From the NCBI RefSeq assembly GCF_025685395.1, contig NZ_JAGSYA010000004.1:62001-126000 (forward strand): DNA of 64,000 nt. Direction: 5' to 3'. The notes beneath the pieces were generated by a model. It made no database searches. It was given only the letters and a program-made list of their open reading frames with translations, and was not told where the DNA came from. A program made the position numbers and the translations under genes. The stretch comes from Terriglobus tenax (lineage in GTDB: Bacteria > Acidobacteriota > Terriglobia > Terriglobales > Acidobacteriaceae). Shown here one piece after another: positions 1 to 64,000 of the stretch; position 1 is the stretch's first letter; each line of letters starts with the position of its first letter.

Positions 1-304
<304 letters not shown>

Positions 305-400
305 CTATCTAGAATAGCAGGAGAATGAAAAGCGAATATACTGACCTCTTCTTCACTGTGTCATCTCGACCGAAGCGAAGAGACCTGCGTTTGACCAACA

Positions 401-1399
401 CTACGCCAACCCAGCAATCTTCCGCGTCTCTTCCCAAATGTTCTCATCCACCGGAACGCCCTTCTCCATGTTCTCGCCGCGTATCGCCGGAAGCTTTTCG
501 CCCGGGTAACGCGCCTTCGATCCCGATTCGGTGTGCAGCGACGCAATAATCTGATCGCCGATACGCGATACATCTCCCAGCGCCGACGGATTGATCGCCA
601 CAAACACCTGGGAAACACCGGCCTCCTTCAGGGGGTCTTCATCGATCTGGCAGGTCGCCTGCCCAAACGAAAGCGTCGCTGCCACCACATCCAGCATCAT
701 GGACAGCGCGGAGCCCTTCCAATAGCCGATCGGCATGGGATGCCTGGCTTCCAGAATCGCCTTCGGGTCAGACGAGATGTTGCCCTCCTTATCGAATCCG
801 CCAGGGACGGGAAGCTGCTCGCCACGCGCAGCATAGCCATCTAGGGCGCCATAAGAAAATTGCGACATCGCAAGGTCCACCAGGAAGTGCGCTCCATTCG
901 TACGCGGTACCGCAATCACCAGCGGATTGTTGCCCAGCACGGGCTGTTTGCCGCCCCACGGCGCCATATTGGGCATCGTGTTTGTAAAGCACAGCCCCAT
1001 CATGCCGCTCTCCGCGGCCTGCAGACCGTAGGTGCCTGCCCTCATCCAGTGGTTGGTGTGGCGTACCGCGACGCAGCCAATGCCATGCTGCGCCGCCAGC
1101 GCAATCGCGCGGCCCATGGAGTGCCATGCATTCAGGTTGCCCGGACCGTAGTTCCCGTCCCAGCGCTCCAGGGCGCCAAAGCCGGAAACGAAGGTTGGCG
1201 AAGCTTCCGGCTTCACGCAGCCATTGCCTACCAGTTTTGCCAGTCGAGGGAAACGGGCAATGCCGTGGGTATAGACACCGTCGCGTGTCGTTTCCGCAAA
1301 CAGCGTGGCAGACTCCTGCGCGCGGGCAGGTGCATAGCCAAGGTTACGGTGAGCCAGAACAAGAGTACGGACCAGTTCGTCATACGGAATGCGCAGCAT
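401..1399 (-). CDS. yiaK: Malate/L-lactate dehydrogenase-family oxidoreductase, YiaK-type (2,3-diketo-L-gulonate reductase)
   Basis: An NAD(P)H-dependent 2-oxoacid reductase of the Ldh_2 (type II malate/lactate dehydrogenase) family, cytoplasmic. At 332 residues it equals the length of E. coli YiaK/DlgD and shares its blocks: GVYTHGIARFPR with the expected catalytic His at residue 45, the segment HTNHWMRAGTYGLQAAE, the cofactor-region PWGGKQPVLGNNPL, and the late GYWKGSALSM. YiaK reduces 2,3-diketo-L-gulonate in ascorbate/xylulose catabolism; the substrate here is inferred from similarity only, and no sugar-catabolic partner genes adjoin it. It is divergent from the MFS pump at 1441, with about 40 bases between starts. 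A GGAAGG sits almost on top of the ATG, so start spacing is odd. Confidence 0.85.
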   Translation of the reverse strand: MLRIPYDELVRTLVLAHRNLGYAPARAQESATLFAETTRDGVYTHGIARFPRLAKLVGNGCVKPEASPTFVSGFGALERWDGNYGPGNLNAWHSMGRAIALAAQHGIGCVAVRHTNHWMRAGTYGLQAAESGMMGLCFTNTMPNMAPWGGKQPVLGNNPLVIAVPRTNGAHFLVDLAMSQFSYGALDGYAARGEQLPVPGGFDKEGNISSDPKAILEARHPMPIGYWKGSALSMMLDVVAATLSFGQATCQIDEDPLKEAGVSQVFVAINPSALGDVSRIGDQIIASLHTESGSKARYPGEKLPAIRGENMEKGVPVDENIWEETRKIAGLA

Positions 1400-1440
1400 C
1401 CTTCCAGCTTAGCGAACCGGAGTCCTGAGAAAATAGAGAG

Positions 1441-2877
1441 ATGGAAGAGTTTTCAACCAGCTCGCGCCGATCTTTGATGGTGGCGCTTCTGGTAGCGGGC
1501 GCCCTGTTCATGGAGAACCTGGACGGCACGATCATCGCGACCGGCCTGCCGAAGATCGGCGAGACCTTTCGTGTTGCCGCTGTCGATGTAAATGTCGGCA
1601 TGACGGCCTATCTGCTGGCTGTTGCCGTTTTTATCCCGATCAGCGGATGGGTGGCTGACCGCTGGGGTTCGCGCACCGTCTTCGGCTCAGCGATTGTCGT
1701 CTTCACCATTGCCTCGGTACTTTGCGGCATCAGCCAGAACCTGTGGGAGTTCACCCTGGCCCGCGTGCTGCAGGGAATTGGCGGAGCTATGATGGTTCCT
1801 GTCGGCCGGCTCATGGTCGTCAAAGTCACGCCCAAAGATCAGATCATGATGGCCATTGCCTGGACCATCTGGCCGGCGCTGGTGGCGCCTATCCTTGGCC
1901 CGCCGCTCGGCGGCTTTATCGTCACCTACTGGTCCTGGCGCTGGATCTTTCTGCTCAATGTCCCCATTGGCATTGCCTGCCTCATCGCCAACGGCATCCT
2001 GGTCAGAAACTCCCACGAAGAGCGCCCTCCCGCTTTCGATTGGCTCGGCTTCCTGCTCATCGGGGGCACCTGCTTCTCTCTGGTCTACGCTATGGAACTC
2101 ATCGGTCGTGAGCCCGCGGACTGGACGCTGGGCGGCATTCTGTTCGTCGTTGCGATTCTTTGTCTCGTACTGTCGCGCTGGCACCTGCGCCGGGCTTCCA
2201 ACCCTCTGTTCGATCTCAGCGTCCTTCGCATCCAGACCTTCTCCGCTGTCATCTGGGGAGGCTCAGCCTTCCGCGTCGCCATCTTTATGGCTCCCTTCCT
2301 GCTGCCGTTGATGTTCCAGCTCGGCTTCGGCTTGAATGCCTTCCAGTCCGGCTCGCTTACGCTGGCGGTCTTCGCCGGCAACCTCGCCATGAAGCCTGTC
2401 ACCACGCCGCTTCTGCGCCGGTTTGGCTTCCGCACGGTACTGATCTGGAACGGCATCCTGACTGCGGGATCGTTGCTCTGGTGCGCTCTGCTGGAACCCT
2501 GGACGGCCCATTGGCTGGTGCTGCTGGTGCTCTTTCTCAGCGGTCTTGGACGCAGCATGCAGCTCACGTCACTCACAACCATGGGGTACGCCGATCTTCC
2601 TAAAGACAAAGTAAGCACCGCCTCCGCCTTTGCCAGCACAGTGCAGCAGATGACCGTCGGTGGAGGAGTGGCCTTCGGAGTATTGCTCCTGCGTGGGTCA
2701 GCAGCCCTGCATGGGCGCCACGGCGGCACGCCGCAGGTTGTTGACTTCCGCTGGGCTTTCTACATCGTTGCGGCAATCGCCTTACTTAGCCTTCTGGACA
2801 TCCTCAAGCTGCCGCATACAGCAGGCGCAGCTGTCAGCGGCCATGTCACAGAACAGGAAGAGCCCGTCGAGGCCTAG
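1441..2877 (+). CDS. DHA2-family MFS drug efflux transporter (EmrB/QacA type)
   Basis: A 478-residue inner-membrane proton-coupled exporter of the 14-helix DHA2 branch of the major facilitator superfamily. The first helix carries the family signature around LDGTIIATGLPKIG (motif D1); the loop after helix 2 has GWVADRWGSR (motif A); the stretch LARVLQGIGGAMMVPVGR matches motif B/C; hydrophobic segments continue to about residue 455. Members expel drugs and other amphiphiles, commonly with a membrane-fusion partner and a TolC channel; no fusion protein adjoins it here, although a TolC-like gene lies at 7152. Start at ATG 1441 is preceded by an AGAGAG-like ribosome binding site. The substrate cannot be read from sequence. 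Confidence 0.9.
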   Translation: MEEFSTSSRRSLMVALLVAGALFMENLDGTIIATGLPKIGETFRVAAVDVNVGMTAYLLAVAVFIPISGWVADRWGSRTVFGSAIVVFTIASVLCGISQNLWEFTLARVLQGIGGAMMVPVGRLMVVKVTPKDQIMMAIAWTIWPALVAPILGPPLGGFIVTYWSWRWIFLLNVPIGIACLIANGILVRNSHEERPPAFDWLGFLLIGGTCFSLVYAMELIGREPADWTLGGILFVVAILCLVLSRWHLRRASNPLFDLSVLRIQTFSAVIWGGSAFRVAIFMAPFLLPLMFQLGFGLNAFQSGSLTLAVFAGNLAMKPVTTPLLRRFGFRTVLIWNGILTAGSLLWCALLEPWTAHWLVLLVLFLSGLGRSMQLTSLTTMGYADLPKDKVSTASAFASTVQQMTVGGGVAFGVLLLRGSAALHGRHGGTPQVVDFRWAFYIVAAIALLSLLDILKLPHTAGAAVSGHVTEQEEPVEA

Positions 2878-2892
2878 AAAGATAGGCTCCGG

Positions 2893-3873
2893 CTACCGGG
2901 TGATTGTTGAGTTATTCCAGAAGCCAGGAAAGAACGAGAGCTTGCGGGAAAAGGAGATTGGTAACTTCGCCTCATAGAGACCGAGTTTGTAGCCCAAAAG
3001 CTTTGCGGCAGTACGAGCAGCTTCTTCTGGCAGAAGATACCACTTGTCGGGCCAGAGATAGCGGACCTCCGACTTAACAAAACGCAATCCTTCCCCATTC
3101 GTGTTGCCAAAGGCCTCGCCCATCCAGGACTCGCGGTGGTGACACACACCAATATCGAAATACCGTCGAAACTCTTCGACTGGATTATAGGAGTGAGAGT
3201 GGTAGACCTGGGCTTCCGCCTGGTATACAGTTTTCCATCCAGTCATGAGCAACCGCGCAGAAACGATAGAGTCTTCCGCGATAATTACGTCGCTTGGAAA
3301 CCCTCCCACCGATTGCAATGCTGTTACGCGATAAGCGGCAAAGCTATTAGACGAAAATGCCGCCTTGATTCCCATCGTCTTCCGGCTTTCATAGGTCCGG
3401 ACGCAACTGTTTGCCGGATAGTTGAACAACCGTGCGTGAGCTTCAAAAGGACCTGCACCAGGGCGAGGCAACTGGCGCCCGTAGGTCATGCCGACTTCAG
3501 GATCCTCGAAAGGTTGAACAAGTTTATCCAGAGCATCCGGGCCTGCCAGGATCGCATCCTGCGTCATGTAAACGACAAACTCTGCCCAAGGTGCGTACTC
3601 AAGGGCCTTCTGGCGAGTTCCGCCATGATTGAAGTCTTCCTTGCGAATACGCACGACTGTGAAGCCCTCTTTTTCTGCGAGTACGGCTGTACCGTCTTCC
3701 GAGGAAGAGTCAATCACAATGATCTGGCTTAGAGGGAAGCACTGCATCCGAAGCCCTGAAGCAAGTGCGCTCCAATCTGATGCGGCATTACGCGTCGGTA
3801 TGACAACCGCAATCTGCGAGCGTTGGATCCCGATTTGTTCTTTGCAAGAAGGCTCAACTTTAACTGAAGACAT
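2893..3873 (-). CDS. Glycosyltransferase family 2, rhamnosyltransferase-like
   Basis: A cytoplasmic or membrane-associated inverting GT-A enzyme of about 326 residues. It begins the fold with AVVIPTRN, carries the block DFNHGGTRQKAL that is typical of bacterial rhamnosyltransferases of the RfbF/WbbL kind, YMTQDAI in place of the DXD metal site, and a late EDSIVSARLL acidic motif. The donor, possibly dTDP-rhamnose, is inferred from these motifs. I chose the ATG at 3871-3873, which has an AAGGG eight bases upstream, over a TTG seven codons earlier. The gene and the roughly 100 bases upstream are visibly poorer in G+C than the flanks, which suggests transfer. It lies downstream, on the same strand, of the EamA pair and hpnJ. 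Confidence 0.85.
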   Translation of the reverse strand: MSSVKVEPSCKEQIGIQRSQIAVVIPTRNAASDWSALASGLRMQCFPLSQIIVIDSSSEDGTAVLAEKEGFTVVRIRKEDFNHGGTRQKALEYAPWAEFVVYMTQDAILAGPDALDKLVQPFEDPEVGMTYGRQLPRPGAGPFEAHARLFNYPANSCVRTYESRKTMGIKAAFSSNSFAAYRVTALQSVGGFPSDVIIAEDSIVSARLLMTGWKTVYQAEAQVYHSHSYNPVEEFRRYFDIGVCHHRESWMGEAFGNTNGEGLRFVKSEVRYLWPDKWYLLPEEAARTAAKLLGYKLGLYEAKLPISFSRKLSFFPGFWNNSTITR

Positions 3874-3997
3874 CGGCAACACCCTTGACCCCAAAAGGTA
3901 AGAAGAATCAAGACAACAAAGTTTGATCGTACTAAATTTTCATACGCTGAAATGTCAGACGTAAAATGCACGTTCCTGAATTGGAACAATTCGATAA

Positions 3998-4513
3998 TTA
4001 TTGTGTCAAAAGTGCAACCCCACCGCAGACAAACACTGCTGCGATCCAACGTCTTTTGTCGACATGCTCTTTGAGAAATATACGTGCGGCAGCCGACGTA
4101 GCGATATAGGTCAACGATGCAGTTGCTGGCGCAATCAGCGAGAGATCGGCGGTAGACAGGGCATACAGCAGGGCAAAGAAGCTGATCGCCATGCAGCAGA
4201 TGCCACCCCCAAGGTAGGGGCTTGTCACCACGGCCTTGATTGCTCCAGACAGGCCAGACTTTGCCCGGATGTCATCCAGGTCGCCCAGCTTCCGCATGGC
4301 TGCGGCAATCAGGATGTCACCGGCCGTGGCAAAGATAACCACCATCCAGATGGTGACCCACGCATGCAGCGAAACGGCGGACAGGTGTGCGCTGACCCGT
4401 TCGCGCAGGTGATGCGACTCAGCAGAAATTGAGGGAATTGACAGAAGCGAGAAAACCAGAGGATACTCCTGGGCGTCAGAGCCTGTTGTCTGTTGTGGTT
4501 TAGACGGCCACAA
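3998..4513 (-). CDS. Half-size EamA/DMT-type membrane protein (first of a tandem pair)
   Basis: A small integral membrane protein with about four hydrophobic helices, half the size of a classical ten-helix EamA permease. The conserved part runs from ATAGDILIAAAMRKLG through SLIAPATASLTYIATS to RWIAAVFVCGGVALLTQ, and aligns by eye with the neighbour at 4740-5156 (VGDFLLARGMQQVG, SFVYPATAFGNVITAL, RWLGISLIVVGVGFVAQ). Half-size proteins of this superfamily (EmrE, ArnE/ArnF) work as antiparallel dimers that flip small molecules or lipid-linked sugars; that role is inference. The start is uncertain: the only candidate that preserves the first helix is a TTG at 4511-4513 with GAGG abutting it; the next ATG, at 4343-4345, would remove half a helix. 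Confidence 0.7.
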   Translation of the reverse strand: MWPSKPQQTTGSDAQEYPLVFSLLSIPSISAESHHLRERVSAHLSAVSLHAWVTIWMVVIFATAGDILIAAAMRKLGDLDDIRAKSGLSGAIKAVVTSPYLGGGICCMAISFFALLYALSTADLSLIAPATASLTYIATSAAARIFLKEHVDKRRWIAAVFVCGGVALLTQ

Positions 4514-4739
4514 CCTCGGAGGGATGCGTTGGTAATTCCATTTCTTACCTTACATCAGTTGTCCGTCCTGTTCAGCAAACCAAGCGCGGTCTTGATGCAG
4601 AATGCTGAAGTTCCGCGTAGCGCCGTGGAGCAGTTCCTGCAGAACGACGAAGAAGAAGAGCAGTGCCGGATTCTGACCCAACTGGCAGAGAAACAACCAG
4701 GACTTTTCAAAAACGTGGCATGAACGGCTCGTATCCCCA

Positions 4740-5156
4740 TCACGGAGCATTCTCCTGATGCTCCGTGCGGGATGGACCCTGCGCGACAAAACCCACTCCA
4801 ACCACGATCAGCGAAATTCCCAGCCAGCGCGACTTGGAAATGTCCTCGTGTAGGAAGAACTTTGAGAGCAGAGCCGTAATCACATTGCCGAAGGCCGTGG
4901 CGGGATACACAAAGCTCACATCTGCCCAGCTCAGTGCGGTAATGTTGCAGGCCATAAAACCCAGCAGCACCAGAATTCCTGCGATCACCCAGGGATTGCC
5001 AATGGCGGTAAACAGCGTGCCAAGATGGTGAACATCAATCGCGCCCACCTGCTGCATACCTCGCGCCAGTAGAAAGTCACCGACTGCGGCGCCCATCATG
5101 ACGCATATCAGAATCAGCCAGCGTTGCGGGGTCAGCGTGTGATGGGTCGATCGCAT
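4740..5156 (-). CDS. Half-size EamA/DMT-type membrane protein (second of a tandem pair)
   Basis: A 138-residue inner-membrane protein with four predicted helices, starting near RWLILICVMMGAA and ending at LIVVGVGFVAQG, followed by a short hydrophilic tail. It is a paralogue of the protein at 3998-4513. The ATG at 5154-5156 gives a compact N-terminus; a TTG 14 codons upstream is the only longer alternative. It sits between hpnJ upstream and its paralogue and a glycosyltransferase downstream, all on the minus strand, so a shared role in exporting or flipping a glycosylated lipid is plausible but unproven. A 226-base gap with no convincing gene separates it from the paralogue. Confidence 0.75.
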   Translation of the reverse strand: MRSTHHTLTPQRWLILICVMMGAAVGDFLLARGMQQVGAIDVHHLGTLFTAIGNPWVIAGILVLLGFMACNITALSWADVSFVYPATAFGNVITALLSKFFLHEDISKSRWLGISLIVVGVGFVAQGPSRTEHQENAP

Positions 5157-5185
5157 CTGCTCATCTTTCGTTGGAAGGCAAAGGT

Positions 5186-5209
5186 GAAGCGGGGCCAAAG
5201 CCCCGCTTC
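5186..5209 (-). terminator. Strong hairpin downstream of hpnJ
   Basis: A perfect 10-base-pair stem (GAAGCGGGGC with GCCCCGCTTC) closed by a CAAA loop, lying 20 bases after the hpnJ stop. There is no clear U tract on the minus strand, so it may terminate weakly or stabilise the 3' end of the hpnJ message. Confidence 0.55.
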
Positions 5210-5229
5210 AGTGGGATTGCACGCGTCGT

Positions 5230-6708
5230 TTACGCGTTCATGCTGACGGATTCCTGCGCCTTGACAGCGTTCTCTTCCTTCTTCGCACGAACAACCTTGT
5301 TGCGCTGCGAACGCAGCTTCAGGAAGGCCTTGGCTTCGACGTAGAGGCGGGGCACATCGCGGTTGACGATTGCCTTCCAGACCACGCGGAACGCAGCCTT
5401 CGGGCGGAAGTAGTACTCGTCATAGAAGCGGTGCACCATCTCCAGAACGTACTCGGTCGGCAGACCCGGGTATTCGATGTGCGCCATCTGGTGGCCGCTG
5501 TCATCGTTCATCACCTCGTTGGTGATGAAGCCGTTCTTCTTGGCATAGTCGTAGAACTCGGTGCCAGGGTAAGCATGCGCGATGGAGACCTGGATGGTCT
5601 CGCAATCGAGCGTTTTGGCGAAGTTGATCGTGTTGCGGATCGACTCCTTCGTCTCGCCCGGCAGGCCCAGGATGAAGTCGGCATGGATCACCAGACCAAG
5701 GTCGTGGCAGTCCTTGACGAAGTCGCGGGCGCGCTCAACCGTTGCGCCCTTCTTGATGTTCTTCAGGATCTGCGGATCACCGGACTCAAAGCCTACGATC
5801 AGCAGGCGGCAGCCGGCGTCCTTCATGGCCTTCAGCGTGTCACGGTCGGTGGTCACGCGCGAGGTGCAGCTCCAGGTGATATTGAGTGGCTTCAGCTTCT
5901 CGCACAGCTCAATGGTGCGGGCCTTCTGGATGTTGAAGGTGTCGTCATCAAAGAAGAACTCCTTCACTTCCGGGAAGTTTTCCTTGGCCCACTTCATCTC
6001 AGCTGCAACGTCGTCCGTGGAACGCTTGCGCCACGCATGGCCGGAGAGCGTCTGCGGCCACAGGCAGTAGGTGCACTGCGCCGGGCAGCCGCGGGTGGAG
6101 TAAAGAGCGATGTACGGATGCAGCAGGAACGGGACGTTGTACTTCGTCACGTCCATATCGCGCTTGTAGATCTGCGTGGCCCACGGCATCTGGTCCAGGT
6201 TCTCGACCTGCGGACGATCCGCATTGTGCTGGTGAGTCCCGTCGGCGTTGCGGTAGCTGATGCCGACGATCTCGCTCAGCGGCTTGCCCTGGGCAAACTC
6301 CACCACCGAGAAATCGAACTCGCGGCGGCAGACAAAGTCGATGGCCGAGCACTCATCCAAAGCGCGATCCGGATCGGTTGTGACCGGCGGTCCGACAAAC
6401 GCAATCTTGATCGACGGATTGGCCGCCTTGATGGCCTGGGCCAGGGCATGATCGCCAGCCCAGCCTACGGTCGAGGTGAACAGCACCAGGAACTCGTAGC
6501 TCTTGGCGATCTCGATCGTCTCGGCAGCCGAAACGTGATGGGGAGGGGCATCCAGAAGGCGCGAACCTTCCAGCATTCCAGCCGGATAGGCCAGCCACAC
6601 CGGATACCAGTACGACTCAATCTCACGGGTGGCGGGCCAGCGGGAGCTGGCTCCGCCGTCAAAATTCTCAAACGAAGGCGGGTTTAGGAACAGCGTTTTC
6701 AGCGGCAT
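5230..6708 (-). CDS. hpnJ: Hopanoid-associated B12-binding-type radical SAM protein HpnJ
   Basis: A 492-residue cytoplasmic radical SAM enzyme. The N-terminal 200 residues resemble a cobalamin-binding Rossmann domain and open with KTLFLNPPSFENFDGGA, characteristic of HpnJ. The [4Fe-4S] cluster motif is C208-x3-C212-x2-C215 (CPAQCTYC). Later blocks include EFFFDDDTFN and FILGLPGETKESI. HpnJ acts in hopanoid side-chain tailoring: in the pathway described for bacteriohopanetetrol cyclitol ether, a glycosyltransferase (HpnI) and a deacetylase (HpnK) precede a ring-contracting step given to HpnJ. Neither hpnI nor hpnK is in the window, so the rest must be elsewhere. The tail from about residue 460 is basic and low in complexity. 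Start ATG 6706-6708. Confidence 0.9.
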   Translation of the reverse strand: MPLKTLFLNPPSFENFDGGASSRWPATREIESYWYPVWLAYPAGMLEGSRLLDAPPHHVSAAETIEIAKSYEFLVLFTSTVGWAGDHALAQAIKAANPSIKIAFVGPPVTTDPDRALDECSAIDFVCRREFDFSVVEFAQGKPLSEIVGISYRNADGTHQHNADRPQVENLDQMPWATQIYKRDMDVTKYNVPFLLHPYIALYSTRGCPAQCTYCLWPQTLSGHAWRKRSTDDVAAEMKWAKENFPEVKEFFFDDDTFNIQKARTIELCEKLKPLNITWSCTSRVTTDRDTLKAMKDAGCRLLIVGFESGDPQILKNIKKGATVERARDFVKDCHDLGLVIHADFILGLPGETKESIRNTINFAKTLDCETIQVSIAHAYPGTEFYDYAKKNGFITNEVMNDDSGHQMAHIEYPGLPTEYVLEMVHRFYDEYYFRPKAAFRVVWKAIVNRDVPRLYVEAKAFLKLRSQRNKVVRAKKEENAVKAQESVSMNA

Positions 6709-6785
6709 GGTAGTACCCTCGATTTTACCATTCGGGGTTGCATTCTTTGCTCAAAGACGAACTTAGGTTCGTTATGCCTGCATTT

Positions 6786-6807
6786 GGGGAACCTCAAAAG
6801 GTTCCCC
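6786..6807 (-). terminator. Hairpin after the small membrane protein gene
   Basis: Nine-base-pair perfect inverted repeat GGGGAACCT/AGGTTCCCC with a four-base loop, eight bases beyond the stop of the 105-residue gene at 6815. No U run follows on the minus strand, so terminator function is tentative. Confidence 0.4.
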
Positions 6808-6814
6808 ACGGGCC

Positions 6815-7132
6815 TCAGGGAAGGTTCTGGCGCGAGGTCGCGGTGGTCAGACCATTCTTGTCCACGAACACCAGCCAGTACTTCTGGTGCAGGGCGCTGA
6901 AGAAAGAGCGATACACCAGCACATGGTCACAATCACCCAGTGTTACGGCGGTTCCGTAAGCAGAACACGGCCGCGATACGCTGCTGGGTGTTCCCATCGC
7001 AGCTTCAACGGAGGTCTCAGGCTCCTGCGGAAAAACACCACTCAGGTGGGTGTCCAGTTCGCGATCCGAATAGGTCCCATAAATCACTGCACCTGCAATC
7101 AGGACAGCGAGGAGCAGAAAAAATTTACGCAT
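6815..7132 (-). CDS. Small single-helix envelope protein of unknown function
   Basis: I do not recognise this 105-residue protein. It opens with MRKFFLLLAVLIAGAVIYG, a signal anchor or uncleaved signal peptide, followed by an exported soluble part with two cysteines (in RPCSAYGT and LGDCDHV) that could form a disulphide, and a YWLVFVDKNG stretch. The gene follows the TolC-like gene on the same strand with a 19-base gap, so the two are probably co-transcribed and the protein likely sits in the periplasmic face of the inner membrane. Confidence 0.7.
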   Translation of the reverse strand: MRKFFLLLAVLIAGAVIYGTYSDRELDTHLSGVFPQEPETSVEAAMGTPSSVSRPCSAYGTAVTLGDCDHVLVYRSFFSALHQKYWLVFVDKNGLTTATSRQNLP

Positions 7133-7151
7133 AAACCTGTAGGAGTGCGAT

Positions 7152-8495
7152 TTATCGCACTGGGGTTGCCGCGGAAGGAGCCTGCGGCAGGGTGTTATCC
7201 AATCGCACGGTGCTCTTCAGCCACTGCTCCAGCTCACCCGTAGCCCGCAGAACACTAATCTGCGTCTGGCGCAGCGCAAGATCGGCGTCCAGCACCTCAA
7301 GGTACTTCTGCCGTTCCTGGATGCGGGCATTCTGCTCGTCCTTGGGGGTTGGAGGCGGAGCATTCGGATTTCCGGTGCCCTGGTTCATCTGCACCTGCAG
7401 AGCTTCCAGTTGCTGCTGCGCCAGATCGCGGTCCAGTTGAGCAATCTCCGTGCGCACGGCCAGCTCCGGCAGGGCGTTGGTGGCCTTGGCTCTGCCTTCC
7501 AGAAACTCGTTTTTCACGCGGGTGGCGTCATGCTGCGCACGAATGGCATCGGCCATCGTCTCACGCGCTTTGGCGCGCAACGTGGCATTGAAGATGGGAA
7601 GCGTAAGCTGGATGCCGAATCCAAGGTTATTTACCTGGAAGGCGTTGTAGTAGTCCTGGTAGTTATTGAACTTTGCATAGCGGTTGTACTGCGCCGCAAA
7701 GCCAACCTGAGGACGATAGAGCTTTCGCGAATCGCCAAACGCTACCTGGAACTTCGACTGCGCATTGGCATACGCCGCCTGAATCGCCGGAATATTGACC
7801 GTAGGCGTGTTATGGGCCGGTGCCGGGGGCTGCGGAATGCTTTCGTGAATGGTCAGCAGGCCATCGGCCGGAAGCCCGGTCAGGTTCGCCAGGTGCTGAC
7901 GCTGAAAGTTCGCGTCGCTCTCCGTATGCAGCCGAGCAAGCTTCACCTGCGCCGCGGAAAGACGCGCGCGTGTGAACTCCACCCGGCTGTCCTGGTCGGC
8001 TTCCAGCCGGTCACGGACAATCTCGGTCAGCCGGGTGGCAAACCCCTGCTGATCCTGCAGGGCGTCAAGCCTCTGCAGGTCATGGTCCAGGGCAATATAG
8101 GTCAGTGCCGTGTCTTCAGCAACCGCCTGGCGGGCATCGGCCAGGGCGTAGTTGGCTGCCTGCAGGCCAAGCCGGGCGGCACGCAGGTAGTTCTTCTGCG
8201 ACTGGTCAAAAACCAGCGACTGGAGTGTGAAGTTGTACAAAGTCGGCTGGCCGACAGGGAATCCATACGAATAGCCGAGGCCCGAACCTGCGCTCAGCGA
8301 CGGAATAAACACGTCGCGCGACTCGTCCAGCACGGCCTTGGTCTTGGCCACGTCCGCCTCGGCCATCTTCACCTTGGTGCTGTTGCGCAGGGCAAGGTCA
8401 ATCGCAGAACTGAACGAAATCTGGGCGTGAGCCGCCGGAGCCGCCAGCGCGGCCATCAGGACAGGAAAACAAAAAAGAGAGCGTACGAACCTCAA
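7152..8495 (-). CDS. TolC-family outer membrane efflux/secretion channel
   Basis: A 447-residue outer membrane factor. It starts with a signal peptide (MRFVRSLFCFPVLMAALAAPAAHAQ) and carries two related halves rich in heptad-like helices, including SAIDLALRNSTKVKMAEADVAKTK and later LFNATLRAKA..., the usual pattern of the TolC trimer's helical barrel. Such channels dock on RND, ABC or MFS pumps through a periplasmic adaptor. No adaptor is next to it; it may serve pumps encoded elsewhere or the DHA2 pump at 1441. The C-terminus has a short Pro/Asn-rich insertion (GTGNPNAPPPTP) before the last helices. Confidence 0.85.
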   Translation of the reverse strand: MRFVRSLFCFPVLMAALAAPAAHAQISFSSAIDLALRNSTKVKMAEADVAKTKAVLDESRDVFIPSLSAGSGLGYSYGFPVGQPTLYNFTLQSLVFDQSQKNYLRAARLGLQAANYALADARQAVAEDTALTYIALDHDLQRLDALQDQQGFATRLTEIVRDRLEADQDSRVEFTRARLSAAQVKLARLHTESDANFQRQHLANLTGLPADGLLTIHESIPQPPAPAHNTPTVNIPAIQAAYANAQSKFQVAFGDSRKLYRPQVGFAAQYNRYAKFNNYQDYYNAFQVNNLGFGIQLTLPIFNATLRAKARETMADAIRAQHDATRVKNEFLEGRAKATNALPELAVRTEIAQLDRDLAQQQLEALQVQMNQGTGNPNAPPPTPKDEQNARIQERQKYLEVLDADLALRQTQISVLRATGELEQWLKSTVRLDNTLPQAPSAATPVR

Positions 8496-8595
8496 ACGAA
8501 AGACCCTTCAAGACCTTTATGTGACCTGTCATCCATCGTACAGGTGAGCGTCAACCCTTTGGATTCTTTATGACGCCGCCGAGATGCTGTATGTT

Positions 8596-9393
8596 TCACT
8601 CTCCAAGCATGATGCGTTTGATGCCATAGGCGCGGCCGCTCAGCCCATCGCACTCAATCAGGGTCGCGCACATCTTTGGATTTCCCTTGGCCGCCTCGAA
8701 CTTGCTCGGAGCTCCCGTCAGAAAACGACTCAGCACCAGTTCCGTCTGCACACCGATCACCGAGTCATACGGGCCTGACATCCCCACATCCGTCTGGTAG
8801 GCCGTGCCGCCCGGCAAAATCCGCTCATCTGCCGTGGGAATATGCGTGTGCGTGCCCAGAACCGCGGTCACGCGACCATCCAGGTACCAGCCCATCGCCA
8901 CCTTCTCGCTGGTCGCCTCGGCGTGAAAGTCCACCAGGATCACCTTGGCCTGGATCTCCCGCAGCAGCACATCCGCCTTGCGGAAGGGGTCATCTGTCTG
9001 CTGCATAAATACCCGGCCCTGCAGGTTCACCACGGCATAGGCCTGCCCATTGGGCAACGAGCCCTCGTAGACGCCAAAACCCGGAGTCGACGGAGAGAAG
9101 TTCGCTGGACGGATCAGCCGCCGTGCGCGGTCATGCGAGTAAGAAGGCACCGACGAGACATATTCCAGGATCTCTTTCTTGTCCCAGAAGTGGTTTCCGG
9201 TCGTGATGACCTGTGCTCCCAGGTCAAAGATTTCTTCCGCAATCGAAGGCGTAATGCCAAAGCCACCCGCGGAGTTCTCGCCGTTGATCACCAGCAGGTC
9301 GACCGCGTGCGTGTCCAGCACATGCGGCAGATGTTCCAACACAATCCGGCGTCCGGCCGAGCCGAAGATATCGCCCACAAAAAGAATGTTCAC
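8596..9393 (-). CDS. ymdB: YmdB-type metallophosphatase (cyclic-nucleotide phosphodiesterase family)
   Basis: A 265-residue cytoplasmic binuclear metallophosphatase of the calcineurin-like superfamily. It begins MNILFVGDIFGSAGRR, followed by NGENSAGGFGIT, TTGNHFWDKKE, VDFHAEATSEK and GTHTHIPTADERIL, which supply the Asp, Asn and His metal ligands expected for YmdB. Bacillus YmdB hydrolyses 2',3'-cyclic nucleotides and affects biofilm and sporulation; a regulatory role here is inference. I set the start at a GTG (9391-9393), which gives the usual length; an open frame continues upstream without family similarity. It is divergent from the sugar porter at 9473. Confidence 0.88.
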   Translation of the reverse strand: MNILFVGDIFGSAGRRIVLEHLPHVLDTHAVDLLVINGENSAGGFGITPSIAEEIFDLGAQVITTGNHFWDKKEILEYVSSVPSYSHDRARRLIRPANFSPSTPGFGVYEGSLPNGQAYAVVNLQGRVFMQQTDDPFRKADVLLREIQAKVILVDFHAEATSEKVAMGWYLDGRVTAVLGTHTHIPTADERILPGGTAYQTDVGMSGPYDSVIGVQTELVLSRFLTGAPSKFEAAKGNPKMCATLIECDGLSGRAYGIKRIMLGE

Positions 9394-9472
9394 CTTGCAA
9401 GAATAGTGGCGCAGCCGCCCGGTTGGATAGTAGGGCCGCCGCACTGTTAGACTTCGCGGACGGAGGATACGT

Positions 9473-10801
9473 GTGGCAAGTGCTCGAATCGCTCTAGCAA
9501 AGTCAGCGCTGACCGGGGCGCTGGGTGGTCTGTTATTTGGTTTCGATACGGCGGTGATCGCCGGCGCTACACGGACTCTCACCGAAGAGTTCCATCTCTC
9601 TCCGGCAAAGCTCGGTATCACTGTCTCCATCGCGTTGTGGGGCACCGTCATCGGTGCACTGACCTCCGGCTGGGTCGGTCAGAAGATCGGTTCCCGCTCC
9701 GCACTGCGCTGGATGGCGATCCTCTACGTCGCCAGCGCCCTGGGCTCCGCGCTCGCCTGGGGATGGTGGCCGCTCATGTTCGCCCGCTTTATCGGTGGCC
9801 TCGCCATCGGCGGATCCTCCGTCGTCGGACCGGTCTATATCGCCGAGCTGGCCCCGGCCAGACTGCGTGGACGCCTCGTCGGCCTCTTCCAGGTCATGGT
9901 CATCACCGGCATCATGCTGGCCTACCTCTCAAACGCGATCATTGGCCACTTCGCCCTCGGTCTTCGCGAATGGCGCTGGGAGCTCGGCATCGCCTTCGCC
10001 CCAGCCGTGCTCTTCATGGCCATGCTCTTTCTTGTGCCGCAAAGCTCACGCTGGCTCATCACCCAGAGCCGCCTGGACGAAGCCCGCGCCATCTTCCGCG
10101 AACTGGGAGCAGAGAATCCCGACGACGAGGTCCGCGAGATCGCCGACGCCCTCAAGGTGGAGCTGGCCGGCGCCGGAGAGCGCGTCTTCTCCTCGCGCTA
10201 CAGCCTGCCTATCTTCCTCGCTGTCTCCATTGGCTTCTTCAACCAGATGTCGGGCATCAACGCAATTCTGTATTACCTGAACGACATCTTTGCCAGCGCC
10301 GGTTTCACCGCTGCTTCCAGCGCCGCGCAGGCCGCCATTGTCGGAGCCGTCAACGCCGCGGCAACGCTGCTCGCCACCTCGCTCATTGACAAGCTGGGCC
10401 GCAAGACGCTGCTCCTCATCGGTTCCGCAGGAACCAGCATCGTCCTCTGCATCGTCGCCTGGGTCTTCCTCGCCGGGCAGCATCTGGGCTGGCTCATCGG
10501 CCTTCTGGTCATCTACATCTTCTTCTTCGCCGCGCTCGGAGCCGTCATCTGGGTCTACATCAGCGAAGTCTTCCCAACCAGCGTCCGCTCCAAGGGACAA
10601 AGCATCGGAGCCTTCTCCCACTGGTTCATGGCAGCCGTCATCTCCGGCCTGTTCCCGGTGGTGGCCGCATGGTCCAAGGGCGCGCCCTTCCTGATCTTCG
10701 CGGCGGTCACGGCCCTGCAGTTCGTCGTGGTGTGGAGGGTCTACCCCGAGACAGCGAACGTCAGCCTGGAAGCTATGCAAGCAAAGCTAAGCCGCAGGTA
10801 G
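9473..10801 (+). CDS. Sugar porter family MFS transporter (XylE/GLUT-like)
   Basis: A 442-residue, twelve-helix inner-membrane transporter of the sugar porter family. Helix 1 has GGLLFGFDTAVIAGA; the helix 2-3 loop GWVGQKIGSRSALR replaces the usual D-R-x-G-R-R motif; PQSSRWLI matches the family PESPRWL after helix 6; the central loop is short; IDKLGRKTLL follows helix 8; and PETANVSLE closes the protein where PETKG is normal. These fit a proton-coupled or facilitated monosaccharide carrier; which sugar cannot be read. The GTG at 9473 has GGAGG six bases upstream. It faces lysS tail to tail across the hairpin array at 10849. Confidence 0.88.
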   Translation: MASARIALAKSALTGALGGLLFGFDTAVIAGATRTLTEEFHLSPAKLGITVSIALWGTVIGALTSGWVGQKIGSRSALRWMAILYVASALGSALAWGWWPLMFARFIGGLAIGGSSVVGPVYIAELAPARLRGRLVGLFQVMVITGIMLAYLSNAIIGHFALGLREWRWELGIAFAPAVLFMAMLFLVPQSSRWLITQSRLDEARAIFRELGAENPDDEVREIADALKVELAGAGERVFSSRYSLPIFLAVSIGFFNQMSGINAILYYLNDIFASAGFTAASSAAQAAIVGAVNAAATLLATSLIDKLGRKTLLLIGSAGTSIVLCIVAWVFLAGQHLGWLIGLLVIYIFFFAALGAVIWVYISEVFPTSVRSKGQSIGAFSHWFMAAVISGLFPVVAAWSKGAPFLIFAAVTALQFVVVWRVYPETANVSLEAMQAKLSRR

Positions 10802-10848
10802 AGCCACAACTCCGGGTGTCCATCCATGCGCAGAGTGGGGGGGGGAAA

Positions 10849-11062
10849 TCGAGGACTTCAGTCCTCGACTCCGGAGGGAGCAGTGGCCCCAGGCCACTGA
10901 ATCAAGTCCTAAGAAGACAAGAACGCCGGCCTCGATGGCCGGCGCCCCATTCTCTGAATTTCTAACCCAACCCGGGTGCCACCCTCGCCACGCCAGGGTG
11001 GGGTCGGGGTCATCAAGGACCCCAAAACAAAACCCCACTCTTCGCTTCCGCGAAGAATGGGG
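10849..11062. repeat. Array of six consecutive perfect or near-perfect hairpins in a convergent gap
   Basis: In the 282 bases between the ends of the sugar porter and lysS, inverted repeats follow one another almost without pause: 10849-10868 (8 bp, TTCA loop), 10881-10899 (8 bp, CCA loop), 10924-10944 (8 bp, TCGAT loop), 10979-11001 (7 bp), 11006-11023 (6 bp, then an A-rich run) and 11033-11062 (12 paired positions with one mismatch, TTCC loop). The last probably terminates lysS on the minus strand, and 11006-11023 may serve either strand. The stems differ in sequence, so this is a cluster of palindromes rather than copies of a single repeat. Confidence 0.75.
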
Positions 11063-11083
11063 CAACAACACAAGTGGAAGCGA

Positions 11084-12820
11084 TTACTCCGCCGACTCCC
11101 CATGCTCCTGCTTCTCAGTTACCTTCTGCTGCGGCCGCAGCAGTGGGAACAGGATGACATCGCGAATCGACCGCGACCCGGTCAGCAGCATCGTCAAACG
11201 GTCAATGCCAATACCCTCACCGCCCGTCGGAGGCAGACCATACGCCAGCGCGCGGACGTAGTCCTCGTCCATGGCATGGGCCTCATCATCGCCACGCTCC
11301 TTCTCCTCAAGCTGCATCTCAAAACGACGACGCTGGTCTTCCGGATCGTTCAACTCCGAGAACGCATTGCCCACTTCGAAGCCGCCAATGTAGAACTCGA
11401 AACGCTCCACCCAGTCCGGTTCGTCGGGCTTCACCTTGCTGAGCGGAGAAACAGCGAGAGGGAAGTCGTAGATGATGGTGGGCTCAACGAGATGCTGTTC
11501 TGCAACTACCTCAAAGAGGTCTGAAATGAGTTTGCCGTAAGGCGTCCCTTGGAAAAGCTTATCGGCGAAGGTTGATATCAATCCCCATACGTCGGTCGAT
11601 TGATGGGACATCCATTCTTCGCGTTCAGCTAAGTCAATTTGCTTTGTTTTATTCCATTCGTCGAATCGAGAGACAAACGAAGAAAACTCAGCTTTAGAAG
11701 CAAAATCTGATTTCTGGGGTCTTACTTCGAGTTCCGCAGGCCACCATTTGATAATGGCATCCACCATCGACAATCTTTGCCACTTCGCCAGATCAATCTC
11801 AACAATCTCTCCAGCCCGTGGTCCCTTCGGCAACGGAAACCGCGTCACCGTAGTGCCATTCACCTCATTGGCCACATACGTAATCAGCTCTTCCGTAATG
11901 TTCATCAGGTCGTGGTAGTTCGCATACGCCTGGTAGAACTCCAGCATGGTGAACTCGGGGTTGTGCTGCGTGCTGATGCCTTCATTGCGGAAGTTGCGGT
12001 TGATCTCGTACACGCGATCAATGCCGCCCACCACTAACCGCTTCAGGTACAGCTCCGGAGCAATGCGGAGATACAGCTCCAGGTCTAGAGCATTGTGGTG
12101 CGTCACAAAGGGACGTGCCGCAGCTCCGCCCGCGATGGGCTGCATCATTGGTGTCTCCACCTCGATATAGCCGCGCGAATCAAAGTAATTGCGGATCGCC
12201 CGCAGCACCTTCGACCGCTTCACAAACACCTCGCGCGCCGGAGAGCGCAAGCGGTCGCCCTGCGTAGGAGCAGCGCCTTCTTCAGCCGCGGGAATCTCCT
12301 CAAAATCCCCCGTATCCGTAAACAGGTCCAGATAGCGGCGGCGGTACCGCGTCTCAATATCCGCCAGTCCGCTGAACTTATCCGGCAAGGGAAGCAGTGC
12401 CTTGGTCAAAAAGGCCAGGCTCTCCACGTGAATCGTCAGCTCGCCGGTTCGCGTGCGGAAGATGTAGCCCGAAACGCCGATATGGTCGCCCAGGTCCAGC
12501 AGCTTGTAGAGCGCGAACTGCTCCTCACTCACAGCGTCCTTGCGGACATAGAGCTGCAGGCGCTCGCCATTCTGCTGCAGCGCCGCAAAGCCGGTCTTGC
12601 CCTGCAGGCGGATCGCCATGATGCGGCCCGCGATCGCCACCGAAGGCTTCTGCACCTCAAGCTCTTCGGCCGACAGCGCACCAAACTTCTCACGGGCCTC
12701 GGGAATGGTCATCGTGACCGGATAGGTGTTGGGATACAGGCTCTGGCCGAGCTCGCTGATTTTCTTCAGCGTCTCCAGGCGCTCACCATACAGCTTTTCT
12801 TCAAACTCTGACTCGAACAA
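11084..12820 (-). CDS. lysS: Lysyl-tRNA synthetase, class II, with an expanded internal segment
   Basis: LysRS attaches lysine to tRNA-Lys in the cytoplasm. An OB-fold anticodon domain (about residues 60-170) precedes a class II core with motif 2 ([19 protein letters not shown]) and motif 3 ([17 protein letters not shown]) and the family end [10 protein letters not shown]. At 578 residues it is about 70 longer than E. coli LysRS. Extra residues lie near 190-205 ([15 protein letters not shown]) and, more strikingly, between [11 protein letters not shown] and [10 protein letters not shown], where about 90 residues replace about 55. That second segment is encoded by DNA (about 11,500-11,760) visibly poorer in G+C than the rest. 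The C-terminus carries a short charged tail beyond the usual end. All catalytic motifs are present. Confidence 0.93.
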
Positions 12821-12900
12821 CGGGATACTCGCTTCTCAAAAGGACTTGAAAAGACAAGTATATCCGCCATGCGCGCATGGTTTGCAGCCGCTTAAAGAGA

Positions 12901-12933
12901 CTTGGGAACCGCACACAGAATGCGGTTCCCAAG
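12901..12933. repeat. Perfect 13-bp inverted repeat in the lysS-atpZ divergent gap
   Basis: CTTGGGAACCGCA and its exact complement flank a seven-base loop, 80 bases upstream of lysS and 139 upstream of the atpZ-like gene. It is not followed by a T run on either strand. It could be a 5'-leader stem or a protein-binding palindrome. The rest of the 251-base gap shows no gene. Confidence 0.55.
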
Positions 12934-13071
12934 GGGGGGAGGGTGCTGCTGGTCGAGAAGTCAGCAGAACAGGCCAGAACAGTTCTGCCAACACTGCCTG
13001 TAACCCGTTGGCCCGCGGGAAAGTTGCGAAGTGTGCGGAAATTTCCCCGCGGTGTTGTAATAGGACACGCG

Positions 13072-13320
13072 ATGAGCGAACAGAATCCCACCCCCGGTAA
13101 GCCGAAAGGTGTTCTCGGCGACCTGGTCAAGGCAGAGTCCTTCCTCCAGCTCGCCTTCGCCCTGCCCATCGGCTGCGTGGTGGGCTGGCTGCTGGGCCAC
13201 TGGGCTGACGGCAAGCTGGGCACGCACTGGATTGGCGTGGTCGGCATCCTGATCGGGGCTGCCGGCGGATTCATCCAGATCTACACCGTCGCCTCCCGCT
13301 ACATGAAGCGCGGCGAGTAA
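13072..13320 (+). CDS. atpZ: AtpZ/AtpI-like small membrane protein of the ATP synthase locus
   Basis: An 82-residue protein with two hydrophobic helices (about FLQLAFALPIGCVVGWLLG and IGVVGILIGAAGGFIQIY) separated by a short loop HWADGKLGTH, the layout of the putative F0F1-ATPase subunit/AtpZ family (PF09527 type). Members precede the Fo genes in many operons and are linked to Mg2+/Ca2+ supply or c-ring assembly; the exact role is unsettled. The ATG at 13072 has AGGA upstream; the open frame to its left has no family similarity. It leads a four-gene plus-strand cluster. Confidence 0.75.
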   Translation: MSEQNPTPGKPKGVLGDLVKAESFLQLAFALPIGCVVGWLLGHWADGKLGTHWIGVVGILIGAAGGFIQIYTVASRYMKRGE

Positions 13321-13339
13321 TTTCTGAAAGGCTGCACCC

Positions 13340-13765
13340 TTGGACGCATTCTCCGCTGAAAACTACACCGACGACGACTTCCGCCGCCTGATTCTCCGCG
13401 CCATGAAGCTGGCCACCGTGCTGGCCCTGGTGGGCGCCGTGGCCGTGCTGTTCAAGTGGGGCTGGCGTTCTGCGGCGCTGCTGCTGGTCGGCGCGGTTAT
13501 CAGTACCAGCGGCCTATGGGAATGGCTCCGCCTGATGGTGGCTGTCATGGCACGCATGGATGCCGCCGGAACGGTCGCAAAGGGGCGGTCACTCGGGCTG
13601 GTTCTCGCCGGATTCTTTCTCCGCCTGGGGTTAACCGTAATTGCACTATATGTTAGTCTTAAGTTTCTGGATGGTTCGGTTTACGCGTTGGCAGCCGGCC
13701 TCGGTCTGGGCGTTTTTGCCCTGGCGTTTGAGGGTATCAGGCTCGCCCGTGTCTGGACCGTCTAG
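13340..13765 (+). CDS. atpI: AtpI-like ATP synthase assembly protein
   Basis: A 141-residue membrane protein with four hydrophobic stretches (near residues 24-41, 45-62, 90-110 and 113-135), matching ATP synthase protein I, a chaperone for c-ring assembly. The N-terminus is short and acidic (FSAENYTDDDF). The start is a TTG (13340-13342) with GAAAGG upstream, chosen because no ATG precedes the first helix. It sits 19 bases after the atpZ-like gene and 33 before atpB, so the cluster is probably one transcript. Sequence identity to well-studied AtpI is low; context carries much of the call. Confidence 0.65.
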   Translation: MDAFSAENYTDDDFRRLILRAMKLATVLALVGAVAVLFKWGWRSAALLLVGAVISTSGLWEWLRLMVAVMARMDAAGTVAKGRSLGLVLAGFFLRLGLTVIALYVSLKFLDGSVYALAAGLGLGVFALAFEGIRLARVWTV

Positions 13766-13798
13766 GAAGTCCTTCAGACAGGTTTAAGCCCCAAGATT

Positions 13799-14530
13799 AT
13801 GCCTCACCAGTTGCTGTTTACAGAGTTTCTGAACAACCACTTCGGCGGTCTGGCGAACGGAATCCTGCATTCTGTGGGTACCGGCGCCAAGTACCCCTCC
13901 GCGCCCATCACCAATGCCTTTGCGATGGAGCTGCTGGTTACGGTGATCCTGCTCGCCTACTTCGTCACGGTGCGCATGACGCTCAGCGTCGAGAAGCCGG
14001 CCGGAGCGCAGCACCTGGCCGAGATGACCCACGAGTTCGTCTCCGGACAGGGCGAGAGCATCATCGGTCACGGCTATGAGAAGTTCACCGGCTACCTGAC
14101 GGCGATCTTCCTCTTCATCCTGCTTTCGAACCTGATGGGCCTGGTCCCCGGGCTCGAGTCTCCCACCGCCGACGTCGTCGTGCCGCTGGGCCTCGCCATC
14201 CTGACCTTCTTCTACTACCACTACTACGGCATCAAGGCCAACGGCTTCGGCTACATCAAGCAGTTCCTTGGACCGGTGTGGTGGCTGGCCCCGCTCATGT
14301 TCCTCATCGAAGTCGTTTCGCACGTCGCCCGTGTTCTGTCGCTCACGGTCCGTCTGTACGCGAACATGTTCGCCGGCGACCTGCTGACGCTGGCCTTCTT
14401 CTCGCTGGTGCCGATCGGTGTCCCGCTGGTCTTCCTCGGCCTGCACCTTGGCGTGGCCGCCATTCAGGCCTACGTCTTCATGCTGCTGGCAACCATCTAC
14501 CTGAGCCTGGCTGTTTCGCACGAACACTAA
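13799..14530 (+). CDS. atpB: ATP synthase Fo subunit a
   Basis: Subunit a forms the proton half-channels next to the c-ring. At 243 residues it has the expected hydrophobic helices, the cytoplasmic-side HEFVSGQGESIIGHGYEKF region, the block LTGYLTAIFLFILLSNLMGLVPG, and the essential arginine in the helix SLTVRLYANMFAGDLL, followed by VAAIQAYVFMLLATIYLSLAVSH as in other AtpB proteins. ATG at 13799. It is followed after 144 bases by atpE. The usual downstream genes for b, delta and the F1 head are absent from the window. Confidence 0.95.
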   Translation: MPHQLLFTEFLNNHFGGLANGILHSVGTGAKYPSAPITNAFAMELLVTVILLAYFVTVRMTLSVEKPAGAQHLAEMTHEFVSGQGESIIGHGYEKFTGYLTAIFLFILLSNLMGLVPGLESPTADVVVPLGLAILTFFYYHYYGIKANGFGYIKQFLGPVWWLAPLMFLIEVVSHVARVLSLTVRLYANMFAGDLLTLAFFSLVPIGVPLVFLGLHLGVAAIQAYVFMLLATIYLSLAVSHEH

Positions 14531-14674
14531 ACCAGGACTGCTGTATCGACTTTGACGCCAGCGGCTTCGCTTCCGCCGCTGGTGGAGCAACACCACCATG
14601 AGCGTGAGGGGGCCAGCACGGTGAGCCTCAACCACCCACTGATGGCGGAAATCCGGAAGCACGGAGTATCTCCA

Positions 14675-14977
14675 ATGCGTAAGCTTCAGTATCTCTTCAT
14701 GACGGCCGCCGCTCTTCTGCTGGCGCCCGCTGCGTTTGCTCAGACCGCCGAAGCCGGCAAGTCTGGCCTCTTCTACATCGCCGCTGGTCTGGGCATGGCG
14801 CTCGCCGCTGGCCTCTGCGGTCTGGCTCAGGGCAAGGCAACCGCCTCTGCCGCCGAAGCTCTGGCCCGCAATCCCGGCGCACGCCCTGGCATCTTCACCT
14901 TTCTGATCCTCGGCCTGGCCTTCATCGAGTCGCTGGCCCTGTTCACCTTCGTTATCATCTTCCTGAAGGTTCAGTAA
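14675..14977 (+). CDS. atpE: ATP synthase Fo subunit c with an N-terminal signal-peptide-like extension
   Basis: Subunit c makes the rotating ring. The hairpin of two helices covers residues 32-53 and 72-97, with the conserved loop ALARNPGARP and the ion-binding carboxylate at E85 (FIESLALF). The Thr and Tyr that complete a sodium site in Na+-type rings are not present after the Glu-Ser pair, so proton coupling is more likely. Unusually, the protein begins with about 23 residues that look like a cleavable signal peptide (MRKLQYLFMTAAALLLAPAAFAQ), giving 100 residues instead of the common 75-85. ATG at 14675 has GGAG upstream. A strong terminator follows at once. Confidence 0.93.
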   Translation: MRKLQYLFMTAAALLLAPAAFAQTAEAGKSGLFYIAAGLGMALAAGLCGLAQGKATASAAEALARNPGARPGIFTFLILGLAFIESLALFTFVIIFLKVQ

Positions 14978-15003
14978 GCGGCTTCGTTTCGACGAGCTTC
15001 TCA

Positions 15004-15033
15004 AGAAAGCCCTCGCTTCGGCGAGGGCTTTCT
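15004..15033 (+). terminator. Rho-independent terminator of the atpZ-I-B-E cluster
   Basis: Thirteen-base-pair perfect stem (AGAAAGCCCTCGC paired with GCGAGGGCTTTCT) with a TTCG tetraloop, followed by GTTTGTT. It lies 26 bases past the atpE stop and closes the Fo cluster, showing that atpF and later genes are not part of this transcript. Confidence 0.9.
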
Positions 15034-15054
15034 GTTTGTTCCTAAAATGGAGCT

Positions 15055-15432
15055 ATGATCTCGCACATCGACCATCTGGTACTGACCGTCGCTTCTTTGG
15101 AAAAAACGTGCTCGTTCTACGAACGTGTTTTAAATTTTGAGCGGAAAGACACGCCGGGTAGGCCAACCTCGCTCAGCTTCGGTGCTTGCAAACTAAGTGT
15201 CCACGAGGTTAGCCATATGTTTGAGCCAAAAGCACAAGCTCCCACACCAGGTTCTGGCGACTTTTGTCTAATCACGACCGAGCAGATTGAGGATGTCATC
15301 AAACACCTTCAGTCAGAGGGTGTGACAGTCGAGCAAGGCCCCGTAAAGAGGAGCGGGGCGCAAGGTGAAATGATGTCTGTCTATTTTCGTGATCCCGACC
15401 AAAACCTCGTCGAGGTTAGTCGCTACAGCTAA
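15055..15432 (+). CDS. VOC-family protein (glyoxalase/bleomycin-resistance fold)
   Basis: A 125-residue cytoplasmic protein of the vicinal-oxygen-chelate superfamily. It begins ISHIDHLVLTVASLEKTCSFYE, the classic first beta-alpha unit with a potential metal His in IDHLVL, and ends YFRDPDQNLVEVSRY with the metal Glu in LVEVS. The middle SHMFEPKAQAPTPGSGDFCL resembles small VOC proteins often annotated as virulence protein or glyoxalase. Substrate unknown. Its base composition is lower in G+C than the flanking atp and nuo genes, and it stands alone between two terminators, which suggests an insertion into this spot. Confidence 0.85.
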   Translation: MISHIDHLVLTVASLEKTCSFYERVLNFERKDTPGRPTSLSFGACKLSVHEVSHMFEPKAQAPTPGSGDFCLITTEQIEDVIKHLQSEGVTVEQGPVKRSGAQGEMMSVYFRDPDQNLVEVSRYS

Positions 15433-15460
15433 CCCATGGAGGAACATCCCCAAAAAACAA

Positions 15461-15493
15461 AAACGCCGGCAGCCCTCAAGGCCACCGGCGTTT
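15461..15493. terminator. Bidirectional terminator between the VOC gene and nuoN
   Basis: AAACGCCGG and CCGGCGTTT pair over nine bases around a 15-base loop, with an A-rich run to the left and TTTCGTTCTT to the right. It fits termination of both the plus-strand VOC gene and the minus-strand nuo operon, whose last stop is at 15512. Confidence 0.85.
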
Positions 15494-15511
15494 CGTTCTT
15501 GAACAAAAGAG

Positions 15512-16975
15512 TTACTGGTTCCGTGAAACCTGTACGGTCGCTCCGCGCTGCGCCAGTCCCAGTACCTTGCCTGGCAGAACACCCAGCAGGAAGGTCGCGA
15601 GAACCGCAGCGGCAATGGCAACCGCGGCCGCAGGAGAAACACTCACAGCCTCGTCCGTTTCCTCACCCAGCTTGCGGCTGTACAGAGCCACCAGCAGACG
15701 CAGGTAATAGAAGCAGGCGATGCCCGAGTTCAACAGGCCAAGCACCGCCAGCCAGATGTGGCCCGCACTCACCGCGCCGTGGAAGACGTAAAACTTGCCG
15801 AAGAAGCCGCCGGTGAAGGGAATACCTACCAGCGAGAGCAGGAAGAACGACAGCGCGGCAGCCAGCACCGGATGCTTCTGTGCCAGTCCACGGTAGTCGT
15901 CAATCGAACGCAGCGGCTCGTTATAGCCAAGCTGGCTGATCACGGCAAACGCGCCCACATTCATCGCGGCATAGCCCGCGGTGTAGAAGGCGGCAGCGGA
16001 GATGCCATCCGACGGCAGCGCCGTGTAGGCCACCAGCAGATAACCGGCATGCGCAATCGACGAATACGCCAGCATCCGCTTTACATCGGTCTGCAGCAGC
16101 GCACCCAGGTTGCCGACAAACATCGACAGCACAGCGATCACGCCGATCAGCAGTACCCAGCGGTTATGCAGCAGCTCTGAAGCATAGGTGGTAGCGGTAA
16201 TGCGTAGCAGAACCGCAAAGACAGCAGCCTTCGGAGCCGTCGACATCAGGCCGACCACCGGAGCAGGAGCGCCCTGGTAGACATCCGGCGTCCACACATG
16301 GAACGGAGCCGCCGAGACCTTGAAGCCCAGGCCAACCAGCATCATGCCAAGCGCCAGGAAGCTCATCGTCGGGAACGCTGTGACCTTCAGGCCGGAGGCA
16401 ATCCCGAGCAGTGAGGTCGTGCCCGTTGCACCAAATGCCAGTGCGATGCCGTACAGGAAGAATGCCGTAGCGAACGACCCCAGGAGGAAGTACTTCAGTG
16501 AGGATTCGGAAGCAGTCGCCTGCCCCTTGCGGTAGCCCGCCAGGATGTAGGTCGAGATCGACGAGATCTCAAGCCCGATGAAAACCATCAGCAGCTCGAC
16601 CGAGCAGGTCATCAGCATCATGCCGACGGAGCCGAACAGCACCAGGGCAAAGTACTCGCCTGAGTGCGAGGTGACGCCCGGTTTGAAGTAGTCCAGCGAA
16701 ACCAGCAGCGTCAGCAGAACGATGGCCGTGATCAGCAGGTGGAAGAAGACCGAGAAGCTGTCCACCTGGATGGTGCCCGAGAAGGTGACGAGAATCTGGT
16801 TAGTCTGAAGCTGCAGCAATGCGGCGCCGCCCGATGCCAGTGTTCCCAGCACCGCCAGCCAGCCAAGAACCTTCTTGGAGGCGGTAGGTGCAAAGAACGG
16901 ATCGGCCAGCATGATCAGCACACCCGTTACGGTGAGCACAAGCTCAGGGAGGATAGAAAGCAGAGAAGAGGACAT
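15512..16975 (-). CDS. nuoN: NADH-quinone oxidoreductase subunit N
   Basis: A 487-residue antiporter-like proton-pumping subunit of complex I in the inner membrane, with about 14 hydrophobic helices. The family core is clear: [15 protein letters not shown], the lysine-bearing [45 protein letters not shown], and the repeated [17 protein letters not shown]-type helix (here [16 protein letters not shown]). It is the last gene of the nuo operon and overlaps nuoM by one base (TAATG-type junction at 16975). Confidence 0.95.
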
Positions 16976-18555
16976 TAGCGAGCACCTCCCTCGGTGCCGG
17001 TCACCGGTGTTCCCGGGAACGCAAGGTTCTTGGTCGGCTGCGGGTAGCCGTTTGACTCCGTAATCGCTGGCTTGCCGGCAACACTGACGCCGAAGCTGTC
17101 AATCGCCTGCATCCAGTACGGTGAGCAAACGCCCATCACCACAAAAAGGATCGCCATCGGCCACAGCGCAACCTGCTCGCGCGCGTCCAGGTCCCATCCT
17201 GCAACTTCGTCCGGACGGCGACCGATGCCACCGTAGAAGACGCGCTGGATAGCCCAGAGCATGTAGCCTGCGCCGAAGATAACGCCGGTCGTCGCAATGG
17301 TTGTCCACACCGCTGCATGCGCCGTGTAGATGGTCTGCAGCGAACCCGACAGCGTCAGGAACTCACCTACAAATCCATTCAGTCCCGGCAAGCCGATATT
17401 CGACAGTGCTGTGATGACAAACAGGGTCACCATCCAGGGCAGCTTCTGCGCTACGCCGCCAAGCTCGCGCATGTCGTACGTTCCATAGCGCTCATACAGC
17501 GCGCCCATCAGCATGAACAGGGCACCGCCGCTGACACCGTGGTTGATGATCTGGTAGACGCCACCGTCAATCCCGGCAACCGTAAAGCTGAAGATGCCCA
17601 GGACGATGAAGCTCAGGTGGCCCAGCGTCGAGTACGCCGCGAGCCGCTTCAGGTCCTTCTGCACCAGTGCCACCAGGGCGCCGTAAGCAATGCCAATCGC
17701 GCCCAGCGCAATCATCAGCGGAGCGATCTCCCGCGACTGCTCGGGGAAGATACCGAAGCTGAAACGCAGAATCGAGTAGAGACCCAGCTTGCCGGCCAGC
17801 ACCATCACCGCGGCGGTCGGAGCCTCGAAGATCGCATCTGACAGCCAGCCATGCAGCGGGAAGACCGGGACCTTGACCGCGAAGGCAACCAGGAAGGCCA
17901 GCGAAGCCAGCCACAGTGCCGCATTGTTGGAAGAAATGCTGTGCGAAGCCGCCATCTGCTGCAGCACCGGAAGATCGAACGTACCGGTCTTCGCATACAC
18001 CCACAGCATGCCCACCAGCAGAATGGCCGAGGGGATGAAGGCATATAGGAAGTACTTCAGCGCAGCCTTGGCGCGCTTATCCGTGCGCCCGAAGATGGCG
18101 ATCAGCACCGTCATCGGTACCAGCGACCACTCCCAGAAACCGTAGTACAGGAACAGGTCCAGGGCTACGAAGACGCCGATCATCGCCGTCTGCTGCAGCA
18201 GGAACAGCGTATAGAACAGCTTCTCGCGCTTATCGATGGCGCGCCAGCTGATGAGTACACCCAGCGGAGCCAGGAAGCCCGACAGCACGACCAGCCACAT
18301 CGACAGGCCGTCGACGCCCAGGTGATAGCGGATCGCCGGTGCGGCAATCCATGGTGCGTTCACCTCAAATTGGTAGCCGGTCGCTCCGTACTGGAAGTGC
18401 GCCGGCAGATGAAGCGTGAAAAGGAAGGTCACAAGCGTGACCACCAGCGCGCCCCACTTCTGGATCGTGGGATTGGCCGGCAGCAGCGCAAGCAGAATCG
18501 CTCCCACTGTGGGGAAGAAGACGATCAGCGAAAGGATGGAGCTGTCCATAGTCAT
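16975..18555 (-). CDS. nuoM: NADH-quinone oxidoreductase subunit M
   Basis: A 526-residue antiporter-like subunit of complex I. Diagnostic stretches are [19 protein letters not shown], the acidic [12 protein letters not shown], the pump lysine region [35 protein letters not shown], and [20 protein letters not shown]. Its start overlaps the nuoL stop by one base at 18555, as nuoN overlaps it at 16975, so the three pump genes are translationally coupled. Length and order L-M-N are as in other bacteria. Confidence 0.95.
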
Positions 18556-20510
18556 TAGTGCGTGGCTCCGAAGGCTTTGAGACCGAAGGTCATGGCGATC
18601 AGCAGTACGGCGGCGCCCAGCGCCAGCCAGCCTGCATACGAACGAATGTTGCCCGACTGGATCTTGCGCGCAAAGTATCCACCGCCCCTGGCCGTAAGAC
18701 CCAGAGCAGCGCCCGTGCCATCCACAACACCCTTGTCCACAAAGGCAGCGAGGAACAGCCGGGAGAAGGCAAGAATCGGGATCACGATCAGCGCGTTATA
18801 AATCTCGTCGATATAGAACTTGTTGGCCACTACGTTGTACAGGCCACGATTCTTCTCCGCTACAGCGCCCAGCGTGCCGGGCTTCTTGTAATAGAAGGTG
18901 TATGCCAGGAGGAAGCCGATGACCGCAACACCCACCGAGACAGCCGCCAGGCCAAGTTCAAGTCCGTGGCTCGGTTCCGCGGCGGCCTTGGCAGCCTCGC
19001 CGAAGACCGGAGCGAGGAAGTGCTCAATCTCCATGTGGCCGCCCAGCGCCGCAGGAACACCCACCCATCCGCCGATGATCGACAGCAGGGCAAGGATGGC
19101 CAGCGGAATCGTCATAATCGCAGGAGACTCATGCACGCCATGCGCATGGCCATGATCGTCATGGTGTGCGTCATGCGCGGGTTCATGAAACTCACCGAAG
19201 AAGGTCTTGAACCACAGGCGGAACATGTAGAAGGAGGTCATGCCGGCAGTCAGCAAACCAACTGCCCACAGAATGACGTGGCCCGATGCGAAGGTCTGGA
19301 ACAGTATCTCGTCCTTCGAGAAAAAGCCGGCCAGCGGCGGGAACCCGGCAATGGCAAAGACACCCATCGTCATTGTCCAGAAGGTGACAGGAATCTTCGA
19401 TCGCAGACCACCCATCGCACGCATATCCTGCTCGCCGTTCAGAGCATGAATCACCGAACCGGCGGCAAGGAAGAGCAGCGCCTTGAAGAACGCATGCGTC
19501 ATCAGGTGGAAGACTGCGCCCGTGTAAGCTGCAACGCCGCAGCCCAGGAACATGTAGCCAAGCTGCGAGACCGTCGAGTAAGCCAGCACGCGCTTGATAT
19601 CGTGCTGCACCATGCCAATGCACGCGGCAAAGATCGCCGTCAGAGCGCCGATCACCGCCACCACACACAGCGCAAACGGCGAGCGGTCAAACAGCACATG
19701 CGACCGCGAGACCATGTAGATACCGGCCGTCACCATCGTCGCTGCGTGGATCAGTGCGGAAACCGGCGTCGGACCTTCCATCGCGTCCGGCAGCCAGACA
19801 TAGAGCGGGATCTGCGCCGACTTACCCGTTGCGCCAACCACCAGCAGCAGGGCAATCGCCGTCAGCAGGCCACCCTGCAGGCTCGGATTCGCCGAGATCT
19901 GGGAGAAGACCGAAGCGAAGTCCAGCGTATGGAAGTTCGCAATGATCAGGAACATCGCCAGAAGAAAGCCGAAGTCGCCTACACGGTTGACGATGAACGC
20001 CTTCTTGCCCGCGTTCGCTGCCGAGTCCTTCTTGAAGTAGAAGCCGATCAGCAGGTAGCTGGCCAGACCGACACCCTCCCAGCCCACGAACAGCAGCAGG
20101 AAGTTGGCCGCCAGCACCAGTACCAGCATGAAGAACATGAACAGGTTCAGGTACGCGAAGAAGCGCCAGTAGCCCTCCTCATGCGCCATGTAACCCGCGG
20201 CGTACAGGTGAATCAGGAAGCCGACACCGGTGACGATCAGCAGCATCAGCATCGTCAGGTGATCCACCGTGAAGGCAAAGTTCACCGTAAAGCCGGAGAC
20301 GGCAATCCATGCCGGGCCGGCGACCGAGACCGATTCAACTCCGCCGAAGATCGTCGAGGCCAGCTTCAGAACCAGGCCAAACGATCCGGCAGTAAACAAC
20401 AGGGCAATCGCCGCTACGGCGGGACGCGGCAGCTTCCGGCCCAGCAGGCCGTTCATCAGGAAGCCGGCGAAGGGCAGTAGCGGGATCCACCAGAGATAGC
20501 TGTATTCCAT
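18555..20510 (-). CDS. nuoL: NADH-quinone oxidoreductase subunit L
   Basis: A 651-residue distal proton-pumping subunit with the long lateral helix of complex I. Landmarks: NFAFTVDHLTMLMLLIVTGVGFLIHLY, the GWEGVGLASYLLIGFYF helix, KSAQIPLYVWLPDAMEGPTPVSALIHAATMV, and DIKRVLAYSTVSQLGYMFLG. A conspicuous histidine-rich loop follows FGEFHEPAHD (about residues 437-457, HDAHHDDHGHAHGVH), a place where many NuoL proteins vary; a metal-binding or buffering role is only a guess. ATG at 20508-20510, 11 bases after nuoK. Confidence 0.96.
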   Translation of the reverse strand: MEYSYLWWIPLLPFAGFLMNGLLGRKLPRPAVAAIALLFTAGSFGLVLKLASTIFGGVESVSVAGPAWIAVSGFTVNFAFTVDHLTMLMLLIVTGVGFLIHLYAAGYMAHEEGYWRFFAYLNLFMFFMLVLVLAANFLLLFVGWEGVGLASYLLIGFYFKKDSAANAGKKAFIVNRVGDFGFLLAMFLIIANFHTLDFASVFSQISANPSLQGGLLTAIALLLVVGATGKSAQIPLYVWLPDAMEGPTPVSALIHAATMVTAGIYMVSRSHVLFDRSPFALCVVAVIGALTAIFAACIGMVQHDIKRVLAYSTVSQLGYMFLGCGVAAYTGAVFHLMTHAFFKALLFLAAGSVIHALNGEQDMRAMGGLRSKIPVTFWTMTMGVFAIAGFPPLAGFFSKDEILFQTFASGHVILWAVGLLTAGMTSFYMFRLWFKTFFGEFHEPAHDAHHDDHGHAHGVHESPAIMTIPLAILALLSIIGGWVGVPAALGGHMEIEHFLAPVFGEAAKAAAEPSHGLELGLAAVSVGVAVIGFLLAYTFYYKKPGTLGAVAEKNRGLYNVVANKFYIDEIYNALIVIPILAFSRLFLAAFVDKGVVDGTGAALGLTARGGGYFARKIQSGNIRSYAGWLALGAAVLLIAMTFGLKAFGATH

Positions 20511-20521
20511 GGTCTGGTCCG

Positions 20522-20824
20522 TTAGCCTTTCAGGAGGTTGACCTGGTCGACGTTCAGCGTCTGCCGCGACCGGTAGAGAGCGATGATGATGGCCAGACCC
20601 ACAGCCGCTTCAGCCGCTGCAACCACCATGACGAAGAAGACAAAGATCTGACCGTTCAGCTTGTTCCACATGTGCGCGAACGCAACGAAGGTCAGGTTGA
20701 CGGCGTTGAGCATCAACTCAATCGAGATAAAGATCGTGATCACGTTGCGCTTCATCAGGTAGGCGGCAATGCCCACGGTGAAAAGAATCGCTGCAAGCAC
20801 GAGGTAGTAATTGACCGGCACCAT
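20522..20824 (-). CDS. nuoK: NADH-quinone oxidoreductase subunit K
   Basis: A 100-residue, three-helix membrane subunit of complex I. It shows the family stretch [18 protein letters not shown] with the conserved Glu inside helix 2 and [20 protein letters not shown] with the second helix Glu; both carboxylates belong to the proton channel path. Length is standard. It follows nuoJ with a three-base gap. Confidence 0.95.
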
Positions 20825-20827
20825 CGC

Positions 20828-21334
20828 TTAGCGCTCCTTCTTTGCGAGCACCACGGCTCCCAGGATTGCGACCAGGATCAATACCGAGGTCACCTCAAAG
20901 GGAAGCAGCAGTTGGGTAAAGAGCAGAGAACTGATCTGCTGGATATTCGAGGTAGCCTCGTCCAGCGTTCCGCCCAGGTGGGTCAGGCCCAGCTTCGAGC
21001 CCTCGGTCAGAAAGACAAAGCTCAGCAGGCAGAAGATGGCGGCCGCTCCGGGAATACCGGCAATCGACGCGATCTTTGAACCCTTGGTTCGTTCCTCTTC
21101 GCCGGCGTTCAGCAGCATGATGACAAAGACAAACAGCACCATCACCGCGCCGGAGTAAACAATGATCTGCGCCGCGGCCAGAAACTCAGCGCCCAGCGTC
21201 CAGTAGAGAACCGCAAGCGACATCATCACAACTACAAGCGAAAGCGCCGAGTTGATGGGATGACGCTGCAGCAGAAGATTCAGCGCGGCTAGTACCGCCA
21301 GTCCGCCGAAGATAAGAAAGAGGGCAAGATGCAT
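20828..21334 (-). CDS. nuoJ: NADH-quinone oxidoreductase subunit J
   Basis: A 168-residue, five-helix membrane subunit of complex I. The helix LAAAQIIVYSGAVMVLFVFVIMLLN is the hallmark that contains the pi-bulge implicated in coupling. The order H-J-K lacks the nuoI gene that normally stands between H and J; the nuoH stop and nuoJ start are only 12 bases apart, so there is no room for it. Confidence 0.95.
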   Translation of the reverse strand: MHLALFLIFGGLAVLAALNLLLQRHPINSALSLVVVMMSLAVLYWTLGAEFLAAAQIIVYSGAVMVLFVFVIMLLNAGEEERTKGSKIASIAGIPGAAAIFCLLSFVFLTEGSKLGLTHLGGTLDEATSNIQQISSLLFTQLLLPFEVTSVLILVAILGAVVLAKKER

Positions 21335-21346
21335 GATCGTATCCGA

Positions 21347-22402
21347 CTAGCTCCGAAACGCCATTACCAGGGCGGTGAACAGAATGTTGGCCATTGCCAC
21401 CGGCAGAAGAAACTTCCAGCCAAAGCTCATCAGCTGGTCATAACGGAAGCGCGGTACTGTTGCGCGCACCCAGATGTAGAGGAACAGGAAGCTGAAAACC
21501 TTTGCCACGAACCAGAAGACCGGCAGAATCGCCTGCAGCCACACCGGGCCAAAGGCTGGCAGCCAGCCTTCGAACGGGCTCGACGCGCCACCGAAGAACA
21601 GCAGCGTCGCAACGCAGGCCACCGTGATCATGTTGGCGTACTCGGCCATGAAGAACATCGCGAACTTCATCGACGAATATTCGGTGTGGTAACCGGCCAC
21701 CAGCTCCGACTCCGCTTCCGGAAGATCAAACGGAGCGCGGTTGGTCTCGGCATACGCCGCCATCAGGTAGATGAAGAAGCCCACAATCTGCAGACCGCCG
21801 AGAATGTTCCACGAGAGGAATCCATTGCCGACCTGCGAGTTCACAATATCGCGCAGGTTCAGTGAGCCGGCACGCAGTACCACGCCCACCAGCGACAGGC
21901 CCAGAGCCAGCTCATAGCTGATTACCTGCGATGTCGCACGCAACGAACCCATCAGAGAATACTTGTTGTTCGACGACCAGCCCGACAGCGCAATGCCGTA
22001 TACACCGATCGACGTGATACCCAGGATCACCAGCAGGCCAATGTTGATATTCGCCACCTGGAAGATGTCGACGCCATGGAAGGCAAACACCTTACCAAAG
22101 GGCACCACGGCGATGGACACAAGGGCGCAGCCCAGCGCAATCACAGGCGCGGCGACAAACAGAGGACGCTCCACCGACATCGGCATCAGGTCTTCCTTCA
22201 GGAAGAGCTTGATGCCGTCGGCCAGCGGCTGCAGCAGGCCGAACGGACCTACGCGCGACGGCCCCCAGCGGTTCTGGATGCGTCCGATCACCTTGCGTTC
22301 CAACAGGACCGTGTAGGCCACCGCGGTCAGCGTGATCACCAGCACCACCACCAGCTTGATGATCGTGATCAGTACGAAAAGTTGAAAATCTGACAAGTGC
22401 AC
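21347..22402 (-). CDS. nuoH: NADH-quinone oxidoreductase subunit H
   Basis: A 351-residue, eight-helix subunit that, with NuoB and NuoD, lines the quinone chamber. Clear signatures: AYTVLLERKVIGRIQNRWGPSRVG, LLQPLADGIKLFLKEDLMP, the ETNRAPFDLPEAESELVAGYHTEYSS loop with its conserved acidic residues, and the C-terminal RATVPRFRYDQLMSFGWK. The start is a GTG (22400-22402). It is 15 bases downstream of nuoG. Confidence 0.96.
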   Translation of the reverse strand: MHLSDFQLFVLITIIKLVVVLVITLTAVAYTVLLERKVIGRIQNRWGPSRVGPFGLLQPLADGIKLFLKEDLMPMSVERPLFVAAPVIALGCALVSIAVVPFGKVFAFHGVDIFQVANINIGLLVILGITSIGVYGIALSGWSSNNKYSLMGSLRATSQVISYELALGLSLVGVVLRAGSLNLRDIVNSQVGNGFLSWNILGGLQIVGFFIYLMAAYAETNRAPFDLPEAESELVAGYHTEYSSMKFAMFFMAEYANMITVACVATLLFFGGASSPFEGWLPAFGPVWLQAILPVFWFVAKVFSFLFLYIWVRATVPRFRYDQLMSFGWKFLLPVAMANILFTALVMAFRS

Positions 22403-22417
22403 TTGGTTTCGTCTCTC

Positions 22418-24814
22418 TTAGTCAGCGGCCGTGGGTGTGGCTTCCTGGCTGTACTTGCCGTGAAGCTGTGTCAGTTTCTCCGAGTAGCGGCCCAGCGTGC
22501 CGGAGGTAAACAGGGTGTCGTTGGCCGGCAGCACCAGGTCACGCCGGTTTCCGGTTCCATCAATCTGTACCAGCGCGTTCGTGCTCACCACTGGTTCCAC
22601 ATGTTGATCGTTGCCGCTCAGCAACTGCAGGCGCAGCAGGTTGCCGTAGCCCGGCACCAGGCGGTGAATCTCGTCCAGGATCGCGAACGGATCAAACGGC
22701 GACAGCTTGGGCTCCATGTTGTTCGCCGCGAGCCAGACCGCATGACGGTCCGCTTCACCCGACTGCGCTCCGCGCGTCTGGCCGAAGTCAGCATGCACGC
22801 CCTTGCCAAACGGAACCAGCGTCTTCACCTTGTGATCCATCTTGTCGGCAATGCGGACGATGATCTCAAAGTCAGAACGGACACCGGCCTTGTCGGCAGC
22901 CTTGCGAACCAGCTGCAGATCGCCGTAGCTGTTGGTCACCGAACCGGACTTCTCGTACAGATTCGCCGCCGGCAGAACCACATCGGCCAGAACAGCCGTC
23001 TCCGTCAAATACATGTCCTGCACCACGACGAAGGTGTTCTTCAACGTTGCAGGATCGACGGAGTAGCGGGCCACCGGGTTCGCTCCTACCACATACAGAG
23101 CACCCAGATCGCCTGCCGCGGCAGCATCAAACTGCTCCAGCAGATCCAGCCCCTTGGCAGCAGGGAAGTGCGCGCCATACTCGCTGGCAAACTCCTTCGG
23201 CTGCATCCACGGCGTGTAGCCCGGCAGCACATCCGGCAGCAGGCCCATATCGGCCGCACCGCGTGAGTTCACATAATCCGACAACAGAGCCACCTTCGCA
23301 TTTGGCAGGGAGATGGCAAACTTCACCAGCTTCTCCAGGTCCGCTCCGCGCAGCTCATTGCCGATCAGCACCAGCAGGCTTTCTTCGCCCTTCACCGCAT
23401 CGCGGAAGGCTGCCAGAGCGTTAGCGTCCGGCGCAGCTGCCTGGGCTGCCGCATCGTCGCCGTTCAGATAAGCGGCCAGCGAGCCATAGCCCAGGTCCGT
23501 TACCTGCAGGAAGGCCTTTGCCTGGCGGCGCAGTTTGATCGGCGCATGATTTGCTACGTAGATCTTCGCCTTGTTCAGGCGCACATCGCTGCGCAGGTTC
23601 CAGGCAGTCAACGGATTCTGGTTCGTCGGATCGCCACCGACCAGCAGCACAGCCTTGGCCGAACTGGTGTCATGCTGCGATGCCGTCTTGCCGGTCGTGC
23701 CCTGCAGAGCCAGCGCAAAGGTGGTGTAGTCCGCCGTGCGATGGTGGTCGATGTTCGCCGTACCCAGAACGCTGCGTGCAAACTTCTGCAGCAGGTACGC
23801 CTCTTCATTCGTGATGCGGTTCGATCCGATCACACCAATCGAATGGCCACCCTTGCTGTCGCGGACTTCCTTCAGCTTCTGGCCAACAGTCGTCAGCGCC
23901 TCTTCCCAGCTCACCGGGGTCAGCGCGCCGTTCTTGCGAACCAGGGGCTGTGTCAGGCGATCGGTGTTGTTGGCAAAGTCGAAGCCGAAGCGGCCCTTGC
24001 CGCAAAGGAAGTCGTTGTTGATGCCCGAACGGTCGCGGTTGTCACCGCGCACAATCTCCATGCCGTCGTCCGAACGGCGAACGCCAAGGGTCGTCTTGCA
24101 GCCGTCGCCGCAGTGCGTGCACACCGTGCCGACATGGTTCATTTCCCACGGACGAGTCTTGTAACGGTAGCTGTCCGAGGTCAGCGCGCCAACCGGGCAG
24201 GCGTCGATGCACATGCCGCACTCTTCGCAGTCCAACTGCTGCAGACCGGTCGAAGACTCGCTGGCCGGAATATTCGGTGCAATCACAGCCGATGATCCGC
24301 GGTTCTGGATGCCAAGGGCGAAGACATCCATGCCCTCGCCGCACATACGCACGCAGCGATAGCAGAGGATGCAACGCGGACGATCAAAGTACACCGCAGG
24401 GGACCACTTCTGCTCCTCACGATGGTTCTTCGGCTCGGTGTAGAAGCTCTCCGCAGCGCCGTACTTGAAGGTCATGTCCTGCAGTTCGCACTCGCCGCCG
24501 GCATCGCACACCGGGCAATCCAGCGGGTGGTTGCCCAGCAGCAGTTGGATGGTCGCCTTGCGCGCCTGTGCAATCTCCGGCGTCTCGGTCTGCACCACCA
24601 TGCCCTCGGCCACCGGCGTGGTGCAGGCGGTCTGGAGCTTCGGCATCTTCTCAATGCGTACAACGCACATGCGGCAGGCAGCCTGCAGCGAGAGTCCCGG
24701 GTAGTAGCAGAACGCCGGAATCTCGATGCCCGCAGCCTTGCAGGCGTCGATCAGCAGCGTTCCCGCAGGCGCGGTAAGCTGTTTGCCGTCGACAATGAAA
24801 TTTACATCTGCCAT
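22418..24814 (-). CDS. nuoG: NADH-quinone oxidoreductase subunit G
   Basis: A 798-residue peripheral subunit carrying the iron-sulphur wire of the N module. The N-terminal 2Fe-2S ferredoxin cysteines are C36, C47, C50 and C64; the HxxxC region follows (LLGNHPLDCPVCDAGGECELQD); two 4Fe-4S sites lie in RPRCILCYRCVRMC and DCEECGMCIDACPVG; and a further cluster of N7 type is suggested by C-x2-C-x3-C (CTHCGDGC) plus a distant Cys in NDFLCGKGR. A molybdopterin-like domain without cofactor duty follows. Its last ~120 residues are divergent. It starts 12 bases after nuoF. Confidence 0.95.
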   Translation of the reverse strand: MADVNFIVDGKQLTAPAGTLLIDACKAAGIEIPAFCYYPGLSLQAACRMCVVRIEKMPKLQTACTTPVAEGMVVQTETPEIAQARKATIQLLLGNHPLDCPVCDAGGECELQDMTFKYGAAESFYTEPKNHREEQKWSPAVYFDRPRCILCYRCVRMCGEGMDVFALGIQNRGSSAVIAPNIPASESSTGLQQLDCEECGMCIDACPVGALTSDSYRYKTRPWEMNHVGTVCTHCGDGCKTTLGVRRSDDGMEIVRGDNRDRSGINNDFLCGKGRFGFDFANNTDRLTQPLVRKNGALTPVSWEEALTTVGQKLKEVRDSKGGHSIGVIGSNRITNEEAYLLQKFARSVLGTANIDHHRTADYTTFALALQGTTGKTASQHDTSSAKAVLLVGGDPTNQNPLTAWNLRSDVRLNKAKIYVANHAPIKLRRQAKAFLQVTDLGYGSLAAYLNGDDAAAQAAAPDANALAAFRDAVKGEESLLVLIGNELRGADLEKLVKFAISLPNAKVALLSDYVNSRGAADMGLLPDVLPGYTPWMQPKEFASEYGAHFPAAKGLDLLEQFDAAAAGDLGALYVVGANPVARYSVDPATLKNTFVVVQDMYLTETAVLADVVLPAANLYEKSGSVTNSYGDLQLVRKAADKAGVRSDFEIIVRIADKMDHKVKTLVPFGKGVHADFGQTRGAQSGEADRHAVWLAANNMEPKLSPFDPFAILDEIHRLVPGYGNLLRLQLLSGNDQHVEPVVSTNALVQIDGTGNRRDLVLPANDTLFTSGTLGRYSEKLTQLHGKYSQEATPTAAD

Positions 24815-24826
24815 CTTCTGATTCCT

Positions 24827-26149
24827 TTAGTGCGCTGCGCCAATCAGTTCTTCGGTGGTGATAAGAGCCTTCTCCGTACGATGGCCCTCAAGATACTCTT
24901 CAAACTCTTCGCGGAACTTCTTGATGAAGCCCAGCGTCGGCATCGCAGCCGCATCGCCCAGCGGGCAGAAGGTGCGGCCCATCATGTTCTCCGCCAGGTA
25001 CTGAATATTGTTGATGTCCTTCTTGTTGCCGTAGCCGTTGTAGAAGCGCGTCAGCGTCTTCTTCAGCCAGTCGGTTCCTTCACGGCAGGGAATGCACCAT
25101 CCGCAGCTCTCGTGCTGGTAGAACTTGATCGTCCTGAGCGCGAACTCAACAATCGAAACCGTTTCATCCAGCACAACGATTCCGCCCGAGCCAAGCATCG
25201 TTCCGGCCTTGCCCATCTGGTCGAAGTCCAGGCCCACATCCAGCTCATCGGCCTTCAGCACCGGGCAGGAAGATCCGCCGGGAACCACAGCCTTCAGCTT
25301 GCGTCCGCCTTTAACTCCACCGGCGACTTCATAGATGGCCTTCTTCAGGTTGTAACCCATCGGAAGCTCATACACGCCGGGGCGCTCCACGTGTCCGCTG
25401 ATCCCGAACAGGCGAGTCCCGCCGTTGCGTTCACTGCCAACCTTGGCATACTCCGCTCCACCCATCAGAAGGATGTGCGGTGCCGAAGCGATGGTCTCAG
25501 CATTGTTGATCACTGTCGGTCCGCCATACAGACCCACAACCGCAGGGAACGGAGGCTTGATGCGCGGCACGCCACGCTTGCCTTCAAGCGACTCCATCAG
25601 CGCGGACTCTTCGCCCACCTCGTACGCACCGGCTCCGGTCTGCGTCACGATGTCGAAGTCCACCCCCTCTTTGCCGAAGATGTTCTTCCCCAGGAAACCC
25701 TTGGCATACGCATCCGCAACAGCCTTTTCGACCACCTTCAGCAGGTAGCGATACTCACCGCGCAGGTAGATGAAGCCCATCTTCGCGCCAATCGCCAGAC
25801 CGGCGATCATCGTGCCTTCAATCACCGCATGCGGATCATGCAGGAAGATCACGTGATCCTTGCAGGTACCGGGCTCAGACTCATCGCCATTCACCAGGAC
25901 ATACTTCGGCTTCTCGCTCACCTTCGGCACGAAGCTCCACTTCATGCCGGTAGGGAAGCCAGCGCCGCCGCGTCCGCGAAGGCCCGAGGCCTTCATTTCG
26001 TTGATTACCCACTCGGGGCCGCTCTCGATGGCCTTCTGCACGGCCTTATAGCCGTCCAGCTCCAGGTATTTCTCAATGTCGGCAGCGCCCGCGCCAAAGC
26101 GGCGGGAGATGATCTTGACCTCATCCGGATGCGAAACCAGGGTAGGCAT
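24827..26149 (-). CDS. nuoF: NADH-quinone oxidoreductase subunit F
   Basis: The 440-residue NADH- and FMN-binding subunit. GLRGRGGAGFPTGMKW is the NADH-binding glycine-rich loop; VNGDESEPGTCKDH and YLRGEYRYLL frame the FMN site; the N3 4Fe-4S cluster cysteines lie in HESCGWCIPCREGTDW and RTFCPLGDAA. I set the start at ATG 26147-26149 (MPTLVSHPDEVK), where it overlaps the nuoE stop by one base (TAATG); an open frame continues upstream into nuoE without family similarity. Confidence 0.95.
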   Translation of the reverse strand: MPTLVSHPDEVKIISRRFGAGAADIEKYLELDGYKAVQKAIESGPEWVINEMKASGLRGRGGAGFPTGMKWSFVPKVSEKPKYVLVNGDESEPGTCKDHVIFLHDPHAVIEGTMIAGLAIGAKMGFIYLRGEYRYLLKVVEKAVADAYAKGFLGKNIFGKEGVDFDIVTQTGAGAYEVGEESALMESLEGKRGVPRIKPPFPAVVGLYGGPTVINNAETIASAPHILLMGGAEYAKVGSERNGGTRLFGISGHVERPGVYELPMGYNLKKAIYEVAGGVKGGRKLKAVVPGGSSCPVLKADELDVGLDFDQMGKAGTMLGSGGIVVLDETVSIVEFALRTIKFYQHESCGWCIPCREGTDWLKKTLTRFYNGYGNKKDINNIQYLAENMMGRTFCPLGDAAAMPTLGFIKKFREEFEEYLEGHRTEKALITTEELIGAAH

Positions 26150-26658
26150 TACTTCACGTCCTTTCCGCGTCCGGCGGCATAATCCGCCAGGATTTCGTCC
26201 ACCTTCACGGTCGTCAGGTTCTCGTGGAAGTCGTAATTCACCTGCATCGCAGGTGCCCAGCAGCAGGCGCCAATGCACTCAACCTCTTCGAGGGAGAACA
26301 GCTTGTCTGCCGTCACTTCCTTGTGGCCAATACCAAGCTTCGCCTTGCAGTGGTCCAGAATCTCGTAGCCCCCGCGCAGCATGCAGCTGATGTTGGTACA
26401 CACCTGCACGTTGTACTTGCCCGCCGGCTTGGTGCGCAGCATGGAGTAGTAGCTCAGCACGCCGCGTACATCCAGGTCGAACAAGTCCAGCCGCGCGGCA
26501 ATCTCATGCACCACGGCGTCAGAGACATAGCCGACCTCGTCCTGTGCATACAGCAGCATGGGAATCAGCGCCGAGCGCTTCACAGGGTACAGCGTCACCA
26601 GCTTGTCAAAGCGGGCAGCCGTTTCAGGCGAAAAGATCGAGTTGGCAATCGCACTCAT
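26149..26658 (-). CDS. nuoE: NADH-quinone oxidoreductase subunit E
   Basis: The 169-residue 24-kDa-type subunit with a thioredoxin-like fold and the off-path 2Fe-2S cluster N1a. The four ligands are seen as C-x4-C in VCTNISCMLRG and C-x3-C in VECIGACCWAPAMQVN. The helical N-terminal domain contains RSALIPMLLYAQDEVGYVS as in other NuoE proteins. Upstream, unlike every other junction in the operon, there is a 146-base gap containing palindromes before the unknown gene at 26805. Confidence 0.94.
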   Translation of the reverse strand: MSAIANSIFSPETAARFDKLVTLYPVKRSALIPMLLYAQDEVGYVSDAVVHEIAARLDLFDLDVRGVLSYYSMLRTKPAGKYNVQVCTNISCMLRGGYEILDHCKAKLGIGHKEVTADKLFSLEEVECIGACCWAPAMQVNYDFHENLTTVKVDEILADYAAGRGKDVK

Positions 26659-26726
26659 TGGGAAACCAGAACTCCAGCAGAACCATTTGCGGCGGAACGT
26701 ATCTCATTGGTTCCGCTTTTCGTCAG

Positions 26727-26780
26727 GGCACGGCTTCAGCCGTGCCATAAAGCCCTACCCACAGGCGGCTTCAGCCGCTG
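26727..26780. repeat. Two TTCA-loop palindromes in the nuo operon gap
   Basis: Two hairpins stand side by side between the 99-residue unknown gene and nuoE: 26727-26746 (eight pairs GGCACGGC/GCCGTGCC, TTCA loop) and 26762-26780 (GCGGC/GCCGC plus two flanking pairs with one bulged base, TTCA loop). The shared core is GGCTTCAGCC. A hairpin with the same loop but another stem occurs at 10849. Placed inside a long operon, they could stabilise or partly terminate the message, or be a small REP-like repeat. Confidence 0.7.
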
Positions 26781-26804
26781 AGGTACAAAACTCTTCGCGA
26801 AACC

Positions 26805-27104
26805 CTAGGATACCGCGAACATCTCACGCGCCAGACGCTCCGCCGCGTGATCCATCTCTTCCGTTACATCCGCGTATTGCACCGTGCCATCTTCCTGCAG
26901 GGCAAAGTGCAACGCGCCACAATCATCCCGCTGCATATCGCTGGCGGTAAACCGAAGCCAGCGGTCATTCACGCGGATCGTAATCACCTCCGGGCCAACC
27001 TCCACCACGGCATGGTGCTTACTGTTCAACCCGTGAGCAGCGCAATACGTACGCAACATCGAAGCCCACGAGGTCCAAAGTTCGGTATGGAGCCGCTCAT
27101 CCAC
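26805..27104 (-). CDS. Unknown protein encoded inside the nuo operon (99 residues)
   Basis: I do not recognise this protein. It is soluble, with a His- and Glu-rich composition, a predicted alpha start (LHTELWTSWASMLRTYCAAHGL), a beta-like centre (HHAVVEVGPEVITIRVNDRWLRF) and a helical end (MDHAAERLAREM). No iron-sulphur cysteine motif is present, so it is not NuoB or NuoI. Its G+C content looks like that of the host operon. Its start overlaps the end of the 159-residue gene by eight bases, so both are likely translated together with nuoD. An accessory or assembly factor for complex I is a possibility that rests on position only. Confidence 0.7.
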   Translation of the reverse strand: MDERLHTELWTSWASMLRTYCAAHGLNSKHHAVVEVGPEVITIRVNDRWLRFTASDMQRDDCGALHFALQEDGTVQYADVTEEMDHAAERLAREMFAVS

Positions 27105-27576
27105 TATGTGTTTCTAAAGAGATATTGCAGTCTTCTTCTGATAAATCAGAGTTATAGAGGTGGTCGATAAGGACATCCTGAACATCGCTCAGATTCTTGC
27201 AGTTAGCCAGGCAGCCAACTCCTGTGAAAACGAAGCTATTGTAATCATTAAATTTTGGAGTGAAGCCGCCCAGGATCACACTTGCATAGAAGGCATGATG
27301 CTTGGTTGTTTTAAGAGTGACCCAACCGACAGGATCATTCATTTTCAACTCAATTGCTGCCGTCCCATTTGTAAACCGAACCGTTCGAATTCCATCTTCT
27401 TTGACGTCAACGCCATACTGCCCACCTAGCTCCGGTGTTTGCCCTGTGTATGACTCAAGGTGCCCACTGAATCGCTTAGTGTGGTTTAGCAGCAAATCGT
27501 AGAGCTTGTTGAACCAATCTCTGGCTTCATGGAAGCGTTGATTCTGAAAGTAGAAGAAAGAATCGTCAATATTCAT
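27097..27576 (-). CDS. Unknown protein encoded inside the nuo operon (159 residues, low G+C)
   Basis: Not recognised. The protein starts with an aromatic, helical segment (SFFYFQNQRFHEARDWFNKLYDLLLNH), then alternates beta-like stretches (RTVRFTNGTAAIELKM, GWVTLKTTKHHAFYASVILGGF) and ends with an acidic, cysteine-containing tail (GVGCLANCKNLSD, EEDCNIS). No signal peptide or membrane helix. Its ATG overlaps the nuoD stop as ATGA, the tightest kind of coupling, yet its DNA is clearly poorer in G+C than the nuo genes on both sides. This mix of foreign composition and precise coupling is odd. Function unknown; it may be an operon-captured gene or an immunity/regulatory protein. Confidence 0.7.
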   Translation of the reverse strand: MNIDDSFFYFQNQRFHEARDWFNKLYDLLLNHTKRFSGHLESYTGQTPELGGQYGVDVKEDGIRTVRFTNGTAAIELKMNDPVGWVTLKTTKHHAFYASVILGGFTPKFNDYNSFVFTGVGCLANCKNLSDVQDVLIDHLYNSDLSEEDCNISLETHSG

Positions 27577-28826
27577 CGGTCAATCTCCCCCAGCACAATA
27601 TCGATCGACCCAATCACCGCCACCACATCGGCCAGCAGACGTCCCTTGCACATCGTCTCCAGCGCCTGCAGCGTTGCAAACGACGGGTTCCGCATATGCA
27701 CACGGAAGGGCTTTGCCGTTCCGTCCGACACCACAAAGTAGCCCATCTCGCCACGCGGCGACTCAACGCCCTGGTAGACCTGGCCCGCAGGAACGGCAAA
27801 GCCCTCGGTCACGATTTTGAAGTGATGGATCAGGCTCTCCATCTGCGTCTTCATCTGCTCGCGGTCAGGCAATACGATCTTCGGAGCGTCGGCGGTGATG
27901 CGTCCCTCAGGCAAACCTTCCAGCGCCTGCTGGCAGATCTTCACCGACTCGTACATCTCCTTCATGCGGACTTCATACCGAGCCCACACATCGCCCACCG
28001 TCGACACCGGTACCTCGAACTTGAACTTCTCGTAGCCCGAGTAGGGCATGTCGCGGCGCAGATCCCAATCCACACCCGAAGCACGCAGCGGCGGCCCGGT
28101 CACACCCAGCGCAATCGCGTCCTCCGGAGACAGGTAACCGACGCCCTTCAGGCGTCCCATCCAGATCGGGTTTCCGGTCAGCAGATTCTCATACTGCGCA
28201 ATCCGGTCCGGCATGATCTTCAGGAAGTTCCGCACCCGCTCATAAAAGTCGATCGGCGGCTCCATGCTCAACCCGCCAATGCGGAAGTAGCTGGTCATCA
28301 TGCGTTGACCGGCCACCATCTCAAAGATGCGGAGAATCTCTTCGCGCTCGCGGAAGCAGTACAGGAACACAGTCAGCGCGCCGATATCCATGGCGTGCGT
28401 TCCCAGCCACACCAGGTGGCTGTTCAAACGGGTCAGCTCATTCAACAGAACGCGCAGATACTGCGCACGCTCCGGAATCTCAAGCTGCAGCAGCTTCTCC
28501 ACCGCCAGGCAGTAGGTCAGGTTGTTCGTCATCGGACACAGGTAGTCGATACGGTCCGTCAGCGGAACCACCTGCTGATAGAACTTCGCCTCGCAGGTCT
28601 TCTCGATACCCGTGTGCAGGTAGCCAATGTCAGGAGCGCAGGCGACCACCGACTCGCCATCAATCTCCAGCACCACGCGCAACACGCCATGCGTCGACGG
28701 ATGCTGCGGTCCCATGTTCAGCACCATCGTCTGGTCCTGCGCCGGGTCCACATTGCCGTGCAGCTTGCTGTCGGCAATGATGTCTTCCACGCCCGGGTTG
28801 ATCAGGTCTTCTACTGAGGTCGACAT
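27573..28826 (-). CDS. nuoD: NADH-quinone oxidoreductase subunit D
   Basis: The 417-residue 49-kDa-type subunit of the Q module. Typical features are LNMGPQHPSTHGVLR with the quinone-site His, GYLHTGIEKTCE, the tyrosine in PLTDRIDYLCPMTNN, FREREEILRIFEMVAGQRMM, and the C-terminal SFATLQALETMCKGRLLADVVAVIGSIDIVLGEIDR. Catalytic nickel cysteines of the ancestral hydrogenase are absent, as expected. It overlaps nuoC by one base at 28826 and the unknown 159-residue gene by four bases. In a complete complex it must bind NuoB and NuoC; nuoB is missing here. Confidence 0.96.
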   Translation of the reverse strand: MSTSVEDLINPGVEDIIADSKLHGNVDPAQDQTMVLNMGPQHPSTHGVLRVVLEIDGESVVACAPDIGYLHTGIEKTCEAKFYQQVVPLTDRIDYLCPMTNNLTYCLAVEKLLQLEIPERAQYLRVLLNELTRLNSHLVWLGTHAMDIGALTVFLYCFREREEILRIFEMVAGQRMMTSYFRIGGLSMEPPIDFYERVRNFLKIMPDRIAQYENLLTGNPIWMGRLKGVGYLSPEDAIALGVTGPPLRASGVDWDLRRDMPYSGYEKFKFEVPVSTVGDVWARYEVRMKEMYESVKICQQALEGLPEGRITADAPKIVLPDREQMKTQMESLIHHFKIVTEGFAVPAGQVYQGVESPRGEMGYFVVSDGTAKPFRVHMRNPSFATLQALETMCKGRLLADVVAVIGSIDIVLGEIDR

Positions 28827-29308
28827 TAGCGATAACCCTCCACCGGGTAGTCCTTGCGAAGAGGATGCCCCTCCCAGTTATCGGGCATCATGATGCGGCG
28901 CATGTTCGGATGTCCGCCAAAGTGCACGCCGAACAGGTCAAAGACCTCGCGCTCATAAAAGTTCGCCGAAGGCCACACGTCCGTAATCGAATCCAGTGCC
29001 AGGTCTTCCGACCCCAGCGGAGCCACCAGGCGGACACGCTCCTTCAGCCCGTGCGACAGAATGTGATACGTCACATGCAGCCGCGGCTCGCTCGGATACC
29101 AGTCCACGCAGGTCACATCTTCCAGAAAGTTGTATCCGGCAGCCTGTACCGCTTTGGCCGCCTCCACAATCTGTTCCTTCGGAACGGTGATGGTCAGCTC
29201 ATTCAGAGCGAACGTCGCATCGCTCAGCAGGGAAGCAAGCGCTATCACAGCCGGATTCGCCGCCATCTGCTCCAGAACTTCCGCCTTGCCCAGGGTAATC
29301 GCAGCCAC
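28826..29308 (-). CDS. nuoC: NADH-quinone oxidoreductase subunit C
   Basis: A 160-residue 30-kDa-type subunit, separate from NuoD rather than fused as in E. coli. The signature NFYEREVFDLFGVHFGGHPNMRRIMMPDNWEGHPLRKDYP is complete (seen as FYEREVFDLFGV and GHPLRKDYPVEG). The start is a GTG at 29306-29308 that shares one base with the nuoA stop (TAGTG). NuoC directly follows NuoA, so the nuoB gene that stands between them in most operons has no room here. Confidence 0.95.
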   Translation of the reverse strand: MAAITLGKAEVLEQMAANPAVIALASLLSDATFALNELTITVPKEQIVEAAKAVQAAGYNFLEDVTCVDWYPSEPRLHVTYHILSHGLKERVRLVAPLGSEDLALDSITDVWPSANFYEREVFDLFGVHFGGHPNMRRIMMPDNWEGHPLRKDYPVEGYR

Positions 29309-29712
29309 TAGAGGTCTCCCTTATCGTTGGCCCAGTCCAGGATGCCCTTCTTCCATACATAGAAGAGACCCACGGCCACAAAGCCGATGTAGACCAGCAT
29401 CTCGTTGAATCCAAAGAAGCGCGATCCGGTCAGTGACGGCAGCTGCTTATAGATCACTGCCCATGGCAACATAAATACGGCTTCCACGTCGAACAGGATG
29501 AACAGCATCGCGACCATGTAAAAGCGCACGGAAAAACGCCCGCGGGCGTCGCCCACCGGCTCCATGCCGCACTCATAGGTCGAGAGCTTCACCTTGGTCC
29601 GGCGATGCTTGCCAAGGATGTAGCTGGCCAGAACCATTCCGCCCGCAAGTCCAAGGGCAACAATGATTTGCAGCGCAAGCGGAAGATAGTTCCAGATATA
29701 CGGAATCGGCAT
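29308..29712 (-). CDS. nuoA: NADH-quinone oxidoreductase subunit A
   Basis: First gene of the operon: a 134-residue, three-helix membrane subunit with the family motif STYECGMEPVGDARGRFSVRFYMVAMLFILFDVEAVF, including the conserved Cys of the loop between helices 1 and 2 (seen as TYECGMEPVGDAR). ATG at 29710-29712. The 222 bases upstream (29713-29934) are partly A+T rich and presumably hold the operon promoter, but I could not pick a convincing one. Confidence 0.95.
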   Translation of the reverse strand: MPIPYIWNYLPLALQIIVALGLAGGMVLASYILGKHRRTKVKLSTYECGMEPVGDARGRFSVRFYMVAMLFILFDVEAVFMLPWAVIYKQLPSLTGSRFFGFNEMLVYIGFVAVGLFYVWKKGILDWANDKGDL

Positions 29713-29934
29713 CGTTCGTTGTCGGCTTTCACCTTGAGGTTAAGTTCGCGGTGTAACGGTGTCAAGGAAGGTGACCGATTACAGGACCTTTTGCTAACCT
29801 ATCTTTCTATCAATAATTTAGGACTTATTTGGTCGGCATTCATATCGGGGCCGACTGAAAGTGGCTGTCCTGCCGCTGCCTTTGTTTTTCTTGTTGTCAT
29901 CCCGACCGGATCTCTAAGCTGTGTGTGCCGTCGC

Positions 29935-30870
29935 TTATCGCAACAGCCCCGCGTACCAGTGGATTAACATCGGACCGGCCATCGCCGCCAGCATTCCGCC
30001 CACTGCCAGGAAGCTTCCGTACGGCAGCTCGGTCAGCCGGTCAGCCTTCCCCCGCGCCATCTGGAAGATGGCATAGACCGTTGCTGCAATCGTCCCCACA
30101 AATAGAGCCAGCACCGCCGGCCACCAGCCCAGGAAGGCGGCAATCATCCCCAGCAGCTTCACATCTCCCATGCCCATGCCATCGCGCTTACGCAGGGCCT
30201 TGTAGCTCCAGTGGAAGACCAGTAGAAGCAGCATCGCACCGAAGATGGCTGCAACCCGGCTCAGCACCACCGCCTCCGGCCCGGTAATAAACAGATCTCC
30301 GGTGCTTCGCCCCGCACCGGCAGAATTCAGATTGACCTTGCGGTGCAGGTGGATCTCACCCTCGCCCGGCGCCAGGTACATGGCATGCACGCAGATCAGC
30401 ACGAACCCCAGCACCATGCCGCCAATTGTGAAGCTGTCCGGCAGGGTGTGCGTCTGCCAGTCCATCACCATCAGGCCAATCAGCAGGTAACCCACCATCA
30501 GTACAGCCAGGTCCTGCAGCACCAGGCTGGTCTGCATCTGGTAGGGGTTGCAGAAGTCGCAGGTAAAGTTCCAGTCACGCCACAGGATCGAAGCCGATCG
30601 CAGAAACCACAGGGCCGTCGCCAGCTCCACCGCTGGATAGCGCCATGAAATCGCCGCCTTGCAGTCCCGGCAGCGTGCACGCAAAAGCATCCAGCTCAGC
30701 AGGGGAATATTGTCATACCAACGCACGGTCTTGCCGCAGCTCAGGCACCTGGAACGCCCGCCAATCACGGACTCCCCCTTAGGCAGTCGTGCAATGCAGA
30801 CATTCAAAAAGCTGCCCATCAGCAGCCCAATCACAAACGAACAGACCAGAATCAGCGTCGAGAGTTCCAC
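29935..30870 (-). CDS. Type IV prepilin peptidase (A24 family leader peptidase/N-methyltransferase)
   Basis: A 311-residue polytopic inner-membrane aspartic peptidase that trims prepilins and pseudopilins and methylates the new N-terminus. The cytoplasmic domain has the zinc-type cysteine pairs C42-x2-C45 and C67-x2-C70. Catalytic aspartates lie in MDWQTHTLPD and in GMGMGDVKLLGM, the GxGD motif. A periplasmic or cytoplasmic insertion around LAPGEGEIHLHRKVNLNSAG makes it longer than many relatives. No pilin or pilus genes are in the window. It is divergent from the DUF3592-like gene. Confidence 0.93.
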   Translation of the reverse strand: MELSTLILVCSFVIGLLMGSFLNVCIARLPKGESVIGGRSRCLSCGKTVRWYDNIPLLSWMLLRARCRDCKAAISWRYPAVELATALWFLRSASILWRDWNFTCDFCNPYQMQTSLVLQDLAVLMVGYLLIGLMVMDWQTHTLPDSFTIGGMVLGFVLICVHAMYLAPGEGEIHLHRKVNLNSAGAGRSTGDLFITGPEAVVLSRVAAIFGAMLLLLVFHWSYKALRKRDGMGMGDVKLLGMIAAFLGWWPAVLALFVGTIAATVYAIFQMARGKADRLTELPYGSFLAVGGMLAAMAGPMLIHWYAGLLR

Positions 30871-30947
30871 CCTCGCAGTATAGGCCGCACAGGCATCTGT
30901 CCTCCTATGCCGGCAACCGTTGCAGTGTCCGAAGATACACTCAATCT

Positions 30948-31343
30948 ATGCGTCTTCTGCTGAACCTGGTCCGGATCCTCCTGCTCACCTGCGGCTCCAT
31001 CACGACACTGGCGGGAGTAGGCCTCGGCATTTATCAGGGCTGGTTCCTGCTTCACGCAGAGACGACAAGCGGTGTCATCCTGTCCGTCCGGAATGGACAT
31101 CCGCGCATTCTCTTCGCCACCAAGCAGAGCCGCCAGTTCGAGGTCACCTCGGCCAAGCCTGTCCCCGGCGTTCACCAGGGACAGGCCGTGCAGATTGCTT
31201 ACCGGGTCGACAACCCCACAGACGCACATATCACCTCCGGAACTCCAGGCTGGGTGTACGCCTTTATCCTGGCCGGCAGCGGAGTGGTCATCACCTATCT
31301 GGGCCTGATGGCGGAACACGCCTACCGGAAACGGACAGACTGA
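30948..31343 (+). CDS. DUF3592-like two-helix membrane protein
   Basis: A 131-residue protein with a hydrophobic helix at each end (about residues 7-30 and 101-122) and a periplasmic domain between them containing beta-rich ATKQSRQFEVTSAKPVPGVHQGQAVQIAYRVDNP. This layout, and the VxYxxxNP element near the end of the central domain, matches DUF3592 proteins, whose function is unknown. ATG at 30948; the frame continues upstream without similarity. A 130-base gap with a small CTCTC/GAGAG hairpin separates it from the porin gene that converges on it. Confidence 0.6.
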   Translation: MRLLLNLVRILLLTCGSITTLAGVGLGIYQGWFLLHAETTSGVILSVRNGHPRILFATKQSRQFEVTSAKPVPGVHQGQAVQIAYRVDNPTDAHITSGTPGWVYAFILAGSGVVITYLGLMAEHAYRKRTD

Positions 31344-31473
31344 GCGGAAATAACAGGATCGCGCCATCCAGGCATGCCGGGCTTCCTCTCAAAAGAGAGC
31401 CGGAGCGCGTAGCGCAGAGTGGAGAGACCTGTATTTGGGCTTAGTTTCCTGTATGTCTACGCCTGCTTTTTGC

Positions 31474-32844
31474 CTAGAACTCCACATGCGCCCGCACGCT
31501 CGGCACAATCACCGGTCCGCGGTCCTGATTGTACCCAGGATGCGCAATGTAACTCGCACCCAGAGACATCGTCAGGCCGCGTGCTGCATGAGCGTTGTAA
31601 TAGGCTTCCACGATGTCTTCCCGCGCGTAGTTCAAGCGGCCGTCGCCCAGCAGAAATCCCTGTCCGCCGAACTTCAAGTAGTTCTGATGGTCTCGCTTGA
31701 TTCCATTGGAAACAAAGGCGATGCCCGCCTTATCTTCTTTGCGCGACCAGGCTGAACCTTGCAGATCCGCACCGACGGCGATGGTTGAATCCACTTCGGT
31801 ATAGGCCCAGCTCTCGTGCTGCCCCTCATTCCATCCCCAGCGGGCAAACGCGCGCAGATTCTCCGTCATCTCCTGCTCAGTGTTGAAACCGAAGCCGTAC
31901 TTCACCGAGCTCTGCCGGTGGTGAGCGTCGATATCCGGCTTCTCATCTTGCCCGGAAAGATAAGCATTGACCGCCTCGCGGTAGACGCCCATGTCCGCAT
32001 GGTTCACAAAGCTCAACACGCGGATCATGCCTTTGCGCTCCTTCGGCAGCCACTGCGACGCCAGCCCGCGATGCAGCTCAAACTCTGCATTCTGACCATT
32101 CGCCCGCCGCAACGCCCAGTCCAGGTCAATCCCATTGGCCACCGTCGGCATCAGCGCCGTCGCATAGCGTGCACCCCAGGCAGGGGACTGGTACTCGGCG
32201 GTAAAGGCATAGGTATATCCCCGCGTATCGGCCGCGTAGTCCCAGGCTCCGTTGTTGTCTACCGTCCAGTTGGTGAACTGGAAGTGCGAGTCAGAGCCGA
32301 CCGCGTTCTGGTCAAAGAAGTCCGGCAGGCTCATTTTGCCCAGGCGAAGGTCAAGCCGCTTTGCAGGCTGCTCGGTCGCCAGGGAAAAGGGCGTCCGGTC
32401 ACCATGAACCATCTGCTCCGTAAAGCCGATCGTCTGGTGGATCTGTACCCGCGCGATATATGGCTTGCTGCCAAGGTTCGGATTGCGCACGACATCGAGA
32501 TTGGTGAACCCCGCCAGTCCCAGCGCCTGCGAGATCCCGCGGCCACCGGCTGACTCAAAGTCCAGCAGGAACTCCGTGTTGTAGCGCGTGTGGGTATGCA
32601 GTTGTGCCCCGAGAAACAGGGTGCCGACCAGCGACGTCTTGTACTCGCCGCGCGATACCAAGCTGTTCACGCCTTCATACGGGGAATGAAACGGCCCGTG
32701 TGCCTGGAAAATGATGTTTGCCTGTCCCGAGGCGTAGAACGGCGAGCGATCACTGTGCGGGAACAGCGTTACCGGCGCGGAAGTGTCCGGCTGTTGCGCA
32801 CAGAGGGGTGCGCACACAAGCAGGAAGAGAAGTGCCTTGTGCAT
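31474..32844 (-). CDS. OprB-type carbohydrate-selective porin
   Basis: An outer-membrane beta-barrel of 456 residues. A signal peptide (MHKALLFLLVCAPLCAQ) is followed by alternating amphipathic strands rich in aromatic residues, including RLDLRLGKMSLPDFFDQNAVG, FTNWTVDNNGAWDYAADTRGYTY, and a C-terminal strand ending in HVEF. The block KYGFGFNTEQEMTENLRAFARWGWNEG is typical of the OprB family (PF04966 type), which forms glucose- or carbohydrate-selective channels. I placed the start at ATG 32842-32844, which gives a proper signal peptide. It lies 38 bases downstream of a small gene and is probably controlled from the FrmR-like operator region at 33159. Confidence 0.85.
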   Translation of the reverse strand: MHKALLFLLVCAPLCAQQPDTSAPVTLFPHSDRSPFYASGQANIIFQAHGPFHSPYEGVNSLVSRGEYKTSLVGTLFLGAQLHTHTRYNTEFLLDFESAGGRGISQALGLAGFTNLDVVRNPNLGSKPYIARVQIHQTIGFTEQMVHGDRTPFSLATEQPAKRLDLRLGKMSLPDFFDQNAVGSDSHFQFTNWTVDNNGAWDYAADTRGYTYAFTAEYQSPAWGARYATALMPTVANGIDLDWALRRANGQNAEFELHRGLASQWLPKERKGMIRVLSFVNHADMGVYREAVNAYLSGQDEKPDIDAHHRQSSVKYGFGFNTEQEMTENLRAFARWGWNEGQHESWAYTEVDSTIAVGADLQGSAWSRKEDKAGIAFVSNGIKRDHQNYLKFGGQGFLLGDGRLNYAREDIVEAYYNAHAARGLTMSLGASYIAHPGYNQDRGPVIVPSVRAHVEF

Positions 32845-32882
32845 GAGAATTCGTGTCCTTTTCGTGTCTTTCGGAGCCTTGT

Positions 32883-33113
32883 TCACGCGGCTCGTTGGTA
32901 CGTGGGAACGGCGCATCCTCGCGCAAAATCAGGAAGGATGCGCCAACGCAAGTCGTCTTCGTCGGTCGAGCCTGACTGGCTCACCGTCATCGCTGTCCAC
33001 ATGCCGCCCAGCGGGCAGCGCTCATCGCCGGTTTCCACCCAGTGCTGGATCAGTACCGGCTGCATCCGCAGAACCGTCTTCTTACTGACGATCCGCTTGT
33101 AGTTCTTTGTCAT
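32883..33113 (-). CDS. Small basic protein of unknown function upstream of the porin
   Basis: A 76-residue protein I do not recognise. It is supported by an excellent ribosome binding site, AAGGAGG, eight bases before the ATG at 33111-33113. It starts with a lysine-rich segment (MTKNYKRIVSKKTVLRM), has RCPLGGMW with one Cys near the centre and FARGCAVPTY with another near the end, and no signal peptide or helix. It shares its promoter region with the porin downstream and faces the FrmR-like repressor gene, so its expression may answer to the same signal. A metal- or aldehyde-responsive role is speculation. Confidence 0.65.
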   Translation of the reverse strand: MTKNYKRIVSKKTVLRMQPVLIQHWVETGDERCPLGGMWTAMTVSQSGSTDEDDLRWRILPDFARGCAVPTYQRAA

Positions 33114-33158
33114 TGCAGCATCCTCCTTTCCTGAAATTGTGATCCTCTTTCAGACCTC

Positions 33159-33182
33159 GGGTAGAATACCCCGGTAGGGTAT
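33159..33182. promoter_or_regulatory. Probable operator of the FrmR/RcnR-type repressor
   Basis: Three alternating half-sites lie in the 83-base divergent gap: GGGTA (33159-33163), TACCC (33167-33171) and GGGTA (33177-33181). The pair ATACCC/GGGTAT (33166-33182) is a perfect six-base inverted repeat around CGGTA. CsoR/RcnR/FrmR repressors are known to bind TAC/GTA-ended, G/C-centred inverted repeats of this type, so autoregulation and control of the porin side are likely. Confidence 0.7.
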
Positions 33183-33196
33183 AAAGGGAAAGTTAA

Positions 33197-33475
33197 ATGT
33201 CGACCTCAGAACGGGAAAAAATCAAGTTGTTGAACCGTGTCCGCCGACTGCGCGGCCAACTCGACGCCGTCGAGCGGTCTCTCACGAGTGCCGACGACTG
33301 TGCCGACCTGCTGATGCTGCTTGCTGCCGTCCGCGGCGGTGTGAACGGCCTGATGGGAGAGGTGATGGAAGATCACATCCGCCACCACCTGGCCGCTGGC
33401 GAGCAAAAGGAAAGGCCGATCTCCCCGGAGCTTGCCGAGGACCTGATCGACCTTGTCCGTGCTTATTTGAAATAA
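33197..33475 (+). CDS. CsoR/FrmR/RcnR-family metal- or formaldehyde-sensing repressor
   Basis: A 92-residue all-helical DNA-binding repressor of the DUF156 family, acting as a tetramer. The opening LLNRVRRLRGQLDAVERSL and AAVRGGVNGLMGEVMEDHIRHHL and the end LVRAYLK follow E. coli FrmR closely. Sensor positions read C35, H60 and H64. C35 and H60 are shared by FrmR and RcnR; H64 is an RcnR (Ni/Co) ligand, while the RcnR His3 is a Thr here. The effector may therefore be a metal or formaldehyde. It faces the 76-residue and porin genes across the operator at 33159-33182, and its stop codon abuts that of the convergent gene at 33476. Confidence 0.88.
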   Translation: MSTSEREKIKLLNRVRRLRGQLDAVERSLTSADDCADLLMLLAAVRGGVNGLMGEVMEDHIRHHLAAGEQKERPISPELAEDLIDLVRAYLK

Positions 33476-33700
33476 CTAGGCCTTGCTCTTTGCGCCGACG
33501 ACCACCAGGGCAATGCCTCCTACCAGCGCAATACCACTCAGCACCGGCGGAATAGGGACACTTTTCTTTTCCTCGTGGCCAATTTGAACTGGCCCCAGGT
33601 CCACATCTTTTTCGTGTTTTGTAAAGCTGAAACCGCCCATGGCAAAACCGACAATTCCAAGCAGAATCAACAAAATACCGACCATCGTAGATACTTTCAT
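33476..33700 (-). CDS. Small two-helix membrane protein (possibly DUF3185-type)
   Basis: A 74-residue protein with hydrophobic helices at each end (VGILLILLGIVGFAMGGFSF and PVLSGIALVGGIALVVVGA) joined by a charged loop containing VDLGPVQIGHEEKKSVP. This resembles the small bacterial membrane proteins with an LGP/PIPP linker that are annotated as DUF3185 or conserved hypothetical; function unknown. The ATG at 33698-33700 has GGGAGAG upstream; another ATG lies five codons earlier. Its stop directly touches that of the FrmR-like gene, with no bases between. Confidence 0.7.
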   Translation of the reverse strand: MKVSTMVGILLILLGIVGFAMGGFSFTKHEKDVDLGPVQIGHEEKKSVPIPPVLSGIALVGGIALVVVGAKSKA

Positions 33701-33764
33701 CGTCTCTCCCTTCATCTACTCAAAGGGCTCGGATGCCGATTTTCATGGGATCAGATGTATGCGT

Positions 33765-33793
33765 TTGACTCTTTGCGGAGGTGGCGTTACGTT
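33765..33793 (+). promoter_or_regulatory. Candidate sigma-70-type promoter for the thiG leader
   Basis: TTGACT at 33765-33770 is five of six to the -35 consensus and is followed, after 17 bases, by TACGTT, a weak -10. A transcript starting near 33800 would begin just ahead of the AAGGAGG at 33808 and run through the small ORF and hairpins into thiG. The weak -10 keeps confidence low. Confidence 0.35.
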
Positions 33794-33826
33794 ATCCGTA
33801 CAAGGGAAAGGAGGATGATCCAGCCT

Positions 33827-33883
33827 ATGAAATGTGACTCAAACAGTTGCATCAACACAGTACTTGAGGTGACTGAGGCTTAA
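33827..33883 (+). CDS. Candidate 18-codon leader peptide or microprotein ahead of thiG
   Basis: An ORF of 18 codons (MKCDSNSCINTVLEVTEA) preceded by a full-strength AAGGAGG 12 bases upstream; an in-frame ATG at 33815 would lengthen it by four codons but abuts the ribosome binding site. It has a Cys-x4-Cys pair and no membrane character. Its TAA stop is the first base of the hairpin at 33881-33897, an arrangement common in leader-peptide control. Short ORFs occur by chance, so the evidence is the ribosome binding site and placement. Confidence 0.4.
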   Translation: MKCDSNSCINTVLEVTEA

Positions 33884-34109
33884 GGCGGCCCGCCTTAGAC
33901 CTGGCAAGACGCTCTACTCCTGCCGAGGCACTCAATCTGAGCGATTGGATCGCTCAGATTTATGTGGGTCCGCCTCAGGTCAATCTCAACAGCTCACCGC
34001 CACATGGCCTGCCTAGCGCAGGCCATGTGCATTTAACCCCGTGATTCGGGGTGCGAAACGGTGTCCGAAACGCACTTTAAGGGCATAAAGAGGGTCTAAA
34101 ATAGCCCTC
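33881..34109 (+). ncRNA. Highly structured untranslated region upstream of thiG (candidate leader or small RNA)
   Basis: No gene fits in these bases, but hairpins fill them: 33881-33897 (TAAGGC/GCCTTA), 33934-33960 (perfect 12 bp, TGG loop), 34001-34029 (perfect 12 bp, CTAGC loop), 34036-34052 (6 bp), 34051-34075 (GTGCG-AAA-CGG stems with matching AAA internal loop) and 34090-34109 (GAGGGT with GCCCTC), the last ending at the thiG ATG and covering a purine-rich GAGGG. AGGCGG/CCGCCT (33883 and 33971) and GACCTG/CAGGTC (33898 and 33977) could also pair, as a pseudoknot. The TPP (THI-box) signature, including GAACCTGA, was not found. It could be an unnamed leader, a small RNA or stacked terminators. 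Confidence 0.55.
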
Positions 34110-34880
34110 ATGGAACCCCTCGTAATCGCCGGAAAAGCCTTTCAGTCGCGTCTTATTGTTGGAACCGGGAAGTACAAGGACGGCCCCGAGACCCAGCGCG
34201 CCATTGAAGCCTCCGGCGCCGAGATGGTCACCGTGGCCGTTCGTCGTGTGAATCTGGATCGCTCCAAGGAGTCGCTGCTCGACTACATCGACCCTCAGCG
34301 CTACTTCCTGCTGCCTAACACTGCTGGCTGTTACACCGGGGAAGAGGCCATCCGCGCCGCCCGTCTGGGCCGCGAAGTGGGCCTGTCGGACTGGGTCAAG
34401 ATCGAGGTTATCGGCGACCAGCGCACCCTCTATCCCGACGTTGCAGGAACGCTATTGGCGACCGAGGTTCTGGTAAAGGAAGGGTTTACGGTTCTTCCGT
34501 ATACCACTGATGATATTGTGTTTGCAAAAAGGCTTATCGATGCAGGTGCGGCTGCGGTGATGCCGCTCGCGGCTCCCATCGGCTCCGGTCTGGGTATTGC
34601 GAACACCTATAACCTGCGGATGCTGCGGGAGTTGATTACGGAGGTTCCTCTGATTGTCGACGCCGGTCTGGGCACGGCTTCCGACGCTGCCCTCGCCATG
34701 GAGATGGGTTTTGATGCCGTCCTTCTGAACACCGCCATTGCCGGCGCCACGGATCCCATCCTGATGGCCGAGGCCATGCAGCACGGTGTTCTGGCCGGGC
34801 GTCAGGCGTATCTGGCCGGCCGCATGCCACGCAAGCTCTATGCCACCGCCAGCTCCCCGCTGGAAGGGATCTCGAAGTAA
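34110..34880 (+). CDS. thiG: Thiazole synthase ThiG
   Basis: ThiG joins deoxyxylulose phosphate, a glycine- or tyrosine-derived imine and the ThiS thiocarboxylate to make the thiazole ring of thiamine. The 256-residue TIM barrel shows [10 protein letters not shown] at the start, [17 protein letters not shown], the Schiff-base lysine K97 in [23 protein letters not shown] and [19 protein letters not shown]. Length is standard. It stands alone: no thiS, thiF, thiO/H or thiC is in the window. The structured region upstream may set its expression. A 34-codon ORF overlaps its stop by one base. Confidence 0.96.
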
Positions 34881-34984
34881 TGGAGGAGTTCCTCGAAAGC
34901 GTCGCGGAGATTTTTGTTCAGATCATCGTGGACCTGTTGGGGGAGTGCTTCTCGGCACTATGCCGCTATACGGTCCGCGGGTAG
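34880..34984 (+). CDS. 34-residue amphipathic microprotein coupled to thiG
   Basis: The ATG overlaps the thiG stop (TAATG), implying translational coupling, and the frame runs 34 codons to a TAG ten bases before ruvC. The peptide reads as one amphipathic helix: acidic at the start ([10 protein letters not shown]), hydrophobic in the middle (IFVQIIVDLLGECFSAL) and basic at the end. It has no relation to ThiS (no GG end). It may be a small membrane-associated protein, or a chance frame; the coupling and composition favour a real gene. Confidence 0.45.
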   Translation: MEEFLESVAEIFVQIIVDLLGECFSALCRYTVRG

Positions 34985-34993
34985 ACTTCCAGC

Positions 34994-35509
34994 ATGCGGG
35001 TTTTTGGCATTGATTGCGGCACGGAGTTCACCGGCTGGGGAGTGGTGGAGGTGGATGAGACCGCCCGCACCCCGCGACTGGTTCCTGTTGCCGCCGGAGC
35101 CATCAAGCTGAGTAAGAAAGACCGCACGCCGGTTCGCCTGCACCAGGTCTACAACGAGCTGACCGGGTTGATTGCTGCGTATACGCCGGATGTGGTGGCG
35201 ATTGAGGATGTCTTCTTTGCGGCGAACGCAAAGTCGGCGCTGAAGCTGGGACAGGTGCGCGGCGTGGCTCTGCTGGCTGCCGCTGCGTGCAGTCTGCAGG
35301 TGGCTGAGTATGCTCCCCTGAAGATCAAAAGCTCGGTCGTAGGGTACGGTCTGGCCAAGAAGGAGCAAGTGCAGTTCATGGTGGCGCGCCTGCTGGAGAT
35401 CGAAAACGTGTTTGAGACGGCCGATGCCGCCGACGCCCTGGCCATTGCCATTACCCACATCCACACCATGCAGACCGAGTCAGCCATCTCGCTGGCGGGA
35501 GCACGATGA
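34994..35509 (+). CDS. ruvC: Holliday junction resolvase RuvC
   Basis: The 171-residue RNase-H-fold endonuclease that cuts Holliday junctions with RuvAB. Catalytic acids are D7 (FGIDCGTEFTGWG), E71 (VVAIEDVFFAAN), and the pair D144 and D147 (ADAADALAIAITH). The block YAPLKIKSSVVGYGLAKKEQVQFMV is a RuvC signature. ruvA and ruvB are not adjacent. Its last codons overlap the next gene by four bases (ATGA), so the secreted protein at 35506 is co-translated. Confidence 0.95.
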   Translation: MRVFGIDCGTEFTGWGVVEVDETARTPRLVPVAAGAIKLSKKDRTPVRLHQVYNELTGLIAAYTPDVVAIEDVFFAANAKSALKLGQVRGVALLAAAACSLQVAEYAPLKIKSSVVGYGLAKKEQVQFMVARLLEIENVFETADAADALAIAITHIHTMQTESAISLAGAR

Positions 35510-36144
35510 CGCACGTTACGACCCTTCTTTTGTTTGCTCTTGGCTTTCAGACGGCTCCCGCACCGTTGGCCGATCCTGTTCCGCCGACGGTAAGTTTTAT
35601 CTTTGACCGTCCGCAGGTAAAGACGTCGCACTACGAGATCATCCTGGGCGAGGACGGCAAGGGGATTTACCGCGCCGTGACAAAGGACGGGGTCCACTCC
35701 GAGCGCGCCATTACTGTCAGCCCGGCAAACCTGGAGCTTGTCTGGGCCGAGGAGAAGGCATCGGACGGCTTCCGCAAGGTGACCTGCGAAACGCATCTGA
35801 AGAACATGGCGCAGACGGGGAAGAAGACGCTGCGCTGGACGGGCGCGTCGGACACGGGAAACTGCACCTACAACTATTCCGACGACAAGGATATCCAGAA
35901 GCTGACATCGATCTTCCAGGGCATTGCAATGACTATGGAGACCGGGCAGCGTCTGGCCTACCTGCATCGCTTTGACCGCCTAGGCCTGGATGCCGAGATC
36001 ACTTCGCTTGGAAGCTCCGTAAAGTCCGGATGGGCGATTGAGCTGCAGAATATCGAGCCGGAGCTGCGCAAAATCATTGCCGATGTTTCGCTGATGGATC
36101 GTGTGCGTTCCAAGGCCGAGACGCTGCTCACCAACGCGAAGTAA
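35506..36144 (+). CDS. Secreted protein of unknown function co-translated with ruvC
   Basis: A 212-residue protein I cannot assign. It opens with a signal peptide (THVTTLLLFALGFQTAPAPLA) followed by a proline-rich linker. The exported part has beta-like stretches (HYEIILGEDGKGIYRAV, HSERAITVSPANLELVW), a cysteine pair in KVTCETHL and TGNCTYNYS that could form a disulphide, and helical segments toward the C-terminus (IEPELRKIIADVSLMDRVRSKAETLL). The ATGA overlap with ruvC is tight, although the two products act in different compartments. Confidence 0.75.
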   Translation: MTHVTTLLLFALGFQTAPAPLADPVPPTVSFIFDRPQVKTSHYEIILGEDGKGIYRAVTKDGVHSERAITVSPANLELVWAEEKASDGFRKVTCETHLKNMAQTGKKTLRWTGASDTGNCTYNYSDDKDIQKLTSIFQGIAMTMETGQRLAYLHRFDRLGLDAEITSLGSSVKSGWAIELQNIEPELRKIIADVSLMDRVRSKAETLLTNAK

Positions 36145-36162
36145 TACAACGAAGACAAATGG

Positions 36163-37530
36163 CTAAGGGGTAATTACCCCCGTCTGTTTCTTCTCGCGTT
36201 TGCTTTCGTACATGCGGTTATCGGCTTCGTCGATCAGGGATTTCAGATTCATCCCCTTGTCTGCTGAGGATTCCGCGATTCCAAAGCTGAAGGAGAGCGG
36301 GTATCCGGAAGGATTGCCGGACGCAAGCTTGCGCGCTGCCTCCTGCAGACGTACAACGGCCTGCCCCATGTTCGGTTTGCTGGTTCGCGAGGCGACAACA
36401 AATTCATCTCCTCCGACACGGCCCAGAATGTCGGATTCTCGGAAGGTCTGTTTCAGGATCATCGCGATGCGCTTCAGATGTTCGGAACCAAGTTCGTGTC
36501 CGCGGGTGTCGTTGATATGTTTCAGGTTGTCGACATCGAGAAAAAGAATGGAAAACGGGTCGTTGCCGCGCAGGGTCTGCGCCATGGCCTGATGCGCCAA
36601 CAGGTTGAATCCGCGCCGGTTATACAGACCCGTCAGTTCATCGCGAAACGACATCTCTTGCAGCGCAGCCTCCAGATCGCGGTTGCGGCGGGCGAGAAGC
36701 AGGACGAGGGTCAAAGCGAGTACTGCGGTCATTGCCGGTGCAACCGCGATGGCGTAGTTCAGGCTGATAAGCCGCGAGCGGATCATGGCCTCGCGCAGCG
36801 TAGCGATAAGGAAGGGCAGCAGAATGGCCGCGGGTGCGGCGCGACGCGCAGTTTTACCGCCGATGCCGGAGTCGACCAGGATGCTGAACAGCCCTTTCCG
36901 GGTTCTTCGCAAAACGATCAGGGCAATCAAAAGAGCCAAACAAATGTAGGTCTGCGGTGCAACCTGGTTAAGAAGAGCCCAGCCAGGCGAGCCTTCCGAA
37001 GCGAAGAAGAGAGAACCGGTAAAGCTGAAGATGTAGAAACACAGCAACAGGACCGCAATGTCGGTAATACGCCCAGGAATCAAGTGCTCCAGATCGAGGA
37101 GCATGAGGGCAAGCGAGAGGAAAACAAAACCAATCGCGGCCTGGATGGACATTCTGCCGGGTACTTCATTCGCCGCGTCCGGTGCAATCAAGGTGTCGAG
37201 TCGCCATGCCGGAATGCCCAGGTACTCCAGGAATGTCAGCAATGCCAGAAGCAGCACCAGCGCCGCGAGGCAGCGGCCAGCGATGCGGAAGTGGGGCTTC
37301 CGGGAACTGGTCAGATGAAAACTTCCCAGGCTGAGTAGAAGAAATGCGGCGGTATTCGCCTTCATGTGGATCCACTCAACCGGTACGGCGTTGCCAAGCG
37401 AGGGGATGACCCATGCCGCGAGTACTCCAATGCAAATGACAGTAATGATAACTGTTGCAAAGGGTGTGAACCGAGCCAGGCGAAGCTGGATTCGGCGATC
37501 GGATTGACTGGATGGAACCACGGGCTGCAT
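36163..37530 (-). CDS. Membrane-bound diguanylate cyclase (GGDEF domain)
   Basis: A 455-residue inner-membrane protein. The first ~275 residues hold about eight hydrophobic helices, an uncharacterised sensory region; a short cytoplasmic linker (ARRNRDLEAALQEMS) leads to a GGDEF domain beginning FRDELTGLYNRRGF. The active site is GGDEF at 373-377, and an intact inhibitory I-site RxxD (R364-D367) stands five residues before it, so product feedback is expected. It makes cyclic di-GMP from two GTP. No EAL domain. It is divergent from the FecR-domain gene, with 182 bases between starts. Confidence 0.92.
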   Translation of the reverse strand: MQPVVPSSQSDRRIQLRLARFTPFATVIITVICIGVLAAWVIPSLGNAVPVEWIHMKANTAAFLLLSLGSFHLTSSRKPHFRIAGRCLAALVLLLALLTFLEYLGIPAWRLDTLIAPDAANEVPGRMSIQAAIGFVFLSLALMLLDLEHLIPGRITDIAVLLLCFYIFSFTGSLFFASEGSPGWALLNQVAPQTYICLALLIALIVLRRTRKGLFSILVDSGIGGKTARRAAPAAILLPFLIATLREAMIRSRLISLNYAIAVAPAMTAVLALTLVLLLARRNRDLEAALQEMSFRDELTGLYNRRGFNLLAHQAMAQTLRGNDPFSILFLDVDNLKHINDTRGHELGSEHLKRIAMILKQTFRESDILGRVGGDEFVVASRTSKPNMGQAVVRLQEAARKLASGNPSGYPLSFSFGIAESSADKGMNLKSLIDEADNRMYESKREKKQTGVITP

Positions 37531-37661
37531 CGAGAAAGCACTTTTCCTGCATGGGACGGAAACGCGGACATACGCCCACGGCTCGTTCCAGGCGGAGAGA
37601 GATCAAAACTGCGTTGCTTAGGATTGCATCCTTTATAGCAAGAATGCGGGGCCGAAGGAAC

Positions 37662-37686
37662 GGAACTTTCTGTGTCGCGTGCGTTA
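37662..37686 (+). promoter_or_regulatory. Candidate ECF-sigma promoter upstream of the FecR-domain gene
   Basis: GGAAC (37662-37666) and CGTTA (37682-37686) are separated by 15 bases, the pattern of many group IV (ECF) sigma promoters, and the start codon is 27 bases further on. An ECF sigma/anti-sigma pair is encoded at 47926-48794, but a link between the two is only a hypothesis. Confidence 0.4.
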
Positions 37687-37712
37687 ATACAAGTGTGAGA
37701 GTTGAGGGCCCT

Positions 37713-39455
37713 ATGCGCAAACTTGAGTGGTTGAGTGGAATCGTAACGGCGCTGGTATTCGCCGTAGGCGGAACCGGATTGCTGGCGCAGGATCAGCCGG
37801 CATCCGGCATGCGCGCCGCGCGGTTGAGCTTTGTCCAGGGCAGAGTACAGGTGCTGAACGCTGACAATACCCAACTGGATGACGCCCAGGCGAACCTGCC
37901 GCTGATCGAGGGCCAACGCATTGCCACCGGTGAGGATGGACAGGCCGAAGTAGAGTTCGAAGACGGCAGCGTGGCCCGCATCACGCCGCAGAGTTCGATC
38001 ACCCTGACGCGGATGAACTCTGACCAGGGCCGCTTTCTGACCCAGATCTCTCTTGACCAGGGAATGGCATATTTTGAGCTGCGCGTGGCCGGGGATAACG
38101 GGTACTACGTGATGGCGGCCGGCTCGGGGATCACTCCGGTCGAGAACGCCTCGTTTCGCGTGAGCCTGGACCAGCCGCCGCTGGAGGTAGCGGTCTTGCA
38201 GGGGAACGTTCACCTGGAGCGCGAAGGCGGCTACAGCACGAATGTCCGCACGGGGGAACAGTTTGAGGGCGACAGCGGGGATGCCTCGCGGTACTTCCTG
38301 TCAAAGTCAACGCGGCAGGACAGCTGGGATAACTGGAACGAGGAACGCGAGCAGGCCGCCGCAAGCGAAGCGGCGCAGCGTACACAGGCCCGCGATGACT
38401 ATGCGCAGGACAGCGGATATGGCTGGAGCGACCTGGATGCCAACGGTAACTGGTACGACCTGCCCGGTCAGGGCCGTGTGTGGCAGCCGCCGGTCGCCGT
38501 GGACGCAAGCTGGGATCCGTACGGATACGGCAACTGGGTCTGGTATCCCGGATCAGGATACGTCTGGGTCTCCGGCTACAACTGGGGATGGACGCCTTTT
38601 TACTGCGGCAGCTGGTCCTACTGGGACAACTTTGGCTGGGGCTGGAGACCTGCGGGCGGATGCAGCCGCTGGGGATGGGGCTACGGGCCGACCATGACAT
38701 GGCGTGTAAACGTCGTAAACCCGCCACGGGTGTGGCGTCCCGTTCAGCGGCCGATTCCGGGACCGGGAGGTCCGGGAGGGGTTCATCCGGTTATTCCTGT
38801 CCGCCGTGGACCGGCTCCGGTGCGACCGATCGGTCGCCCGCAGCCACGTCCGGTGATGTTTGCCGGGAAGGAGATCCAGCCGCTGCGACCGGTCGGAGGA
38901 GCGTACACGCCTCGTGGCGGGTCAGCCGTAGGATCGTCCCTGCAGAAGGATTTCCCCCTGCGGAACCGCCAGCCGGTCATGGGAACGGTGCGGGCTCCGC
39001 AGGATGGCAACAGCCGGCCGATGCGTCCGGTGGGAGGCAATCAGGGGGCCGGACGTCCATCCAACAATGAGGGGAATAACGGGGTCACGCCGACGCCGCT
39101 TCCTATGCCGTCGCCGGGACAGACCACGGTGACTCCCGGCGGATGGCGCGCCGTCAGTCCGGCGCGGAACGATCAGCAGCCGGCTCCTGCGCAACCGGTG
39201 AACAAGCCGGCACAGCCGGGGAACAGCAATCCTCAGCGGCCATCCCAGGGGCAGCAGCCGCAGCCGGGGCATAACAATCCACCTCCGGCTCAGCAGCAGC
39301 CACGTCCGCAACCACAACCGCGGCCTTCTGCTCCTGCACAGTGGAAGCCGGTTCAGCCTTCGCCACAGCCGCGACAGAGCGCCCCACCACCCGCGCCAGC
39401 ACCACGTCCTTCGCCGCCGCCGATGGCCCGGCCAGCGCCTCAGCCGAAGCAGTAG
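37713..39455 (+). CDS. Secreted FecR-domain protein with W/Y/G-rich module and Pro/Gln-rich tail
   Basis: A 580-residue exported protein. After a signal peptide (KLEWLSGIVTALVFAVGGTGLLAQ), residues about 30-180 form a FecR-type beta domain (GRVQVLNADNTQLDDAQ, GQAEVEFEDGSVARITPQSS). A DUF6600-like stretch dense in Trp, Tyr and Gly follows (DANGNWYDLPGQGRVW, YGNWVWYPGSGYVWVSGYNW). The last ~200 residues are low-complexity Pro, Gln, Arg and Gly, likely surface-exposed or disordered. FecR domains can sense signals for sigma factors, but here there is no transmembrane anchor to a sigma-binding region, so a matrix or surface role is equally possible. ATG 37713. Confidence 0.85.
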   Translation: MRKLEWLSGIVTALVFAVGGTGLLAQDQPASGMRAARLSFVQGRVQVLNADNTQLDDAQANLPLIEGQRIATGEDGQAEVEFEDGSVARITPQSSITLTRMNSDQGRFLTQISLDQGMAYFELRVAGDNGYYVMAAGSGITPVENASFRVSLDQPPLEVAVLQGNVHLEREGGYSTNVRTGEQFEGDSGDASRYFLSKSTRQDSWDNWNEEREQAAASEAAQRTQARDDYAQDSGYGWSDLDANGNWYDLPGQGRVWQPPVAVDASWDPYGYGNWVWYPGSGYVWVSGYNWGWTPFYCGSWSYWDNFGWGWRPAGGCSRWGWGYGPTMTWRVNVVNPPRVWRPVQRPIPGPGGPGGVHPVIPVRRGPAPVRPIGRPQPRPVMFAGKEIQPLRPVGGAYTPRGGSAVGSSLQKDFPLRNRQPVMGTVRAPQDGNSRPMRPVGGNQGAGRPSNNEGNNGVTPTPLPMPSPGQTTVTPGGWRAVSPARNDQQPAPAQPVNKPAQPGNSNPQRPSQGQQPQPGHNNPPPAQQQPRPQPQPRPSAPAQWKPVQPSPQPRQSAPPPAPAPRPSPPPMARPAPQPKQ

Positions 39456-40244
39456 TTACCGCAGAGCGCGGAAGAGCAACGCCATCTGTTCGAGGGTTAG
39501 CGCTTCCGCGCGTGCCTGTGGGGAAATCTCCGCAGGCCAGACGGCGGCGAGCAATGTGCTTTCATAGCCCGCGCTACGCAGGTTATTGGAGAGCGTTTTG
39601 CGCTTCTGAGCGAAGCTTTGCTTCAGAAAACGGTCAAAGGCGACCGGATCGTCGATTCCAAGCCCTACAAAGCGCGGCGCGAAGTGAAAGCGGAGGACAG
39701 TGGAGTGGACCTCGGGCGGCGGCGAGAAGGCTGCCGGTGGCAGGGTAAACAGGTTCTCGACGCGGCAATAGAGCTGCGATGTCGCCGAGAGCAGCCCGTA
39801 CTCGCGATGGCCCGGAGTGGCCGCAATGCGTTCGGCGACCTCGCGCTGCATCATGACCACGGCGCGATTCAGGTGGCCGGCAGCAGCGAACAGATGCAGA
39901 AGGATATCCGAGGTGATGTAGTACGGCAGGTTGCCGATGACGTCGGCGGTTTCTCCCGGGGGAATCAGCGAGGCGAGGTCGGTCTCGAGGATGTCCTGGT
40001 GGACGACGCGGAAGTTCTCGCGGCCGGCATAGCGTGCAGCCAGTGCCGGGGCAAGTTCGTTATCCAACTCAATGGCGATGAGGTTACCGGCGCGGCCGGC
40101 GAGAATGTCGGTAATGGCGCCCTTGCCGGGGCCGATCTCGAGTACGGTGCGTTGGCTGATCTCACCGAGTGCGTCGGCGATGCGATGACGTGCGTTGTCA
40201 TCGACAAGGAAGTTCTGGCCCAGCTTGGGTTTGTGTTTCGGCAT
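39456..40244 (-). CDS. rsmA: 16S rRNA (adenine1518-N6/adenine1519-N6)-dimethyltransferase
   Basis: RsmA (KsgA) dimethylates two adjacent adenines in the 3' hairpin of 16S rRNA, a late ribosome assembly step. The 262-residue Rossmann enzyme shows KPKLGQNFLVDDNARHRIA, the SAM motif VLEIGPGKGAITD, IELDNELAPAL, and the catalytic NLPYY in VIGNLPYYITSDIL, then FSPPPEVHSTVL. I use the ATG at 40242-40244, which matches the family start, though neither it nor an ATG 13 codons upstream has a clear ribosome binding site. Divergent from glgA. Confidence 0.95.
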   Translation of the reverse strand: MPKHKPKLGQNFLVDDNARHRIADALGEISQRTVLEIGPGKGAITDILAGRAGNLIAIELDNELAPALAARYAGRENFRVVHQDILETDLASLIPPGETADVIGNLPYYITSDILLHLFAAAGHLNRAVVMMQREVAERIAATPGHREYGLLSATSQLYCRVENLFTLPPAAFSPPPEVHSTVLRFHFAPRFVGLGIDDPVAFDRFLKQSFAQKRKTLSNNLRSAGYESTLLAAVWPAEISPQARAEALTLEQMALLFRALR

Positions 40245-40345
40245 GATTTCGTTATCGAGCGTCCGCTTGCATTGTGTCTGCATCTGACATAAACAGAAGT
40301 GGCTGCGAGATATAGACTAGCTGCTTCAGGAGAGAAGAACGAACG

Positions 40346-41794
40346 ATGCATATTGTCTTTGCGGCCTCAGAGTGCACACCATGGGCGAAAACAGGTGGGC
40401 TTGCGGATGTTGTGGGTGCTCTGCCGCATGCGCTGGCGAAGCTTGGGCATAAGGTTGAGGTCTTTCTGCCGTACTACCGCCAGGTGGCCAAGCAGGTGCC
40501 AGGAGCGCCGGTGGTGCTGCAGAGCGTGACCATTCCGTTTGAGTACTACAACCGTTTTGTTCGTATTCTGGACGGCGGCAAGACCGAGGGCGTGCAGTAC
40601 TACTTCATCGATAGCCCCGAAATGTTTGATCGCGAAAGCTTCTACGCCACGCCGAGCGGGGATTACGCGGACAATGCCGAGCGTTTCGGGTTGTTCAGCC
40701 GCGCCGTAATTGAAGCCACCAAGGTGCTGGGCGTACCGGATATCTTCCATGTGCATGACTGGCAGGCAGCGATGATCAGCGTGTACCTGCGCTCGACGTA
40801 TTACTTCGATCCGGTCTTCCGCAAGGTGCCGACGGTGCTGTCCATTCACAATGCTGGTTACCAGGGCTGGTTCCCGCCGCAGACCATGCAGAAGCTGCTG
40901 CTGCCGTGGGACATGTTCACGCTGGACAAGCTGGAACAATTTGATAACGTCAACTTCCTGAAGGGAGGCATTGTGTATGCCGACGCCATTACGACGGTGA
41001 GCCGCACCTACGCCGAAGAGATCAAGACGGCGGAGTTTGGCAGCGGCCTGGAAGATACGCTGCAGAAGCGTTCGGCAGACCTGACAGGCATTCTGAACGG
41101 GGTGGATTACGAGGAGTGGGACCCGTCTAACGATCCGCTGATTGCAGCACACTACTCGCCTGAGGACCTGAGCGGCAAGAAAGAGTGCCGCCGCGACCTG
41201 CTGCACGCCTTCGGCTTCCATGGCGTAAGCGAGGACACCGCAGTGATCGGTATTGTGTCGCGTTTTGCCACGCAGAAGGGGTTTGACTTTATTGCGCAGG
41301 TGGCCGATGAGCTGGTGAAGGAGAACGTCGCCATTGTTGCTCTCGGTACCGGTGAGGCATATTACGAGCACCTGCTGACCGGGCTGGCCGAGCGCTACCC
41401 GGAGAAGATGCGCGTACGCGTGGCCTACAACAACATGCTGGCGCACAAGATTGAAGCAGGCGCAGACCTCTTCCTGATGCCGTCGCGCTACGAGCCCTGT
41501 GGCCTGAACCAGATCTACTCGCTGAAGTACGGCACCATCCCAGTGGTTCGCGCCACCGGCGGACTGCAGGACACCATCGATGAGCAGGCCGATGGTGGCG
41601 GCAACGGCTTCAAGTTCTGGGGTTATTCGGCATGGGCCATGCTGGATGCCATCAAGCGGGCGCTGGCGCTCTTCCAGGACAAGGAGAAGTGGACAGCAAT
41701 GATGCAGCGCGGCATGGTGCAGGACTTCAGTTGGGATGGACCGGCCAAGGAGTACGTGAAGGTGTACGAGCGGGCCATCATGAACCGTAGCTAG
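40346..41794 (+). CDS. glgA: Glycogen synthase (ADP-glucose type, GT5)
   Basis: A 482-residue cytoplasmic GT-B enzyme that extends alpha-1,4-glucan from ADP-glucose. The donor-site motif KTGGLADVVGALP is at residues 15-27; others are NAGYQGWFPP, FLKGGIVYADAITTVSRTYAEEI, LNGVDYEEWDP and the C-terminal PSRYEPCGLNQIYSLKYGTIPVVRATGGL (seen as SRYEPCGLNQIYS). A good AGGAGAG precedes the ATG. No other glg gene adjoins it. It lies 16 bases before the unknown secreted protein gene, so the two may be co-transcribed. Confidence 0.96.
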   Translation: MHIVFAASECTPWAKTGGLADVVGALPHALAKLGHKVEVFLPYYRQVAKQVPGAPVVLQSVTIPFEYYNRFVRILDGGKTEGVQYYFIDSPEMFDRESFYATPSGDYADNAERFGLFSRAVIEATKVLGVPDIFHVHDWQAAMISVYLRSTYYFDPVFRKVPTVLSIHNAGYQGWFPPQTMQKLLLPWDMFTLDKLEQFDNVNFLKGGIVYADAITTVSRTYAEEIKTAEFGSGLEDTLQKRSADLTGILNGVDYEEWDPSNDPLIAAHYSPEDLSGKKECRRDLLHAFGFHGVSEDTAVIGIVSRFATQKGFDFIAQVADELVKENVAIVALGTGEAYYEHLLTGLAERYPEKMRVRVAYNNMLAHKIEAGADLFLMPSRYEPCGLNQIYSLKYGTIPVVRATGGLQDTIDEQADGGGNGFKFWGYSAWAMLDAIKRALALFQDKEKWTAMMQRGMVQDFSWDGPAKEYVKVYERAIMNRS

Positions 41795-41810
41795 AACCCG
41801 TAGGAGAACG

Positions 41811-42791
41811 ATGCTGCGATGGATGGCCATCACGCTGCTGGTTTTTGCCTGTATGCCATCGCTGGCGCAGGATACGGACCACGACGGCCTAAGCGACGTG
41901 ATGGAGCAGTCGCTTCTGGAGCGATTTGAGCCCCGGTTCATGGTCAGCAGTGGAGACTGTGGCGTTCGTCCAGCATCGTTCGTTCCTGACAATAAAACAC
42001 CGCAGGTCATTGCCTCCGATGGCACCATCTACGGTCAGGCGTTTATTCGCAGCTCCGATCCAATGGGCGGTGTCGTGGTGGAATTGCACTACTACGATCT
42101 GTGGGCGGTGGACTGTGGCCGTATGGGGCACCCTCTGGACGCCGAGCATGTATCGGTGCTGGTCTCGGCCAGCGGACTGATGATGCCAGCCTCTGGCTGG
42201 AAGGCCAGTTACTGGTATGCGGCGGCTCACGAGGACACGGTCTGCGATGCGAGCACAGCCATACGCGCCTCTGTTGTCGGCGCCGAGGAGAAGGGAGCGA
42301 CGGTGTGGGTCTCTGCAGGAAAACATGCGGCCTACCTGGATGAGAAGACCTGCCGCTGGGGATGTGGCGGTGATCGTTGCCGCTCGATGCACCCTTTGAA
42401 GGTGATGCGTATCGTCAACCTGGGAGAGTTGGATGCCGCGATGAACGGCGCAGTGTGGGCAACCTCCAATCAGTGGCCCCTGCGCGACAAGTTCGCGACG
42501 GATTTCTCCGATGAGTGGATGTCCCGCCTGATGCAGCTGAAGCGGGAGAGACCCGTACAGATGAATGCCTCCTACAGCGGCGTGAAGGGCGGGATCTATG
42601 GCGCGAATGCGGCGGTCGACGGCGCGGAAATCGGCATGACGCACACCGGCAGCGCCCTGACGCTGGCGGACGGTAAAACCGAGGGCGCGCTGCAGAAAAG
42701 CGCGGATGCGGTGGGACACAGCCTGAAGAAGTCGAAGAACGCAGTAGGGCGCTTTCTCCGGAAGCCCTTCAAGGGTGAATCCGAACCGTAG
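41811..42791 (+). CDS. Secreted protein of unknown function with an EF-hand-like DTDHDGLSD start
   Basis: A 326-residue exported protein. A signal peptide (LRWMAITLLVFACMPSLAQ) is followed at once by DTDHDGLSDVMEQSL, a calcium-binding loop of the thrombospondin type 3/dockerin kind. The core has several cysteines and the phrases HYYDLWAVDCGRMGHPLDAEHVSVLV and VWVSAGKHAAYLDEKTC, which faintly recall Vps62/DUF946-type proteins; this is a weak resemblance. The C-terminal 60 residues are Lys- and Ala-rich and may form an amphipathic helix. Function unknown. It follows glgA closely but need not be related to glycogen. Confidence 0.7.
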   Translation: MLRWMAITLLVFACMPSLAQDTDHDGLSDVMEQSLLERFEPRFMVSSGDCGVRPASFVPDNKTPQVIASDGTIYGQAFIRSSDPMGGVVVELHYYDLWAVDCGRMGHPLDAEHVSVLVSASGLMMPASGWKASYWYAAAHEDTVCDASTAIRASVVGAEEKGATVWVSAGKHAAYLDEKTCRWGCGGDRCRSMHPLKVMRIVNLGELDAAMNGAVWATSNQWPLRDKFATDFSDEWMSRLMQLKRERPVQMNASYSGVKGGIYGANAAVDGAEIGMTHTGSALTLADGKTEGALQKSADAVGHSLKKSKNAVGRFLRKPFKGESEP

Positions 42792-42810
42792 CGCGTACCA
42801 TCGAACCCAT

Positions 42811-43305
42811 ATGCAAGAGACTCAACCGATTGCTGCAGGCACGCGGATTGGCCATGTGCATTTGAAAGTTGCCGATCTGGACAGGGCACTGGCGTTTTAC
42901 CAGGGTGTCCTGGGTTTTGAACTGACGGTCCGTATGGGCGACCAGGCGGCGTTTCTGTCGGCTGGTGGATACCATCACCACATAGGCCTGAATACCTGGG
43001 AAAGCCGGGGAGGGAAGCCACCTGCATTTGGCTCGACAGGGCTGTTTCATACAGCGATCCTGTACCCCACACGCGCCCACCTGGCCGATGCACTGCGGCG
43101 GCTGATTGCGGCGAAGATTCCGCTGGATGGCGTCGCGGATCACGGGGTGAGCGAAGCTCTGTATCTGCGGGATCCAGACCAGAACGGCGTAGAACTGTAC
43201 TGGGATCGTCCGCAGGAGCTATGGCCGCGAACTCCGGAGGGTGAGCTGACCATGTACACACGGTCGTTGAACCTTGAGAGCCTGCTGGCGGAGCCGGAAG
43301 TTTAA
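42811..43305 (+). CDS. VOC-family dioxygenase-like protein (CatE type)
   Basis: A 164-residue cytoplasmic protein with the extradiol-dioxygenase/glyoxalase fold. Start IGHVHLKVADLDRALAFYQGVLGFEL places a metal His in HVHLKV; a second is in GLFHTAILYP; and the metal Glu is in DPDQNGVELYWDRP, so a mononuclear Fe/Mn site is intact. The block GGYHHHIGLNTWES resembles Bacillus CatE-like catechol 2,3-dioxygenases, though the substrate is undetermined. ATG 42811 fits the family start; the frame upstream has no similarity. It precedes yebC by 76 bases. Confidence 0.85.
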   Translation: MQETQPIAAGTRIGHVHLKVADLDRALAFYQGVLGFELTVRMGDQAAFLSAGGYHHHIGLNTWESRGGKPPAFGSTGLFHTAILYPTRAHLADALRRLIAAKIPLDGVADHGVSEALYLRDPDQNGVELYWDRPQELWPRTPEGELTMYTRSLNLESLLAEPEV

Positions 43306-43381
43306 AGACCCGGATACTGGGTGGTAAAATGGTTGAGTGCCGCAAGGCAAAGACTTCAAACGGAATCGGTAGGGAAACGCA

Positions 43382-44122
43382 ATGTCCGGCCACTCTAAAT
43401 GGGCAACGATCAAGCATAAAAAGGGTGCAGCAGACGCCAAGCGCGGCAAGGTGTTCACGCGGCTGATCAAGGAAATCAACATCGCGGCGAAGCAGGGCGG
43501 CGGTGATCCTGACGGCAACCCCCGGCTGCGCACCGCGATTGCGGCGGCCAAAGCCGAGAACATGCCGGCGGACAACATCAAGCGCGCCATTCAGCGCGGC
43601 ACCGGTGAACTGGAAGGCGCAAGCTACGAAGAGATCACCTTTGAGGGCTACGGCCCGGGTGGCGTGGCTGTCATCGTCGAGGTGCTGACCGACAACCGCA
43701 ACCGTGCGGTCAGCGAAGTACGTCACGCCTTCTCAAAGAACAATGGCAACCTCGGTGAATCCGGTTCGGTGGCTTACATGTTCTCGAAGAAGGGCCTGAT
43801 CGTCGTTGAAAAGGACGCGATTGACGAGGACAAGCTGACCGAGATCGTTCTGGAAGCAGGAGCGGATGACCTTTCCGGTGAGGATGAGAGCTGGGAGGTT
43901 CTGACTTCGCCCAAGGACTTTGAAGCCGTGCTGACGGCGGTGAAGGCCGCTGGGATTACGCCCGAGGTCGCCGAGGTCACCATGATTCCGTCGACCTACC
44001 AGAAACTTGAAGGCGCCCAGGCAGCGGCGATGGGCCGTCTGCTGGAGACGCTGGAAGACCTGGATGACACGCAGAATGTGTACTCCAACTTCGATATGGA
44101 TATGGCCGAGGTGGCCGGCTAA
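43382..44122 (+). CDS. yebC: YebC/PmpR-family transcriptional regulator (TACO1 type)
   Basis: A 246-residue protein of the widespread YebC family, which acts as a DNA-binding regulator in some bacteria and as a translation factor for difficult (proline-rich) nascent chains in others. The signature [23 protein letters not shown] opens it (seen as [16 protein letters not shown]), followed by [36 protein letters not shown], and LVSEDESWEV-like and [11 protein letters not shown] elements. ATG at 43382 with AGGGA upstream. In many genomes yebC is next to ruvC; here they are about 8 kb apart. A hairpin terminator follows at 44149. Confidence 0.95.
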
Positions 44123-44148
44123 TCTGCATTTCAACGCAGGAAATGGAG

Positions 44149-44179
44149 AGCCGCCGCCACAATCGGCGGCTTTCGTTTG
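44149..44179 (+). terminator. Terminator of yebC
   Basis: Eight-base-pair stem AGCCGCCG/CGGCGGCT around a seven-base loop, followed by TTCGTTTGT, 27 bases after the yebC stop and just upstream of the next gene's ribosome binding site. Confidence 0.75.
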
Positions 44180-44198
44180 TACGGAAGGAAAAGCGCAA

Positions 44199-44909
44199 GT
44201 GAAGAGATGGATTGTGAGTTCGTTGATGTGTGCCTTGCTGGCCATGCCCGCGGTGGCACAGACCTCTGTGCAGACGCCGGTTCGTGAAGTAGCTACCCAT
44301 GCAGGCTGGGAATACGGCCCCATTGTGCAGGGCGGCCTTGGTGTAACGGACAACCGCAGCGGCTACAAGTTCATCATGGCGGGTGTGCATGTTGGCAAGG
44401 TGCTGACGCCGGAGATGGGTTCAGGCCTGTTCAAAGGGCAGTTCGAGTTTGCCAGCGAGCTATTTCCGTACTGGCAGTCGAATACGCCGAAGATTCAGCG
44501 TGTGAAGTGCAATGCATCGCTGAGCGTGTGCTCGTCTCCGTATACGGTGGGTGGAACATATCACGGCATGTCACTGACACCGGTGATCCTGCGCTGGAAC
44601 CTGACGGGCCACACGCGGGTGATGCCCTGGGTGCAGGGCGCGGGCGGGTTGATCTGGACGAACCACAAGTATCCGCCGTATGGTTCTGCGACCGTGATCA
44701 ACCTGGCCAATACCGGACCGAACTCTGAGACCTCGGTATGGAACTTTACGCCGCAGTTCGGCGTGGGTATGCACTACTTTGTGAAGCCTCGCCGGTCAAT
44801 CGACTTTGGAGCAAACGCGGTGCATATCTCGAATGCATCGATGGGCGACCGTAATCCAGGCGTGAATGTCACGCTGCAATTCAACATGGGATACACGTGG
44901 TGGAAGTAA
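44199..44909 (+). CDS. PagL-like lipid A deacylase / acyloxyacyl hydrolase family outer membrane protein
   Basis: A 236-residue outer-membrane beta-barrel. A GTG start (44199) with GGAAGG upstream gives a signal peptide (KRWIVSSLMCALLAMPAVAQ). The C-terminal part has NAVHISNASMGDRNPGVN, matching the PagL catalytic His-x-Ser (H-I-S-N) block, and the chain ends in an aromatic strand (TWWK). PagL removes the 3-O-linked acyl chain of lipid A. The third catalytic residue of P. aeruginosa PagL is a Glu about 12 residues after the Ser; here I see Asn at that spacing, so activity needs testing. It overlaps ftcD by 13 bases. Confidence 0.75.
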   Translation: MKRWIVSSLMCALLAMPAVAQTSVQTPVREVATHAGWEYGPIVQGGLGVTDNRSGYKFIMAGVHVGKVLTPEMGSGLFKGQFEFASELFPYWQSNTPKIQRVKCNASLSVCSSPYTVGGTYHGMSLTPVILRWNLTGHTRVMPWVQGAGGLIWTNHKYPPYGSATVINLANTGPNSETSVWNFTPQFGVGMHYFVKPRRSIDFGANAVHISNASMGDRNPGVNVTLQFNMGYTWWK

Positions 44910-45817
44910 ACGGATCAATCGTTGAGTGTGTCCCGAACTTCTCTGAGGGTGTAACCCCGGAGAAGGTGCGTGCCATTGTCTCTGCCATGCAGGTAGACGG
45001 GGTACGCCTGCTGGACTACTCGCTGGACAACGATCACAACCGTTCGGTGGTGACGATTGCCGGTGCTCCCGAGGCTGTTGCCGAGGCGGCGATTCGTGCG
45101 GCGGGCAAGGCCGCGGAGTTGATCGACCTGACGCGCCAGGAAGGCGTCCACCCACGCATTGGCGCGGCGGACGTGATTCCGTTTGTGCCGGTGGCCAACT
45201 ATTCCTTGCCGCAGTGCGCCATGCTTGCGCGGCATGCGGGGCAGCAGATCTGGCTGCGGTATGGCGTTCCGGTGTACTTCTACGAAGCGGCCGCAGCCCG
45301 TCCGGACCGTGTGAACCTGGAAGACGTGCGCCGCGGCCAGTTTGAGGGTCTGCGCGACGCTGTTCGCAAGGACGCCGCCCGGCGGCCCGATATCGGTGGT
45401 CCGGATCTGCATGCCACCGCCGGAGCCTCTGCCGTAGGCGCCCGTAAGTTTTTGATTGCGTACAACATCTACCTGCACGATCCGGACGTGGCTGTGGCCC
45501 GCGCTATTGCCAAGGAGATCCGCGCCTCCGGTGGTGGCATGTTCGGCATCAAGGCGATGGGCGTTCTGGCGCAGGGCCGGGCCCAGGTCAGCATGAATAT
45601 CACGGACTTTCACCAGACCCCGGTAGCGGCGGTGCATGAAAAAGTGCGTCAGTTGGCGGCCCGGCACGGTGCCAGCATTGCCGACGGAGAGTTAATAGGC
45701 CTGATTCCCGAACAGGCGTATGATCCTGCTGCGGCCTGGGTCCAGCAGATTCCCGGCTTTGACCCAGAGGTCAAGGTGCTGGAACGCCGTTTGCAGCATC
45801 CGCTCAGTTGGCCGTAG
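44897..45817 (+). CDS. ftcD: Glutamate formimidoyltransferase
   Basis: A 306-residue cytoplasmic enzyme that moves the formimino group of formiminoglutamate to tetrahydrofolate in histidine breakdown. It has IVECVPNFSEGVTPEKV, the conserved NDHNRSVVTIAG with the catalytic-region His, HPRIGAADVIPFVP and VSMNITDFHQTPV. It covers the transferase half only; the cyclodeaminase domain fused to it in mammals is missing. No hut genes adjoin it. Its GTG start (44897 or 44900) lies inside the end of the PagL-like gene, so coupled translation is likely. Confidence 0.93.
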   Translation: MVEVNGSIVECVPNFSEGVTPEKVRAIVSAMQVDGVRLLDYSLDNDHNRSVVTIAGAPEAVAEAAIRAAGKAAELIDLTRQEGVHPRIGAADVIPFVPVANYSLPQCAMLARHAGQQIWLRYGVPVYFYEAAAARPDRVNLEDVRRGQFEGLRDAVRKDAARRPDIGGPDLHATAGASAVGARKFLIAYNIYLHDPDVAVARAIAKEIRASGGGMFGIKAMGVLAQGRAQVSMNITDFHQTPVAAVHEKVRQLAARHGASIADGELIGLIPEQAYDPAAAWVQQIPGFDPEVKVLERRLQHPLSWP

Positions 45818-45924
45818 AAGATAACGTGCGGGACTTGCATACGTCAGAAGATGAGAGAGAATCGAGTGCAACGGGGATTTCCCGGCAGCACATACTCCCC
45901 AGATCAAGAAGGAACACCAAAGCA

Positions 45925-46860
45925 ATGAAGCAAACCCTGATGGCAATTATCCTGGCCGCCGCTGCGGCTACGGCTTCGGCAGCAGAGCTGTCGTCCGACG
46001 CCAAATCGGCGATTCCTCGGGACGTACAGCAGATTATTACGGTGGACTACCGCGCGATGCAGAACTCTTCAGCCGCCATGGCGCTGAAGGACAAGGTGCT
46101 GCCGCCCGAGTTGAAGCGCCTGGAGTCCGCACTGAAGAGCTCTGGTCTGAAAGTTGACCAGGACGCGGATAACCTGGCCTTTGTCGCCTACCGGACGGGT
46201 GAGGGCACATCCACCAGCATTATCGGAATCGCGCAGGGACAGTTCCGTACGCGTGACATTCTGGCAAATTTCACCAAGAACAAGGTCAAGCCGACGATGC
46301 TGCGCAACAACGCCATTTACCCGATGGGCGCACAGGGAATGAGCGTGGTGTGGCTGAACCAGACGACGATGGTCTTTGGAGACAAGGCTGCGGTCCGCAC
46401 AGCTCTCGAAGCACGCGATGGCAATATTGCCAACTTCCTGGGCAGCGAAATGGCTGCCGAGATGGCCAATGTGGACGATAAGGCCGTGTGGAGCCTGCTG
46501 GATCAGAAGGGGACGCAGACCATGATGAAGAGCGTCATGGGCGATGCCTCGCAGCTTGCCGACTACGATACGGTGAAGAACCGCATGAAGAGCTCGCGCT
46601 ACACGATGGATTTCTCGAACGGCGTGAAGTTCGATATGGCCGTTGTGACCTCGGACACCATCACCGCCGCAACCATCGCTTCGCTGATGAAGGCGGTATC
46701 GCTGTACAAGCAGACCTCGGGCTCGACAGACGAAAAGGCGGCCCTGGACCACACCAACATCGGGTCCAGCAGCGGCACCATCACGGTAGCCTATGGATCC
46801 TCGGACAGCCAGTTTTCCAGCTTGCTGTCGTCACCCCTGTTCCAGCAGGTCGTTCGCTAG
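45925..46860 (+). CDS. Secreted protein of unknown function (311 residues)
   Basis: Not recognised. A signal peptide (KQTLMAIILAAAAATASAAE) leads into a mature region that reads like a folded alpha/beta domain: LSSDAKSAIPRDVQQIITVDYRAM, ADNLAFVAYRTGEG, GAQGMSVVWLNQTTMVFGDKAAVRTALEA. The last 60 residues include a Ser-rich stretch and end SPLFQQVVR. No cysteine in the mature part. ATG 45925 has AAGAAGGA nearby; an open frame extends 39 codons upstream without a signal peptide. A bidirectional hairpin follows. Confidence 0.8.
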   Translation: MKQTLMAIILAAAAATASAAELSSDAKSAIPRDVQQIITVDYRAMQNSSAAMALKDKVLPPELKRLESALKSSGLKVDQDADNLAFVAYRTGEGTSTSIIGIAQGQFRTRDILANFTKNKVKPTMLRNNAIYPMGAQGMSVVWLNQTTMVFGDKAAVRTALEARDGNIANFLGSEMAAEMANVDDKAVWSLLDQKGTQTMMKSVMGDASQLADYDTVKNRMKSSRYTMDFSNGVKFDMAVVTSDTITAATIASLMKAVSLYKQTSGSTDEKAALDHTNIGSSSGTITVAYGSSDSQFSSLLSSPLFQQVVR

Positions 46861-46885
46861 TCCCAAACACGGCGTTCAGGGAATA

Positions 46886-46915
46886 AGAAGGGGCAGCCCA
46901 CGGGCTGCCCCTTCT
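46886..46915. terminator. Bidirectional terminator between convergent genes
   Basis: A stem of about 13 pairs (AGAAGGGGCAGCC with GGCTGCCCCTTCT) around a four-base loop, between the plus-strand gene ending at 46860 and the minus-strand gene ending at 46933. It probably serves both. Confidence 0.85.
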
Positions 46916-46932
46916 GTTGATCTGTAGACAGA

Positions 46933-47826
46933 TTAGTCCCGCGGCACCGTGATGTCACGTTTCACTTCGCGTCCCCCGGCAACGGCAACCGGCGGATTGA
47001 CGGGGCGAGCCACGGGGTCTCGTGGCTCCACAGGCTTCTGTACGGCAGCGGCTTTGCGCATGCCGGAGATATTCTTGACTGCAGCCATAAGGCCGGAGCG
47101 CTTGTGCAGCGGCTTGACCATACGGGTTTCACCCATGGCAGCCGTACGCACCACCTCCGGTTTGCCTTGGTCTCCTCGAACACGTTTTGCCGCTGAGTGT
47201 GTCAGGAACTGAAGGGGAGCCTTCTCCACAAACTGCATCAGGTCAATCACGGTAAGGACGGTGCCGGTTTCCCCATCCAGGTCCTTCTTCCGATCGCTGC
47301 GATGCAGCAGGTTGGAGAGTGTGTTGTAGACATGGATTTCCGTCATGTGGAGGTCTTCGCGCAGGCGGTCATGGAGCAGGGAACGGACATCGCCGTGGTA
47401 ATACTGCTGCAGAGCGCGATAGGTATGCGTGGCGACTTTGCGGCTTACTCCGGACTCGGCGGCGAGATCGCAAAACTCATCCTGGGTCTGCGAGTCGCGC
47501 GAGGAGAGGCGGGCTTCCTTGCCCAGCCGGCGGATACCCCGGGCAATGGTCTTCAGTGCCCAGTAGACGAGCAGAAGGACGACGAGTCCGGCTGCCGGCG
47601 GAGCCAACTGCATGGTCAGTCGCACGGCGGAGTCGTTGTGCGACTGCGCGCTTTGATTGAAGTTGTCAAAGGAAGCGTTGGCCCTGGTCTGAAGTCCGCC
47701 GACATTGAAGATGTAGGCCGAAAACAGGATCGCCATGGCGGCGACGAAGAGCGTTCCAGGATGGCTGAAGAGGCCGCGCTGGCGCGTCAAGGAAGGGTCA
47801 TTGACCCTGCGATTGGATATACCCAT
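46933..47826 (-). CDS. Two-helix membrane protein of unknown function downstream of the ECF sigma/anti-sigma pair
   Basis: A 297-residue protein with hydrophobic helices near residues 26-46 and 72-93 (PAAGLVVLLLVYWALKTIA) and a periplasmic loop between them. The cytoplasmic part is charged and helical, with HTYRALQQYYHGDVRSLLHD and EIHVYNTLSNLLHRSDRK, and a Pro/Val-rich C-terminal tail. No enzyme motif recognised. It follows the anti-sigma gene by 99 bases on the same strand and could belong to that regulon or be the signal-receiving partner; this is inference from position. Confidence 0.7.
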   Translation of the reverse strand: MGISNRRVNDPSLTRQRGLFSHPGTLFVAAMAILFSAYIFNVGGLQTRANASFDNFNQSAQSHNDSAVRLTMQLAPPAAGLVVLLLVYWALKTIARGIRRLGKEARLSSRDSQTQDEFCDLAAESGVSRKVATHTYRALQQYYHGDVRSLLHDRLREDLHMTEIHVYNTLSNLLHRSDRKKDLDGETGTVLTVIDLMQFVEKAPLQFLTHSAAKRVRGDQGKPEVVRTAAMGETRMVKPLHKRSGLMAAVKNISGMRKAAAVQKPVEPRDPVARPVNPPVAVAGGREVKRDITVPRD

Positions 47827-47925
47827 GAACGACGTATCCCGGCGGGAAAGGTAAGGAGCTGTTGTACCCGTCGAGAATAGGCCGCAGAAAACTGGAAGTA
47901 AATGACAAAAAAGTGGGAGTCTGCG

Positions 47926-48168
47926 TCACGCGCAGTCTTTGCCGCGGCACTTGCTCATAATGTTCGCAATCATACGTTCGCGAAGATCGGTAGGCAGTTC
48001 ATAGACGTCCGTATCGCGATAGATCGAAATCGTCTGCCGGGTGGTGTTGACGACCACCTCGCAGTGACTGCACTCGCACATATGCTGGCGTACTTCCGCT
48101 TCCAGCTCGCGGGCGATGGTGCCATCGAAGTAATCGGTCATTTTGGCCAGAAACTCTGTGCAGGTCAC
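47926..48168 (-). CDS. Zinc-finger anti-sigma factor (ZAS/zf-HC2 type)
   Basis: An 80-residue cytoplasmic anti-sigma domain. The zinc motif H-x3-C-x2-C is complete in RQHMCECSHCEVV, with an N-terminal Cys in MTCTEFL as fourth ligand. No transmembrane helix follows, so it is a soluble ZAS protein, a class that often responds to redox change through its cysteines. It overlaps the sigma gene by four bases (ATGA), the standard pairing for sigma and its inhibitor. An added cysteine pair in KCRGKDC ends the protein. Confidence 0.9.
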   Translation of the reverse strand: MTCTEFLAKMTDYFDGTIARELEAEVRQHMCECSHCEVVVNTTRQTISIYRDTDVYELPTDLRERMIANIMSKCRGKDCA

Positions 48169-48794
48169 AGCTTTGCTCCTTCCGGCTGCTTCATATACCG
48201 GCTTAGACGCTCGCGAAGCTGCAGGCGAGCGCGGAGCAGGCGGCTTTTCACCGCGGGAACACTCAGCCCCAGCGCCTCGGCCGTCTCTTCCGTCGAAAGA
48301 TTTTCGATATCGCGCAACGTAAACACTGTTCTAAACCCGGGCGGCAGGCCCTGAATCGTCTTCTTCAGAATGTCTCCCAGCTCGGACTGCCCGTAAATCT
48401 GTTCGGGGTTCGGGCTCCAGTCAGCGAAATCGCGGGGGATTGCGCCTTCTTCGGTCTGGACATCCTCGTCCATGGAAACTGTTCTGCTTGTCTTCCGCTT
48501 GCGGAGCCGCATCAGGCTCTCATTGACCGCGATTCGAACCAGCCACGTGGAAAACTTCGAGTTTCCCTGGAACTGTTCGAGCTTTTCGTAGGCCTTGAGG
48601 AAGACGTCCTGCGCAATGTCCTCCGCATCCTCGCGGTTCTGGGTGATGTGCTGCGCTACCCGGAAGATCTGCCGGTCATATTGCCGGACAAGCTGTTCAA
48701 AAGCTGCCGCATCTCCTTTCCGGGCGCGCGCAACAAGTGCGACATCCGGATGTTCTTCTTCTACTGCTGGGGATTGGATGGCTGTTGTCGGCAT
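48165..48794 (-). CDS. ECF-family RNA polymerase sigma factor
   Basis: A 209-residue group IV sigma factor with region 2 (AFEQLVRQYDRQIFRVAQHITQNREDAEDIAQDVFLKAYEKL) and region 4 (LPPGFRTVFTLRDIENLSTEETAEALGLSVPAVKSRLLRARLQLRERL), joined by an acidic linker. Cited segments are quoted in part: DREDAEDIAQDVF-like and AVKSRLLRARLQL. The region order and spacing are canonical. It is co-translated with the zinc-finger anti-sigma factor. A promoter of ECF type upstream of the FecR-domain gene (37662) is one possible target. Confidence 0.93.
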   Translation of the reverse strand: MPTTAIQSPAVEEEHPDVALVARARKGDAAAFEQLVRQYDRQIFRVAQHITQNREDAEDIAQDVFLKAYEKLEQFQGNSKFSTWLVRIAVNESLMRLRKRKTSRTVSMDEDVQTEEGAIPRDFADWSPNPEQIYGQSELGDILKKTIQGLPPGFRTVFTLRDIENLSTEETAEALGLSVPAVKSRLLRARLQLRERLSRYMKQPEGAKL

Positions 48795-48988
48795 TTTGGT
48801 GCAAGCTTTCTTAAGCAGATTCCGGACCGGTGGCCCATGGCCATTACCGGGGAAGAATTTGATAATCCCATACTAAACCAACACGATATCCGGGTTGTCC
48901 TATGGGGTAGGGGTATCGCCGTAGATGCGGAAGACTCGACGGGCAGAAATTTTCGCCCCGGATCGCATCATACTTTCGATAGAAGCCG

Positions 48989-51295
48989 ATGATTTTGCGC
49001 CGTTTTGCTGTTGTTCTGCCGTTTTTCCTGTTGTCGCTGTCCGCCGGTCTGAGCTATGCCCAGACGAAGAAACCGGCAGCGAAGAAGCCTGCCGCCAAGT
49101 CGGCGGCAAAACCCGCTGCGGCCAAAAGCACGAGCGGGAAAACATCTGCCAGGCCGGCAGTGAAGGGCCGGAAGAAGGTCGTAAGCCCGCCGCCCACCGC
49201 ACAGTCACGCAAACTGACCAGCGCCTTTGTGGCGTCGTCTCAGCTGCGGTCCATGGCGCAGCAGCTCAATGCGGGCCGTTCCGCGGCAGCCTACAGCGGA
49301 GTTCTGGGTTATGCCAACAGCCATACCGGCGAAGCCTCCGCAACCGCATGGCTGGCCATTGGCCACGCCTACATGCTGGATAAGCGGTTTGGCGATGCCT
49401 ATAACGCCTTCCGACAGGCGGCTCAGCGCGGGGAGGCCCTGGATGACTATGCCGATTACCTTGGGGCGCAGGCAGCTTTGCAGGGAGGCCGCGGCAGTGA
49501 TGCTTACGCCCTGCTGGATGGCTTTGCCAAGCGTCACCCGGGATCGATCTTTGCAAGCAATGCGCCGGTGCTGCTGGCTAATGCATACCTGCAGCAGAAT
49601 GACCCGGAAGGTGCTTTGAGGGTGCTGGGGCAGCAGGCCAACACCCCCCTGGCATCGCATGCGGACTTCCGCTACGCCCAGGCGCGTGCCTGGCAGCTTG
49701 CTGGGAGCACCAACCAGGCTGCGGCAATGTATCGCAGTCTCTACACGCTGCTGCCTCTGAGCTATGAGGCCACGCAGGCACGAGTGCAGTTGCAGCAGAT
49801 GGGCACCCCGTTGACCGCGACCGAGCATAAGATTCACGCCGACCAGCTTTATAACGCGAAGCGGTATGCCGATGCGGCGGACGAGTATCACAGCATCCAG
49901 AACAACCCGTCGTTAAGCCCCTCGGACCGCGACGCGCTCGATATCTATGCTGCCGTGTGCGATCTCAAGCTGAAACGTCTCTCCAAGCGAGAGGCTGAAG
50001 GCCTGCCGCAGACCGATGATGACTCCGCAGCGCTGAAGCTCTACCTGCTGGCGGAACTGGCCCGCAGTGCCAATGACACGAACCAGCATGGCAACCTTGT
50101 CGGGCAACTAACCCAACGTTATCCGCGCAGCCGGTGGACGGAAGAGGCCTTGTACTCGGCAGGCAATATGTACCTGATCAAGCATGAGTATGGTACGGCA
50201 GCCAGCTACTACAGCCAGCTTGTGAGCCTGTTTCCACGCAGCACCTACGGACCTTCCGCACACTGGCGGGCCGGCTGGCTGAGTTATCGCACGCGGAACT
50301 ATCCTGAAGCCGCGCGTCTGATGGATGAGCAGATCACTCGCTATCCCACAGGCATTGAGACGCCCACCGCCCTGTACTGGCGGGGACGCATGTACGAGGA
50401 GCAGGAGCACAATCTGCCGCAGGCGGCGAACTACTACCGCACTCTGGCCGCAAGCTTCCCGAACTACTACTACGCCATGCTGTCGCGCCAGCGGCTCAGC
50501 GTACTGGGACAGCAGCCTGTCGTGGCAGCAGCGGCTCCACTGGCTTCTGTCCGTGGACCGCAGGTGCCGGACCTGATTGATACGTTGCCGGAGAACGATA
50601 CGCATCTGATCAAGGCCCGTCTGCTGGCAAATGCGGCGCTGAATGAGTACATCGCTCCGGAGATCCAGGCCAGCCCGACGAGTTCGCAATGGGGCACACT
50701 GGCGCAGGCTGACATCTACACCTCGTTTGGCGAGTATGTGCGTGCCCTGCAGGCGATGAAGCGCAGCGGAGCGTCCTACTTCGCGTATCGCGTGGAAGAT
50801 GTTCCGGAGCGCTACTGGAAGCTGCTGTTCCCGACGCCGTACTGGAATGATCTGACAGCAAACGCCTCGCGCAATGGACTTGATCCGTACCTGGTGGCTT
50901 CGCTGATCCGGCAGGAGTCGGAGTTCAACCCCGGCGCGGTCTCGCATGCGAATGCATATGGGCTGATGCAGATGCTGCCCTCCGTCGGCAAGTCGCTGGC
51001 GAAGAAAGACGGGATCAAGAAGTTTGCGACGAATGACCTTCTGCAGCCGCCAACAAGCCTGCGGCTGGGCACCATGTACCTGCGGCAGACGATTGATCGT
51101 TTCGGCGGGCAGGTGGAGTATGCGCTGGCCGCCTACAACGCTGGCGATACTCCCGTGCGCCTGTGGATGTCCGCGAATGACTACCGCGACATGGCGGAGT
51201 TTGTGGAAGCAATTCCGTACACCGAGACGCGCGAGTATGTGCAGGCGATTCTTCGCAACCGTGAGATGTACCGGGCTGTGTACGGCGGCAAATAG
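48989..51295 (+). CDS. Soluble lytic murein transglycosylase (Slt70-like) with a Lys/Ala-rich leader
   Basis: A 768-residue periplasmic enzyme that cleaves peptidoglycan between MurNAc and GlcNAc, leaving a 1,6-anhydro end. A signal peptide (about residues 1-25) is followed by a ~40-residue Lys/Ala/Pro-rich stretch (KKPAAKKPAAKSAAKP), then a long TPR-like helical superhelix, and the SLT domain at about 610-750. The catalytic Glu is E643 in LIRQESEFNPGAVS; other SLT markers are AYGLMQMLPSVGKSLA, LRLGTMYL and VEYALAAYNAGDTPV. The basic leader is unusual in this family and resembles a histone-H1 tail. Confidence 0.92.
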   Translation: MILRRFAVVLPFFLLSLSAGLSYAQTKKPAAKKPAAKSAAKPAAAKSTSGKTSARPAVKGRKKVVSPPPTAQSRKLTSAFVASSQLRSMAQQLNAGRSAAAYSGVLGYANSHTGEASATAWLAIGHAYMLDKRFGDAYNAFRQAAQRGEALDDYADYLGAQAALQGGRGSDAYALLDGFAKRHPGSIFASNAPVLLANAYLQQNDPEGALRVLGQQANTPLASHADFRYAQARAWQLAGSTNQAAAMYRSLYTLLPLSYEATQARVQLQQMGTPLTATEHKIHADQLYNAKRYADAADEYHSIQNNPSLSPSDRDALDIYAAVCDLKLKRLSKREAEGLPQTDDDSAALKLYLLAELARSANDTNQHGNLVGQLTQRYPRSRWTEEALYSAGNMYLIKHEYGTAASYYSQLVSLFPRSTYGPSAHWRAGWLSYRTRNYPEAARLMDEQITRYPTGIETPTALYWRGRMYEEQEHNLPQAANYYRTLAASFPNYYYAMLSRQRLSVLGQQPVVAAAAPLASVRGPQVPDLIDTLPENDTHLIKARLLANAALNEYIAPEIQASPTSSQWGTLAQADIYTSFGEYVRALQAMKRSGASYFAYRVEDVPERYWKLLFPTPYWNDLTANASRNGLDPYLVASLIRQESEFNPGAVSHANAYGLMQMLPSVGKSLAKKDGIKKFATNDLLQPPTSLRLGTMYLRQTIDRFGGQVEYALAAYNAGDTPVRLWMSANDYRDMAEFVEAIPYTETREYVQAILRNREMYRAVYGGK

Positions 51296-51296
51296 C

Positions 51297-51704
51297 TCAG
51301 GCCATCGATTCGCGCCATGCGGGCGGACAGAGCCGCGCGCTGATGGCGCAACGGATAGCGGTCAGCAGTCCGTTGGAGCGCAGTGGTTTGGCAACCAGGT
51401 CGGCCGCACCCATGTGGATGATATCCATCATCAGCCGCGTGTCCGTCACCCCCGAAAGCATGATGACCGGAAGCGACGGGTAATTGCGGCGCAGTGTGCG
51501 AAGCAGGTCGATTCCGGAAAGGGCCGGCATATCCAGGTCGTCAATGACGAGGTCGATAGTGGAGGCCCCATCTTCCATAAAGCGGAGGGCTTCCTGGCAG
51601 CTGGAGGCTTCTACGGTCAGCAGACCTCCACCGTTCAGAACATCGCGGAGCATCTCCCGCACAGAAGGGTTATCGTCGACAATCAGGATACGTCGGGCAG
51701 CCAT
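51297..51704 (-). CDS. Stand-alone response regulator receiver domain
   Basis: A 135-residue CheY-like protein with no output domain. Acidic pocket RILIVDDNPSV; phosphoacceptor Asp in VIDDLDMPALSG; conserved Ser in IMLSGVTD; and Lys in LVAKPLRS. Such single-domain regulators act by protein contact or as phosphate sinks. There is no histidine kinase nearby. Its ribosome binding site (AAGGAG, six bases before the ATG at 51702-51704) is buried in a strong hairpin, annotated separately. It converges with the Slt gene, whose stop is two bases away. Confidence 0.88.
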   Translation of the reverse strand: MAARRILIVDDNPSVREMLRDVLNGGGLLTVEASSCQEALRFMEDGASTIDLVIDDLDMPALSGIDLLRTLRRNYPSLPVIMLSGVTDTRLMMDIIHMGAADLVAKPLRSNGLLTAIRCAISARLCPPAWRESMA

Positions 51705-51705
51705 G

Positions 51706-51751
51706 CTGGTCTCCTTGCCGTACAGTTGCCTGCATCGGCAGAGGAGACCAG
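51706..51751 (-). promoter_or_regulatory. Hairpin that sequesters the response regulator's ribosome binding site
   Basis: On the minus-strand message, CTGGTCTCC pairs with GGAGACCAG over nine bases, and TGCCG pairs with CGGCA inside it, around a 15-base loop. The 3' arm contains the AAGGAG ribosome binding site and ends one base before the AUG. Start-site access would therefore depend on melting, on a ligand, or on translation from upstream. Confidence 0.6.
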
Positions 51752-51767
51752 GACTTGAGCGGGAAGA

Positions 51768-53186
51768 CTAGTTTTTTTTCAGACGGGAGCGCCGTTCGTC
51801 AGCCCAGCCCGGCTTTGTCTCCTGGCGGGAACGTGCGATAGCCAGCGAGCCGGCCGGGACGTTGTCCGTGATGATGGAGCCGGCGGCGGTAATGGCGCCG
51901 TCACCGATGGTCACCGGTGCCACCAGGGCGTTGTCAGAACCGATAAAGACGTTATCGCCGATGGTTGTCTGGTGCTTGTTGACGCCGTCGTAGTTGCAGG
52001 TAATCACGCCCGCGCCAATGTTGGTTCCGGAGCCGATGACCGCATCGCCCAGGTAGGTCAGGTGGTTCGCCTTCGAGCCCTTGCCGAGCGTTACCTTCTT
52101 GGTCTCAACAAAATTGCCGACGTGTGCACCTTCGCCGATATGGCTTTCAGGGCGCAAGTGCGCGTAAGGGCCGAGGATGGCTCCGTTAGCCACGGTCGCC
52201 TGATCGAGAATGCAGCCATTCCGAAGGATGACACGCTCGCCGATGGTTGAGTTCTGCACGACCGAGTAGGAGCGGATGCGGCAGTCGCCGCCGACAACAG
52301 TGTTGCCGAGCAACTGCACAAAGGGCTCGAGAACGGTGTCTGCCGCAACCTGTACCGAGGAGTCGATGACGCAGGTCTCCGGTCGGAAGATGGTGACACC
52401 CTGAGCCATCAGGCGGCGCGCGGTGGCCATGCGCATCGCCTCGTCCAGGTACATCATCTCGGCGATGGTGTTGGCTCCGAGCACCTCGTCCACCCCCCCG
52501 GTCGCCTCAAGGGCTACAACCTTTTCTCCTGAGCCGACCAGAAGGCTGGCTACGTCGGTCAAATAAAGCTCGCCCTGTGCGTTGTTGGCGTTCAGCTTGT
52601 CGAGCTGCGTGAAGAGGGAAGCTGTACGGAAGGCGTAAATGCCGGAGTTGATCTCGGGTGTATCGCGCTGTTCAGGCTTCAGGTCTTTCTGCTCCACGAT
52701 GGCAAGCGCCTCGGAAGAGCCAGGCTCACGGCGGATGACGCGTCCATAGCCTGTGGGGTCTTCCGGCACGGCCGTGAGGATTGTCATGGAGGCATCCTGT
52801 GCAAGGTGAAAGTCGCGGATGGCTGTAATGGTCTCCGGACGGATGAGCGGTACGTCGCCGGAGAGCACCAGCAGATGATCGGGCGGCGTAATGTCGGAGG
52901 CGGCGAAGAAGGCCTTGACCTGCTGGATGGCATGGCCGGTTCCGCGCTGCTCGGCCTGCAGCACGAAGTGTGTTCCTTCGGCGGAGACAGCTGACTTTAC
53001 CTTGTCGGCCTCGTGGCCAACAATGACGTAGATGTCGCCGGGCCGGACAACCTGTTTCGCGGCGGCGATGACGTGCAGCAGAAGCGCTTTGCCACCGATT
53101 TCATGCAGCACCTTGGGGCGCTTGGACTTCAGGCGTGTGCCTTTGCCGGCAGCCATAATGGCAACGGCGAACGTGGGAGTGCTCAT
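51768..53186 (-). CDS. glmU: Bifunctional UDP-GlcNAc pyrophosphorylase / glucosamine-1-phosphate acetyltransferase
   Basis: A 472-residue cytoplasmic enzyme that acetylates GlcN-1-P and then adds UMP from UTP, making UDP-GlcNAc for peptidoglycan and LPS. The N-terminal pyrophosphorylase motif is MAAGKGTRLKSKRPKVLHEI; AEQRGTGHAIQ and LSGDVPLI follow. The C-terminal half is a left-handed beta helix with hexapeptide repeats and the acetyl-site signature HLTYLGDAVIGSGTNIGAG with NYDG. I set the start at ATG 53184-53186, as the frame before it lacks similarity. Its 3' end reads through an A8 run before the TAG. Confidence 0.95.
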   Translation of the reverse strand: MSTPTFAVAIMAAGKGTRLKSKRPKVLHEIGGKALLLHVIAAAKQVVRPGDIYVIVGHEADKVKSAVSAEGTHFVLQAEQRGTGHAIQQVKAFFAASDITPPDHLLVLSGDVPLIRPETITAIRDFHLAQDASMTILTAVPEDPTGYGRVIRREPGSSEALAIVEQKDLKPEQRDTPEINSGIYAFRTASLFTQLDKLNANNAQGELYLTDVASLLVGSGEKVVALEATGGVDEVLGANTIAEMMYLDEAMRMATARRLMAQGVTIFRPETCVIDSSVQVAADTVLEPFVQLLGNTVVGGDCRIRSYSVVQNSTIGERVILRNGCILDQATVANGAILGPYAHLRPESHIGEGAHVGNFVETKKVTLGKGSKANHLTYLGDAVIGSGTNIGAGVITCNYDGVNKHQTTIGDNVFIGSDNALVAPVTIGDGAITAAGSIITDNVPAGSLAIARSRQETKPGWADERRSRLKKN

Positions 53187-53225
53187 GTTGGGAATGATAG
53201 ATGGAGAGGGGAGTACGCGGGAGAT

Positions 53226-53266
53226 GCAAAAACGGGTCCTTCCTCGTGCCAAGGACCCGTTTTTGC
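53226..53266 (-). terminator. Strong terminator of the M16 peptidase pair
   Basis: A perfect 16-base-pair stem (GCAAAAACGGGTCCTT with AAGGACCCGTTTTTGC) around a nine-base loop, nine bases after the stop of the M16 gene and 40 before glmU starts. The stem carries its own U run on the minus strand, so termination should be efficient. Confidence 0.92.
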
Positions 53267-53275
53267 CGTGGAGTG

Positions 53276-54715
53276 TTAGTTTCCCATGCCTGCCGGGGGC
53301 GGCGGGATGGTGATATCGACGTTGTTGACCGGACCGAGCTGCTTGAGCGAGTCGCCCAGGTCGCCGCCGTTGCCAACGACAACGATGGCCAGCTTTGAGG
53401 TGTCGATATACTTTGCCGCGACACGGGAGACATCCGCGGCCGAGACCTTCTCGATCGCTGACTTGTACTTCTCCAGGTAGTCGGCAGGGTAGCCGTAGAA
53501 GGCCAGCATGACCTGCTCGCTCAGCACCTTCGAACGCGAGTCGTAGCGGAAGATGAAGGAGTTCAGCAGCTGCTCCTTGGCATTCTTCAGCTCGGTCTCC
53601 GTGGGAGGAACGCTCTTGAGCTGGTTGATCTCATCGAGCATCGCCTTGGTGGCCGCAACCGTGCTGGCACTCTTGGTACCGGCCTGCACACGAAAGGTTC
53701 CCGGGTGGTCGTAGCTGGCTCCGTAACCTCCTCCAACCGAGTAGGCCAGGCCAAGCTTCGTTCGGACGGACTGCACGATCCGCGATCCGAAACCACCGGA
53801 GAAGATCTCGTTCATGACACTGAGCGCGTAAACGTCCGGGTTGTTGCGCAGGGTGCCAAGGCCGGCGATGGAGATGTTGGACTGGTTCACATCGTCCTTG
53901 TTGATGAAGTAGACGCCGGGCTTGGGGCCTGGGAAATCGCCCTTGTAGGACTTCGTGGGCTCGCCCTTGGGCAGCTTCTCGAAGACATCGCGCAGCTTCT
54001 TCTCAATGGTGGCGGAGTCGAAGTCGCCAATGACCGAGACCATCAAGTTACTGCCGACAACGGTCCTGTCGTGCCACTGCTTCATGTCATCGACGGTGAC
54101 GGCCAGTACCGTGGAGAACTCGGCCTGACGGGCGTAGGGGCTGCTGCCGCCGTAGACCACCTTGGCCACCTCGCGTGCAAGGATGCCGCTGGCATCGTCA
54201 TTGCGGCGGGCGATGCCGGTAGCCATCTGCTGCTGGGCAAGCTCCAGTTTGTCGGCCTTGAAGGCAGGGTGCAGTAACAGGTCGACTGCCTGTGGGAAGA
54301 CGGTGTCGAAATCGGTCTTCAGACTGCTCCAGGAAAGACCAGTGGAGTCCAGGTCAGAGCTGGTCTCGATCTTGGCGGCCTTTGCTTCCAGCATGTCGTC
54401 CATGGCGTCACCGTCGAGTGTGGCGGTGCCGCTGGTACGCCATACATCACCGTACATATCCAGCATGCCGGTCTTGGCGGCAGGCTCTTCACGCGATCCG
54501 CCGCGGACGTTGATGCTGCCGTCGATGAAGGGAAGTTCATGGTCTTCCTGCAGAAAGATGATGACGCCGTTCTTCAGGTCGATCCGTTTTGGCTGTACGG
54601 GTTTGAACTCATGCAGCGGCGGCGTGGGGATTTTGGCCCATGGCTGGGCGGTCTGCGCAGGAAGAGCTGGTACAGCAAGAGAAAGAGTAAGAGCTACGCG
54701 GAGGATGGTTTTCAC
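53276..54715 (-). CDS. M16-family peptidase-like subunit lacking the zinc motif
   Basis: A 479-residue secreted protein with the paired alpha/beta folds of insulinase/mitochondrial processing peptidase relatives. It has a signal peptide (KTILRVALTLSLAVPALPAQ). Where HxxEH should be, the sequence reads MLDMYGDVWRTSGT, so it cannot bind catalytic zinc. The C-terminal substrate-binding half is intact, with KPGVYFINKDDVNQSNISIAG and SGGFGSRIVQSVRTKLGLAYSVGG (the R/Y loop). It overlaps the upstream active partner by four bases, so they probably form a heterodimer of active and inactive subunits, as known for periplasmic M16B pairs. Confidence 0.9.
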   Translation of the reverse strand: MKTILRVALTLSLAVPALPAQTAQPWAKIPTPPLHEFKPVQPKRIDLKNGVIIFLQEDHELPFIDGSINVRGGSREEPAAKTGMLDMYGDVWRTSGTATLDGDAMDDMLEAKAAKIETSSDLDSTGLSWSSLKTDFDTVFPQAVDLLLHPAFKADKLELAQQQMATGIARRNDDASGILAREVAKVVYGGSSPYARQAEFSTVLAVTVDDMKQWHDRTVVGSNLMVSVIGDFDSATIEKKLRDVFEKLPKGEPTKSYKGDFPGPKPGVYFINKDDVNQSNISIAGLGTLRNNPDVYALSVMNEIFSGGFGSRIVQSVRTKLGLAYSVGGGYGASYDHPGTFRVQAGTKSASTVAATKAMLDEINQLKSVPPTETELKNAKEQLLNSFIFRYDSRSKVLSEQVMLAFYGYPADYLEKYKSAIEKVSAADVSRVAAKYIDTSKLAIVVVGNGGDLGDSLKQLGPVNNVDITIPPPPAGMGN

Positions 54716-56247
54716 TGCGCACCTCCCTGAGCAGCAGCGGCGGGTGTGGGCTTGCTGGGCCGTGTGAACTCAATGGTGGTGCTGGTACGGTTGGATTCGA
54801 CAAACAACTGGTTGGCGACACGGCGAATGTCCGCCTTGGTTACCTTGTCATAAGCATCCAACTGGCGGAAGAGCTCGCGCCAGTCACCATAGCGGGTCTG
54901 GTACTCGGCCAGCTGCGACGCGAGCCCCTGGTTGCTGGCAAGGCCGCGCAGCAGATCGGCACGGGCGCGTGTCTTGAACATAGCCAGCTCGGCGTCGGAA
55001 ACATCTTCCGTCTTCAGACGGTCAAGTTCTTTGTGGATGGCGTCGCGAAGCTGTGCGGGTGTCTTGCCCGGGACGGGAACAGCGTACACCGCGAACAGGC
55101 CGGGATACTTTTCGCCGGGGAAGCCACTGAATCCGGCTGCTGCGGCAGCAATCTTCTGGTCGCGAACCAGCGAGCGATAGAGTCGCGCCGTGCGGCCGTT
55201 CGAGAAAAGGTCGGTGATGGCGTCGTACACGGCATCATCTTTGTCGCGGTAGTCAGGACGGTGGTAGCCCTCAAGGTAGAAAGGCTGCGTGGCCTCGCGG
55301 ATGGTGACGGTGCGTTCGGCGAATTGCTTCGGTTCGACCGTAGTCATCTCCGGCGGTTTGGGGCCGGCGGGAATGCGTCCGAAATACTTCTCGAGGATCG
55401 GCATGGCTTCGGCGCTCTTCACGTCACCTACGACAGCCACAACCATGTTGGCAGGCACGTAATACTTCTTGTGGAACTCCTCGGCCTCGGTCGCGGTCAC
55501 CTGGCTTATCTCGCTGGGCCAGCCGACGCCGCTGCGGCCGTAGGGATGCGCGGTATAAGCGGCGGCGAGGAACTGCTCCACCATGCGGCCAATGGGAGCG
55601 GAGTCAATACGCATGCGGCGTTCTTCCTGCACGACGTCGCGCTCCTTGTAGAACTCGCGCAGGACGGGGTCGGCGATGCGGCTGCTTTCGAGGTAGGCCC
55701 AGAGCTCCAGGCGGTTGGAGGGCATCGACCAGAAGTAGTCGGTCTTGTCCTCGCCAGTAGAGGCGTTCAGGCCAACGGCTCCGCTCTGCTCTGCGATCTC
55801 AGAGAACTGGTTCGGAATGACGTACTGCTGCGCGTCTTTCGTGGCTGCGTCGAAGGCATCCTTCAGTTGCGCAAGCTTCTTCGGATCCTGGCCGACCAGC
55901 TTGCGCTGTTCCAGGTTGTAGGCGGAGTAGGCGGCCTCCACCCTGGCCAGCGCGGCCTTCTCGGCAGTGATGTTGGTGGTGCCAATCTCGCTGGTACCCT
56001 TGAAAGCCATGTGCTCAAACATGTGCGCCAGACCGGAGGCTCCCTGGGGATCATCCGCCGAGCCGGCGTCTACCAGCGTGTAGAAGCTGAAGACCGGCGC
56101 TTCAGGGCGCTCACAAACAATCAGGGTCATGCCGTTGGGCAGCACTTTGACCGTGGTGCGCTTCTCAAAGCTCGCCAGATCCTGCGCCGCGGCAACTCCG
56201 GCAAAAAGGACAACGGCCGCAAGCGCGGCTTTCATGCGATGCAACAT
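54712..56247 (-). CDS. M16-family zinc peptidase, active subunit
   Basis: A 511-residue secreted peptidase. A signal peptide (about residues 1-21) is followed by the inverted zinc motif H75-x2-E78-H79 in GLAHMFEHMAFKGT. Other family features are the KLVGQDPKKLAQLKDAF helical stretch, and SNGRTARLYRSLVRDQKIAAAA near the substrate-binding half. It starts at ATG 56247 with GGAGG four bases upstream, and is co-translated with its inactive partner. The pair is likely a periplasmic peptide-degrading enzyme; substrates unknown. Confidence 0.92.
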   Translation of the reverse strand: MLHRMKAALAAVVLFAGVAAAQDLASFEKRTTVKVLPNGMTLIVCERPEAPVFSFYTLVDAGSADDPQGASGLAHMFEHMAFKGTSEIGTTNITAEKAALARVEAAYSAYNLEQRKLVGQDPKKLAQLKDAFDAATKDAQQYVIPNQFSEIAEQSGAVGLNASTGEDKTDYFWSMPSNRLELWAYLESSRIADPVLREFYKERDVVQEERRMRIDSAPIGRMVEQFLAAAYTAHPYGRSGVGWPSEISQVTATEAEEFHKKYYVPANMVVAVVGDVKSAEAMPILEKYFGRIPAGPKPPEMTTVEPKQFAERTVTIREATQPFYLEGYHRPDYRDKDDAVYDAITDLFSNGRTARLYRSLVRDQKIAAAAAGFSGFPGEKYPGLFAVYAVPVPGKTPAQLRDAIHKELDRLKTEDVSDAELAMFKTRARADLLRGLASNQGLASQLAEYQTRYGDWRELFRQLDAYDKVTKADIRRVANQLFVESNRTSTTIEFTRPSKPTPAAAAQGGAQ

Positions 56248-56318
56248 GGAACCTCCAACCTCTTCAATACTGCAACGATAGTGGATATGGGCGTGGGACG
56301 GTTAGCCAGGGTCGAAGG

Positions 56319-57104
56319 TTAGACCCGCTTTTTTGCAGATTTGCGTGCAGCTTTCTTTGCCGGTTTGGCGGCTGCTTTCTTTGCGGCCTTGCTGGGTGTC
56401 TTGCTGGCAGCTTTTTTAGCCGCTTTCCTGGCCACAGCCTTCTTCGCTGTCTTTCCGGCAGCATGACTGGTCTCCATAACCGGTTCGATCGGCAGGATGA
56501 CCGGAGCAGACTTGGCTGAGGCTGGAAGGGCGGCTTCCGCGGTGATGGAAGGAACGGTGATGCTGGCCAGGAATTGTTTGCTGGTCCAGTCATTGCGGGC
56601 AGCAGGGGGGCCATTACGATGGCTTTCGGCCGCAGCTGTCTGCCAGTCGCCACTGACTACGGCTTTCAGCATCTTCGGGTAGCCCTTCAGCAGCCCTGTC
56701 AGACCCAGGTTATAGGCCATATCAAGCAGGGCCAGCTTGGCGGGTTGGGGCAGGGCATCCCATGTGGAAATATTCTTGCGCAGCTGCTGGTCCAGGGTCA
56801 TGACGGCTGCGCGGAGCTGGGCGTCGATCTCCTCCAGCGTCAGCAGGACCGACATGGCGCTGCGGTAGTATCCGGAGGCCTTGCCCTTCACCATGGAGGC
56901 GACGCGGCGGAAGTCGACGGCAATCTCCTGTGTTGTCGCGGGGCGATTGTCGTACTGGAAGGGCAGGTGCGCGGCTGTCTGGGCATCCGGCAGCATCAGG
57001 CCTGCGCCGACGGTGACCTTGCCCACCGTGTCCTGGTACATCCAGCGGACGACATTCTCAAAAACTTTCAGTTGCGCGAAGGACTCTTCCAGATAAGTCG
57101 ACAC
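56319..57104 (-). CDS. T4-lysozyme-like protein (GH24 type) with a histone H1-like C-terminal tail
   Basis: A 261-residue protein. Its first ~185 residues match phage-type lysozyme: the catalytic triad spacing of T4 lysozyme (E11, D20, T26) is kept as E16, D25 and T31 (FENVVRWMYQDTVGKVTVGAG), and ALLDMAYNLG is the second family block. The last ~45 residues are almost only Lys, Ala, Ser and Arg (AAKKAASKTPSKAAKKAAAK), a histone H1-like tail. No signal peptide. It could be a resident cell-wall hydrolase, a phage-derived lysin, or an unusual DNA- or wall-binding protein; no phage genes surround it. Divergent from the Ig-repeat gene. Confidence 0.8.
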   Translation of the reverse strand: MSTYLEESFAQLKVFENVVRWMYQDTVGKVTVGAGLMLPDAQTAAHLPFQYDNRPATTQEIAVDFRRVASMVKGKASGYYRSAMSVLLTLEEIDAQLRAAVMTLDQQLRKNISTWDALPQPAKLALLDMAYNLGLTGLLKGYPKMLKAVVSGDWQTAAAESHRNGPPAARNDWTSKQFLASITVPSITAEAALPASAKSAPVILPIEPVMETSHAAGKTAKKAVARKAAKKAASKTPSKAAKKAAAKPAKKAARKSAKKRV

Positions 57105-57204
57105 GCGGAAAGCGTACCACGGCTCCCACTTTAGTCACCTCCAGGTAACCCGGGAAGTGTTATTGCCTTTCCCGTTTCAACCGGCGAGAATCAAGGCGGT
57201 CCCT

Positions 57205-60200
57205 ATGGCAGTGAAAATTCAGGCTCTTGTCCGCCAGTGCGCGAAGGTTTGTGCGTTGGTGTGTGTTCTTTCCGCAGGTTTGCAGGCGCAGCAAGTGCGT
57301 CGCACCCTGCCTTCCGCCACGACGCTGCTGCCCACTGGGACGGCGACGCTGGGCTCTGCTGCCGCTTCAGCGCCGCTTGGTCATATTTCGATTGCGCTGA
57401 CCACGGACGACGCACGGCAAAGCGCGCTTGCGCAGTATTTGACGGACCTGACCCGAACCGGTTCCGACAGTTATCACCACTGGCTTACGCCCGCCGAATT
57501 TGCCACGCGCTTTGGTGCGACCGATGCCGAGGTGAGCCAGGCGACTGCATGGCTTGAGTCCCAGGGTGTGCATATAACCGGCACGAACGCCGCACACACG
57601 TTGCTGCAGGCCACTTCTACCGTGGCCATCGCGAGGAATCTCTTTGCCGCAGACCTTCGCCAGGCGCAGGTTGCGGGCAGTTTGCATGTTGTCACCGTCG
57701 GCGATCTTTCTCTGCCGGAAACCGCGCCGCAGGTGATTGGCGCTGTTTCGGGGCTGGATGATCTGGATAGCTCGCCTTTGGCAACGGCAGAGGCTAAGGT
57801 CGACAGCAATGCTTCGGCTGTGCTCGCGGTACAAAGTATTCAGGCAGGCCAGCAGGACTGGAAACTGCTGTTGCAGCAGGCGAATGCGCAGGGCATCACC
57901 GTGCTGTCGGATACCTCGGCTGATTACGCAGAGGTGACCGTGATTGCGTCCGCCCAGTTGAGCGATGCTCTGACGGCATCGCAGACCAGGCCGGATTGGC
58001 AGGTAGCCCCTGGGCTACCGGGGGACGGCCTGCGCGCCGTGCCGGACTTTATCGCTACTACGGACTTCAGCACCACGGTCCAGCAACTGGTCAGCCGCAG
58101 CGGCGGACGGCTGGGGAATATCAATGCGACGCTCTACCAGTTGTCGGTACTTCCGAAGGTCTTTACCGAGCCGGAGGGTGTTGCGACCGGGACATGGACG
58201 GCGCTTGCGGGCCTGGGCACGGTCAATACAGACGAGCTTCTGAAGGTGTGGCCACTGGGCGTCTCCACCTCTTCGACGACCCTGATCACATCCCCCATCC
58301 CAGTGACCTATGGCTCCACACTGACCCTGACCGCGACCGTGACAGGCACGGGCGGTACACCGACCGGCGCCGTAACCTTCATCAGTGACAAGGCAGGGAC
58401 TCTGGGCAATGCAAGCCTGGATACAACCGGCAAAGCGGTGTACACCATCAGCACGCTGGATGCTGCATACCACACGTTCACAGCAAGCTATGCCGGGGAT
58501 TCCACGTACGCAGCCTCGTCGGGGACATCGGGCAATACGGTGGTTCCGCAGGGGCTGATCGTAACCGCAAGCCAGAGCGGATCTGCGGTGATCGGAAGCA
58601 ATGCGACCATCAATGTCACCGTAACTACGACCAGCGGCACGGGGCATGCCTTGGGAACTGTCAGCGCCCAGGCGCAGGGTGTTTCCGATACCAACACCTA
58701 TACCGGCACGCTGACGGCTTCCAGCACGAACGGGCAATCGACCGCGACCATCAGCTTTCCCATGCGAAGGGACGAGACCTCTCCGTTTACGATCCTTGTC
58801 TCCTGCACGCCGGCCAGCAGCAATTATTCCTGCACTTCGCCCGCCTCGATGACGATGACGCCTTCAAACGGCAACGTTACCTCCAATACATCGATCACAT
58901 CGTCCACCTTCGTTCCGACGCATGGTCAGAGCTTCACGCTGACGGCAACGGTGACCTCCGGAGCCAGTACGCTGACTCCGACCGGAACGGTGACCTTCTC
59001 AAGTTCCTCAACGGGCACAATTGGCACCGCGACGCTGGATTCTTCCGGTAAGGCGACCTACACCACCAAGCAGTTGGCCGGCGGGCAGTACAGCTTCAAC
59101 GCAACCTATGCCGGTGACATCAATTTCGCGACCTCCACCACCCCGGCACCGGCGACCGTCTCTGTTCAGCCAGAGTCAGCGAGTGTGACTGCGGTTCTGA
59201 ACGGGACTGCTGCGTATGGTTCCAATGCCACGATTACCGTCACGGTTGCGGGTACCTCGGGTGTCGGGAATCCTACGGGAACCGTGACCGTACAGGGGCA
59301 GGGAACAACCGATCAGAAGGCATATTCGGCAGCGCTGACGGCCGCTGGAAGCACGACGACCAGATCCACGGCTTCGGTCACATATCCGGTGAGCGAGAAG
59401 AACACCTTTACGGTGCTGGTCTCCTGCATCAGCGGAGATAGCAGTTTTACCTGCCCGAACCCATACACGCTCTCGATTACTCCCGGAGCAACCAAGACCG
59501 CCAGCGCAACCGTGCTGACCTCTTCGCCAAATCCTCCGGTCACAGGCTCCGTTACGACCTTTACCGCAACGGTCGCCTCAGGCAGTGCTTCCGTGACGAC
59601 AACGCCCACTGGCTCCGTAGACTTTCTGGATAACGGAACGATCATCGGAACGGGGACACTATCCGGCGGAAAGGCTACGTTCTCGACCACGCTGGCAAGC
59701 GGCAGCGTGCATGTCATTACGGCGTCCTATTCCGGTGATACCGTCTACAACAACAGCACGTCGGGCTCCCTATCGACATCTGCAGGCACAACGACCAGCA
59801 CGATCACGCTTTCTGCCACCCCCAACCCGCCGGTAGCCGGCCAGTCCGTAACCTTTACCGCGACGGTCAGCTCGGTGACGAGTTCTGCCCGTGGAGCTCA
59901 ACCGCAGGCAACGGTCACACCCACCGGAACGGTCCAGTTCCTGGATAACGGCACAGCGATCGGTACAGGTACGCTGACCAACGGTGTAGCGACGTATACG
60001 ACGATCCTGGCAGCCGGAACGGCACATAGCGTATCGGCGGTTTACTCCGGCAACGGAACCTATGCCTCTGCAACCTCTTCTGCGATCACCGTACAGGCGA
60101 CCACTGGCACAACCGCGACAACAACAGCCCTGGTGGCATCGAGCTATGCGGTCACCGGTGGAACCAACATCACCTTCACCTCGACGGTGAAGTCGTCCAC

Positions 60201-61827
60201 CACATCCACCAGCACGCCGACCGGAACGGTTACGCTGACCTCGTCGAAGGACGGCGTTATTGGTACAGGCACTATCGGTACGGATGGAACGGTCAACATT
60301 TCCAGCGCGACGCTGACCTCTGGCACCCATAACATCACCGCCACCTATAGCGGCGATACGAACTTCGCTGCGTCCAGCAGTTCGGCGATTGTGGTCACGA
60401 TCTCTCCTCAGACCGGCACGCTGACCGCTTCCATTTCTCCGACGACCGGAGCCTATGGCTACACGGCGACCATCACGGCAACCGTTGCTGTGACCTCGGG
60501 GGCTGCGAATGGTACGGTGCAGGCGGTCCTGGACGGCACAACCTATACAGGCACCGTCACCACCGGCACCGGCACCATCACGGTGAATGTGCCGAAGCCA
60601 GGCCGGTACTCCATCGTGGTTTCCTGCCCCGCGACAAACTCCTTTACCTGCAGCAATACCGTGACGCTGTCGTTTACCGCAACCAAGGGATCGACCACGA
60701 CCACAGTAACCGCGAGCACAAGTTCGGCGATGGCCGGCGACAGCATTACGCTGACGGCCGCCATCGCCAACCAGGGCAATGCGACGGGAACCTATAGCTT
60801 CACAGGCACGGTGACCTTCCTCGATGGCACGAAGACCCTGGCCACGGCTCCGGTAGCCTCAAACGGAGCGACAGCGACGGTATCACTAACGGGCTCCGGC
60901 ACGCATGCCATCACTGCGGTCTATTCCGGTGACACCAACTGGTTTGGCAGCACCTCGGCATCGACGGCGATTGTGACCACAAAGGTCGACTCTCAGCTTG
61001 TGCTTTCCGCATCCAGCACGACGGTGGTCAACGGAACCAATGTGATCTTCACGGCAACGGCGAGCGGAACGAATGCCTCCTCGACCCTGGCGCCACCAAC
61101 CGGAACGGTGACCTTCTACAGCACGGTGGGAACAACAGTGGTGACGCTGGGCACGGCGACGTTGACTGCAAATGGAACCACGCAGTCGATTGCAACCATT
61201 TCGACGACAGGGCTGAAGGCTGGGACAAATAGTCTTTATGCCATCTACGCCGGAGACACGAACTATAAGACCTCTACATCGAACACTCTGACGGTGACGG
61301 TCGGCGACTTCGCGGTCACCTTCAATCCTGCGACGCTGACGGTAACGCAGGGGAAATCCGGCCAGGCAATTGCCACGGTCACCAGCACAGGTGGCTTCAG
61401 TGGAACAGTGACCCTGGGTTGCACTCCGCCCCCAGGCGCATTGATGACCTGTTCCTTCGCCCCGGCCACGTTGAGCGGGAGCGGCACCAGCACGCTGACT
61501 GTAACAACGACGGCGAACACGGCAACAGCCATGAACCACGGCATGCCGTGGCGTGTTCCAGCGGGAGGTTCCGTGCTGGCGGCAGTTCTGTGGTTTGCCA
61601 TGCCGGGCCGCCGCCGCAGAATCAGCCTGTTGCTGGTGATGTGCGCGGTACTGATGACCATCACTGCCAGTGGATGCGCCACGGTGTCTTCGGATGGCGT
61701 CGACGGGGGTGGATCCTCTAACAACGGAACACCGTATGGCTCCCAGTTACTGACGATCACACTCTCTGGCACGGATGGAGTTAGCCAGACCCGGCATAAC
61801 TCGACCTACCAGGTGACAGTTCAGTAG
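57205..61827 (+). CDS. Giant secreted protein: S53 propeptide, remnant of protease domain, and about eleven Ig-like repeats
   Basis: A 1,540-residue exported protein. Signal peptide (to about LQAQ) and a pro-kumamolisin domain (SIALTTDDARQSALAQYLTDL, DSYHHWLTPAEFATRFGA). The protease domain is reduced to about 150 residues that still resemble the neighbour (LLQQANAQGITVLSD, LVSRSGGRLGNINATLYQL, AGLGTVNTDELLKVWP), but the catalytic Glu-Asp and GTS serine regions are missing. About eleven Ig-like (Big_3_5-type) repeats follow, each with PTGTVTF and YAGDTNF-like motifs; at least three have a Cys pair (LVSCTPASSNYSCTSP). The end has a hydrophobic stretch, RRRR and a lipobox-like SGCA. ATG 57205 has AAGGCGG. 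Likely an adhesin or surface pseudoprotease. Confidence 0.85.
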   Translation: MAVKIQALVRQCAKVCALVCVLSAGLQAQQVRRTLPSATTLLPTGTATLGSAAASAPLGHISIALTTDDARQSALAQYLTDLTRTGSDSYHHWLTPAEFATRFGATDAEVSQATAWLESQGVHITGTNAAHTLLQATSTVAIARNLFAADLRQAQVAGSLHVVTVGDLSLPETAPQVIGAVSGLDDLDSSPLATAEAKVDSNASAVLAVQSIQAGQQDWKLLLQQANAQGITVLSDTSADYAEVTVIASAQLSDALTASQTRPDWQVAPGLPGDGLRAVPDFIATTDFSTTVQQLVSRSGGRLGNINATLYQLSVLPKVFTEPEGVATGTWTALAGLGTVNTDELLKVWPLGVSTSSTTLITSPIPVTYGSTLTLTATVTGTGGTPTGAVTFISDKAGTLGNASLDTTGKAVYTISTLDAAYHTFTASYAGDSTYAASSGTSGNTVVPQGLIVTASQSGSAVIGSNATINVTVTTTSGTGHALGTVSAQAQGVSDTNTYTGTLTASSTNGQSTATISFPMRRDETSPFTILVSCTPASSNYSCTSPASMTMTPSNGNVTSNTSITSSTFVPTHGQSFTLTATVTSGASTLTPTGTVTFSSSSTGTIGTATLDSSGKATYTTKQLAGGQYSFNATYAGDINFATSTTPAPATVSVQPESASVTAVLNGTAAYGSNATITVTVAGTSGVGNPTGTVTVQGQGTTDQKAYSAALTAAGSTTTRSTASVTYPVSEKNTFTVLVSCISGDSSFTCPNPYTLSITPGATKTASATVLTSSPNPPVTGSVTTFTATVASGSASVTTTPTGSVDFLDNGTIIGTGTLSGGKATFSTTLASGSVHVITASYSGDTVYNNSTSGSLSTSAGTTTSTITLSATPNPPVAGQSVTFTATVSSVTSSARGAQPQATVTPTGTVQFLDNGTAIGTGTLTNGVATYTTILAAGTAHSVSAVYSGNGTYASATSSAITVQATTGTTATTTALVASSYAVTGGTNITFTSTVKSSTTSTSTPTGTVTLTSSKDGVIGTGTIGTDGTVNISSATLTSGTHNITATYSGDTNFAASSSSAIVVTISPQTGTLTASISPTTGAYGYTATITATVAVTSGAANGTVQAVLDGTTYTGTVTTGTGTITVNVPKPGRYSIVVSCPATNSFTCSNTVTLSFTATKGSTTTTVTASTSSAMAGDSITLTAAIANQGNATGTYSFTGTVTFLDGTKTLATAPVASNGATATVSLTGSGTHAITAVYSGDTNWFGSTSASTAIVTTKVDSQLVLSASSTTVVNGTNVIFTATASGTNASSTLAPPTGTVTFYSTVGTTVVTLGTATLTANGTTQSIATISTTGLKAGTNSLYAIYAGDTNYKTSTSNTLTVTVGDFAVTFNPATLTVTQGKSGQAIATVTSTGGFSGTVTLGCTPPPGALMTCSFAPATLSGSGTSTLTVTTTANTATAMNHGMPWRVPAGGSVLAAVLWFAMPGRRRRISLLLVMCAVLMTITASGCATVSSDGVDGGGSSNNGTPYGSQLLTITLSGTDGVSQTRHNSTYQVTVQ

Positions 61828-61969
61828 CTGAAAAGGATTTACCAGACCAACCGAAACCTTTTTTGAGATTTCCCGTCTGTACGAGGCGACCCGTTGTTCA
61901 CTGGCCGCACGCAAATGTGCGCTCCTGCATGTCCGTCGTTGCCGTGCGCGGGGTGAAATGGACTGGTGT

Positions 61970-64000
61970 ATGCGATCACCCCAATTGCCTTCGGTACGTT
62001 CCATCGCTCTTTCGTTAGCGGCCCTGTTTCTTGCACAAAGCGCGGCGTTATTTGCAGCCCAGCCAACGCGCCGCATCGCCTCCATCAACGATGGTCAGCG
62101 CGTTTCTCTGTCGGGAAACGTCTCGCCGCGGGTACGCAGCGCGGCCGACCTTGGCGAGATGGCCGGCAATCAGCAGCTTGAGCAGGTGACACTGCGGTTC
62201 AGCATGACCGCGGCGCAGGAGACTGCGCTGACGCAGCTTCTGCAGGACCAGCAGAACCCGAACTCGCCGCGATATCACCAGTGGCTTACGCCGGAGCAGT
62301 ATGGTGCACAGTTTGGCATGTCGCAGAGCGACCTTGACCAGGCAACAACCTGGCTCACGTCGAAGGGGTTGACCGTCACCGAGGTTGCGCGAGGGAAAAA
62401 CTTCATTACGGTCAGCGGCTCCGTAACTGCCATGGAGAGCGCCTTTCAGACCTCCATTCATACGATGAAGGTTGGTACCGAGACCCGGTTTGCGAATGTG
62501 ACCGAGCCCGCGCTTCCGGCCAGCCTGCAGGCGGTCGTTTCGGGGATTACCGGTTTGGATAACTTTCGGTTGAAGCCACATGCACGGCCCCGCTATACCT
62601 CGTCTATTTCCGGGAGCCACTTCATCGCTCCCGGTGACCTGTACACCATCTACAACATGAATTCACTGGTGACGGGCGGGACGAATGGCTCCGGTGTCAC
62701 CGTGGCCGTGATGGGCCAGACCGCGATTGATACCACTCAGGTAGCGACCTTCCGCAGCCTTGCTGGGCTGTCGACCAACGCGCCCACACTGCGGTTATAC
62801 GGCACCTCCCCCGGCACCGTGACCGACGATCTGGGAGAAGCCATGCTCGACGTGGAGTGGTCCGGAGCAGCGGCGCCTTCGGCGAGCATCCTGTATGTCT
62901 ACTCGCAGGATGTCGTGGGCACTTCGCTGACGCAGACCATCAATAACAACCTGGCTCCGATCATCAGCATCAGTTACGGCCTGTGCGAGTCGGGATGGGG
63001 CCAGAGCGCACTGAACACCTACAACGCACTCTTCCGCCAGGCGAATGCGCAGGGTCAGACCATCGTTGGACCGACAGGGGATTCCGGTGCAACGGACTGC
63101 GATTACAACGGCGGTTCAACCGTTGTGACCCAGGCGCAATACGGCCTTGCAGTGGACTTTCCGGCCTCGTCGCCCTACGTGACTGCGATGGGCGGAACGA
63201 TGTTCAACGAAGGCAGCACGACCGGCGCCACCACCTACTGGAGCGCATCGAACGGCACCAACCAGGGTTCCGCCCTGAGCTACATTCCTGAGGCGGTGTG
63301 GAACGAATACACCACGACGTATGGCCTGTCAGGCGGAGGCGGAGGCAAGAGCGACTACTTTGCCAAACCAACATGGCAAACCGGCACGGGCGTGCCCGCA
63401 GATTACGTACGCGACATTCCGGATCTCTCGTTGAATGCAGCCGCCAGCCATGACGGATATCTGGTGTGCCTCACAACCTACTGCGTCAACGGATATCGGG
63501 ATGCGAACAGCAACCTGGCCTCATATGGAGGAACCTCGGTTTCCACACCGATCTTTGCCGGCATTCTTGCTCTCATCGAGCAGAAGACAGGTTCACGAAT
63601 CGGTAATGCCAACCCGACGATCTATGCGCTGGCCAATAGCGCTTATTCCAGCGCGACCTTCCACGACATTACGACCGGCGATAACAAAATGCCGTGCCAG
63701 AGCGGTACGACGGATTGCCCAGCCGGTACGACCAGCATCGGCTACAGCGCAACCACGGGCTACGATCTGGCAACAGGCTGGGGATCGGTGGATGTCTCAA
63801 GCCTTGTCACAAACTGGAGTGCGGTATCCCCACTCTCCTCGGGCGGTTCCAGCACCTCCACAACGACGGTGAGTACCACGCCCACCAATGTGACGGCCGG
63901 AAACACGGTGACGGTCACGGTTTCGGTTGCCTCTGGCACGTCGGGCGTTACAACAACTCCCACCGGCACGGTGCAGATCCTGGTGGATGGCACGGCGACC
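61970..64000 (+). CDS. S53 sedolisin/kumamolisin-type secreted peptidase with Ig-like tail (3' end beyond window)
   Basis: A secreted acid-type serine-carboxyl peptidase, read in frame to the window edge (677 codons). A signal peptide (MRSPQLPSVRSIALSLAAL) precedes a pro-kumamolisin domain with SPRYHQWLTPEQYGAQFG. The catalytic domain starts near residue 210 and is intact: E290 and D294 in DLGEAMLDVEWSG, oxyanion D371 in GPTGDSGATDC, nucleophile S523 in YGGTSVSTPIFAG, and the calcium site FHDITTGDN. An Ig-like repeat begins at the right edge (TTVSTTPTNVTAGNTVTVTV). An ATG at 61958, with GGGGTGA upstream, would add four codons. It is the intact twin of the preceding gene. Confidence 0.92.
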   Translation, partial: MRSPQLPSVRSIALSLAALFLAQSAALFAAQPTRRIASINDGQRVSLSGNVSPRVRSAADLGEMAGNQQLEQVTLRFSMTAAQETALTQLLQDQQNPNSPRYHQWLTPEQYGAQFGMSQSDLDQATTWLTSKGLTVTEVARGKNFITVSGSVTAMESAFQTSIHTMKVGTETRFANVTEPALPASLQAVVSGITGLDNFRLKPHARPRYTSSISGSHFIAPGDLYTIYNMNSLVTGGTNGSGVTVAVMGQTAIDTTQVATFRSLAGLSTNAPTLRLYGTSPGTVTDDLGEAMLDVEWSGAAAPSASILYVYSQDVVGTSLTQTINNNLAPIISISYGLCESGWGQSALNTYNALFRQANAQGQTIVGPTGDSGATDCDYNGGSTVVTQAQYGLAVDFPASSPYVTAMGGTMFNEGSTTGATTYWSASNGTNQGSALSYIPEAVWNEYTTTYGLSGGGGGKSDYFAKPTWQTGTGVPADYVRDIPDLSLNAAASHDGYLVCLTTYCVNGYRDANSNLASYGGTSVSTPIFAGILALIEQKTGSRIGNANPTIYALANSAYSSATFHDITTGDNKMPCQSGTTDCPAGTTSIGYSATTGYDLATGWGSVDVSSLVTNWSAVSPLSSGGSSTSTTTVSTTPTNVTAGNTVTVTVSVASGTSGVTTTPTGTVQILVDGTAT

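Follow-up and report, generated by a model that had tools for sequence, protein, structure and literature searches.

The DNA ahead of thiG in Terriglobus tenax almost certainly holds a free-standing, mostly single-copy small RNA gene, which represents the acidobacterial branch of an RNA family that spans several phyla and whose actinobacterial branch is known as Ms_IGR-5. We examined it as part of a 64,000-nucleotide stretch of the genome (the window) and compared it with copies from other genomes; at the level of sequence, this comparison shows an open frame within the RNA, its helices, promoter boxes, terminator stem and copy number, and its homology across phyla. The best overall reading of the RNA, and one that we regard as more likely than not, is a regulatory RNA gated by its own translation.

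The RNA gene ahead of thiG

Every element that the original prediction had described between 33765 and 34109 was present on re-reading, but they divide between two transcription units. The hairpin at the stop codon of a short ORF (33881-33887 with 33891-33897) and two perfect 12-bp hairpins (33934-33960 and 34001-34029) lie within the RNA gene; a stem with an AAA/AAA internal loop (34051-34075) and a hairpin that sets GAGGG (34090-34094) opposite CCCTC (34105-34109) fall outside it. Most likely, the stretch ahead of thiG is a separate small RNA gene and not a thiG switch, which was the second of the two options originally offered and is favored by its own promoter boxes, its terminator stem and the inconstancy of thiG as a neighbor. 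The predicted transcript of about 235 nt (33800-34034, forward strand) was delimited by covariance model (CM) matches, nucleotide search and folding, in which this segment scored better than 200 of 200 dinucleotide shuffles (z -4.5). Within the family, conservation begins at about 33799 and ends with the terminator. When 150 family genomes were searched at the nucleotide level, it resolved into two blocks, 33799-33905 and approximately 33971-33999, and the alignment indicated that the region between the blocks is variable, as is everything past about 34034, including the AAA/AAA stem and the last hairpin.

The putative promoter (33765-33793, forward strand) consists of TTGACT (33765-33770), a 17-nt spacer and TACGTT (33788-33793), suggesting that transcription starts near 33800. 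A TANNNT box occurred at the same distance in 173 of 192 distinct copies, compared to 13.7 in shuffled sequences, and TTG near -35 in 182 of 192, compared to 25.9. At the other end, a terminator-type hairpin with a short T tract (34001-34034, stem 34001-34029, forward strand) was identified by family alignment and copy comparison. In 21 family rows, 97.9% of the cells of this stem were paired and five of its nine pairs had changed on both sides; across copies, a stem of at least 8 stood directly 3' of the long-range helix P1 (see below) in 148 of 153 cases, compared to 39 in shuffles. The T tract itself is weak, with a T-rich tail in only 43 of 153 copies, and a scan of the window with strict consensus rules found no promoter and no terminator.

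The thiG gene (34110-34880, forward strand; Pfam PF05690, E 1.7e-109) appears to form a transcription unit of its own. Of 47 distinct thiG upstream regions, the window's included, 46 contain a TANNNT box, represented here by TAAAAT at 34097-34102 on the forward strand, outside the RNA. Given that this box sits at -12/-13 from the ATG in 44 of the 47 regions, thiG mRNA most likely starts at the ATG itself (34110) and is leaderless across the family. Shine-Dalgarno-like 4-mers were found in 12 of the 47 regions; in 11 the 4-mer is AGGA and forms part of a TAGGAT box, and the twelfth is the GAGG of the window. The GAGGG/CCCTC hairpin, originally taken to mask the thiG ribosome-binding site, spans the -10 box; if the mRNA is leaderless, the hairpin is promoter DNA and would thus be absent from the message. 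A transcription start downstream of 34080, which had been named as grounds for abandoning the leader idea, is likewise suggested by the TANNNT box.

The idea of a leader RNA controlling thiamine synthesis lost ground on this -10 box and on the neighborhood of the RNA. Among 30 family loci, only 19 have thiG downstream on the same strand, 14 of them at 236-386 nt from the AAGGAGG and five at 979-1384 nt, and the remaining 11 have no thiG in the flank examined, although the RNA is present in 72 of 79 sampled genera. TPP riboswitches often precede thiamine genes. The TPP riboswitch model RF00059 gave 0 matches in the window and 0 in the whole genome, although thiG is present there, bearing out the earlier failure to find the conserved TPP core; the control search was positive in 10 of 14 genomes. 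On the other side of the RNA, 33197-33475 (forward strand) encodes a metal-sensing repressor (PF02583) and 33476-33700 (reverse strand) a small protein of 74 aa that matched nothing in Pfam; by eye, similar small proteins seem to precede the RNA in loci L002, L004, L011 and L018.

Distribution and relationship to Ms_IGR-5

By plain nucleotide search, 52 of the 150 family genomes, a set that includes the window genome, contained the stretch. We then used a CM, R1, built from 21 of the 30 family loci with the window copy among them. R1 matched 332 of 398 family genomes and the 72 of 79 genera noted above, with two copies in three rows and one in all others; the window genome, itself an R1 row, matched at E 3.8e-51. 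R1 also picked up remote copies outside the family, in three further families of the same phylum, for a total of 57 of 396 genomes, and a DNA pattern drawn from the shared core found at least 120 loci. Among the 80 titled matches listed, most were from Streptomyces, Mycobacterium, Nocardioides and other Actinomycetota, and the matches listed also included Acidobacteria, a Zixibacteria metagenome-assembled genome (MAG), a Spirochaetia MAG and others.

A cross-phylum CM, R2, was built from 32 chosen copies, again including the window (E 1.3e-24 for this row), and applied at a threshold of E<=1e-4 to phylum draws that include genomes whose copies had gone into the model. In Acidobacteriota, 82 of 392 genomes matched (62 with E no higher than 1.4e-10 and 20 weak, with E above 1e-7). 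The phylum to which a Streptomyces belongs gave 87 of 198 (75 with E no higher than 6e-8 and 12 weak, by the same limit), that of the Zixibacteria MAG 42 of 118 (E never above 2e-14) and that of the Spirochaetia MAG seven of 149 (E never above 3e-10). With 111 of its 198 genomes unmatched by R2, the phylum of the Streptomyces does not carry the RNA universally. Second-best R2 matches, followed in six genomes with no strict limit, had E values of 0.001 or worse, and a scan of viral contigs gave four matches, none with the required ORF spacing. Actinobacterial copies (loci L108, L110 and L128) recur beside genes for a THAP4-like heme-binding protein, a class IV aminotransferase and a GCV_T-domain protein. 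Among the 45 largest neighbor clusters (seven or more loci), all of them actinobacterial, no neighbor gene was shared outside Actinomycetota; in this analysis, loci beyond the 80 titled were treated as actinobacterial, except for a few with acidobacterial-type ORFs.

In the window, no Rfam model scored at or above its cut-off. For Ms_IGR-5 (RF02471, cut-off 45 bits), the window copy gave no match and its genome none at E<=10, and an Rfam scan of six relatives produced a weak colinear match (16.8 bits, E 4.3). All 10 actinobacterial loci tested exceeded the cut-off. Of nine further loci, taken from outside Actinomycetota, only two did so: L131 of the Zixibacteria group with 55.9 bits, and L084, which comes from a different family within the window's phylum, with 47.3 bits. 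Four others fell at 26-29 bits and three had no match; an actinobacterial control, Corynebacterium glutamicum, gave no RF02471 match either. In the 32-copy R2 alignment, the conserved parts follow the same order as in RF02471: a 5' ACA., the Shine-Dalgarno sequence, the GAGGTG core, the CAG.CACC block and the terminator. We conclude, on sequence grounds, that the window RNA is a homolog of Ms_IGR-5 by way of intermediates and not a member of RF02471 as now defined, and the range of the RNA exceeds Actinobacteria, the range given in Rfam's description of that family.

The likeness to Ms_IGR-5 lies in the order of parts, with an ACAC 5' end, AAGGAGGTGGTCC, GTGAGGTGGCTG, AAT.CC..CAG.CACC and a terminator. 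In contrast, the window copy has an extra A in the Shine-Dalgarno sequence, a longer ORF that contains Cys and other inner hairpins, and it carries CTGAGGC/GCCTCAG where actinobacterial Ms_IGR-5 folds pair the stop region. The Rfam consensus structure of Ms_IGR-5 is without the helices P0 and P1 described below. The Caulobacter sRNA CC2171 (RF01867) shares GAAAGGAGGUGAUCCAG, the complement of the 16S tail, near its 5' end, but its model, whose cut-off is 75 bits, gave 12.9 (E 4.6) and aligned no GAGGTG/CACC core, and locus L087 scored 21.8 bits, also under the cut-off. CC2171 may use a similar trick at most, a resemblance that falls short of homology.

In earlier reports, the Ms_IGR-5 transcript was detected in Streptomyces (PMC8079986, PMC8780764), IGR-5 was mapped to ncMSMEG15794c (PMC10454040), and Ribo-seq of M. 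abscessus and M. smegmatis showed ribosome footprints on the RNA (PMC4974804); the parts available of PMC4109619, PMC3828370 and PMC4046766 hold nothing on it. A function or a wider spread of Ms_IGR-5 was not found in searches of the open-licence PubMed Central literature. The actinobacterial RNA is thus already on record, and its cross-phylum spread, its conserved frame, P0 and P1 did not turn up in those searches.

The mini-ORF and its Shine-Dalgarno sequence

The RNA would double as a tiny mRNA, with a Shine-Dalgarno sequence that matches the whole 16S tail followed by a frame of 11-22 codons. In the window, a segment complementary to the 16S 3' tail apart from one extra A (33807-33821, forward strand) was recognized from the 16S end of the source genome (...GGCTGGATCACCTCCTTTCT) and from comparison of copies; it contains AAGGAGG at 33808-33814, and AAAGGAGGNTGATCC has a single exact match within the window. 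The predicted mini-ORF (33827-33883, forward strand) comprises 18 codons encoding MKCDSNSCINTVLEVTEA followed by TAA, and ends in L-E-V-T-E-A-stop. The original prediction had given 18-22 codons behind a perfect AAGGAGG. Both the ORF and the AAGGAGG stood, and the longer version from ATG 33815 is indeed open; however, we take 33827 as the start because six of 30 loci lack an in-frame ATG at the 33815 position.

The suspicion that this is a real coding frame was borne out by comparison, as an in-frame start and an open frame were present in 167 of 167 scanned copies, compared to one and nine in the other two frames. In all 167, the start codon lies 7-15 nt past AAGGAGG, the stop follows two codons after GAG GTG NNN, and the frame ends in E-V-x-x-x-stop; the residue that follows E-V is usually A (114 copies) or T (48), with five exceptions. 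These counts are not selection-free, given that the scan demanded AAGGAGG, RTC (or TGGA) and GAGGTG with a stop; a pattern demanding no stop still placed it exactly two codons after GAG GTG NCT in 119 of the 120 matches listed. The scan missed L030, L082, L100-L103 and L220. The counts for frame, P0, P1, fold and 16S pairing exclude loci L031 and L032-L079, which are largely repeats; L164, with too little upstream sequence, was dropped from all of these but the frame count, leaving 166 rows. Frame length, 11-22 codons across copies, ran from 16 to 20 in the first 30 loci and varied by whole codons. We infer that the frame is translated in Acidobacteriota, and the comparison suggests that the RNA is not non-coding. 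The footprints on mycobacterial Ms_IGR-5 (PMC4974804) fit translation, but they do not prove it because the authors of that study note that classical non-coding RNAs also yield footprints. An ordinary base-pairing regulatory RNA with an incidental frame would agree with the typing of Ms_IGR-5 as an sRNA by Rfam, yet it is scarcely credible in the face of a frame kept in every scanned copy, a start at a narrow distance from the Shine-Dalgarno sequence and a stop at a fixed codon.

Pairing to the 16S tail was nearly complete: all 14 tail bases were paired in 152 of 166 copies, with G-U pairs and one bulge allowed and the copies partly selected for AAGGAGG and RTC. Such pairing, along with promoter boxes at a fixed distance, is what would be expected of a decoy or reservoir for 30S subunits, in which the Shine-Dalgarno sequence captures 16S tails and lowers initiation elsewhere while the ORF and the fold set the holding time. 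We consider this quite unlikely, as it leaves unexplained the constant E-V-x-x-x-stop spacing and the compensating pairs of P0 and P1.

If instead a conserved micropeptide were the product, the structure would merely tune its translation or stability. The conserved frame speaks for this, as do a pN/pS of 0.47 in the variable part (98 non-independent pairs), which points to mild constraint at the protein level, and the prominence of Cys: across 56 distinct family ORFs it makes up 69 of the 574 variable residues, and 52 of the ORFs contain it. However, outside the last residues both length and sequence differ between groups, base changes are spread almost evenly over codon positions (128/136/163), and 92 of the 167 copies have no Cys. 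The GAG GTG codons showed no synonymous change in the scanned copies, a weak sign of constraint on the RNA given that the scan pattern itself required them. On balance, we regard the micropeptide as unlikely to be what the gene is kept for.

The Cys codons also bear on cis attenuation of a downstream gene, here thiG, through a Cys-rich leader peptide. ThiG chemistry draws on sulfur that originates from cysteine, and Cys-responsive leader-peptide attenuators place the end of a short ORF containing Cys codons within alternative helices. The window RNA shares this arrangement, and thiG follows in the 19 loci described above. Unlike in such attenuators, no constant downstream gene was seen, given the 11 family loci without thiG and the lack of a shared neighbor in other groups among the 45 largest clusters; moreover, the terminator stem is clear of the alternative helices, having no overlap with P1, the separate -10 box of thiG is positioned for a leaderless start, and Cys is conserved in the family yet not outside it. 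Cis attenuation is accordingly very improbable, and we return to gating by translation as the preferred reading.

Long-range helices and the proposed gating

The last five or six codons of the frame (NGTG-A-GGTGRCTG..stop) would form the strand that joins the RNA together, through P0 to its own 5' end and through P1 to the 3' block by the terminator. P0 pairs the first RNA bases (CACN) with NGTG in the frame. In the window, it joins CAAG (33801-33804) to CTTG (33863-33866, inside the ORF), both on the forward strand; this is a compensated form, as most relatives have CACG/CGTG. P0 was paired in 109 of 128 distinct copies, compared to 55.3+-4.3 in shuffles and a maximum of 70 among 2000 of them. 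An extension of P0 to the 5-mer NNGTG was rejected (15 of 132, where shuffles reach 18). A further candidate helix, P0b, of GGTCC with GGAC, was also set aside, although it was paired in 88 of 127 copies compared to 59.1, above all 1000 shuffles with their maximum of 74.

P1 pairs GGTGRCTG in the frame with CAG.YCACC before the terminator, represented in the window by GGTGACTG at 33868-33875 (inside the ORF, forward strand) with 33990-33998. Its partners were GGTGACTG/CAGTCACC in 15 copies, GGTGGCTG/CAGCCACC in 25, GGTGCCTG/CAGGCCACC in two and GGTGTCTG/CAGACTACC in one, so that whether the variable base is A, G, C or T, the commonest partners remain pairable with G-U included. Mismatches do exist, such as GGTGGCTG/CAGACACC in six copies, and the variable pair was unpaired in seven of 32 cross-phylum rows. 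Across those 32 rows, P0 and the outer part of P1 had 94.8% of cells paired and 19 cells with a double change, compared to 2.3 in shuffles and at most seven when the strands were slid; a single P0 pair accounts for ten of the 19 and a single P1 pair for seven. Sequence comparison thus indicates that P0 and P1 covary across phyla. The support for P1 comes from other phyla because P1 hardly varies within the family.

The family helices of the first alignment had 93.2% of cells paired, and all lie on the forward strand. CTGAGGC (33873-33879) with 33972-33978 is nearly invariant, with 98.6% of cells paired in 21 family rows, and competes with P1 for CTG. The P2 hairpin that starts at the stop codon (33881-33897) had two of six pairs changed on both sides and 86.5% of cells paired, and the hairpin CCTGGCA / TGCCGAGG (33900-33928) had four of eight and 85.1%. 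The 12-bp hairpin at 33934-33960, in the variable region, is lineage-specific and missing from the close relatives L002 and L003. The 3' block GCCTCAGGTCAATCTCAACAGCTCACC (33972-33998), which includes the 3' strand of P1, was conserved both in the nucleotide search and in the cross-phylum alignment. The minimum-energy fold of the window copy contained neither P0 nor P1 as drawn, and in it the CTGAGGC helix extends into GTCAATCTCAA; when nine copies were folded, P1 was read in four (L116, L118, L131 and L145) and P0 in two (L118 and L080). Copies of the Zixibacteria group (L131, L137 and L243-L262) are compact and have a possible pseudoknot, GTTGGG/CCCAAC. As a general feature, this pseudoknot was rejected, being confined to that group (18 rows, 7.2 compared to 4.8 shuffled) and at background in five others.

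P0 and P1 draw on a coding strand that lies no more than about one ribosome length from the stop codon, so the global fold and translation should be mutually exclusive, a proposal that rests on the geometry of the sequence. A translating ribosome would have to melt the fold, and an RNA free of ribosomes could adopt it. The RNA would thereby read out whether ribosomes initiate and finish on the mini-ORF, and the folded, ribosome-free form may act on a partner through the conserved AAUCCCAACAG-like element. That this competition is the function of the RNA, i.e., gating, strikes us as an even call, and its regulatory output is presumed. We hypothesize, more tentatively, that the RNA is an ancient single-copy translation sensor common to several phyla, whose ribosome-free fold signals through the AAUCCCAACAG-like element.

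Few RNAs are known to be kept mostly once per genome across phyla. This one has so far been filed as an actinobacterial sRNA, and the comparison suggests that it is neither confined to Actinobacteria nor non-coding. The comparison also yields pairs (P0 and P1) and a frame that can be tested. If gating is true, the RNA would represent a widespread means for cells to read their translation state directly through RNA.
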